Assembly: GCA_016868305.1 (NCBI GenBank)
Contig: VGHK01000024.1
Location: forward strand, 1 to 32,296
Length of the DNA: 32,296 nucleotides
DNA from: Betaproteobacteria bacterium
GTDB taxonomy: Bacteria > Pseudomonadota > Gammaproteobacteria > Burkholderiales > Burkholderiaceae_A
Reading direction: 5' to 3'
Shown: piece by piece, positions 1-32,296 of the stretch
Layout: every line of letters begins with the position of its first letter
Numbering within the stretch: position 1 is the stretch's first letter
Notes under the pieces: generated by a model
Seen by the model: only the letters and a program-made list of their open reading frames with translations
Databases searched by the model: none
What the model was told of the DNA's origin: nothing
Position numbers and translations under genes: made by a program

Positions 1-389
1 TCCTCTAGGGCAAGGCTAGTTTCGAGATCTCCAATGCCAGTTCGGTCATGGAAGACAAATCCATCACCGTTAGAGGAAAAGACAAAAGGTATGTCGAGGG
101 TCTTGGCGTACTCCAGTGCCTGCTGAATACCGTCACCGACGGAATGTTTGTTGTCCTTGGCCTCGATAACAGCAAGGGGAATGTTGGGTTTGTAGTACAG
201 GACGTAATCGGCTCGGCTAGCCTTCCCGCGAGTCACCAATTTGCCCCGAACGATGATGCGCCCCTTTGTGAAGCTCACTTCTTCGCGAATCTGAAGCATC
301 TCGTCCCACCCCGCATTTCGAAGAGATGGCGTGATGAACTTTGTACAGATGTCACGTTCGCTTAGCCCTGCTTTATCAATCGCGGGCAT
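1..389 (-). CDS. hsdR: Type I restriction endonuclease subunit R, N-terminal part (cut by window edge)
   Basis: Reading the minus strand from the ATG at 389 gives an open frame to the window edge (about 129 residues) beginning MPAIDKAGLSERDICTKFI. It contains RADYVLYY followed by LAVIEAKD, the D...ExK signature of the PD-(D/E)xK nuclease domain at the N-terminus of HsdR/EcoEI-type R subunits, then SVGDGIQQALEYAKTLDIPFVFSSNGDGF, split here as family-typical text: the QALEYAK and FSSNGDGF stretches are characteristic. A strong GGGAGG lies 6 nt before the ATG. The family cleaves and translocates unmethylated DNA together with HsdM and HsdS, which would lie outside the window. Base composition looks more AT-rich than the genes to the right. 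Downstream motor domains are not visible, so the gene may be intact or broken beyond the edge. Confidence 0.85.
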   Translation of the reverse strand, partial: MPAIDKAGLSERDICTKFITPSLRNAGWDEMLQIREEVSFTKGRIIVRGKLVTRGKASRADYVLYYKPNIPLAVIEAKDNKHSVGDGIQQALEYAKTLDIPFVFSSNGDGFVFHDRTGIGDLETSLALE

Positions 390-640
390 ATAAATCCTCC
401 CAACCAAAGCCTAAACCTAATAGTAACTAAGGGCCCAGCCGGGGTTGCGCCACCTTAAGCGTAAGCAAAACGCAGGGGGGTCTGGGGGGACAGCGGATTG
501 ATGAAACATGACACCGGGAGACCGTTGCGCTCGGTCCCAAATGGACCCGAGCGGGCCCCGCCAAGTGATCTCCGTTTGGGTATATTTTTAGGTGGTTTTT
601 ATTGCAGGTCTATTCGGAAGCTTTGTCAGAACGTGATATC
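390..640. other. Non-coding spacer between hsdR and tRNA-Ser
   Basis: No convincing gene is seen. The spacer holds the hsdR ribosome-binding site next to 389, a G-rich stretch (about 475-490) and a GC-rich imperfect hairpin (529-552). The part nearest the tRNA (about 585-640) is AT-rich. I looked for a second copy of the tRNA-Ser 3' end that would mark an attachment site and found none inside the window. Confidence 0.5.
529..552. repeat. GC-rich inverted repeat between tRNA-Ser and hsdR
   Basis: GCTCGG (529-534) pairs with CCGAGC (547-552); an inner TCC/GGA pairing extends the stem with one bulged base and a short CAAAT-type loop. No T-run follows on either strand, so a Rho-independent terminator is not well supported. 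It lies downstream of the tRNA and upstream of hsdR; its role is unknown. Confidence 0.4.
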
Positions 641-731
641 TGGCGGAGACGGTGGGATTCGAACCCACGATCCGCTTTTGGCGGATACTCCCTTAGCAGG
701 GGAGCACCTTCGGCCTCTCGGTCACGTCTCC
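641..731 (-). tRNA. tRNA-Ser (anticodon GCU)
   Basis: The reverse complement folds as a class II tRNA: acceptor GGAGACG pairs with CGTCTCC, discriminator G and an encoded CCA (641-643). The anticodon loop CTGCTAA sits between CCCC and GGGG-like arms, giving anticodon GCT (serine AGC/AGU codons). The long variable arm (TATCCGCC...GGCGGAT-like pairing) and the T-arm GTGGGTTCGAATCCCAC are clear. Length is 91 nt with CCA. A TAGAAT -10-like box lies 9 nt upstream (746-741). Its 3' end faces the hsdR region, the side where integrative elements usually insert. Confidence 0.96.
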
Positions 732-794
732 GTTCTATTTATTCTACCCTACGACTTGCTGCTCTCTTCGGTGCGCGCTCAGCACCCGTAACGT

Positions 795-1277
795 TTACCC
801 CGCCAGCAGGGGCATAAGGTCTTTGCGAATGTCCCGCGCGCCTTGCTGGGGGGCATAGCGCTCCACCACGTTGCCCTCGCGGTTGATCAGAAACTTGGTG
901 AAATTCCACTTAATGGCTTCTGTACCCAAAATACCCGGGGCGGCACTTTTGAGATGCTGATAAAGCGGGTGCGCATGGGGCCCATTGACATCGGTCTTGG
1001 CAAAAAGCGGAAACGTGACGCTAAATCGGCTGTCGCAGAACTGGGCAATCTCGTCTGCAGACCCGGGCTCTTGGCCTCCAAACTGGTTGCAGGGAAAGGC
1101 CAAGACCTCGAACCCAGCGTCTTTTACTTCTTCGTAGAGTGCCTGCAGCTCTTTGTACTGGGGGGTAAAGCCACAGGCACTGGCCACATTCACCACCAAG
1201 AGCACCTTGCCTGCATAGTCGCGAAGGTTCTCGGTCTGGCCGTTGAGTCGCGTTAAGGCAATATCGGGTAACGCCAT
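795..1277 (-). CDS. gpx: Glutathione peroxidase family, cysteine type (probably thioredoxin-dependent)
   Basis: The 160-residue protein has all three family signatures: NVASACGFTPQY with the peroxidatic cysteine C35, FPCNQFGGQEP (residues 61-71, Q69) and KWNFTKF with W124 and N125. It carries cysteine, not selenocysteine. C81 lies 46 residues after C35, close to the resolving-cysteine position of plant and bacterial enzymes that use thioredoxin rather than glutathione; that reductant choice is inferred. There is no signal peptide, so it is cytoplasmic. It would reduce H2O2 and organic or lipid hydroperoxides. It lies 36 bp downstream of the pirin gene on the same strand, and a GTGAGGG ribosome site precedes the ATG. 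It is probably the last gene of the lysC-pirin-gpx run. Confidence 0.93.
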   Translation of the reverse strand: MALPDIALTRLNGQTENLRDYAGKVLLVVNVASACGFTPQYKELQALYEEVKDAGFEVLAFPCNQFGGQEPGSADEIAQFCDSRFSVTFPLFAKTDVNGPHAHPLYQHLKSAAPGILGTEAIKWNFTKFLINREGNVVERYAPQQGARDIRKDLMPLLAG

Positions 1278-1313
1278 ATTCTTACGCCCTCACAGTAGAG
1301 CAAACCACAAACA

Positions 1314-2204
1314 TTAGGCCGCAAGCCGCCCCGACTGATAGTCGGCAATGGCCTGCTCGATTTCTTGTCGCGTATTCATGACGAAGGGGCCATACTGCAC
1401 CACGGGCTCGTTCAGTGGTCGTGCCGCCAATACCAAGAACCGTGCGCCTGCCGCCTGCGCGCGCACTTCGAGTGCCTCGCCGGGCCCAAGTACGCCGCCC
1501 ATTTTGATACTCAGCGACCCGCCGGGCAGATCGACCGCACCTTTAAAGACGTAGACAAAGCACGCATGGCCTTCTGGCAGCCTCTGAGTAAACACACCAC
1601 CCGCAGGAAGGGTGACATCGAGGAAGAGGGGCTGGGTGCTAATGCCGTGAATTGGACCTGTGGTTGGCCCCGCCGTTTGCCTCGTCGCGGACGCCTGCCC
1701 TAGGCCCTGCGCATCATTAGGCGCAAAAAACTGGCCTGCAATTACCTTAACCCGTATACCGTTTACCAATGACACGACCGGAATCTCTGCACTGGGAATG
1801 TCACGATAGCTCGCAGGCTTCATTTTCTCGGCCGCAGGCAGGTTGATCCAGAGCTGAAACCCCCGCATCGCGCCGCGTTCCTGCTGAGGCATTTCGGAGT
1901 GAATGATGCCGCGGCCGGCGGTCATCCACTGCACATCGCCGCTGCGCAGATGGCCCTTATTGCCCAGATGGTCTTCGTGCAGCATGTGGCCTTCGAGCAT
2001 GTAGGTAACCGTCTCAAAGCCACGATGGGGATGAGGAGGAAAGCCCGCAATATAGTCGTCTGGGTTTTCGGTGGAGAACTCATCGAGCATGAGAAATGGG
2101 TCTACCCGCATCTGGTGGGCGCCCAGGCTGCGGTGCAGCCGCACCCCAGCGCCATCAGAGGTCTGCTGCGCGGGAATTGTCTGAACCAGTGCCCGGGCGG
2201 TCAT
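1314..2204 (-). CDS. Pirin family bicupin protein
   Basis: The 296-residue protein is full length for the pirin family. The N-terminal cupin has the metal set H58, H60 (FPPHPHRGFETVTYMLEG), H102 and E104 (GRGIIHSEMP). DPFLMLDEF near residue 36 is also typical. A less conserved C-terminal cupin follows from about residue 185. Family members bind Fe(II); some are quercetin dioxygenases and others modulate enzymes, for example pyruvate dehydrogenase E1 in Serratia. The substrate cannot be told here. Its ATG overlaps the lysC stop codon (ATGA, 2201-2204), so translation is probably coupled to lysC. That pairing has no obvious metabolic logic and may reflect insertion behind lysC. Confidence 0.93.
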   Translation of the reverse strand: MTARALVQTIPAQQTSDGAGVRLHRSLGAHQMRVDPFLMLDEFSTENPDDYIAGFPPHPHRGFETVTYMLEGHMLHEDHLGNKGHLRSGDVQWMTAGRGIIHSEMPQQERGAMRGFQLWINLPAAEKMKPASYRDIPSAEIPVVSLVNGIRVKVIAGQFFAPNDAQGLGQASATRQTAGPTTGPIHGISTQPLFLDVTLPAGGVFTQRLPEGHACFVYVFKGAVDLPGGSLSIKMGGVLGPGEALEVRAQAAGARFLVLAARPLNEPVVQYGPFVMNTRQEIEQAIADYQSGRLAA

Positions 2205-3445
2205 GACAGTCCAAACGCCTTATGCAGAGCTCGAACGGCGAGCTCCATGTACTTGTCAGCGATAACCACCGAGATCTTAATCTCGCTGGTAGAGATCATC
2301 TGAATATTAATGCCCTCGGCCGCAAGCGTTTCGAACATCTGGCTTGCGATGCCGACATGGGATCGCATACCAATGCCAACCACCGACACCTTACAGATCT
2401 GGTTATCACCAGAGATTTCGCGGGCGTTGATCTCGGGCTGCACCTTGGCCTGAAGGACATCGAGGGCCTTCTGAAGCTCATTGCGGTGCACTGTGAAAGA
2501 GAAATCGGTCATGCCATCGTGGCTGGCGTTTTGAATAATCATGTCCACATCGACATTGGCCTGGGCCACGGGCCCCAGAATGCGATAGGCCACGCCGGGC
2601 TTGTCGGGAACGCCTGCGATCGTAATCTTGGCCTCGTCACGGTTAAAGGCAATACCCGAAATAACGGCCTGCTCCATGGTGTCGTCTTCCTCGTATGTGA
2701 TCAGGGTGCCCGACTGGGCCTCTTCTTGTAAATCGATATCAGGGTCGGTAAGGCTCGAGAGAACGCGGGTTTTTACTTTGTACTTTCCTGCAAACTCCAC
2801 CGAACGAATCTGCAGCACCTTAGAGCCCAGGCTTGCCATCTCAAGCATTTCCTCAAAGGTGATCTTCGCGAGCCTGCGGGCGTCGGGCTCGATGCGCGGG
2901 TCGGTGGTGTAGACGCCATCAACATCGGTGTAGATGAGGCATTCCTCTGCCTTGAGCGCCGCCGCCACGGCCACAGCGGAGGTGTCAGAGCCACCACGGC
3001 CCAGTGTGGTGATCGATCCCGCGCCGTCGATTCCCTGAAACCCAGTGATGATCACCACATAGCCGTTGCCCAGGTCTTCCCTCACCCGGGCATCATCAAT
3101 CGACTCGATACGGGCCTTGGTGTAGGCAGAGTTAGTGCGCACAGGCACCTGCCAGCCGGTATAGCTGCGGGCCTTGACCCCTTGTTTCTGTAGCGCCAGC
3201 GCCAGTAGCCCCACAGAGACTTGTTCGCCGGTGGCGGCGATCTGGTCAAGTTCGCGAGGGTCTGGGTTGTCGGTGATTTCTCTGGCAAGACCCAGAAGCC
3301 GATTGGTCTCGCCGCTCATGGCAGAGGGCACGACGACCATCTGGTGGCCTGCCCGGTGCCACTTGGCGACACGCCGAGCGACATTCTGAATACGCTCGGT
3401 GGACCCCATACTGGTGCCACCGTATTTATGAACAATGAGAGACAT
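2201..3445 (-). CDS. lysC: Aspartate kinase
   Basis: The 414-residue protein starts MSLIVHKYGGTSMGS, the amino-acid-kinase nucleotide signature KYGGTS at residues 7-12. GRGGSDTSAVAVAAAL near residue 150 and YTDVDGVYTTDPR form the aspartate-binding region. Two ACT domains follow from about residue 265 (ITIAGVPDKPGVAYRI and KVSVVGIGMRSHVGIA), as in lysine/threonine-sensitive monofunctional enzymes. It phosphorylates aspartate, the first step toward lysine, threonine, methionine and diaminopimelate. It lies 38 bp after tilS. In many betaproteobacteria accA-tilS-lysC is followed at once by a tRNA-Ser gene; here pirin and gpx lie between them. Confidence 0.97.
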   Translation of the reverse strand: MSLIVHKYGGTSMGSTERIQNVARRVAKWHRAGHQMVVVPSAMSGETNRLLGLAREITDNPDPRELDQIAATGEQVSVGLLALALQKQGVKARSYTGWQVPVRTNSAYTKARIESIDDARVREDLGNGYVVIITGFQGIDGAGSITTLGRGGSDTSAVAVAAALKAEECLIYTDVDGVYTTDPRIEPDARRLAKITFEEMLEMASLGSKVLQIRSVEFAGKYKVKTRVLSSLTDPDIDLQEEAQSGTLITYEEDDTMEQAVISGIAFNRDEAKITIAGVPDKPGVAYRILGPVAQANVDVDMIIQNASHDGMTDFSFTVHRNELQKALDVLQAKVQPEINAREISGDNQICKVSVVGIGMRSHVGIASQMFETLAAEGINIQMISTSEIKISVVIADKYMELAVRALHKAFGLS

Positions 3446-3483
3446 GAGAGAAACCTGCGCGCGGCAGATTGGTTAGCGAAAGG

Positions 3484-4557
3484 TTAACGAGGCCAATGGG
3501 CTGAATGTGAATGGTCGAGATGCAAAAATCCCGCGCGTAACCATACCCGAAATCCGCCGGATTCTCCAGCCACAGCGGCTGCGACGGTAAGCTGGGCCCG
3601 GCTTTCAGGGCCCGCGCTGCGAAGCTGCCGGCAGAACTCTTCAAGGCGTCTTGCCGGTGGCATTGGAAGGCCTTTTTCCGCAATCCATGCCCGCAAGGTT
3701 CTCGCCATACGGGTAGCCGGCATGCTACAGAGTGCCGAGAGGCTAAGCCTGTCTATGCCATCTGCATGGGGTGCCTTGCAGAGCTGCAGGTCTTTGCGGG
3801 TGACCGACTCCAAGACCGCCCGTGCCTCTTGTAGATGCGCCACAGACCGGGCCATGGCACTGACTGCCCCAGGACGCATGGATCGCAACACAGGCATGAC
3901 CTCCCGTCGCAGCCGGTTGCGATCGAAATACATAGCCTCGTTGCTAGGGTCGTCGATCCAGTGCAGGCCATGCTTTCGTGCATATGCCTGCAGCGCCTTT
4001 TTGTCGCAGCCAAGAAGAGGGCGCCAGAGCAGGCCCCATGGGCTTGGGGTAAGGGTCTGCATAGCAGTGAGCCCTTCGAGTCCTGCGCCGCGCATCCACT
4101 GCAGCAGCATTGTTTCAACCAGGTCGTCTTGATGATGGGCCAGGGCGATACCCCGCGCCTTGTTGTGGCGGCACTGCATCCCAAGTGCTGCTCGCCGTGC
4201 CTGTCGGGCGGCGGCCTCTATGCCAAGGGCCGATTTCTGTTCAGCCGAAATGACGGGCCTGCGCACGGCAAGCGCGATTTTATGAAGGGCGCAGAATGAT
4301 CGGCAGTGCTGCTCCATGGCATGGGCTGCCGGCTGCAGCCGATGATTCACATGGGCCGCCTGAACCGAAAAATGTTGCCAGGCCTGACCGCCCGCTATCT
4401 GCCGAGCCAGGGCATGCAAGAGTACGGTGGAATCAAGGCCTCCTGAATAGCCAACCAGAATAGGCCCAGGGGGCATCTCTGGCGGAGGGTGGGCTAAGGC
4501 CCGAATAACAGGGTCGCGCTGCGCTGACGCTTCAGGCGGCTTCTTTGAACTTGCCAT
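3484..4557 (-). CDS. tilS: tRNA(Ile)-lysidine synthase
   Basis: The PP-loop ATPase motif SGGLDS is at residues 38-43 ([18 protein letters not shown]), followed by [11 protein letters not shown] and [21 protein letters not shown], typical of Til[18 protein letters not shown], the conserved core of the N-terminal domain, is clear. The enzyme makes lysidine at the wobble position of tRNA-Ile(CAU) so that AUA is read correctly. At 357 residues it is slightly short in the C-terminal region but plausible for the group. The ATG at 4557 overlaps the accA end by 26 bp; M28 is an alternative start but the overlap pattern is common. Confidence 0.93.
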
Positions 4558-5497
4558 AGGCCCGAATGCGCGCCTGTCGCCGCGCGATTAAGGCGTCTGT
4601 CTCTAGCCCTGCGACGAGCTTGAGCCCCTCTTCAATTGCTTTTTTAAGCTGCGCGGCGGCTTGGTCGGGGGCCCGGTGCGCGCCGCCGAGAGGCTCGGGT
4701 ACAACACGGTCGATAAGCCCCAGCGTCTTGAGCCTCTGCGCCGTGATACCGAGGGCCTCGGCGGCCTCGGGCGCCCGCTCGGCGCTTTTCCAGAGAATGG
4801 AGGCACAGCCCTCGGGAGAGATAACCGAGTAGGTGGCATATTGCAGCATCACCATGTGGTCGCCCACCGCGATGGCGAGCGCGCCCCCAGAGCCTCCTTC
4901 GCCAATTACCGCAGCGATAAGGGGAACCTCAAGACCGGCCATGACAAAAAGGTTGCGGCCGATGGCCTCGGACTGGCCGCGTTCCTCAGCACCGATGCCG
5001 GGATAGGCGCCTGGGGTGTCAATAAGCGTGATAACCGGCAGGCCAAACCGCTCGGCCAGGAGCATCAGCCGCTCTGCCTTGCGATAGCCCTCGGGCCTTG
5101 GCATGCCAAAGTTTCGAAAAGTACGTTCTTTAAGGTCGCGGCCCTTTTGGTGGCCAATCACCATAACCGACTGCCCATTGAAACGCGCAAGGCCGCCCAC
5201 AATGGCGGGGTCATCGGCGAAACTTCGGTCGCCGTGAAGCTCATAAAAATCTGTGAACACAGCCCCGATATAGTCGAGGGTGTAAGGGCGCTGCGGGTGA
5301 CGGGCAACCTGGGCGATCTGCCAGGGGGTGAGCTTTGCGTAGATCTCTTTGAGCTGCAGGTCGGCCTTCTCGCGCAACTGGGTAATCTCTTCAGAGATAT
5401 CCACGGCCGAGTCGTTCTGCACAAACCGAAGCTCTTCGATCTTGGCCTCGAGTTCGGCCACAGACTGTTCAAAGTCCAGGAAGGTCTGTTTCATCAA
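4532..5497 (-). CDS. accA: Acetyl-CoA carboxylase carboxyltransferase subunit alpha
   Basis: The 321-residue protein matches AccA in length and motifs: [23 protein letters not shown]-type coiled N-terminus (only the first residues are diagnostic), [33 protein letters not shown] and [15 protein letters not shown], the last two forming the carboxyltransferase active site. With AccD it transfers carboxyl from carboxybiotin to acetyl-CoA, giving malonyl-CoA. Two ATGs are in tandem (5497 and 5494); the second matches the usual family start. It sits 48 bp after cysS and overlaps tilS. Confidence 0.97.
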
Positions 5498-5545
5498 GAA
5501 GGTATTGTCCTCTATTTTGAGGATTGGCAGGCGCGGGTGGCTGAG

Positions 5546-7021
5546 CTAGGCCCTGCGCCAGGTCGTTCCACCCGGACCATCCTCAAGAACAATGCCCTTG
5601 GCCAGCAGCGCCGCCCGAATGGCATCGGCCTGGGCAAAGTCTTTATCTTTTTTCGCCGCAGCCCTGCGGGCGATTTCCGCCTCGATTGCCGCATGGGAGG
5701 CTTCGGCGCTGTCTTGTCCCTGACCGCCTGCCTGCCGGGCCTCTGCGGGAGCCCTCTGCAGCAGCCCCAGAATTCCTCCTAGTTGCCGCAGCAGCTGCCC
5801 GCGCGCCCGGTTCTGCTGGGCCTCGCTGGGATCTTCGCGGTTTTTGAGTATCTCGGCGGCCAGGCCAAACAGACAGGCAATGGCCTCGGGGGTATTGAAG
5901 TCGTCTTCCATGGCCTGGGCAAATGCCTGTACCAGTGCATTGTCGCTGCGCAGGGCCTGCATGCCCTGGCGGGTGGTATCTGTTGATGAATCGGCAGCCG
6001 CTGTTAGTCCGCTGGCCTCCAGTGCGGTGTAGAGCCGCAGCAGGCCTGACCGCGACTCTTGCAGGGCGGCATCCGAATAGTTGAGCGGGCTGCGGTAGTG
6101 GGCGCGCAGAATAAAGAACCGCACCACCTCTGGGTCAAATGCCGCCAGCACTTCGCGAATCGTGAAAAAGTTACCCAGAGATTTCGACATCTTTTCATCG
6201 TCGATACGCACAAAGCCGTTGTGCATCCAGATATTGACAAAGGGCTTACCGGTCTCTGCACGATAGGCGCCCTCCGACTGGGCGATTTCATTTTCGTGGT
6301 GGGGAAACTGCAGGTCTGCACCGCCCCCATGGATATCGAAATGCGGTCCTAACAGGCTGCAGCTCATCGCCGAGCATTCGATATGCCAGCCTGGCCGACC
6401 CTTGCCATAGCGGGAGGGCCAGACGGCATCGGCGGGCTCCTCGGGCTTGGCCTGTTTCCATAAGACAAAGTCGAGGGGGTCGCGTTTCTGGTCTTCTATG
6501 GCTACCCGTTCGCCTGCCCGCAGGTCGTCAAGAGACTTTCCAGAGAGCTGGCCATAGCCGGCAAAGGCCCGCACCGAGAAGTTCATATCGCCCGGCTCGC
6601 CGTCGCTGCGCACCGCCTGGTAGGCGTAGCCATTGGTGGTGAGCCTGTCGATAAGAGAGAGCATCTGCGGCACGTAGTCGGTGGCGCGAGGCTCATGGTC
6701 AGGCGGTTCGACACCCAGTGCCGCGGCATCTTGGTTCATGGCCGCGATGAACCTGGCGGTAAGGGCGGCGATGGGCTCGTTGTTTTCCACGGCGCGCTTG
6801 ATAATCTTGTCTTCGATATCGGTGATATTGCGCACGTAGGTTACCCGCAGCCCCAGGCAACGAAGCCACCGACGCACCATGTCAAATGCCACCAGCACGC
6901 GGGCGTGGCCAACATGGCAGTAGTCGTACACCGTCATGCCACAGACATACATGCGGACATGGCCCGGTTCAATAGGTGCCAGCGTGTCCTTGGTGCGGGT
7001 TAGGCTGTTATAGATCTGCAA
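5546..7021 (-). CDS. cysS: Cysteinyl-tRNA synthetase
   Basis: The 491-residue class I synthetase has the HIGH-type motif [14 protein letters not shown], and zinc ligands in [11 protein letters not shown] (C27 or C28) plus WHIECSAMS and [13 protein letters not shown]. It charges tRNA-Cys. The only suitable start is TTG at 7021, preceded by AGAGGGG at about 5-6 nt; the protein then begins [11 protein letters not shown], matching the family. It heads the minus-strand run cysS-accA-tilS-lysC-pirin-gpx and is divergent from the TPR-PpiB gene, with only 69 bp between the two starts. Confidence 0.97.
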
Positions 7022-7055
7022 GAAAACCCCTCTGATCCTGTCGGCGACTGGTCTA

Positions 7056-7083
7056 TTCGCCTCGTATTTTTAGTCTTTATACT
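7056..7083 (+). promoter_or_regulatory. Candidate promoter for TPR-ppiB, close to the start codon
   Basis: TATACT at 7078-7083 is a good -10 box, 7 nt before the ATG at 7091. The best -35 is weak (TTCGCC, 7056-7061, 16-nt spacer). No Shine-Dalgarno precedes the ATG. Transcription would start at about the A of the ATG, suggesting a leaderless mRNA. Confidence 0.4.
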
Positions 7084-7090
7084 GCGAACT

Positions 7091-8254
7091 ATGCATTTTA
7101 ATTGGGCTTCCTTTCTTGGCCGTTGGCTTTCGCTGGTCTGGCTGTCACTGCTGCCGGTCGCGGTGCTCGCGCAGCCGCTTGTCAGCCCGGCAGGTGTTGT
7201 TCCTGCCATCTCGCCTGAAATTACCCGGGCCGCAGACCTCTTGGAGCTTCGGCAGTTTGCCGAGGCCGAAAAGGCAATCAAAGACGGGCTTCGGGCGAGG
7301 CCGCGTGATCCGCAGTGGCGCTTCCTTGAGGCCGTGCTCTGGGCGGAGACCCGCAAGCCTGATGAGGCCATTGCTGCCTTCGAGTCTCTGGTGGATGAGT
7401 TCCCTGAGCTGTCTGAGCCGCACAATAACCTAGCTGTTTTGTATCTTCGCCAGGGGCAGCCCCAGAAGGCCCGCCAGGCACTTGAGCGGGCCATTCGAAA
7501 CCGGCCCGACTATGCCCTGGCCTACGAAAACCTGGGTGATCTCTATGTGCAGATGGCCTTCGATGCCTATGATCGCGGCAGCCGGGTGCCCACTGCCTCG
7601 GCATTTCTCAAGCCCAAGCGCGATCATCTGCTGGCCCTGCCCGCAGCACGGCAAGTCTCTTCTGCCCCGATCTCCGAGTCTGATCAGCCCAGCCCTTGGG
7701 CTGCCGGTCTTGTTCCTGTTTCAAATGTTCAGCGCTCTGCGCGAAAGGAAAGGCCTTACATGGTTGAACTTACCACCACGATTGGGAAAATCACCCTTAG
7801 GCTTGATGCCGAGAAGGCGCCAAAGACCGTAGAGAACTTTCTTGCCTACGTGAAAAGCGGGCACTTCGATGGCACCATTTTTCATCGGGTAATTGACGGG
7901 TTCATGATCCAAGGCGGGGGGTTTGACGAGAAAATGGTGCAGAAGCCCACTCGGGACCCGATAGACAATGAGGCTAGCAATGGCCTAAAGAATAAGGCTT
8001 ACACGGTGGCGATGGCCCGCACCAGCGACCCGCACTCTGCCACGGCCCAGTTTTTCATCAACGTGGTGGACAACGCCTTCCTGGATTTCAAGGTACCAAC
8101 GGGCAATGGCTGGGGCTATGCGGTCTTTGGAGAGGTCGTAGAGGGTAAGGATGTTGTCGACAAAATCAAGAAGGTAAAGACCGCCAACAAAGGCTTTAAT
8201 GCCGATGTACCGGTGGATCCCGTGGTTATTACCAAAGCTGAGGCGAAGCAATAA
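7091..8254 (+). CDS. ppiB: Secreted TPR protein fused to cyclophilin-type peptidyl-prolyl isomerase (PpiB)
   Basis: One 387-residue frame contains two modules usually found as separate neighbouring genes. Residues 1-28 look like a signal peptide (hydrophobic core, VLA/Q cleavage). Residues about 40-170 hold TPR-like helices ([36 protein letters not shown]). Residues 224-387 are a complete cyclophilin closely resembling cytoplasmic E. coli Ppi[59 protein letters not shown]. The active-site Arg/Phe/Gln positions are kept. An internal ATG at 7760, with AAGGAAAGG upstream, would give a 164-residue PpiB, the usual family length. So the cell may make a long periplasmic fusion, a short cytosolic PpiB, or both. 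A sequencing error removing a stop is also possible. Confidence 0.85.
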
Positions 8255-9057
8255 GCCAGGTTAAATCACCTGTATCCCAGCTCGCACTGCCCAAGTCGGC
8301 ACGCGTACTGATTTGTTCGGATATGCATCTACATGATGCGCAGCCGCAGACCATCGAATTTTTTCTGCACTGGCTTTCTTGCCGGGCCCAGGGCGCGGAC
8401 TATCTACTGCTGCTGGGTGATGTCTTTGACACCTGGGTCGGGGATGACCTCACTGCAGTTGAAGAGGCTGGGAATACCCCCCCATGGAAAGCGCTTTCTG
8501 AGGCGATTGCCAGCCTGCGCGAGCAGCACCCCTTATACCTTGGGCTGATGGTTGGAAACCGAGACTTTCTCATGGGGCCTGGAATTGCCCGGTCGCTCGG
8601 TGCGAACTGCCTAGCAGATTACCTGGTGTTGTCACACCCAGGGCTTTCTGATGGCCCTGCGCTCCTATGCCACGGAGACTCGCTGTGTATTGCCGATACG
8701 TCATACCAAAAATGGCGTGCTCAGGCACGGTCGCACGCATGGCAGCAGCAGTTTCTCTCTCAGCCTTTGGCCAGGCGACAAGACTTTGCCACGGGCCTTC
8801 GCATGCAGAGCGAGCAGGAAAAGAAGCATAAGCCCGCGACTTACATGGATGTCGTGCCCGAGGAGGCTGACCGTCTGCTTACCGAATATGGCGCGGGGGT
8901 CTTGGTACATGGGCATACCCACCTGCCAGGCTGCTACCGTCTGCCTTCGGGGCGCCCGCGCTGGGTTTTGCCCGATTGGGCTGCCCCGCACGAAGGCGCG
9001 CGTGGGGGCGGACTGCAGATTGATGGCCAGGGAATTCGTGTGGCGCCTTTGGTCTAA
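8251..9057 (+). CDS. lpxH: UDP-2,3-diacylglucosamine diphosphatase (start codon uncertain)
   Basis: The calcineurin-like phosphoesterase motifs of LpxH are complete: SDMHLH (D-x-H), [30 protein letters not shown] and VHGHTHLP. The enzyme hydrolyses UDP-2,3-diacylglucosamine to lipid X in lipid A synthesis at the inner membrane. The first ATG (8323) falls inside SDMHLH and would remove the essential Asp (8320-8322). The frame is open back to 8242, but has no ATG, GTG or TTG. Candidate starts are ATA at 8251, which overlaps the ppiB stop (ATAA) and has GAGG 7 nt upstream, or CTG at 8287 with no clear ribosome site. I give 8251 as the best guess; a sequence error in the start codon is also possible. 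Confidence 0.9.
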
Positions 9058-9093
9058 GCCACCGCTGCCATCAGCGCTTTGATAGGAGGTTTC

Positions 9094-10449
9094 ATGAGTC
9101 ATGTGTTTCACCGCAACAGTCGGCACGACTATCCCTGGATAGAAACCGGGGAGGGCTGCTGGCTTATTGATCAGAGTAACAAGCGCTACCTTGATGCCTG
9201 TGGCGGGGCCGCAGTCAGCAGCCTGGGGCATCAGCATCCTGCAGTGGTTCAGGCCATGCACCAACAGCTTGACCGGCTGGCCTATGCCCACACAAGTTTT
9301 TTTTCCAGTGCCCCGGCTGAGGCGCTGGCAGACCGTTTGGTCTCTCTGGCGCCTTTTTTCGGCCCGGACTCCTCGAAGCGACTCGACAGGGTGTATCTGG
9401 TATCGAGTGGTTCAGAGGCCATCGAAGCAGCACTCAAGCTGGCGCGGCAACTGGCCATTGAGCGCGGGGAGCCTAAGCGCACCAAATTTATTGCCCGCCG
9501 GCAGAGCTACCATGGCAACACGCTGGGGGCACTTGCTGTGGGCGGTAATGCCTGGCGTCGCGCGCCGTTTCAAGAACTTCTTATGCCGGTCACCCATGTG
9601 TCGCCCTGTTATAGCTACCGTGGCAGGCATGATGGCGAGAGCGATCGGCAGTATTCCGAGAGACTGGTTGCTGAGTTCGAACAGACCGTGGTCGCCGAAG
9701 ACCCGCAGACGGTTTTGGCCTTTGTGGCCGAGCCGGTGGTGGGCGCAACCTTGGGGGCGGTTGCCGCAACGGAGGGGTATTTCGCGGGCATTCGGGAGGT
9801 CTGCGACCGTTACGGCATTCTGCTTATTCTTGATGAAGTGATGTGCGGCATGGGGCGCACGGGCAGTCTGTTTGCCTATGGCCAGGAAGGCATTCAGCCT
9901 GATATGGTTACGGTGGCAAAGGGGCTGGGCGGGGGCTATCAGCCCATTGCCGCGCTTATCACCTCGGCGGCCGTGCACGACACGATTGCCCAGGGTTCAG
10001 GGTTTTTTCAGCATGGCCATACCTATCTGGGGCATCCCGTGGCCTGTGCCACAGCAGTAGCGGTTCTTGATGTCATGGCGCGCGAAAAAATCGTCGAAGG
10101 CGTTGGTGCCAAGGGGGCCCGGCTTAGGGCAGCACTCGAGCAGAGCCTCGCCAACCTCGACTGGGTAGGCGACATACGAGGCCGTGGCCTTTTCATAGGA
10201 ATCGAACTGGTGCAAGACCGGGAGTCAAAAGAGCCTTTTGCGCCGGGGCTTAAGCTGCATGCCAAGGTGAAGCAACGGGCGCTCGATCATGGGCTGATGT
10301 GCTACCCCATGGGCGGTACGCTTGATGGCCAGCGGGGCGACCATATTCTGCTAGCCCCGCCCCTGGTGATGCCAGACCATGAAATAGACGAAGTGGCCCG
10401 ACGCCTTACCACGGTGCTTACCGAGATTACTAGGGAACTCCCCAGGTAA
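9094..10449 (+). CDS. PLP-dependent class III aminotransferase
   Basis: The 451-residue protein (from ATG 9094, with AGGAGG 5 nt upstream) has fold-type I class III features: GGAAVSSLGHQHPAV, VSSGSEAIEAALKLARQ for cofactor phosphate binding, LILDEVMCGMGRTG with Asp 247, and VTVAKGLGGGYQPIAA with the Schiff-base lysine K276. The family moves amino groups from omega-amino acids, diamines or similar donors to a keto acid. The substrate cannot be told. The upstream TTG at 9079 lies before the ribosome site and is not used. The TAXI-TRAP genes begin 69 bp downstream on the same strand, so a link to an imported substrate is possible but only inferred from position. Confidence 0.9.
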   Translation: MSHVFHRNSRHDYPWIETGEGCWLIDQSNKRYLDACGGAAVSSLGHQHPAVVQAMHQQLDRLAYAHTSFFSSAPAEALADRLVSLAPFFGPDSSKRLDRVYLVSSGSEAIEAALKLARQLAIERGEPKRTKFIARRQSYHGNTLGALAVGGNAWRRAPFQELLMPVTHVSPCYSYRGRHDGESDRQYSERLVAEFEQTVVAEDPQTVLAFVAEPVVGATLGAVAATEGYFAGIREVCDRYGILLILDEVMCGMGRTGSLFAYGQEGIQPDMVTVAKGLGGGYQPIAALITSAAVHDTIAQGSGFFQHGHTYLGHPVACATAVAVLDVMAREKIVEGVGAKGARLRAALEQSLANLDWVGDIRGRGLFIGIELVQDRESKEPFAPGLKLHAKVKQRALDHGLMCYPMGGTLDGQRGDHILLAPPLVMPDHEIDEVARRLTTVLTEITRELPR

Positions 10450-10518
10450 GGGATTTTTCTTTTTGAGCAAAAGATAGGCTAGGGTATGGCTCGTTTTCGC
10501 TCACAAAGGAGTTTTTTC

Positions 10519-11487
10519 ATGAAATCAAAGATTGTCTGGTCCGCGGCCCTCGCCGTTGCTGCCTCGGTGGCAGCCCCAGTTGCCTCTGCAAACTCGTTTT
10601 TTACGATTGGCACCGGGGGCGTAACCGGTGTCTACTACCCAGCCGGGGGTGCAATCTGTCGTCTGGTGAATAAAGACCGCAAAGACCACGGGCTTCGGTG
10701 CTCGGTGGAGTCAACAGGGGGATCGGTCTTTAACGTGAACGCGATCCGGTCTGGCGATATTGAGTTTGGCGTTACCCAGTCCGACTGGCAGTTTCATGGC
10801 ATAAAAGGCAGTAAGGCCTTTGAAAAGCAGGGTCCTATGCCCGAGCTGCGCTCGGTGTTCTCTCTGCATCCCGAGCCCTTTACTTTGCTGGCCCGCAAGG
10901 AATCAAACATTAAGTCGTTTGATGACCTGAAGGGCAAACGGGTGAATATTGGAAACCCAGGCTCGGGTACGGTGGCCTCTATGGATGAGCTGCTGGCTGC
11001 CATGGGCGCAAGCCGTAGCTTCTTTGGCCTGGCCGCCGAGCTACGGCCCGATGAGCATGGCGCGGCGCTCTGCGACAATAAGATCGATGCCTTCTTCTAC
11101 GGTGTGGGCCATCCCAGTGCCAATATTCAAGACCCCACCACGGCATGTGGGGCGCAGCTCGCCAATATTACTGGCCCGGCCGTGGATAAGCTGGTGAAGG
11201 CAAATCCCTATTACGCCTATGCCGAAATTCCGGGCGGTCTGTATGCCAACAACCCGAACACCACTCGAACCTATGGTGTCAAGGCCACGCTAGTAACCAG
11301 TGCCAAGGTGCCTGAGCAGACTGTCTATGTTCTGGTGCGCGCAGTCTTTGAGAACTTCGAAGAGTTCAAAAAGCTGCACCCTGCTCTGGCCAATCTGCGT
11401 CCGCAGGACATGGTGACCGATGGAAATTCGGCGCCACTGCACCCCGGTGCTGCCCGCTATTTTCGTGAAAAGGGGCTGCTCAAGTAG
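10519..11487 (+). CDS. TAXI family TRAP transporter substrate-binding protein
   Basis: The 322-residue protein starts at ATG 10519 (AAAGGAG about 6-8 nt upstream) with a signal peptide [17 protein letters not shown]...ASA/NSFF. The mature part opens [25 protein letters not shown], the hallmark of the TAXI (TRAP-associated extracytoplasmic immunogenic) family, followed by [29 protein letters not shown], in pieces typical of these proteins. [16 protein letters not shown] is a second family motif. It is a periplasmic receptor that hands substrate to the permease encoded next. TAXI ligands known so far are organic acids and amino acids such as glutamate; the ligand here is unknown. An ATG at 10486 would only add an unlikely 11-residue leader. 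Confidence 0.94.
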
Positions 11488-11521
11488 CCGACTGCCCCCG
11501 GCGTTGTTTTAAAGGCGTCTG

Positions 11522-14086
11522 ATGCCCAGCGGCAACGCCGGTATCGACCAGCGGGTCGCTGAGGCCGACCAGGGCGGACGCTCCCCCAAGGGGGCGTTTG
11601 CCCTGGTAATTCCGGGTCTGTGTCTGGCCTGGGCCCTGTTCCAGTTGTGGGTGGCCTCGCCCATCCCCTATTGGATTCGTACCGGGCTCTTCAACGATTC
11701 TGAGGTACGGTTTATCCACCTCAGCTTCGCCCTGGCGCTCGTGTTTCTTTGTTATCCCATATCCCGTAGCGCGCCGCGCGATCGGGTTCCTTGGTATGAC
11801 CTTATCTTCGCTCTTGTCGGTGCGAGTGCCTCTGCCTACTTATTTGTCTGGTATGCCGAACTTGCCATGCGGCCCGGAAGTCCTTTGGCCCTAGACCTGG
11901 CTATGTCGGTGGTGGGTGTTGTAATGTTGTTAGAGGCCACCCGTCGGGGCCTTGGGCTGCCAATGGTTATTCTTGCTCTGGTCTTTCTGGCCTATGTGTT
12001 TCTGGGGCCCTATATGCCAAGCCTGATTGCCCATAAGGGGGCAGGTCTTTCGAAGGCGGCAAGCCATTTCTGGCTCACCACAGAGGGCGTCTTTGGCGTA
12101 GCGCTCGGGGTGAGCGCCAGCTTTATCTTTCTCTTTGTGCTTTTTGGGGCTCTGCTTGAAAAAGCGGGCGCTGGTAACTATTTCATTCTCTCGGCAGTCA
12201 GCCTTCTGGGGCATATGCGGGGGGGGCCGGCAAAGGCTGCGGTGGTGGCCTCGGCAAGTACCGGAATGATCTCCGGGTCGTCGATTGCCAATGTGGTGAC
12301 CACGGGCACCTTCACCATCCCCCTTATGAAACGGGTGGGCTATCCGGCGCACAAGGCCGCTGCGGTAGAAACGGCTGCATCGGTTAACGGCCAGATCATG
12401 CCCCCGGTAATGGGTGCCGCGGCCTTTCTTATGGTGGAGTACGTTGGTATTCCGTATACCCAGGTATTGCAGCATGCGCTACTGCCCGCGCTGGTGAGCT
12501 ATATAGCGCTGTTCTACATCGTGCATCTTGAGGCAATGAAGCTCGGCATTGCGGGAATTCCCCAGGGGCAGATGGCCTCGGCGCGTCAGCGTGCTATTGG
12601 CTGGGGCCTCACCCTATCGGGCTTAGTGATCGTTGGTGCAACAAGCTATTGGGCTCTGTTAGTCATAAAACTGGCTCTGGGGCCGGCTGCCTCGTTTGCG
12701 ATTCCTGCGCTGGTCTTTGTTGTCTATCTGCTGTTGCTGCGCTATTCGGCTCGGCAGCCCCAGGAGCATCGGGTCGATGTGGAGGCCATCACCGTCACGC
12801 CACCAATTGGCCCAACGCTGCGCAGCGGTCTGCATTTTCTGCTGCCGGTGGTGGTCTTGGTCTGGTGCCTGATGGTCGAGAAGCTCTCGCCGGGTCTTTC
12901 GGCCTTCTATGCCACGGTGGTACTAATCGTCATGCTGGTTACCCAGAAGCCGCTGGCGCGGATTCTTATCGGGCAGACTGCTGGATGGTCGCTCTGGCAA
13001 GAAGGCCTTATCGATCTGCGCGACGGCATGATCTCTGGCTCTCGTAACATGATTGGTATCGCCCTGGCCACTGCCGCTGCCGGCATTATCGTTGGCACCG
13101 TAACCCTCACCGGTATTGGCCTTGTGCTTATCGAGGTCGTGGAAATTCTCTCAGGCGGAAGCCTGCTCTTAATGCTATTTCTTGTGGCGCTTATCTGCCT
13201 AATACTGGGGCTGGGGCTGCCGACCACCGCAAACTATATTGTCGTGTCCACACTTATGGCGCCGGTGGTTGTTGAGGTGGGAGCCCAAAATGGGCTTCTG
13301 GTTCCGCTCATTGCGGTGCATCTGTTTGTCTTTTATTTTGGGCTCATGGCAGACGTGACGCCCCCGGTTGGGCTGGCTACCTATGCAGCGGCTGGAATCG
13401 CGCGGGTGAACCCGGTGAAGGCCGGGATCACGGCCTTCGGCTACAACATCCGCACGGCGGCGCTGCCGTTTATGTTCATATTCAACACACAGCTTCTGCT
13501 TATTGATATCGACGGGCCCGCTACTTTTTTGATTACCCTGGCCTCTGCCTCGCTGGCAAGCATGGTCTTCGCAGCGGCGACTCAGCAGTTTTTCCTTCGG
13601 TCAAACCGTCTTTGGGAGAGCGCTGCCTTGCTGCTGGCAGCCTTTCTGCTATTTCGCCCAGACTTTGTGGTGAATCGGCTAGCGCCGCCGTTTGAGATGC
13701 AGCCCGCCTCGGAGTTGTTGGTACATATTGAGAAGGCCCCCACGAATGCCTCAGTGCGTATTCATGTGCAGGGCATGAGCCTTGAGGGCCGGGATGTCGA
13801 AAAAGGGGTTCTGTTGCCGCTTGGCCCGAGCGGATCACCGGTAGAGCGCATTGGGCATTCGGGGATGCGAGTCTCTCGCCTGGGTGAAGATCTCAGCGTC
13901 ACCGCGGTATCGCTGGGCAGTGTGGCTGCCCGACTTGGCCTGGAGCAGGGCTACACCATTACCGGATTCGAGCTACCCCAGGCCCAGCCCCACAAGTTTT
14001 GGGGGCTGCTACCGGGCCTTGCGCTCGTTCTGCTTGTTGTTGCAATGCAGCGCCGACGGCCCCTAACGGTTGCCCGGGCGGCCTAG
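11522..14086 (+). CDS. TRAP transporter fused permease (DctQM type) with C-terminal DUF3394-like domain
   Basis: The 854-residue protein has many hydrophobic helices. The first about 180 residues correspond to the small DctQ-type part. The long DctM-type part carries GASSGSSIANVVTTGTFTIP-like text (SGSSIANVVTTGTF, AAVETAASVNGQIMPPVMGAAAF) and a second half with LGLGLPTTANYIVVSTLMAP and DVTPPVGLATYAAAGIA, repeats typical of the elevator core. The last about 130 residues form a soluble segment plus a final helix resembling the C-terminal domain often seen in TAXI-linked permeases. It would import substrate with sodium or proton symport together with the TAXI protein 34 bp upstream. Confidence 0.94.
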   Translation: MPSGNAGIDQRVAEADQGGRSPKGAFALVIPGLCLAWALFQLWVASPIPYWIRTGLFNDSEVRFIHLSFALALVFLCYPISRSAPRDRVPWYDLIFALVGASASAYLFVWYAELAMRPGSPLALDLAMSVVGVVMLLEATRRGLGLPMVILALVFLAYVFLGPYMPSLIAHKGAGLSKAASHFWLTTEGVFGVALGVSASFIFLFVLFGALLEKAGAGNYFILSAVSLLGHMRGGPAKAAVVASASTGMISGSSIANVVTTGTFTIPLMKRVGYPAHKAAAVETAASVNGQIMPPVMGAAAFLMVEYVGIPYTQVLQHALLPALVSYIALFYIVHLEAMKLGIAGIPQGQMASARQRAIGWGLTLSGLVIVGATSYWALLVIKLALGPAASFAIPALVFVVYLLLLRYSARQPQEHRVDVEAITVTPPIGPTLRSGLHFLLPVVVLVWCLMVEKLSPGLSAFYATVVLIVMLVTQKPLARILIGQTAGWSLWQEGLIDLRDGMISGSRNMIGIALATAAAGIIVGTVTLTGIGLVLIEVVEILSGGSLLLMLFLVALICLILGLGLPTTANYIVVSTLMAPVVVEVGAQNGLLVPLIAVHLFVFYFGLMADVTPPVGLATYAAAGIARVNPVKAGITAFGYNIRTAALPFMFIFNTQLLLIDIDGPATFLITLASASLASMVFAAATQQFFLRSNRLWESAALLLAAFLLFRPDFVVNRLAPPFEMQPASELLVHIEKAPTNASVRIHVQGMSLEGRDVEKGVLLPLGPSGSPVERIGHSGMRVSRLGEDLSVTAVSLGSVAARLGLEQGYTITGFELPQAQPHKFWGLLPGLALVLLVVAMQRRRPLTVARAA

Positions 14087-14121
14087 GGCAGACTAAGCAG
14101 GCTACCTAGCGTTAAACCTCA

Positions 14122-14150
14122 TTGTGTTCTTTGGTACTGGTTTTTACACT
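14122..14150 (+). promoter_or_regulatory. Candidate sigma-70 promoter for the molybdenum hydroxylase cluster
   Basis: TTGTGT (14122-14127) and TACACT (14145-14150) are separated by 17 nt in the 94-bp gap between the TRAP permease and the small subunit gene. It would let the cluster be expressed apart from the transporter. Seen by eye only. Confidence 0.4.
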
Positions 14151-14180
14151 CGATCATCACTTTCCTAAGGAGACTACGCC

Positions 14181-14648
14181 ATGAAGGTTGAACTCACGGT
14201 TAATGGCCGTAAGGTGTCGCTCGATGCGCCCCCCCATACGCTACTGGTGCAGGCTATTCGGGAGCATCTGCAGCTCACCGGCACCCACGTCGGCTGCGAT
14301 ACTGCCCAGTGTGGCGCCTGTACGGTAATGATGAATGGCGACGCGGTGAAGTCGTGCAATATCTTACTGGCGCAGGCAGCCGGGGCAGAGGTCACCACCA
14401 TCGAGGGCCTCGCAGCCGCAGATGGCACCCTGCATCCCATGCAACAGGCATTTAAAGACTGCCATGGCCTGCAGTGCGGCTTCTGCACTACCGGCATGGT
14501 CATGAGCGCGGTCGATCTCTGTAACAAGCATCCCAAAGCCAGCGAGTCGGAGATTCGTGAACTGCTCGAGGGAAATCTCTGCCGCTGTACCGGCTATCAA
14601 AACATTGTGCGTGCTGTGCAGCAGGGCGGCGCGGCCATGCGTGCATAG
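14181..14648 (+). CDS. Molybdenum hydroxylase small subunit, [2Fe-2S] protein (CoxS-like)
   Basis: The 155-residue protein has both iron-sulfur domains of the xanthine oxidase family. The plant-ferredoxin-like cluster uses C39, C44, C47 and C59 ([12 protein letters not shown]...SC). The second uses C99, C102, C134 and C136 (QCGFCTTGM and [12 protein letters not shown]), with Q98 near the molybdopterin cofactor. It passes electrons from the molybdenum site to the FAD subunit. Start ATG 14181 has AAGGAG upstream. It is first in the order small-large-medium, unlike the M-S-L order of the classical CO dehydrogenase operon. Confidence 0.95.
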
Positions 14649-14687
14649 TTACCCCATACCATCCCATACTCTTTAGGAGAAACAACC

Positions 14688-17072
14688 ATGGGTGCTACTG
14701 ATTTTGCAAACCTTCCGCATATTGGTGAGTCTGTTCTGCGCAAAGAAGACCTGCGCTTTCTTACCGGGGCTGGGCAGTACACTGACGATGTCGCCATGCA
14801 GAATATGGCCCACACGGTGTTTGTTCGTTCACCTCACGCCCATGCGGTCGTCAAGAAGATAGACAAGTCGGCTGCCTTGGCGGCTGATGGTGTGCTAGCG
14901 GTGTTCGACGGGCAAGACGTTGCCGCCGACAAGATTGGCGGGCTGCCGTGTGGCTGGCTGATTACCAGTATTAATGGCGAGCCCATGAAGGAGCCGCCGC
15001 ACCCCATTCTTGCTCAGGGCAAGGTGCGTTATGTCGGTGACCACGTGGCCATGGTGATAGCCCAGACCTACGAGCAGGCCAAAAATGCAGCCGAGCTTGT
15101 GCAGGTCGACTACGACATTCTTCCATCTGTTGTGGATGTCCGTGATGCGCAGAAGTCGGGTGCCCCGGTTGTGCATGATCTGGCGCCCGACAATCATTGC
15201 TACAAGTGGGCCATCGGCGATAAGGCCGCAGTCGATGCCGTTTTTAATTCGGCGGCGCATGTTACCAAGCTCGACCTGGTTAACAATCGTCTCATTCCCA
15301 ATGCCATAGAGCCGCGTGCGGCCATTGGTAGTTATAGCCGGGCCAGTGACGAGTACACCCTGTATGTCTCAAACCAAAATCCTCATGTTGAGCGTCTTCT
15401 CATGACTGCCTTCGTGATGGGCCTGCCAGAGCACAAGGTTCGTGTTATTGCCCCTGATGTCGGTGGCGGCTTTGGGTCGAAGATCTATCTCTATTCTGAA
15501 GATGTCTGCGTGACCTGGGCCGCAAAAAAGCTCAACCGTTCCATTAAATGGACCGCAGAGCGTTCAGAGTCTTTCTTAAGTGACGCCCATGGCCGCGACC
15601 ATGTAAGCCATGCCGAACTTGCCATGGATAGTAAAGGCAAGTTTCTTGCCTTGCGGGTGCATACCGATGCCAACCTCGGTGCCTATCTGTCCACGTTTAG
15701 CACCTGTGTACCCACGATTTTGTATGCCACCCTGCTGGCCGGCCAGTACACCACTCCGCAGATCTATGTTGAGGTCGATTCCTGGTTTACCAACACGGCA
15801 CCCGTGGATGCCTATCGTGGCGCAGGGCGGCCTGAGGCCACCTACCTGCTTGAGCGCATCGTAAGTCGGGCGGCCTGGGAACTAGGCATTGGCCAGGACG
15901 AGATTCGTAAGCGTAATTTCATTACCGAGTTTCCGTACCAGACCCCGGTGGCGCTGCAGTACGACATCGGCGACTATCATGCCTGTATGGAGCAGGCCAA
16001 GAAACTGGCTGACGTTGCAGGCTTCGAAACCCGTAAAAAGGCGAGTGAGGCAAAGGGGCTGCTCAGGGGTCTTGGCTACTCCAGCTATATCGAGGCCTGC
16101 GGTATTGCGCCTTCGAATATTGCGGGGGCACTCGGTGCCCGTGCGGGTCTTTTTGAGTGCGGTGAGGTGCGGGTGCACCCCACAGGCAGCGTTACGGTGT
16201 TCACCGGGTCGCATAGTCACGGCCAGGGCCACGAGACCACCTTTGCCCAGGTGGTTGCTGCGCGGCTGGGTATTCCGGTAGAAAACGTGGACGTCGTGCA
16301 CGGTGATACCGGGCGGGTTCCGTTCGGTATGGGAACCTATGGGTCTCGCTCTATCTCGGTTGGCGGCGCAGCGATCATGCGCGCACTCGACAAGATCGAG
16401 GCTAAGGCCAAGAAGATTGCGGCGCATCTGCTTGAGGCCAGTGATGCGGATATCGACTTCGCTAATGGTGAGTTCACGGTAAAGGGCACTGACAAAAAAA
16501 TTGCCTTCGCCCAGGTTTCGCTCGCCGCCTACGTACCGCATAACTATCCGCTCGATAAGCTCGAACCGGGGCTGAACGAGACTGCGTTTTACGACCCCAC
16601 CAACTTCACCTTTCCCGCCGGTACCTATATCTGCGAGGTCGAGGTGAACCCCGCCACTGGCGAGGTTAATGTGGAACAGTTCAGTGCAGTAGACGACTTT
16701 GGCACCCTTATTAATCCCATGATTGTTGAGGGCCAGGTGCATGGGGGGTTGGCCCAGGGTATTGGCCAGGCGCTCATTGAGAACTGTGTCTATGATCGGG
16801 AGTCGGGCCAGCTGCTCACGGGGTCCTATATGGACTACGCCATGCCTCGGGCGGATCTCTTTCCGCAGTTCAAGATCGGCCATGTCTGCACGCCCTGCAC
16901 CATAAACCCTCTTGGCACCAAGGGCTGTGGCGAGGCGGGTGCAATAGGATCCCCACCCGCAGTTGTGAACGCGGTGCTCCATGCCTTGGCCCCGCTCGGC
17001 GTGAAGGACCTTGATATGCCGGTGAGCCCGAGCCGGGTTTGGACGGCCATTCAACAGGCCCATGCGTCCTAG
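14688..17072 (+). CDS. Molybdenum hydroxylase large subunit (CoxL-like form II, substrate unknown)
   Basis: The 794-residue protein is full length for molybdopterin-binding subunits of the xanthine dehydrogenase family. Cofactor motifs include GGGFGSK (residues 259-265) and GSHSHGQGHETTFAQV; the catalytic glutamate is E749 in KGCGEAGAIG. The active-site loop is AYRGAGR (375-381), the form II signature, in place of AYxCSFR, whose cysteine holds copper in true aerobic CO dehydrogenases. It therefore probably hydroxylates an organic substrate (an N-heterocycle or aldehyde are family examples), not CO. AGGAG lies 8-9 nt before the ATG. It follows the small subunit by 39 bp. Confidence 0.93.
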   Translation: MGATDFANLPHIGESVLRKEDLRFLTGAGQYTDDVAMQNMAHTVFVRSPHAHAVVKKIDKSAALAADGVLAVFDGQDVAADKIGGLPCGWLITSINGEPMKEPPHPILAQGKVRYVGDHVAMVIAQTYEQAKNAAELVQVDYDILPSVVDVRDAQKSGAPVVHDLAPDNHCYKWAIGDKAAVDAVFNSAAHVTKLDLVNNRLIPNAIEPRAAIGSYSRASDEYTLYVSNQNPHVERLLMTAFVMGLPEHKVRVIAPDVGGGFGSKIYLYSEDVCVTWAAKKLNRSIKWTAERSESFLSDAHGRDHVSHAELAMDSKGKFLALRVHTDANLGAYLSTFSTCVPTILYATLLAGQYTTPQIYVEVDSWFTNTAPVDAYRGAGRPEATYLLERIVSRAAWELGIGQDEIRKRNFITEFPYQTPVALQYDIGDYHACMEQAKKLADVAGFETRKKASEAKGLLRGLGYSSYIEACGIAPSNIAGALGARAGLFECGEVRVHPTGSVTVFTGSHSHGQGHETTFAQVVAARLGIPVENVDVVHGDTGRVPFGMGTYGSRSISVGGAAIMRALDKIEAKAKKIAAHLLEASDADIDFANGEFTVKGTDKKIAFAQVSLAAYVPHNYPLDKLEPGLNETAFYDPTNFTFPAGTYICEVEVNPATGEVNVEQFSAVDDFGTLINPMIVEGQVHGGLAQGIGQALIENCVYDRESGQLLTGSYMDYAMPRADLFPQFKIGHVCTPCTINPLGTKGCGEAGAIGSPPAVVNAVLHALAPLGVKDLDMPVSPSRVWTAIQQAHAS

Positions 17073-17138
17073 CGCAGGTTTTGGGGGAGTGTCGCAGATT
17101 AATTGAAGAATCGAAAAATTCTGTAGGAGGAGATGCAT

Positions 17139-17930
17139 ATGTACCGATTTGACTATGAGAAGCCAGGTTCGCTCGCAGCTGCTTTGTCTCAGGTGGGTGC
17201 GGGTGGTCAGGCCTTAGCCGGTGGCCAGACCCTTATCGCTGCTATGAAGCAGCGTCTATCCCAGCCCGAAAAGCTTGTAGACCTCGCTGGGGTGTCTGAA
17301 ATCCAGGGCATCTGTATGGACGGCAATACCGTTGTGGTGGGCGCCATGACGCGCCATCAAGATGTCGCAGGCCACCCGGATGTTCAGCGGCATGTTCCTG
17401 CGCTGGCAGCATTGGCCAATGGCATCGGAGACAAGCAGGTGCGTGCCATGGGCACGATTGGTGGGTCTGTGGCCAACAATGACCCTGCTGCCTGCTACCC
17501 CAGTGCCGTATTGGCCCTGGGAGCTACCGTGCGCACCAACCGTCGGACGATTGCCGCAGATGATTTTTTCCTGGGTCTCTATGCCACCGCGCTGGAACCG
17601 GGGGAACTCATTACGGCAGTGCATTTTCCGAAGCCACAGCGGGCCGCCTATGCCAAGTTTAAGCAGCCTGCCTCGCGGTATGCCCTGGTGGGGGTCTTCG
17701 TGGCCCAGTTTGCCTCGGGTGTGCGGGTTGCCATTACCGGTGCGGGCAATGGCGTGTTTCGGCATGCCGGCCTTGAGGCTGCGTTGTCAAAAGACTTTTC
17801 AGCAAAAGCGGTTGAGGGTATCGCGATAGATGCAGCTGATCTTAATAGCGATATCCACGCCTCGGCCGAATATCGTGCAGCACTGATCAAGGTGCAGACA
17901 CAGAGGGCGGTCGCGGCGGCGCTTGCATGA
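17139..17930 (+). CDS. Molybdenum hydroxylase FAD-binding medium subunit (CoxM-like)
   Basis: The protein has the two FAD motifs of the CO dehydrogenase flavoprotein family: ALAGGQTLIAAMK near residue 27 and MGTIGGSVANNDPAACYP near residue 105. The C-terminal CO_deh_flav_C-like domain follows. It takes electrons from the iron-sulfur subunit to an acceptor such as quinone. Two ATGs compete: 17133 lies only 2 nt after AGGAGG, whereas 17139 has an 8-nt spacing, so I prefer 17139 (263 residues). The stop overlaps the next ATG (ATGA at 17927-17930), indicating translational coupling to the MoxR gene. Confidence 0.93.
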   Translation: MYRFDYEKPGSLAAALSQVGAGGQALAGGQTLIAAMKQRLSQPEKLVDLAGVSEIQGICMDGNTVVVGAMTRHQDVAGHPDVQRHVPALAALANGIGDKQVRAMGTIGGSVANNDPAACYPSAVLALGATVRTNRRTIAADDFFLGLYATALEPGELITAVHFPKPQRAAYAKFKQPASRYALVGVFVAQFASGVRVAITGAGNGVFRHAGLEAALSKDFSAKAVEGIAIDAADLNSDIHASAEYRAALIKVQTQRAVAAALA

Positions 17931-18829
17931 CTCCAGGGCTGCCTGATTCCATCTCCGACTGGATAGGCGCCCTTCAGGCACAAGGCTATTTTGCAGACGG
18001 CCGGCTGGCCACGGCGCTACACCTTGCCGTGCGCTTAGGCCGGCCACTTTTGCTTGAGGGCGAACCCGGGGTAGGAAAGACCGAGCTTGCCAAGGCGGTA
18101 TCGCGTGTGCTGGGGCGTGAGATGGTTCGCCTGCAGTGCTATGACGGGCTTGAGCAGCGCGATGCCCTATATGAGTGGAACCATGCGGCCCAGTTGTTGC
18201 ACCTGCGTCTTGCCCAGCAGAGTAGCGCACCCGAGCAGCTCGAACGCGAAATCTACGATCCGCAGTATCTGATTGCGCGGCCTCTGCTTAAAGCGCTTCA
18301 GGCTCAGCCGCCCGGGGTGGTCTTACTGATCGATGAAGTTGATAGGGCCGATGAGCCATTTGAGGCCTTTCTGCTTGAGTATCTGGGCGAGTATCAGGTG
18401 TCCATTCCAGAGCTTGGCACAGTGGGTGCCGAGGCCATGCCGATTACCTTTCTTACTAGTAACCGCACTCGTGACCTGCACGATGCGGTAAAGCGTCGCT
18501 GCCTGTTTCATTTCATGGACTATCCCGACCGAGACAGGGAGCTTGCAATCGTTCGGCAGCATGTGCCTGAGGCCTCCGCGCAGCTGTCCTCGCAGGTGGC
18601 AGCCTTTGTTCATAAGCTGCGAAGCCAGCCATATGCCGATGCCTTTGTGCGGCTGCCTGGTATTGCCGAGAGTGTCGAGTGGGCAAAGGCTCTGGTTGCA
18701 CTGAACACAGTGCATCTCGACCCCGAGGTGGTCGACTCCACTGCCGGTGTTCTGTTTAAGCAGAAAGAAGACGTTGCTGCCCTTGGCAGCCTGACAAATG
18801 ACCTCTTAGCGCCGGAGAAGGCGGCCTAG
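17927..18829 (+). CDS. MoxR-type AAA ATPase (CoxD-like)
   Basis: The 300-residue AAA protein has Walker A GEPGVGKT (residues 45-52), Walker B VVLLIDEVDRAD near residue 130, and TSNRTRDLHDAVKRRCLFH with sensor and arginine-finger residues. MoxR ATPases next to VWA proteins act as metallochaperones; CoxD with CoxE matures the active-site metal cluster of CO dehydrogenase. Here the enzyme lacks the copper-binding loop, so the job may be molybdenum-site sulfuration or assembly, which is inferred. The gene starts in the ATGA overlap with the medium subunit and is followed 2 bp later by the coxE-like gene. Confidence 0.92.
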   Translation: MTPGLPDSISDWIGALQAQGYFADGRLATALHLAVRLGRPLLLEGEPGVGKTELAKAVSRVLGREMVRLQCYDGLEQRDALYEWNHAAQLLHLRLAQQSSAPEQLEREIYDPQYLIARPLLKALQAQPPGVVLLIDEVDRADEPFEAFLLEYLGEYQVSIPELGTVGAEAMPITFLTSNRTRDLHDAVKRRCLFHFMDYPDRDRELAIVRQHVPEASAQLSSQVAAFVHKLRSQPYADAFVRLPGIAESVEWAKALVALNTVHLDPEVVDSTAGVLFKQKEDVAALGSLTNDLLAPEKAA

Positions 18830-18831
18830 TC

Positions 18832-20019
18832 ATGTCGGTCTCCATGCTGGGTGATGCCCGGTCCGGAAAGCTTGCAGAGAACATCATGGGTTTTGGAAGG
18901 CTTCTGCGGCGGGCTGGGCTTCCGGTGGATTCGTCTCGAATCGCCCTGGGGTTGCAGGCCGTTCAGGCCGTGGATATTGGATCGAGAGACCAGCTGCGCT
19001 GGGCGCTTGAGTCGGTGTTGGTAAGCCGCGAACAAGATCGTGTGGTGTTTGGCGAACTCTTTGACGCGATCTTTCGCAACCCCGAGATTGCCAAGCAGCT
19101 CATGGCACAGCTGTTGCCAGTGTCTAAGGCACAGAAAGAATCCGCACGGCGTCGGCCACGCAGCCAGGAGGCGCTTTCTTCGCCTGCCCAGAGACAGCGG
19201 GAAGATGCCGCACCCCCTAAAGAAGAACACCGGCTTGATGCCGCCATGTCAATGAGCGATCAGCAGCGGCTCAAACAGGCTGACTTTGAGATGCTCAGCG
19301 CCAGTGAATATCGGCTTGTTCAGCGGCTCGCCACGCAGATTGCGCTTCCTATTCCCCAATGGCCTAGTAGAAGACGCATGGCTGGCCGCCGCGCGGGCGC
19401 GCTGCACTGGGCTGCCTGTCTGCGCCGGGCTGCCCAGACGGGAGGGGAGTTTATTGAATTACCGTCGCGTGTGCCACGGCTAAGGCCTTTGCCAGTGGTC
19501 ATATTAGTCGACGTGTCTGGCTCTATGGAACGTTACGCCCGCATGCTGCTGGCCTTTTTGCACGCGGCCACGCGCGGGGCGGCCCGCAGAGTGTTTGCCT
19601 TTGGAAGTCAACTAACAGACCTGACACGTGCCTTTCGTGCAGAAGACCCCGACGATATGCTGGTGCAGGCGGCGCATGCTATACCAGACTTCGCAGGGGG
19701 TACCCGCATGGCCGAGAGCCTTAAGGTCTTGCGAACTGAGCATCGGGGCGCCCTGATTGGGCGGCGCAGCCTGGTGCTGGTGATCTCCGATGGCCTCGAT
19801 ACGGGTGACCTCCAGGCCTTAGACTACGAACTATCGTGGCTGCATAAGCAGAGTCATCGCATGGTCTGGCTCAACCCTTTGCTTCGTTTTGATGGCTATG
19901 CGCCATTAGCGGGGGGCGCGCGCGTGCTTGCCCGTCAGTCGCATGCCATGCTGGCAGTGCATAACCTGTCTCGGCTCGAAGAGCTTGCCGAGGCGTTACG
20001 ACAGCTTTTAAGGAGATGA
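18832..20019 (+). CDS. VWA domain protein, CoxE-like
   Basis: The 395-residue protein has an N-terminal helical region (residues 1-180, with a charged stretch rich in Arg, Gln, Lys and Pro around 100-140) and a C-terminal von Willebrand A domain. The MIDAS set is complete: DVSGS (VILVDVSGSMERYA), T in GGTRMAES and D in VISDGLDTGD. CoxE proteins partner with the MoxR/CoxD ATPase in maturing molybdenum hydroxylases. The gene follows its ATPase partner almost without a gap, as in cox operons. Confidence 0.91.
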   Translation: MSVSMLGDARSGKLAENIMGFGRLLRRAGLPVDSSRIALGLQAVQAVDIGSRDQLRWALESVLVSREQDRVVFGELFDAIFRNPEIAKQLMAQLLPVSKAQKESARRRPRSQEALSSPAQRQREDAAPPKEEHRLDAAMSMSDQQRLKQADFEMLSASEYRLVQRLATQIALPIPQWPSRRRMAGRRAGALHWAACLRRAAQTGGEFIELPSRVPRLRPLPVVILVDVSGSMERYARMLLAFLHAATRGAARRVFAFGSQLTDLTRAFRAEDPDDMLVQAAHAIPDFAGGTRMAESLKVLRTEHRGALIGRRSLVLVISDGLDTGDLQALDYELSWLHKQSHRMVWLNPLLRFDGYAPLAGGARVLARQSHAMLAVHNLSRLEELAEALRQLLRR

Positions 20020-20025
20020 CTATTT

Positions 20026-20619
20026 ATGCAGATGCAAGGAAGCCGGCAGCTTGCTGCCAACGCAGAGCAGGCCTGGCAGGCCTTAAACGACCCCGAGGTT
20101 CTTAAGGCCTGTATCCCGGGCTGTGATCGGTTCGAGGCCCAGGGCGAAGGCGTCTATGGCCTGGGGGTGTCGATTAAGATTGGGCCGGTTTCTGCCAAGT
20201 TTTCTGGCAAGGTAACCCTCGACCAGGTGAACCCCCCCGTATCCTATGTATTGCACTTTGAGGCCCAAGGCGGTGTGGCTGGGTTCGGAAAGGGTAGTTC
20301 TTCTGTAAAACTAGAGCCCAATTCCGAAGGGGTTTTGCTGGTCTACGAGGTATCCTCTCAGGTGGGCGGAAAGCTTGCCCAAGTGGGCCAGCGCCTCATT
20401 GATGCTGCCGCAAAGTCGCTTGCCGAAGACTTCTTTAAGCGTTTTGAGGCCGCGCTTGCAGACCGACTCGGAACGGCTTCGGAGGGCCCAGGGGCGCAGC
20501 CCGCAGCGGGGCAGCCAGGGGCAGGCCCTTCTATCTGGAATCAGATTCCACGCTGGGCCTGGTTTCTTCTAGCCGCTGCCGCGGCTGCTGCAGCCTTATT
20601 TTCATCGCCGTCGGCATAG
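20026..20619 (+). CDS. CoxG-like SRPBCC protein with C-terminal membrane anchor
   Basis: Residues 1-145 form the SRPBCC/CoxG domain: ANAEQAWQALNDPEVLKACIPGC, then KIGPVSAKFSGKVTL and GKLAQVGQRLIDAAAKSLAEDFF in pieces. A Gly/Pro/Ala/Gln linker (about 150-170) leads to a C-terminal hydrophobic helix WAWFLLAAAAAAAALF. In Oligotropha CoxG anchors CO dehydrogenase to the inner membrane; the same role is likely for this hydroxylase. AGGAG lies 10 nt before ATG 20026; ATG 20032 is also possible. It is 6 bp after coxE. Confidence 0.91.
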   Translation: MQMQGSRQLAANAEQAWQALNDPEVLKACIPGCDRFEAQGEGVYGLGVSIKIGPVSAKFSGKVTLDQVNPPVSYVLHFEAQGGVAGFGKGSSSVKLEPNSEGVLLVYEVSSQVGGKLAQVGQRLIDAAAKSLAEDFFKRFEAALADRLGTASEGPGAQPAAGQPGAGPSIWNQIPRWAWFLLAAAAAAAALFSSPSA

Positions 20620-20685
20620 GGCTTGGGCTGTTCTACGAGATGATTTTCGGCCGATCTGTAGACGGGAAGTGTAAGGAGTGTGACT

Positions 20686-21768
20686 ATGGAAAACCTTGAC
20701 CTGATCGTTCTTCAGACCTTAAAGGCATGGCGCAGCGAGGGTCGCCATGCCTTATTGGCGACTGTGATTCGCACCTGGGGTAGTTCCCCAAGACCGGTAG
20801 GCTCCATCATGGCCTTGTCAGAAACCGGTGCGGTTGTGGGCTCGGTCTCGGGGGGCTGCATTGAAGACGACCTTATTCGCCAGTTCTCGCAGTCGCGTTT
20901 ATCGACCGATCAAAAAGGTACTGTGGCCCGGCCCATTGAGGGCCCGCCGCGTCGCGTACGGTATGGCATTACTGCCGACGAGGCCCACCGGTTTGGTCTT
21001 CCCTGTGGAGGCACTCTAGAGCTGCTCTTGGAGTTCAATCCCGATGCCAATCAGCTTGAGGCACTGGTCGCGGCACTGGAGCAGGGGCAGCTTATGCAGC
21101 GCTCGACGCTGCTTACCACAGGTGCGGTAACGCTCTCAGTCTGTGAGGCGCCGACCGGGCTACTGATTGATTCGCAGAGACTGGTAAACACCTTTGGTCC
21201 GCAGTACCGCATGCTGCTTATCGGTGCTGGCCAGCTTACCGAATACCTTGCCACCATGGCGATTTTTAATGGCTTTTCTGTAACGGTCTGTGACCCGCGT
21301 GATGAGTATCGTACGGCCTGGTCGGTCTCGGGGGCCACTCTGTTGAATGACTGGCCCGATGATGTGGTGAAGGCCTTTCGGCCTGATCAGAGAAGCTGCG
21401 TGCTGGCACTAACCCATGACCCGAAGCTTGACGACCTTGCCCTGCTCGAGGCCCTGCAGACCGATGCCTTCTATATTGGTGCTATTGGGTCTCGCCGCAA
21501 CAACGCACAGCGACGCGAAAGGCTGATCGAACACTTTGACCAGACCGAGGCGTCACTCGCAAGACTGCGCGGCCCCATAGGCATTTATATTGGGAGTAAG
21601 ACGCCAGCCGAGATTGCCGTAAGTGTTATGGCAGAGGTGCTGGCTGTAAAAAATGCCGTACCCCTGCCGCGAGACTTTAATGTGGCGGCGGCAAAAGAGG
21701 CCATTGATGGCCCCTCGGCTGCGCTAGACGATGAACAGGCTTGTTATCTTCCTGACCAGGTGCGTTAG
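20686..21768 (+). CDS. XdhC/CoxI family protein (molybdenum cofactor insertion)
   Basis: The 360-residue protein has the N-terminal XdhC_CoxI segment (TWGSSPRPVGSIMALSE and GSVSGGCIEDDLI) and a C-terminal Rossmann domain (MLLIGAGQLTEYLATMA, DPRDEYRTAW, IGAIGSRRN, GIYIGSKTPAEIAVS). XdhC binds molybdenum cofactor, protects or aids its sulfuration, and inserts it into xanthine-dehydrogenase-type enzymes; this fits the last gene of the cluster. A GTG at 20680 is in frame, but AAGGAG (20673-20678) is 7 nt from ATG 20686, which I choose. The gene converges with the GGDEF gene. Confidence 0.93.
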   Translation: MENLDLIVLQTLKAWRSEGRHALLATVIRTWGSSPRPVGSIMALSETGAVVGSVSGGCIEDDLIRQFSQSRLSTDQKGTVARPIEGPPRRVRYGITADEAHRFGLPCGGTLELLLEFNPDANQLEALVAALEQGQLMQRSTLLTTGAVTLSVCEAPTGLLIDSQRLVNTFGPQYRMLLIGAGQLTEYLATMAIFNGFSVTVCDPRDEYRTAWSVSGATLLNDWPDDVVKAFRPDQRSCVLALTHDPKLDDLALLEALQTDAFYIGAIGSRRNNAQRRERLIEHFDQTEASLARLRGPIGIYIGSKTPAEIAVSVMAEVLAVKNAVPLPRDFNVAAAKEAIDGPSAALDDEQACYLPDQVR

Positions 21769-21798
21769 GGGTTGCCAGCGTCTGGGGTGTTGGTCGCC

Positions 21799-22668
21799 TT
21801 ACCGGAAGTCTTCGGGAAGCTCGCTGAAGTATGCATGTACCGCCTCTGTGCTCTCCTTGACCGATCGCACAGCCTTCTCTGCACTTTCGAGCAGGGCGTT
21901 GTGGTTCTCTGCATCAAGCGGGTAGATGGCGATTCCGATACGCGCGCCCTTCCATAGGGTTGTTGGGATGGGTGGGTCGGCAAGGGCATTTTCAAACCGC
22001 TCGACAATCTGCGCGATATTGTCAGGGTGGCCAATGTCGTAGAGCATTACGGCAAACTCATCTGGGCCCAAGCGTGCGACAAGGTCGTTGTCATGCAATG
22101 ACAGTTTCATGCGCTCGGAGAGCGCGAAAAGCAGTTCGTCGCCGATATCGTCTCCAAGTGCGTCGTTGATTTTCTTAAAGCCAATGAGATCGATGTGCAG
22201 AAGGGCAATCAGATGTTCGTGGCGCTGCGCGCGAGTAATGGCATCGCTGAGAACCTCGCTAAAGTTACGGCTGTTGGGTAGGTGTGTGAGCGCATCTTGG
22301 TGCGCACTTTGCTCCAGTTCGTGCTGCAGGCGGTGCAACTCAGATACGGCGTCGAACCAAAATCCCGCCATGTCGATAATCAGTCTTGCGTGCTGTCGCT
22401 GGGCGGGAGACAGAGGTATCTCGCGAATAAAGACAAAGCCTACCGACTCGCCCGCGACGTCAAGCCACTCGATCTGGGCTCCGGTGGGAATATTTCCATA
22501 ATCCGGATCGTCTCCGCCTTTTGAGAGGCTAATATGGGACTGAAAAAAAACACCTAGACTATGGGCAAGCTCTTCAACGCCTTGCTGTATGTTGTCGTGA
22601 GAGAAGACCTGCCTGAGGATTCCTAATTCGGCTACGGCCGGCGTGTGGGGTTCGTTTACAAACGTCAT
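21799..22668 (-). CDS. GGDEF domain protein with altered signature (GPDEF)
   Basis: The 289-residue protein has a GAF-like N-terminal region (about 1-115), a short coiled linker (HRLQHELEQSAHQDALTHLPN) and a GGDEF domain. HIDLIGFKKINDALGDDIGDELL keeps the Mg- and GTP-binding positions, but the loop reads RLGPDEF (GPDEF at 201-205), with Pro in place of the second Gly. The residues at the inhibitory-site position are HDND, not RxxD. GGDEF proteins make cyclic di-GMP; activity here is uncertain. No membrane segment is seen, so it is cytoplasmic. A TTG at 22680 is in frame, but ATG 22668 is the more natural start although its AGGAG lies about 13 nt upstream. Confidence 0.85.
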   Translation of the reverse strand: MTFVNEPHTPAVAELGILRQVFSHDNIQQGVEELAHSLGVFFQSHISLSKGGDDPDYGNIPTGAQIEWLDVAGESVGFVFIREIPLSPAQRQHARLIIDMAGFWFDAVSELHRLQHELEQSAHQDALTHLPNSRNFSEVLSDAITRAQRHEHLIALLHIDLIGFKKINDALGDDIGDELLFALSERMKLSLHDNDLVARLGPDEFAVMLYDIGHPDNIAQIVERFENALADPPIPTTLWKGARIGIAIYPLDAENHNALLESAEKAVRSVKESTEAVHAYFSELPEDFR

Positions 22669-22731
22669 GACTACTATCAATCTCCTGATGCGATAGATGA
22701 GGGTTCCGACTTAGACTTAGATCGGAGTTTT

Positions 22732-23928
22732 TTATACCGGATTATAAAGCCATGGCTGGTCCATGAGCCGGGAGCCGAAAAGACGCAATGCCAGGTCTCG
22801 GCCCCAGACCCATGGCGGACGCATTTGAAACAGGCGCCCATTGCGTTCGGATGCTTTTTGCACGAGCGCATTTCGTGTCCATCGCCTCTTGGCCGCATCT
22901 GCGAAACGGGCCTGTAGCGGGGTCTCTAGTGAGACCGCTAAAGCTTGCGAGAGGCAGACTGCATCTTCGATGCCCATGCCGGCGCCCTGGGCCAGATGCG
23001 GGCGCAGAGGGTGTGCGGCATCGCCCATAAGAAAGACCCTGTTGAGCCACATCGATTCCGGTCCGGCGAGTGCCTGGTTTGCCTGCATGGCCCAGGCATG
23101 CCAGGGACTGGCCATTGTTAGCAGTTCTTGTACCAGGCCGCATGTCTGCGCACGAAAATTTTGTAGTAGCGCCTCTGGCATAGGCTGGCTCCATCCCTGG
23201 CTGGCCACTTTCCAGTCGCCAGAAAGCGGGCAGAGTGCAACAAGGTTGTAGGCCTTCCCGGCCCGTATGGGGTATCCCACAAGGTGCAGGCCAGGACGGG
23301 TCCATACCGTGACCTCTCTTGCGAGGACCGGGTCTAAAGGCCCGGTGTCTTGAATAAGGCCTCGAAAGGCAATCTGGCCTACCGGCCGCGGTGGATTGGC
23401 TAATGCGTTGGGCACTGCGAGTCGACAGCGACTAAAGATGCCATCGGCGCCGATCAGGCCATCGGCCCGCAGCACGTGTCCGGACTGGGTTCGAACCTGA
23501 ACCTCGCGTTCTGTCTGTCGTATGTGCTCTACCCGGGTTCCCCACTGCGGTCTGATGCCAAGGGCGGCGTTAGCCCTGAGAAGGCTCGCCATGAGATCGG
23601 CCCGGTGCAGTGTGAGGTAGGGCGCATTGCCATAGCGCTTTTCAAAAGTGGCTCCGAGTTCCATCCGGGATAGCGTCTTGTGGCTGCGAAGCTGCCGAAT
23701 ACGAATTGCCTGGGGCCGAGAGGCGATGGGCAGGATAGCCTCAAGCAGGCCAAGGCTTTGCAGATAACGGGTGACATTGGGGCCTAGCTGCAGTCCCGCG
23801 CCTTCTTCGGAGGCATTCGGCGCCTGATCCAGCACCTGCGGTATACGGCCTGTTCTGGCAAGTGCCAGGCTACAGGTAAGCCCCGCAATGCCCGCCCCGG
23901 CGATAACCAAACGCTCGGGCTTTCCCAC
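22732..23928 (-). CDS. FAD-dependent monooxygenase (salicylate hydroxylase-like)
   Basis: The 398-residue protein has the class A flavoprotein hydroxylase pattern: GxGxxG in VIAGAGIAGLTCSLALAR, the DG motif GLIGADGIFSRCR, and the GD motif FLMGDAAHPLRPHLAQGAGMGIEDA. Family members use NAD(P)H and O2 to hydroxylate aromatic or quinone-type substrates; the substrate is unknown. It starts with GTG at 23928, 5 bp after the M50 protease stop, with no strong ribosome site, so its translation may depend on the upstream gene. A functional tie to the molybdenum hydroxylase across the convergent GGDEF gene is possible but not supported by operon structure. Confidence 0.9.
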   Translation of the reverse strand: MGKPERLVIAGAGIAGLTCSLALARTGRIPQVLDQAPNASEEGAGLQLGPNVTRYLQSLGLLEAILPIASRPQAIRIRQLRSHKTLSRMELGATFEKRYGNAPYLTLHRADLMASLLRANAALGIRPQWGTRVEHIRQTEREVQVRTQSGHVLRADGLIGADGIFSRCRLAVPNALANPPRPVGQIAFRGLIQDTGPLDPVLAREVTVWTRPGLHLVGYPIRAGKAYNLVALCPLSGDWKVASQGWSQPMPEALLQNFRAQTCGLVQELLTMASPWHAWAMQANQALAGPESMWLNRVFLMGDAAHPLRPHLAQGAGMGIEDAVCLSQALAVSLETPLQARFADAAKRRWTRNALVQKASERNGRLFQMRPPWVWGRDLALRLFGSRLMDQPWLYNPV

Positions 23929-23933
23929 TGTTT

Positions 23934-24611
23934 TTATTGTTCTTGAGGGAATAACAACTGCAAGGGCGCAAGCAGAAGGTCAAGAAAGGCGAAACTCACC
24001 GACATGAGTGGCCGCATCCAAAATTCGGAAACAAGACCCAGCAACAACAGCGCAAGAAGTATAAAAAAGCCGTAGGGCTCGATGCGGGAGACCGCAATTG
24101 CCGCCCTCCAGGGTAGAAGGCCTACGAGCACGCGCCCACCGTCCATCGGGGGGAGGGGTAGCAGGTTGAACACCATCATGATGACATTGACAAACACACC
24201 CGCCTGACAGGTCTTGACGAGAAAGGGTTCATCTATGCCTAGGCCTCGCAAGACAATAAAGGCGGCAGCCCAGACAATGGCCTGAAAAAGGTTGGCTCCT
24301 GGTCCAGCCAAAGCCACCCAGATCATGTCGCGTTTGGGATGGCGCAGGGCATTGAAGTCGACTGGCACCGGTTTGGCGTAGCCGAACAAAAAGGCGCCCT
24401 GGGTGGCAAGGTAGATAGCGATCGGCATGACCACCGTGCCCAGAGGGTCGATGTGCCGCAGGGGGTTAAGGGTGATCCGCCTCGCCATCCATGCGGTGTT
24501 ATCGCCGAACGCTCTTGCAGCAAAGCCATGGGCGGCCTCATGGAGGGTGATCGCCAGTAGAACAGGCAGGGCATAGACTGCAATGGTCTGAATGATCTGG
24601 TTGGTGTCCAT
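23934..24611 (-). CDS. Site-2 protease family (M50) membrane metalloprotease
   Basis: The 225-residue protein has the zinc motif HEAAH (H24, E25, H28) in its first helix and NLLPLPPMDGGRVL, the second active-site element that supplies the Asp ligand. At least five hydrophobic segments are visible, including the C-terminal one. This short form, without PDZ domain, is common near tRNA-processing or lysA-type genes in proteobacteria; its substrates are unknown. Start ATG 24611 is preferred over TTG 24617. It is followed directly by the FAD monooxygenase gene and is divergent from the 91-residue protein. Confidence 0.92.
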   Translation of the reverse strand: MDTNQIIQTIAVYALPVLLAITLHEAAHGFAARAFGDNTAWMARRITLNPLRHIDPLGTVVMPIAIYLATQGAFLFGYAKPVPVDFNALRHPKRDMIWVALAGPGANLFQAIVWAAAFIVLRGLGIDEPFLVKTCQAGVFVNVIMMVFNLLPLPPMDGGRVLVGLLPWRAAIAVSRIEPYGFFILLALLLLGLVSEFWMRPLMSVSFAFLDLLLAPLQLLFPQEQ

Positions 24612-24676
24612 GGGCAAGCAGTCTAACCTGCAAGACCGCTGGATTCACAGGGCCGCATAAAGAAAAGGCCAGGGTC

Positions 24677-24705
24677 TAGCCAAAACGCCCGGAAGCTTTT
24701 AGTAT
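24677..24705 (+). promoter_or_regulatory. Candidate promoter for the 91-residue membrane protein
   Basis: TAGCCA (24677-24682) and TAGTAT (24700-24705) are 17 nt apart. The -10 box ends 6 nt before the ATG at 24712, so the transcript would be leaderless or nearly so, as proposed for the TPR-ppiB gene. Confidence 0.45.
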
Positions 24706-24711
24706 GCGGCT

Positions 24712-24987
24712 ATGGACTACGCTGAAATTGTAATTCTTGTAATGGCCGTGGGCTGGTTTATGCCCATGGGGCTGTTGGTATCGTTTCTTATGTGGAGAAG
24801 TGCCACACCCGAATTAGATGCCTGGATTGCATCTGCCGAGCGAAGCCATGCAAAAGAATTTGCACAAAGCCAGGTTCGCAAACGCGAGACCTTTGCCTAC
24901 GACTTAAATAGAGTCGACCTCAGCAAGGTTACGCCAAGCATGCTCAAATCCAAGGTGAGCAGCAAAAATCTGAAAATGGTGTATTGA
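24712..24987 (+). CDS. Small hypothetical protein with one N-terminal membrane helix
   Basis: I do not recognise this 91-residue protein. Residues 5-28 (EIVILVMAVGWFMPMGLLVSF, a hydrophobic run) form one membrane helix. The rest is soluble and charged, with ERSHAKEFAQSQVRKRE likely helical and a basic C-terminus. It has its own plausible promoter and lies divergent from the M50 protease. Codon use resembles its neighbours, so it is probably a real gene. Confidence 0.65.
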   Translation: MDYAEIVILVMAVGWFMPMGLLVSFLMWRSATPELDAWIASAERSHAKEFAQSQVRKRETFAYDLNRVDLSKVTPSMLKSKVSSKNLKMVY

Positions 24988-25078
24988 TCTTCGGTCATTG
25001 GCCTGCCGCGAGTGCCTCTGTAATGTCATCGACTATCGAACGGCGCGGCAGGGGAGCTATCGAAAACTCACGCCATCG

Positions 25079-25117
25079 TAAAAACGAAAATGGGCACTTC
25101 AAATGAAGTACCCATTT
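25079..25117 (-). terminator. Rho-independent terminator of tRNA-Arg
   Basis: A long hairpin pairs AAATGGGCACTTC (25088-25100) with GAAGTACCCATTT (25105-25117), one mismatch, loop AAAT. On the minus strand it is followed by TTTTCGTTTTTAC. It lies 11 nt past the tRNA 3' end, in the right orientation. Confidence 0.85.
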
Positions 25118-25128
25118 CCATATTGACT

Positions 25129-25205
25129 TGGCGCGGCTGGCAGGATTCGAACCCACGACCCCCTGGTTCGTAGCCAGGTACTCTATCCAACTGAGCTACA
25201 GCCGC
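25129..25205 (-). tRNA. tRNA-Arg (anticodon ACG)
   Basis: The reverse complement begins GCGGCTG and ends CAGCCGC with discriminator G and encoded CCA (25129-25131). D-arm GTAGCTCAGTTGGATAGAG, anticodon loop CTACGAA between CCTGG and CCAGG, and T-arm GTGGGTTCGAATCC are standard. Anticodon ACG, with A34 expected to become inosine, reads CGU/CGC/CGA. A terminator follows. Confidence 0.97.
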
Positions 25206-25233
25206 ATGAAAACGCAACGCAGCAGTATAGCAC

Positions 25234-25848
25234 TCAGACGCCACCTTGGGCCGCCAGCGCCGTTTTCATTAGGTCTGCCATGGTGCGGGCCTCGATCTTA
25301 TCCATGATATTCGCCCGATGAGCCTCTACCGTTTTAATGCTGATACTGAGGTCGTCTGCAATCTGCTTGTTAAGCCGCCCAGCAACGATGCGGTCCAGTA
25401 CCTGCTGTTCACGAGGGGTGAGCCGTTCAAGCATTTCGCGGGCTCGCTGGGTGCCCAGGATCTTCTCCTGACCATCCCGAAGCTTTTCGAAGGCCGCCGC
25501 GACAAGCGCACAGAGCTGGGTGTCGTTAAACGGTTTTTCTAGAAAGTCGACTGCCCCCTTTTTCATGCTGTCGACTGCCATCGGAACGCTGCCGTGACCG
25601 GTAATGAAAATCAGAGGAACCTGGACCCCTCGGCCGATAAGCTCTTCGTGGAGTTCTGTTCCGGTCATGCCAGGCATTCGTACATCGAGAATAAGACAGG
25701 CCCGCTGGGACTCGATGGCGGTGAGGTTTGCAATGAATCGCTCGGCAGAGTCGAAGCATGTCACCCGAAACCCATTACCCTCCAGCAGCCAACGAAGAGA
25801 GTCACGCACTGCCTCATCGTCGTCTACCACGTATACCACCTCAGTCAT
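25234..25848 (-). CDS. Two-component response regulator, FixJ/LuxR type
   Basis: The 204-residue protein has an N-terminal receiver domain with the acidic pocket D9-D11 (VVDDDEAVRDSLRW), phosphorylation site D55 (LILDVRMPGMTG), conserved Thr in FITGHGSVPMAV and Lys in FLEKPF. A LuxR-type HTH follows (LTPREQQVLDRIVAGRLNKQIADDL, ISIKTVEAHRANIM, described in pieces). This is the FixJ/NarL-like layout that activates transcription when phosphorylated. Its ATG overlaps the kinase stop codon (ATGA, 25845-25848), so the pair is translated together. The targets are unknown; the divergent aceE promoter is a candidate. Confidence 0.94.
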   Translation of the reverse strand: MTEVVYVVDDDEAVRDSLRWLLEGNGFRVTCFDSAERFIANLTAIESQRACLILDVRMPGMTGTELHEELIGRGVQVPLIFITGHGSVPMAVDSMKKGAVDFLEKPFNDTQLCALVAAAFEKLRDGQEKILGTQRAREMLERLTPREQQVLDRIVAGRLNKQIADDLSISIKTVEAHRANIMDKIEARTMADLMKTALAAQGGV

Positions 25849-27386
25849 TTTTCATCCTCCATCGCAGTAGGGGCTGCCGCGACGGCAGCCTCCCCAGGGT
25901 TTGCCTCAAGCGGGAGTGTAAACCGGAAGCTGCAACCGCTTTCCGGATTGTCCTCAAACCAGAGTCTTCCCTGGTGGGACTCAATAATCGAACGGCAGAT
26001 GTTCAGCCCCATGCCCATGCCTTCTGGCTTGGTGGTGTAAAACGAGTCGAACAGGCGTTCGCGGATCTCGGCTGCCACCCCTGGGCCACGATCGGTAACC
26101 GCGAAGAGGATCTGGTCGTCCAGGCTCTGAACGTGGATTTTTAGCTCCCGCTGGCTCGTCTGCTTCATGGCTTCCAGGCCGTTTTTGATAAGGTTTAAAA
26201 GTACCTGTTCTATGAGAATAGGGTCGACAAAAATGGCCGGTAGGGCGGGATCGATCTCCTGGGTAATCTGCATGCCTAGGGCGCGGGCATCAATATCGGC
26301 TAGGCCAACCGCCTCGGCAACAATGGCGGTTGGGTCGACAAACTTGCGAATCGGATCACTGCGTTTTACAAAACCGCGGATGCGCCGGATGACCTGGCCT
26401 GCACGTTCTGCCTGCTTAGCCGTTTTGGAGAGCATTTCCTCAAGGTCTTCGCACGAAAGATTCTCACCGCGGGCCTGTGCGGCGCGCACACGGGCAACCG
26501 CACCCATGGTGTAGTTGGCAATGGCCGTAAGGGGCTGATTGAGCTCGTGGGCAAGTGAAGAGGCCATTTCGCCCATGTTAATAAGCCGGGAGGTCTGCTC
26601 CAGTCGTTCGTACTGAAGACGCTGGTTCTGTTCCGCCAGCCGCCGCTGGGTAATGTCGGTGGCAACCACGAGCTGCACCACGCGTCCATCCACCCACTGA
26701 ATACTGCGCACACGAACATCGAACCAGCGTTGGACGCTTGGGCTGAAGAATTCACGACTGTCCGCCCAGGGAGAGCGGCTCGATTCGGTCATGGGCCGGT
26801 GGCCTGCCGTAAGCGAATCACCGAACCATTTTCGATAGGTTTCATTCGCAAAGAGCAGTTCTTGGTTAGGGCCCGGCGGGGCCACAGATACCGCCGAATC
26901 CAGTGACTGCAGGACGGTAATGAAACGTTCCTGTGCCTGGGCGAGTTCTGCCCGGATTCGGCTTGGCTCAGTGATATCTGCAACAGAGGTCATCCAGCCA
27001 ACTTGCTTGCCGTGGGCGTCTCGCAGTGGTGAGGTGTGCATGCGACAGATGAGCCTTCGGCCGTCTTTGTGCATGACATTGATCTGGGTGTTCAGGAGAT
27101 GCATCTCGCCTTGCAGCAGGCGTCGCAGGTTCAGGCGCAGCTGTGTGCTCTCTTCGGGCGGCCAGTAAGGGTAGGGGGGCAGGGCACCCACGAGCCGCTC
27201 TTGCGACAGCCCCACTATTCGACAAAAGGCCGGGTTGACATAGGTGATGCGGCCTTCCAAGTCGATGGTTCGCATGCCTGTGGGCATGGCGTCTTCCATC
27301 GCCCGTCTAAAGGCGATTTCTCGGGAGAGTTCTTGGGCAGTCTGGCTCTGAGAACCGCGCAGCCACTGGAGCAGTTTTAACTTCAT
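25845..27386 (-). CDS. PAS-PAS sensor histidine kinase
   Basis: From ATG 27386 the protein has 513 residues: PAS 1 (about 26-140, GRITYVNPAFCRIVGLS), PAS 2 (about 153-248), H-box EMASSLAHELNQPLTAIANY with phospho-His H280, N-box NLIKNGLEAM, G1 DRGPGV and G2 GMGMGLNICRSI. No membrane helix is seen, so it is cytoplasmic and probably senses a soluble or redox signal; no haem-binding FixL histidine could be assigned. It belongs to the FixL/DctB-like kinases with a FixJ-type partner. The frame stays open up to 27542, but that would overlap the aceE ribosome site and adds a non-PAS tail; ATG 27386 has no clear Shine-Dalgarno, so the start is uncertain. Confidence 0.9.
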   Translation of the reverse strand: MKLKLLQWLRGSQSQTAQELSREIAFRRAMEDAMPTGMRTIDLEGRITYVNPAFCRIVGLSQERLVGALPPYPYWPPEESTQLRLNLRRLLQGEMHLLNTQINVMHKDGRRLICRMHTSPLRDAHGKQVGWMTSVADITEPSRIRAELAQAQERFITVLQSLDSAVSVAPPGPNQELLFANETYRKWFGDSLTAGHRPMTESSRSPWADSREFFSPSVQRWFDVRVRSIQWVDGRVVQLVVATDITQRRLAEQNQRLQYERLEQTSRLINMGEMASSLAHELNQPLTAIANYTMGAVARVRAAQARGENLSCEDLEEMLSKTAKQAERAGQVIRRIRGFVKRSDPIRKFVDPTAIVAEAVGLADIDARALGMQITQEIDPALPAIFVDPILIEQVLLNLIKNGLEAMKQTSQRELKIHVQSLDDQILFAVTDRGPGVAAEIRERLFDSFYTTKPEGMGMGLNICRSIIESHQGRLWFEDNPESGCSFRFTLPLEANPGEAAVAAAPTAMEDEK

Positions 27387-27436
27387 GGGTAGGGGCAGAT
27401 TCTGTTCGAAGCCAAGTGTACGATCGATCTGTTTAT

Positions 27437-27453
27437 CATAATGTGAAATTATG
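27437..27453. promoter_or_regulatory. Palindrome in the divergent kinase/aceE promoter region
   Basis: CATAAT (27437-27442) and ATTATG (27448-27453) form perfect 6-bp arms around GTGAA. The site lies 50 bp upstream of the proposed kinase start and about 100 bp upstream of aceE. On the minus strand it overlaps a TATGAT box that could be the kinase -10. It could be an operator; no known factor is assigned. Confidence 0.4.
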
Positions 27454-27556
27454 CGCCGTATAGCGAAAAAATAGCTTGCGCTCCTAGCGTTACCCTCAGA
27501 CAATTGTTTGTAAATAAAAACGCATTTGATCACGCCAAACACATTAGGAGACGTCT

Positions 27557-30265
27557 ATGTCCACGCTTCCCCCGCACGTCAGTCAGCAAATCGCTACAGA
27601 GGCTGACACCGATCCGCAAGAAACCATTGAGTGGAGAGAGGCACTGGATGCGGTAATTGCCCGTGAGGGACCAGACCGGGCACGCTTTCTTGTTGAGTCC
27701 CTGATTGATGAAACCCGCCGTGCGGGCGGTTTTATTCCTTTTTCGGCGAACACCGCCTACGTCAATACTATCCCCGCCGCACGCGAGGAGCACTGCCCGG
27801 GCAATCTGGAGTTCGAAGAGCGCCTGCGTTCGTGGATGCGTTGGAATGCAATGGCGATGGTGGTTCGGGCCAATCGCACCGATGGCGACCTCGGTGGCCA
27901 TATTTCAAGCTTTGCCTCTCTGGCCAATATGCTTGGTATTGGCTTTAACCATTTTTGGAAGGGGCCGGATCATCCTAGTGGCCACGACCTGTTGTTTATC
28001 CAGGGCCACTCAAGCCCCGGTATCTATGCGCGTGCGTTCCTGGAAGGGCGGCTAACGGAAGACCAGCTTAATAACTTCCGGCGCGAGGTGGGGGGAAAGG
28101 GCTTATCGAGCTATCCCCATCCGCAGCTTATGCCAGAGTTCTGGCAGTTCCCAACAGTATCCATGGGCCTTGGCCCGATTATGGCGATCTACCAGGCGCG
28201 GTTCTTGAAGTATCTGCATGCCCGGGGCCTGAGTGATACCGCAGAGCGCAAGGTCTGGGCCTTCTGTGGTGATGGCGAGATGGATGAGCCCGAGTCTATG
28301 GGCGCGATTGGCCTTGCGGCCCGCGAGAAGCTCGACAACCTGGTGCTTGTGGTGAACTGCAACCTGCAGCGGCTGGATGGCCCGGTGCGGGGTAATGGCA
28401 AGATCATTCAGGAACTGGAAAGCGATTTCCGCGGTGCGGGCTGGAATGTCATTAAGGTGATCTGGGGCGGATACTGGGACGAGCTTCTGGCTAAGGACAA
28501 AGAAGGCGTCTTAAAGAAGATCATGATGGACACTGTTGATGGCGAGTACCAAAACTACAAGGCCAATGACGGGGCTTATGTCCGTAAGCATTTCTTTGGC
28601 AAGCATCCGAAGGCGCTGCAGATGGTGGCCAATATGTCTGACGACGATATCTGGCGCCTTAACCGCGGCGGGCACGACCCTCATAAGATCTACTCGGCCT
28701 TCTCTGCGGCCGTTCGCCATAAGGGCCAACCCACGGTGCTTCTGGTGAAGACCATTAAGGGCTTTGGCATGGGCAAGGTGGCCGAGGGCCGCAATACCGC
28801 CCACCAGACAAAGAAGCTCGATGATCAGGTGATCAAAGAGTTCCGCGACCGGTTTGGAATCCCAGTCTCAGATGCGGAACTGCCGGAGGTTCCCTTTCTT
28901 AAGCCGTCACCGGATTCACCAGAGATTAAGTACCTGCACGATCGACGCAAGGCTTTAGGCGGCTACCTTCCCACCCGACGTGTCAAGGCCGACGAGGCGC
29001 TGCCTGTGCCTGCACTGGATGTCTTTGCCCCCGTGCTCGAGGCCACCGCCGAGGGTCGGGAGATCTCCACCACCCAGGCTTATGTGCGATGCCTCACACA
29101 GTTGCTGCGAGACAAAAATCTTGGCCCCCGCGTCGTGCCTATTCTTGTGGATGAGGCCCGAACCTTTGGCATGGAGGGGCTCTTTCGGCAGATCGGCATC
29201 TATTCGGTGGAAGGGCAGAAGTACGAGCCCGTGGACCGTGATCAGGTGATGTACTACCGTGAAGACATTAAGGGCCAGATTCTGCAAGAGGGTATTAATG
29301 AGGCTGGTGGTATGAGTTCATGGATTGCTGCGGCAACCTCCTACTCCACCAACAACCGCATCATGATTCCTTTCTACATCTATTACTCGATGTTTGGGCT
29401 ACAGCGGGTCGGTGACCTTGCCTGGGCTGCGGGGGATATGCGGGCACGCGGCTTTTTGTTAGGGGGAACTGCCGGGCGTACGACGCTTAATGGCGAGGGG
29501 CTTCAGCACGAAGATGGCCACAGCCAGATATTTGCCTCGGTGATTCCCAACTGTGTCTCCTACGACCCGACTTTCGCCCATGAAGTGGCTGTAATTCTGC
29601 ATAGTGGTCTCAAGCGCATGGTGGAGAAGCAAGAAGACGTCTTCTTCTATCTCACGCTCATGAACGAGAACTATGCTCACCCGGGCCTGCGTGCTGGCAC
29701 TGAGGACCAGATTCTCAAGGGAATGTATCTGTTGCAGTCTCATGGCGAGAAGTCTGCAAAGCTGCGCGTGCAGCTTCTGGGAAGCGGAACCATTCTGCGT
29801 GAGGTTATGGCGGCGGCCGAGATGCTTGAGAAAGACTTTGGTATTGCCAGCGATGTCTGGAGCTGCCCGAGCTTCAATGAGCTGCGGCGCGAGGGCCTTG
29901 AAGCGGAGCGGCACAACCTTCTCAATCCCGGTTCAAAGCCACGCATACCCTTTGTGACCAAACAGTTGCAGCCGCATGCCGGTCCCATCGTGGCGGCCAC
30001 CGACTACATGAAAACCTTTGCTGACCAGATACGCAACTTTATGCCTGAGGGCCGTCGTTACATTGTCTTGGGCACTGACGGATTTGGCAGGTCAGACACC
30101 CGCGCGCGGCTACGTGAGTTTTTCGAGGTCGACCGTCGCTATGTGGCAACCAGTGCACTCTATGGTCTGATGCAGGACGGCCTTGTTACCGCTAAGCAAG
30201 TTACCGACGCGATTAAAAAATACGGCATCGATCCCAAGCAGTCCGATGCATCCTTGCCCATGTAG
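27557..30265 (+). CDS. aceE: Pyruvate dehydrogenase E1 component, homodimeric type
   Basis: The 902-residue protein is full length for AceE (E. coli 887). The thiamine diphosphate motif runs from GDGEMDEPES (GDG at 238-240) to NCN (267-269). Also conserved are FSANTAYVNT, GHISSFASLANMLGIGFNHFW-type text and GEGLQHEDGHSQ. It decarboxylates pyruvate and acetylates the lipoyl group of AceF. AGGAG lies 7 nt before ATG 27557. It is the first gene of aceE-aceF-lpdA and is divergent from the two-component kinase, with about 170 bp of shared regulatory DNA. Confidence 0.98.
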   Translation: MSTLPPHVSQQIATEADTDPQETIEWREALDAVIAREGPDRARFLVESLIDETRRAGGFIPFSANTAYVNTIPAAREEHCPGNLEFEERLRSWMRWNAMAMVVRANRTDGDLGGHISSFASLANMLGIGFNHFWKGPDHPSGHDLLFIQGHSSPGIYARAFLEGRLTEDQLNNFRREVGGKGLSSYPHPQLMPEFWQFPTVSMGLGPIMAIYQARFLKYLHARGLSDTAERKVWAFCGDGEMDEPESMGAIGLAAREKLDNLVLVVNCNLQRLDGPVRGNGKIIQELESDFRGAGWNVIKVIWGGYWDELLAKDKEGVLKKIMMDTVDGEYQNYKANDGAYVRKHFFGKHPKALQMVANMSDDDIWRLNRGGHDPHKIYSAFSAAVRHKGQPTVLLVKTIKGFGMGKVAEGRNTAHQTKKLDDQVIKEFRDRFGIPVSDAELPEVPFLKPSPDSPEIKYLHDRRKALGGYLPTRRVKADEALPVPALDVFAPVLEATAEGREISTTQAYVRCLTQLLRDKNLGPRVVPILVDEARTFGMEGLFRQIGIYSVEGQKYEPVDRDQVMYYREDIKGQILQEGINEAGGMSSWIAAATSYSTNNRIMIPFYIYYSMFGLQRVGDLAWAAGDMRARGFLLGGTAGRTTLNGEGLQHEDGHSQIFASVIPNCVSYDPTFAHEVAVILHSGLKRMVEKQEDVFFYLTLMNENYAHPGLRAGTEDQILKGMYLLQSHGEKSAKLRVQLLGSGTILREVMAAAEMLEKDFGIASDVWSCPSFNELRREGLEAERHNLLNPGSKPRIPFVTKQLQPHAGPIVAATDYMKTFADQIRNFMPEGRRYIVLGTDGFGRSDTRARLREFFEVDRRYVATSALYGLMQDGLVTAKQVTDAIKKYGIDPKQSDASLPM

Positions 30266-30269
30266 CATT

Positions 30270-30285
30270 GGTGCGCATGGGCACC
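30270..30285 (+). repeat. Small hairpin between aceE and aceF
   Basis: GGTGC (30270-30274) and GCACC (30281-30285) enclose a 6-nt loop. No T-run follows, so it is more likely an RNA-processing or stability element than a terminator. Confidence 0.35.
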
Positions 30286-30303
30286 GTGGTCTGAACGAAT
30301 TCG

Positions 30304-30561
30304 AAAAGGAAAAAAGGGTATGGCACAGGTTGAGCTGAGGGTACCGGACATAGGGGATTTTAAGGAGGTAGAGGTTATAGAGGTATTGGTGAAGGCTGGG
30401 GATGAGATTGGGGTGGAGCAGAGTCTTATTACGGTGGAGAGTGATAAGGCCTCGATGGAGATTCCGGCGAGTGTGGCGGGGAAGTTATTGAGTCTGGCGG
30501 TGAAGGTTGGGGACAAGGTGGGCGAGGGCAGTCTGGTGGGGATGGTGGAGGCTGCGGGGGC
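30304..30561 (+). repeat. Near-identical lipoyl-module repeat, copy 1 (aceF)
   Basis: This segment, from the ribosome-binding site through codon 80 of aceF, is repeated at 31730-31987. By eye the coding parts differ at 5 of 242 positions, giving E29D, G68S, V76L and one silent change. Codons such as ATA, TTA, GTA, AGG, AGT and GGG are common here and rare in the rest of the gene. Confidence 0.93.
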
Positions 30562-31666
30562 TTCCGCTGGGGGCAAGACCGTTGCCGGGACAGGCGACGA
30601 GAATGTGGCGAAGTCATTCGAGGCGCTGGCCCCGCCGGTCGATGCCCTATCATCTTCATCGAACGCGTCCCCCGAGGTCCAGCATATCAAGACCGCCCCG
30701 CCGGTCGATGCCCCATCATCCCCATCGAACCCGTCGCCCGCCTCCCTTCCCCATGCATCCCCTTCTGTGCGCAAGTTTGCCCGCGAACTTGGCGTAGACC
30801 TCACCAAGGTGTCGGGCTCAGGCCCCAAGGGCCGGATTACCCAAGAAGATGTGCAGAAGTTTGTGAAGGACGTGATGTCGGGTGCGTTGGCGGTGGGTGC
30901 TGCGCCCAAGGCCGCTTCTGGCGGTGGCGCGGGTCTTGATCTTCTGCCCTGGCCGCAGGTTGACTTCACCAAGTTTGGCCCCGTGGACGCGAAGCCCCTT
31001 TCGCGCATTAAGAAGATCTCGGGAGCAAACCTGCACCGCAACTGGGTGATGATCCCGCACGTGACCGGTAACGATGAGGCCGACATTACCGACCTTGAGG
31101 CGCTTCGGGTCCAGCTGAATAAAGAGAATGAAAAGGCCGGCATCAAGGTGACCATGCTTGCCTTCCTCATGAAGGCCGCCGTGGCCGCTCTTAAGAAATT
31201 TCCCGAGTTTAATGCCTCGCTTGATGGCGATACCCTGGTGCTCAAGCAGTACTTCCACATTGGCTTTGCCGCCGATACGCCCAATGGGCTTGTGGTGCCT
31301 GTGATTCGCGATGTGGACAAGAAGGGCGTGCTTGATCTTGCCGTAGAGACCTCTGCCATGGCCAAGAAGGCGCGCGATGGAAAGCTCTCGCCCTCCGAGA
31401 TGCAGGGAGGGTGTTTCTCGGTTTCATCCTTAGGGGGAATTGGGGGCACCCATTTCACGCCGATTATTAACGCCCCTGAGGTCGCGATTCTCGGCGTCTC
31501 GAAGTCTTCGACCAAGCCCGTCTGGGATGGCAAGGCCTTTGTGCCGCGCATGATCCTGCCACTGTCATTGTCTTACGACCACCGTGTCATCGATGGGGCG
31601 TCGGGCGCACGGTTTAACGCCTATCTGGTTCAGCTTCTTGGCGACTTCCGCCGAATTGCGCTCTAA
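30320..31666 (+). CDS. aceF: Pyruvate dehydrogenase E2, dihydrolipoamide acetyltransferase
   Basis: The 448-residue protein has one lipoyl domain (1-80, lipoylated K43 in [10 protein letters not shown]), a Pro/Ser/Ala linker with a 22-residue tandem repeat (about 104-147), a peripheral-subunit-binding domain (SPSVRKFARELGVDLTKVSGSG...GRITQEDV) and a catalytic domain with the active-site H421 and D425 (YDHRVIDG). It carries acetyl groups from E1 to CoA. Many relatives have two or three lipoyl domains; this has one. The ribosome site is AAAAGGA. The first 80 codons are almost identical in DNA to the start of lpdA and differ in codon use from the rest of the gene. Confidence 0.97.
   Translation: MAQVELRVPDIGDFKEVEVIEVLVKAGDEIGVEQSLITVESDKASMEIPASVAGKLLSLAVKVGDKVGEGSLVGMVEAAGASAGGKTVAGTGDENVAKSFEALAPPVDALSSSSNASPEVQHIKTAPPVDAPSSPSNPSPASLPHASPSVRKFARELGVDLTKVSGSGPKGRITQEDVQKFVKDVMSGALAVGAAPKAASGGGAGLDLLPWPQVDFTKFGPVDAKPLSRIKKISGANLHRNWVMIPHVTGNDEADITDLEALRVQLNKENEKAGIKVTMLAFLMKAAVAALKKFPEFNASLDGDTLVLKQYFHIGFAADTPNGLVVPVIRDVDKKGVLDLAVETSAMAKKARDGKLSPSEMQGGCFSVSSLGGIGGTHFTPIINAPEVAILGVSKSSTKPVWDGKAFVPRMILPLSLSYDHRVIDGASGARFNAYLVQLLGDFRRIAL
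30629..30760 (+). repeat. Two-copy 66-bp tandem repeat in the aceF linker
   Basis: Units starting at 30629 and 30695 both begin GCCCCGCCGGTCGATGCCC and encode APPVDALSSSSNAS and APPVDAPSSPSNPS. The period is 66 bp (22 residues), and only the first part of each unit is well kept. It extends the flexible arm between the lipoyl and binding domains. Confidence 0.8.
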
Positions 31667-31707
31667 CCGGCTGGCAGCGACTCGCTACTTTTTGAACAAG
31701 TAAGGAC

Positions 31708-31723
31708 GCGGGTAGCTTCCCGC
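31708..31723 (+). repeat. Small hairpin between aceF and lpdA
   Basis: GCGGG (31708-31712) and CCCGC (31719-31723) enclose TAGCTT. A T-run is absent, so full termination is unlikely; it may tune the amount of lpdA relative to aceF. Confidence 0.4.
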
Positions 31724-31729
31724 TCATGT

Positions 31730-31987
31730 AAAAGGAAAACAGGGTATGGCACAGGTTGAGCTGAGGGTACCGGACATAGGGGATTTTAAGGAGGTAGAGG
31801 TTATAGAGGTATTGGTGAAGGCTGGGGATGATATTGGGGTGGAGCAGAGTCTTATTACGGTGGAGAGTGATAAGGCCTCGATGGAGATTCCGGCGAGTGT
31901 GGCGGGGAAGTTATTGAGTCTGGCGGTGAAGGTTGGGGACAAGGTGAGTGAGGGCAGTCTGGTGGGGATGCTGGAGGCTGCGGGAGC
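31730..31987 (+). repeat. Near-identical lipoyl-module repeat, copy 2 (lpdA)
   Basis: Second copy of the segment at 30304-30561, again starting in the ribosome-binding site. The offset is 1426 bp and there is no gap in the alignment. Confidence 0.93.
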
Positions 31988-32296
31988 GTCGACTGGCCCC
32001 ACAACGGTCTTGCCCGCTAGCGGAGCTGAGGGGGTTACGGGTTCGGCTGGCGAGAATGTTGCGAAGCCATTCGAGACAACGAACCCGTCTCCCGAGGCCT
32101 CACAGGGAACCTCGACCCCGCCGGTCGCAGCCAATTCTCCGGTCAAGTCCTTCGCCGGCACTCCCGACCTCGAAACCGAAATGCTTGTTCTCGGCGCCGG
32201 CCCTGGCGGCTACTCCGCAGCATTTCGTGCTGCAGATCTTGGCATGAAGACCGTGCTCGTGGAGCGTTACAGCACTCTGGGTGGCGTCTGCCTGAA
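31746..32296 (+). CDS. lpdA: Dihydrolipoyl dehydrogenase (E3) with N-terminal lipoyl domain, partial
   Basis: The visible 183 codons hold a lipoyl domain (1-80, K43), an Ala/Pro/Ser/Thr linker (about 81-138) and the start of the flavoprotein: [21 protein letters not shown], then [10 protein letters not shown], where the window ends at the first redox-active cysteine. E3 reoxidises dihydrolipoamide with FAD and NAD+. Lipoyl-fused E3 is known in Neisseria, Ralstonia and other betaproteobacteria. The linker also shares ENVAKxFE and a TPPV segment with aceF, so the similarity reaches past the lipoyl domain. The ribosome site AAAAGGA lies 10 nt before the ATG. Confidence 0.96.

Follow-up and report, generated by a model that had tools for sequence, protein, structure and literature searches.

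Structure of the locus

The window analysed here, a DNA stretch of 32,296 nt, is the whole of contig C24 in the assembly of a Burkholderiales genome of 2.26 Mb and 97 contigs, labelled G000. Its 3' part carries the genes of pyruvate dehydrogenase with the following features:

27557..30265, plus strand: aceE, pyruvate dehydrogenase E1; open reading frame with Pfam PDH_E1_M and transketolase domains, directly 5' of aceF
30304..30319, plus strand: aceF leader with ribosome site, common to lpdA except for one base
30320..31666, plus strand: aceF, E2 of pyruvate dehydrogenase; open reading frame with lipoyl, E3-binding and catalytic domains
30320..30570, plus strand: lipoyl module copy 1 (aceF); 97% repeat, dS of 0.019 to copy 2, fourfold sites G-rich and C-poor
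30629..30740, plus strand: two imperfect 46-nt repeats in the aceF linker (repeat family D2, 89%)
31730..31745, plus strand: lpdA leader with ribosome site, a copy of the aceF leader
31746..32296, plus strand: lpdA, E3 of pyruvate dehydrogenase, 5' part only; open-ended reading frame that runs on into contig C52 of this genome
31746..31996, plus strand: lipoyl module copy 2 (lpdA); 97% repeat, characterized likewise by dS and composition

According to Pfam, AceF consists of a Biotin_lipoyl domain (residues 5-73), an E3_binding domain (144-179) and a 2-oxoacid_dh domain (223-446). The lipoyl-lysine codon is located at 30446-30448, the lysine of the DKA motif being presumably the modified residue. 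LpdA begins with an N-terminal Biotin_lipoyl domain (5-74), followed by FAD_oxidored, and matches the PDB structures 5u25 and 1bhy. These matches give it the arrangement of the P64K-type E3, in which an N-terminal lipoyl domain and a linker precede the FAD domain. Judged by its sequence, LpdA of the window is a lipoyl-bearing E3 of this type, with predicted lipoylation and activity; work on an enzyme of this kind is cited as Tozawa 2001 in PMC6270654. At 32078-32296, within lpdA, the end of contig C52 agrees with the final 219 nt of the window except for a single mismatch, and a strain variant may have interrupted the assembly there. An open frame of 463 aa antisense to aceF (30160-31551, minus strand) is probably a shadow of codon composition.

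Both modules lie in the direct repeat D1 of 267 nt (30304-30570 and 31730-31996, 97% identical), which codes for the N-terminal lipoyl domains of AceF (E2) and LpdA (E3) and was found at these two places only in a DNA search of its own genome. The nine differences between the copies are at 30314 (in the leader), 30406, 30521, 30523, 30545, 30559, 30562, 30565 and 30566; four of them fall in the first 237 coding nt, and the longest exact shared run is 114 nt. A preliminary description had reported about five differences per 242 coding nt, and exactly five are counted in 30320-30561. The four amino-acid changes that it gave come down to three (E/D, G/S, V/L), because 30521 and 30523 belong to one codon and 30559 is silent. 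The ribosome site was correctly described as common to both genes, the stretch 30304-30319 being shared with one difference. Between the two copies of the window, dS is 0.019 (NG86, 79 codons).

Divergence of the modules within and between genomes

The genus is represented by 11 genomes, in four of which (G000, G001, G004 and G009) both copies are assembled. The dS between the two copies of one genome is 0.019, 0, 0.019 and 0, respectively. Eight between-genome pairs in the genus give dS of 0.234-1.160 (0.259 for G001/G002, 0.234 for G004/G006 and 0.564-1.160 for six others), and the G000/G007 pair is saturated. The near sameness of silent sites noticed earlier in the window is borne out by a dS of 0.019 within it versus 0.56-1.16 to the copies of G001, G004 and G009. 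A between-genome pair from the sister genus, G021/G023, has a dS of 0.080.

All four genus pairs stand together or are identical in the module tree. The modules of the genus make up a single supported group (100/99), so that their nearest relatives are not outside their own clade, as horizontal acquisition would have it. The best tree with the aceF copies of the genus forced into a clade was rejected (p-AU 6e-5); since the constraint left the two identical pairs free, the rejection rests on G000 and G004. Thus, to the question raised in the preliminary description, whether the copies group by gene or by genome, the answer for this genus is by genome. In four of four genomes the copies are closer to each other than to their orthologues, at silent sites too, which is the pattern of concerted evolution. 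The identity starts 16 nt upstream of the ATG in the window and at the ATG in G001, G004 and G009, where the leaders differ. Its 3' end is in or near the linker; in G009 the contig stops earlier.

Conversion tracts and spread beyond the genus

In the sister genus, the paralogues are separated by dS of about 3 in G011, 0.97 in G015 and 0.47 in G013. The G013 pair is a mosaic, differing at one of 108 positions in nt 124-231 and at 29 of 129 outside, which none of 300 permutations equalled. The orthologues differ at 22-26 of the same 108 positions, and so the segment is not merely conserved. Tracts were also found in Pigmentiphaga L046 (paralogues 1/66, orthologues 14-25/66), Corticimicrobacter L035 (8/174 versus 28-30/174) and Bordetella genomosp. 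5 L033 (6/171 versus 21-26/171). The scan covered ten chosen pairs, mostly of high identity, and gave four clear cases (0/300, 0/200, 0/200 and 1/200), three borderline ones (L054 with 9/200, L045 with 11/200 and L036 with 14/200, the last being near-identical throughout) and three pairs without a tract (L053 with 23/200, G015 with 46/300 and G011 with 220/300). Partial tracts with edges beyond what conserved sequence explains are present in G013, L046, L035 and L033. Together with the module pair of Bordetella genomosp. 7 (L036), which is 99.6% identical, they place marks of conversion in several separate lineages.

In a wider set of 92 genomes with both genes, the same-genome partner was nearest for both copies in 16, for one copy in three and for neither in 73, counts that depend on which close relatives were sampled. 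The 73 genomes with copies nearer to those of other genomes, as well as the dS of about 3 in G011, speak against conversion; over most of the order, as far as these sequences indicate, each copy goes with its own gene. The wider-set counts, including those relating identity to composition below, leave out genomes without both genes; L031 was dropped as it was taken to be the same record as G001, and one module listing left out modules shorter than 200 nt (e.g. both G003 halves and G017). A lipoyl match is located at most 700 nt upstream of the Lpd core in 101 of 103 loci, both exceptions being entries for the single genome G007. An E3 with an N-terminal lipoyl domain is usual in this order.

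Codon composition of the modules and of tuf

The codons of both copies had been described as foreign-looking, and an equal codon bias across the genes had been named, along with clustering by gene, as what would refute the inference drawn from the repeat. This description is half right. The composition of the module differs from the remainder of the gene and its fourfold sites are extreme, but the rare-codon score is mild (z of -2.08 and -2.43, with 250 and 191 of 2820 windows as low or lower). Among the 2820 windows, codon use departs furthest from the norm (z to -7.2) in stretches of L173 (G000:C22:1-20000, minus strand), a region that is perhaps mobile or foreign.

At fourfold sites, modules 1 and 2 have 8% and 5% C and 66% and 68% G; the genome sample has 38% C and 30% G. 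The window module has a fourfold G+C of 0.74 versus 0.69 in the genome sample; relative to the E2 core, the module value is raised in G001 and G004 and reduced in G009. As the sign of this change differs between genomes, the constant feature is a strand asymmetry, G over C. The twofold sites of the aceF module carry 18 G and no A, and nine T and two C. The difference G minus C was scanned in 6950 windows of 79 codons from 367 open reading frames (672 kb of G000). The top three of the 367 are both tuf genes (0.68) and aceF (0.58), and the next reaches 0.37; lpdA is outside this list because it runs off the contig. The tuf pair of G000 is identical over 1188 nt, and the longest other repeat in the 672-kb sample is 247 nt at 90%. 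Thus, tuf of the window's genome carries the same skew as the lipoyl module; this sharing is the surprising part of the data and remains a correlation. The Chi octamer GCTGGTGG does not occur in the modules of G000, G001, G004 and G009 or in tuf of G000, and G runs are unusual in G000 only, among five modules checked.

Across the modules of the genus, fourfold C is down to 3-24% and G is raised. G minus C is at least 0.31 in all nine genus genomes with a usable module (G007 apart), of which four show both copies and five one copy, the partner being presumed in some. In G009, the module (0.59) and the best window of tuf (0.69) are equalled by none of 1476 windows. Two of 1541 windows in G001 reach the module (0.37), and its tuf was not found at the threshold used. 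The tuf skew of G004 is weaker (G 0.49 and C 0.33 in the first half). The G004 locus L125 has aceE matches in two pieces and an lpdA module frame interrupted by stops in the linker; one copy of tuf in G004 also has a stop. These features suggest that the assembly contains small insertions or deletions. In G007, lpdA is without a lipoyl domain and has a short new N-terminus right after aceF (L128 7989-8173). The E2 and Lpd trees do not resolve the place of G007 inside the genus, and the loss of its lpdA module is thus argued by parsimony. The unpartnered aceF module of G007 has C 0.60 and G 0.21, a skew of -0.38; its best tuf window, from one copy at a contig end, reaches 0.61, above all 1494 windows. 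The genomes of the genus share ancestry, and the number of independent events behind the skew is accordingly small. The modules of G021 (L136, L181) and G023 (L137) show the opposite skew, with fourfold C of 0.51-0.57 and G of 0.09, and tuf of G021 is C-rich too.

In other Burkholderiales, the tuf excess of G over C ranges from -0.43 to 0.74 and is above 0.3 in 9 of 27 loci, two of the original 29 having been dropped for want of a usable flank; the tuf search covered 47 of 80 loci and gave a match in 23 of the 47. Seven tuf pairs were compared outside the family: the pair of Paracidovorax is identical and those of Pseudacidovorax and Variovorax have six and four differing sites, with no skew. 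The tuf pair of L106 is identical and skewed. Bordetella genomosp. 7 has a tuf excess of 0.43 and an excess of 0.19 in its near-identical module pair; in Bordetella genomosp. 5 the values are 0.28 for tuf and -0.32 for a module pair of 91.6% identity. G033, with a tuf excess of 0.71 and an excess of 0.05 in diverged modules (identity 0.684), fits the reading of the skew as a footprint of conversion. The Spearman coefficient between tuf and module excess is 0.08 (n = 32; eight of 40 genomes were dropped, being without a pair or a reference), and -0.10 for the 27 pairs below 0.9 identity; this lack of correlation rules out tuf skew as a predictor of module skew. Module identity and module skew correlate at 0.39 in the 92 genomes and at 0.31 without the family's genomes, relatedness being uncorrected. 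Conversion alone is insufficient for the skew: it needs a peculiarity of the genus, slow build-up or another cause.

A shared selective need in translation, or in mRNA structure at gene starts, could instead have made the silent sites of tuf and the module G-rich without conversion, an explanation of the skew to which we give somewhat less than even chances. In tuf, the first half of the gene is the more strongly skewed, the module is at the start of its genes, and conversion is insufficient for skew elsewhere (the module pair of Bordetella genomosp. 7 and the tuf pair of Paracidovorax). However, the fusA-, rpoB-, rpoC-, rplK-, rplA-, rplJ- and rplL-like genes of G000 have fourfold C of 0.38-0.52 and G of 0.14-0.29 (the rpsL-like gene has G 0.40 over C 0.37), and the aceF module of G007, likewise at a gene start, is C-rich. 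As regards replication strand, the rpoB- and rpoC-like genes share their strand with both tuf genes and lack the skew. High expression was discarded as a cause, because nearby genes are without skew, bar the slight G excess in the rpsL-like gene.

Missing aceF in related assemblies

Among 18 genomes from the genus and the sister genus, the aceF E2 core was found in eight, a fragment in G006 and no core in nine (E 1e-30). In six of these nine (G002, G003, G005, G008, G010 and G023) a near full-length aceE match is situated beside the module. Two contigs of G003 end inside the module with an exact overlap of 52 nt. G019 has no module at E 1e-12, so that its whole locus may be absent or missed. 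The missing aceF is likely due to assembly collapse at the near-identical repeats. With no E2 core in nine of the 18 assemblies, pathway calls may wrongly report a broken pyruvate dehydrogenase. In genus g3 of the family, eight of eight genomes have no lipoyl module (E 1e-12) and no aceF E2 core (E 1e-30), and this genus may be without this pyruvate dehydrogenase.

For G005, G008 and G023, a real deletion of aceF by recombination between the direct repeats would account for contigs that run aceE, module and lpdA without aceF, and for the lack of an aceF E2 core elsewhere in these genomes. A pyruvate dehydrogenase lacking E2 should not function, however, and in other relatives the contigs just end in or near the module; a real deletion is improbable. 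Breaks or collapses at the module in several related assemblies are what one would expect if the near identity itself were an assembly product of merged reads. This is very doubtful, as nine differences separate the window copies and each copy sits in unique flanking sequence, partial tracts with edges are present in G013 and three other genomes, and collapse itself requires near-identical copies.

Probable gene conversion of a shared domain

The preliminary description had offered continuing gene conversion or the recent duplication of a module of different origin. A foreign module, acquired and recently duplicated into both genes with the codons of its donor, agrees with a codon composition unlike the remainder of both genes but is hardly credible beside the single supported group of genus modules (100/99), the skew kept in nine of nine genomes with a usable partnered module despite dS up to 1.16, the lpdA domain in 101 of 103 loci and the mild rare-codon score. 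A single recent import would not explain a composition kept across species at dS of 0.56-1.16 or a domain lying upstream of nearly all Lpd cores, and the species comparison (dS, tree, shared skew and domain spread) rejects a foreign origin. The first of the two offers is sustained by the within-genome dS of 0-0.019, the clustering by genome and the partial tracts in relatives. Very probably, gene conversion between the lipoyl modules of aceF and lpdA keeps the copies alike while the rest of the genes diverges; the skew as its footprint is a weaker part of this explanation.

By this mechanism, homologous recombination would copy one lipoyl module over the other again and again. The spread of the lpdA domain means that the copying must occur onto an existing domain, not as a fresh duplication. 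The lipoyl domain would then evolve as a single unit in each genome, and the remainders of aceF and lpdA would diverge independently. RecA-type strand invasion may link the copies, which lie 1.4 kb apart. Selection may tolerate or favour the sameness, possibly because E1 and the lipoylation enzymes are common partners of the two domains. The coding-strand excess of G over C could, in this genus, be the footprint of long conversion, because the identical tuf pair is skewed too and the unpartnered module is not. One possible route to the skew would be unequal repair of different mismatches combined with a fixed invading strand. Odd tract shapes have been ascribed to unequal repair of mismatch types, according to the passages of PMC5485169 considered here; the strand-polar part of the route goes beyond that source and is our own suggestion. 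That conversion in this genus is strand-polar, regularly converted coding sequence drifting to G for C on the coding strand, is tentatively proposed and stands at well under even odds.

Comparison with known systems and significance

The tuf genes are a well-known conversion pair (passages of PMC6053082). As in the concerted evolution of tufA and tufB, two chromosomal copies would be kept alike by repeated conversion, with the identity breaking off at either end of the common coding sequence (PMC5485169 and PMC6053082, as far as their passages go). Unlike tufA and tufB as portrayed there, the shared unit is one domain of about 80 codons at the starts of two different enzyme genes and not a whole paralogue. 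For mtrA, PMC6053082 describes long-lasting conversion and mentions gene fusion and domain shuffling; the modules resemble mtrA and other recurrently converted genes in that long-lasting conversion would act among genes of one complex. The table passages of PMC6053082 contain no pyruvate dehydrogenase gene, and the words 'dehydrogenase' and 'lipo' are absent from its main text as covered here. As with GC-biased gene conversion in the passages of PMC8981503, the converted sequence bears a trace in base composition; unlike there, G replaces C on the coding strand. Instead of a rise in G+C on both strands alike, fourfold C drops, G rises and the sign of the G+C change varies. The passages covered on P64K-type E3 make no mention of homogenization with an E2 domain. 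In the PMC literature (most subscription papers lie outside it), no combination was found of lipoyl domain with concerted evolution, of gene conversion with lipoyl domain and dihydrolipoamide, or of gene conversion with pyruvate dehydrogenase and aceF. Lipoyl domain and gene conversion occurred together in a single paper, which is an antibody review to judge from its title and opening lines.

In all four comparable genomes of the genus, two enzymes of one complex share a domain as an evolving unit below the level of the gene. If conversion is strand-polar there, the silent-site skew would be a readable record of the sequences under continuing conversion. Should the skew prove to be a footprint of conversion, converted sequence could be flagged by its base composition, and biased repair in bacteria would become testable.
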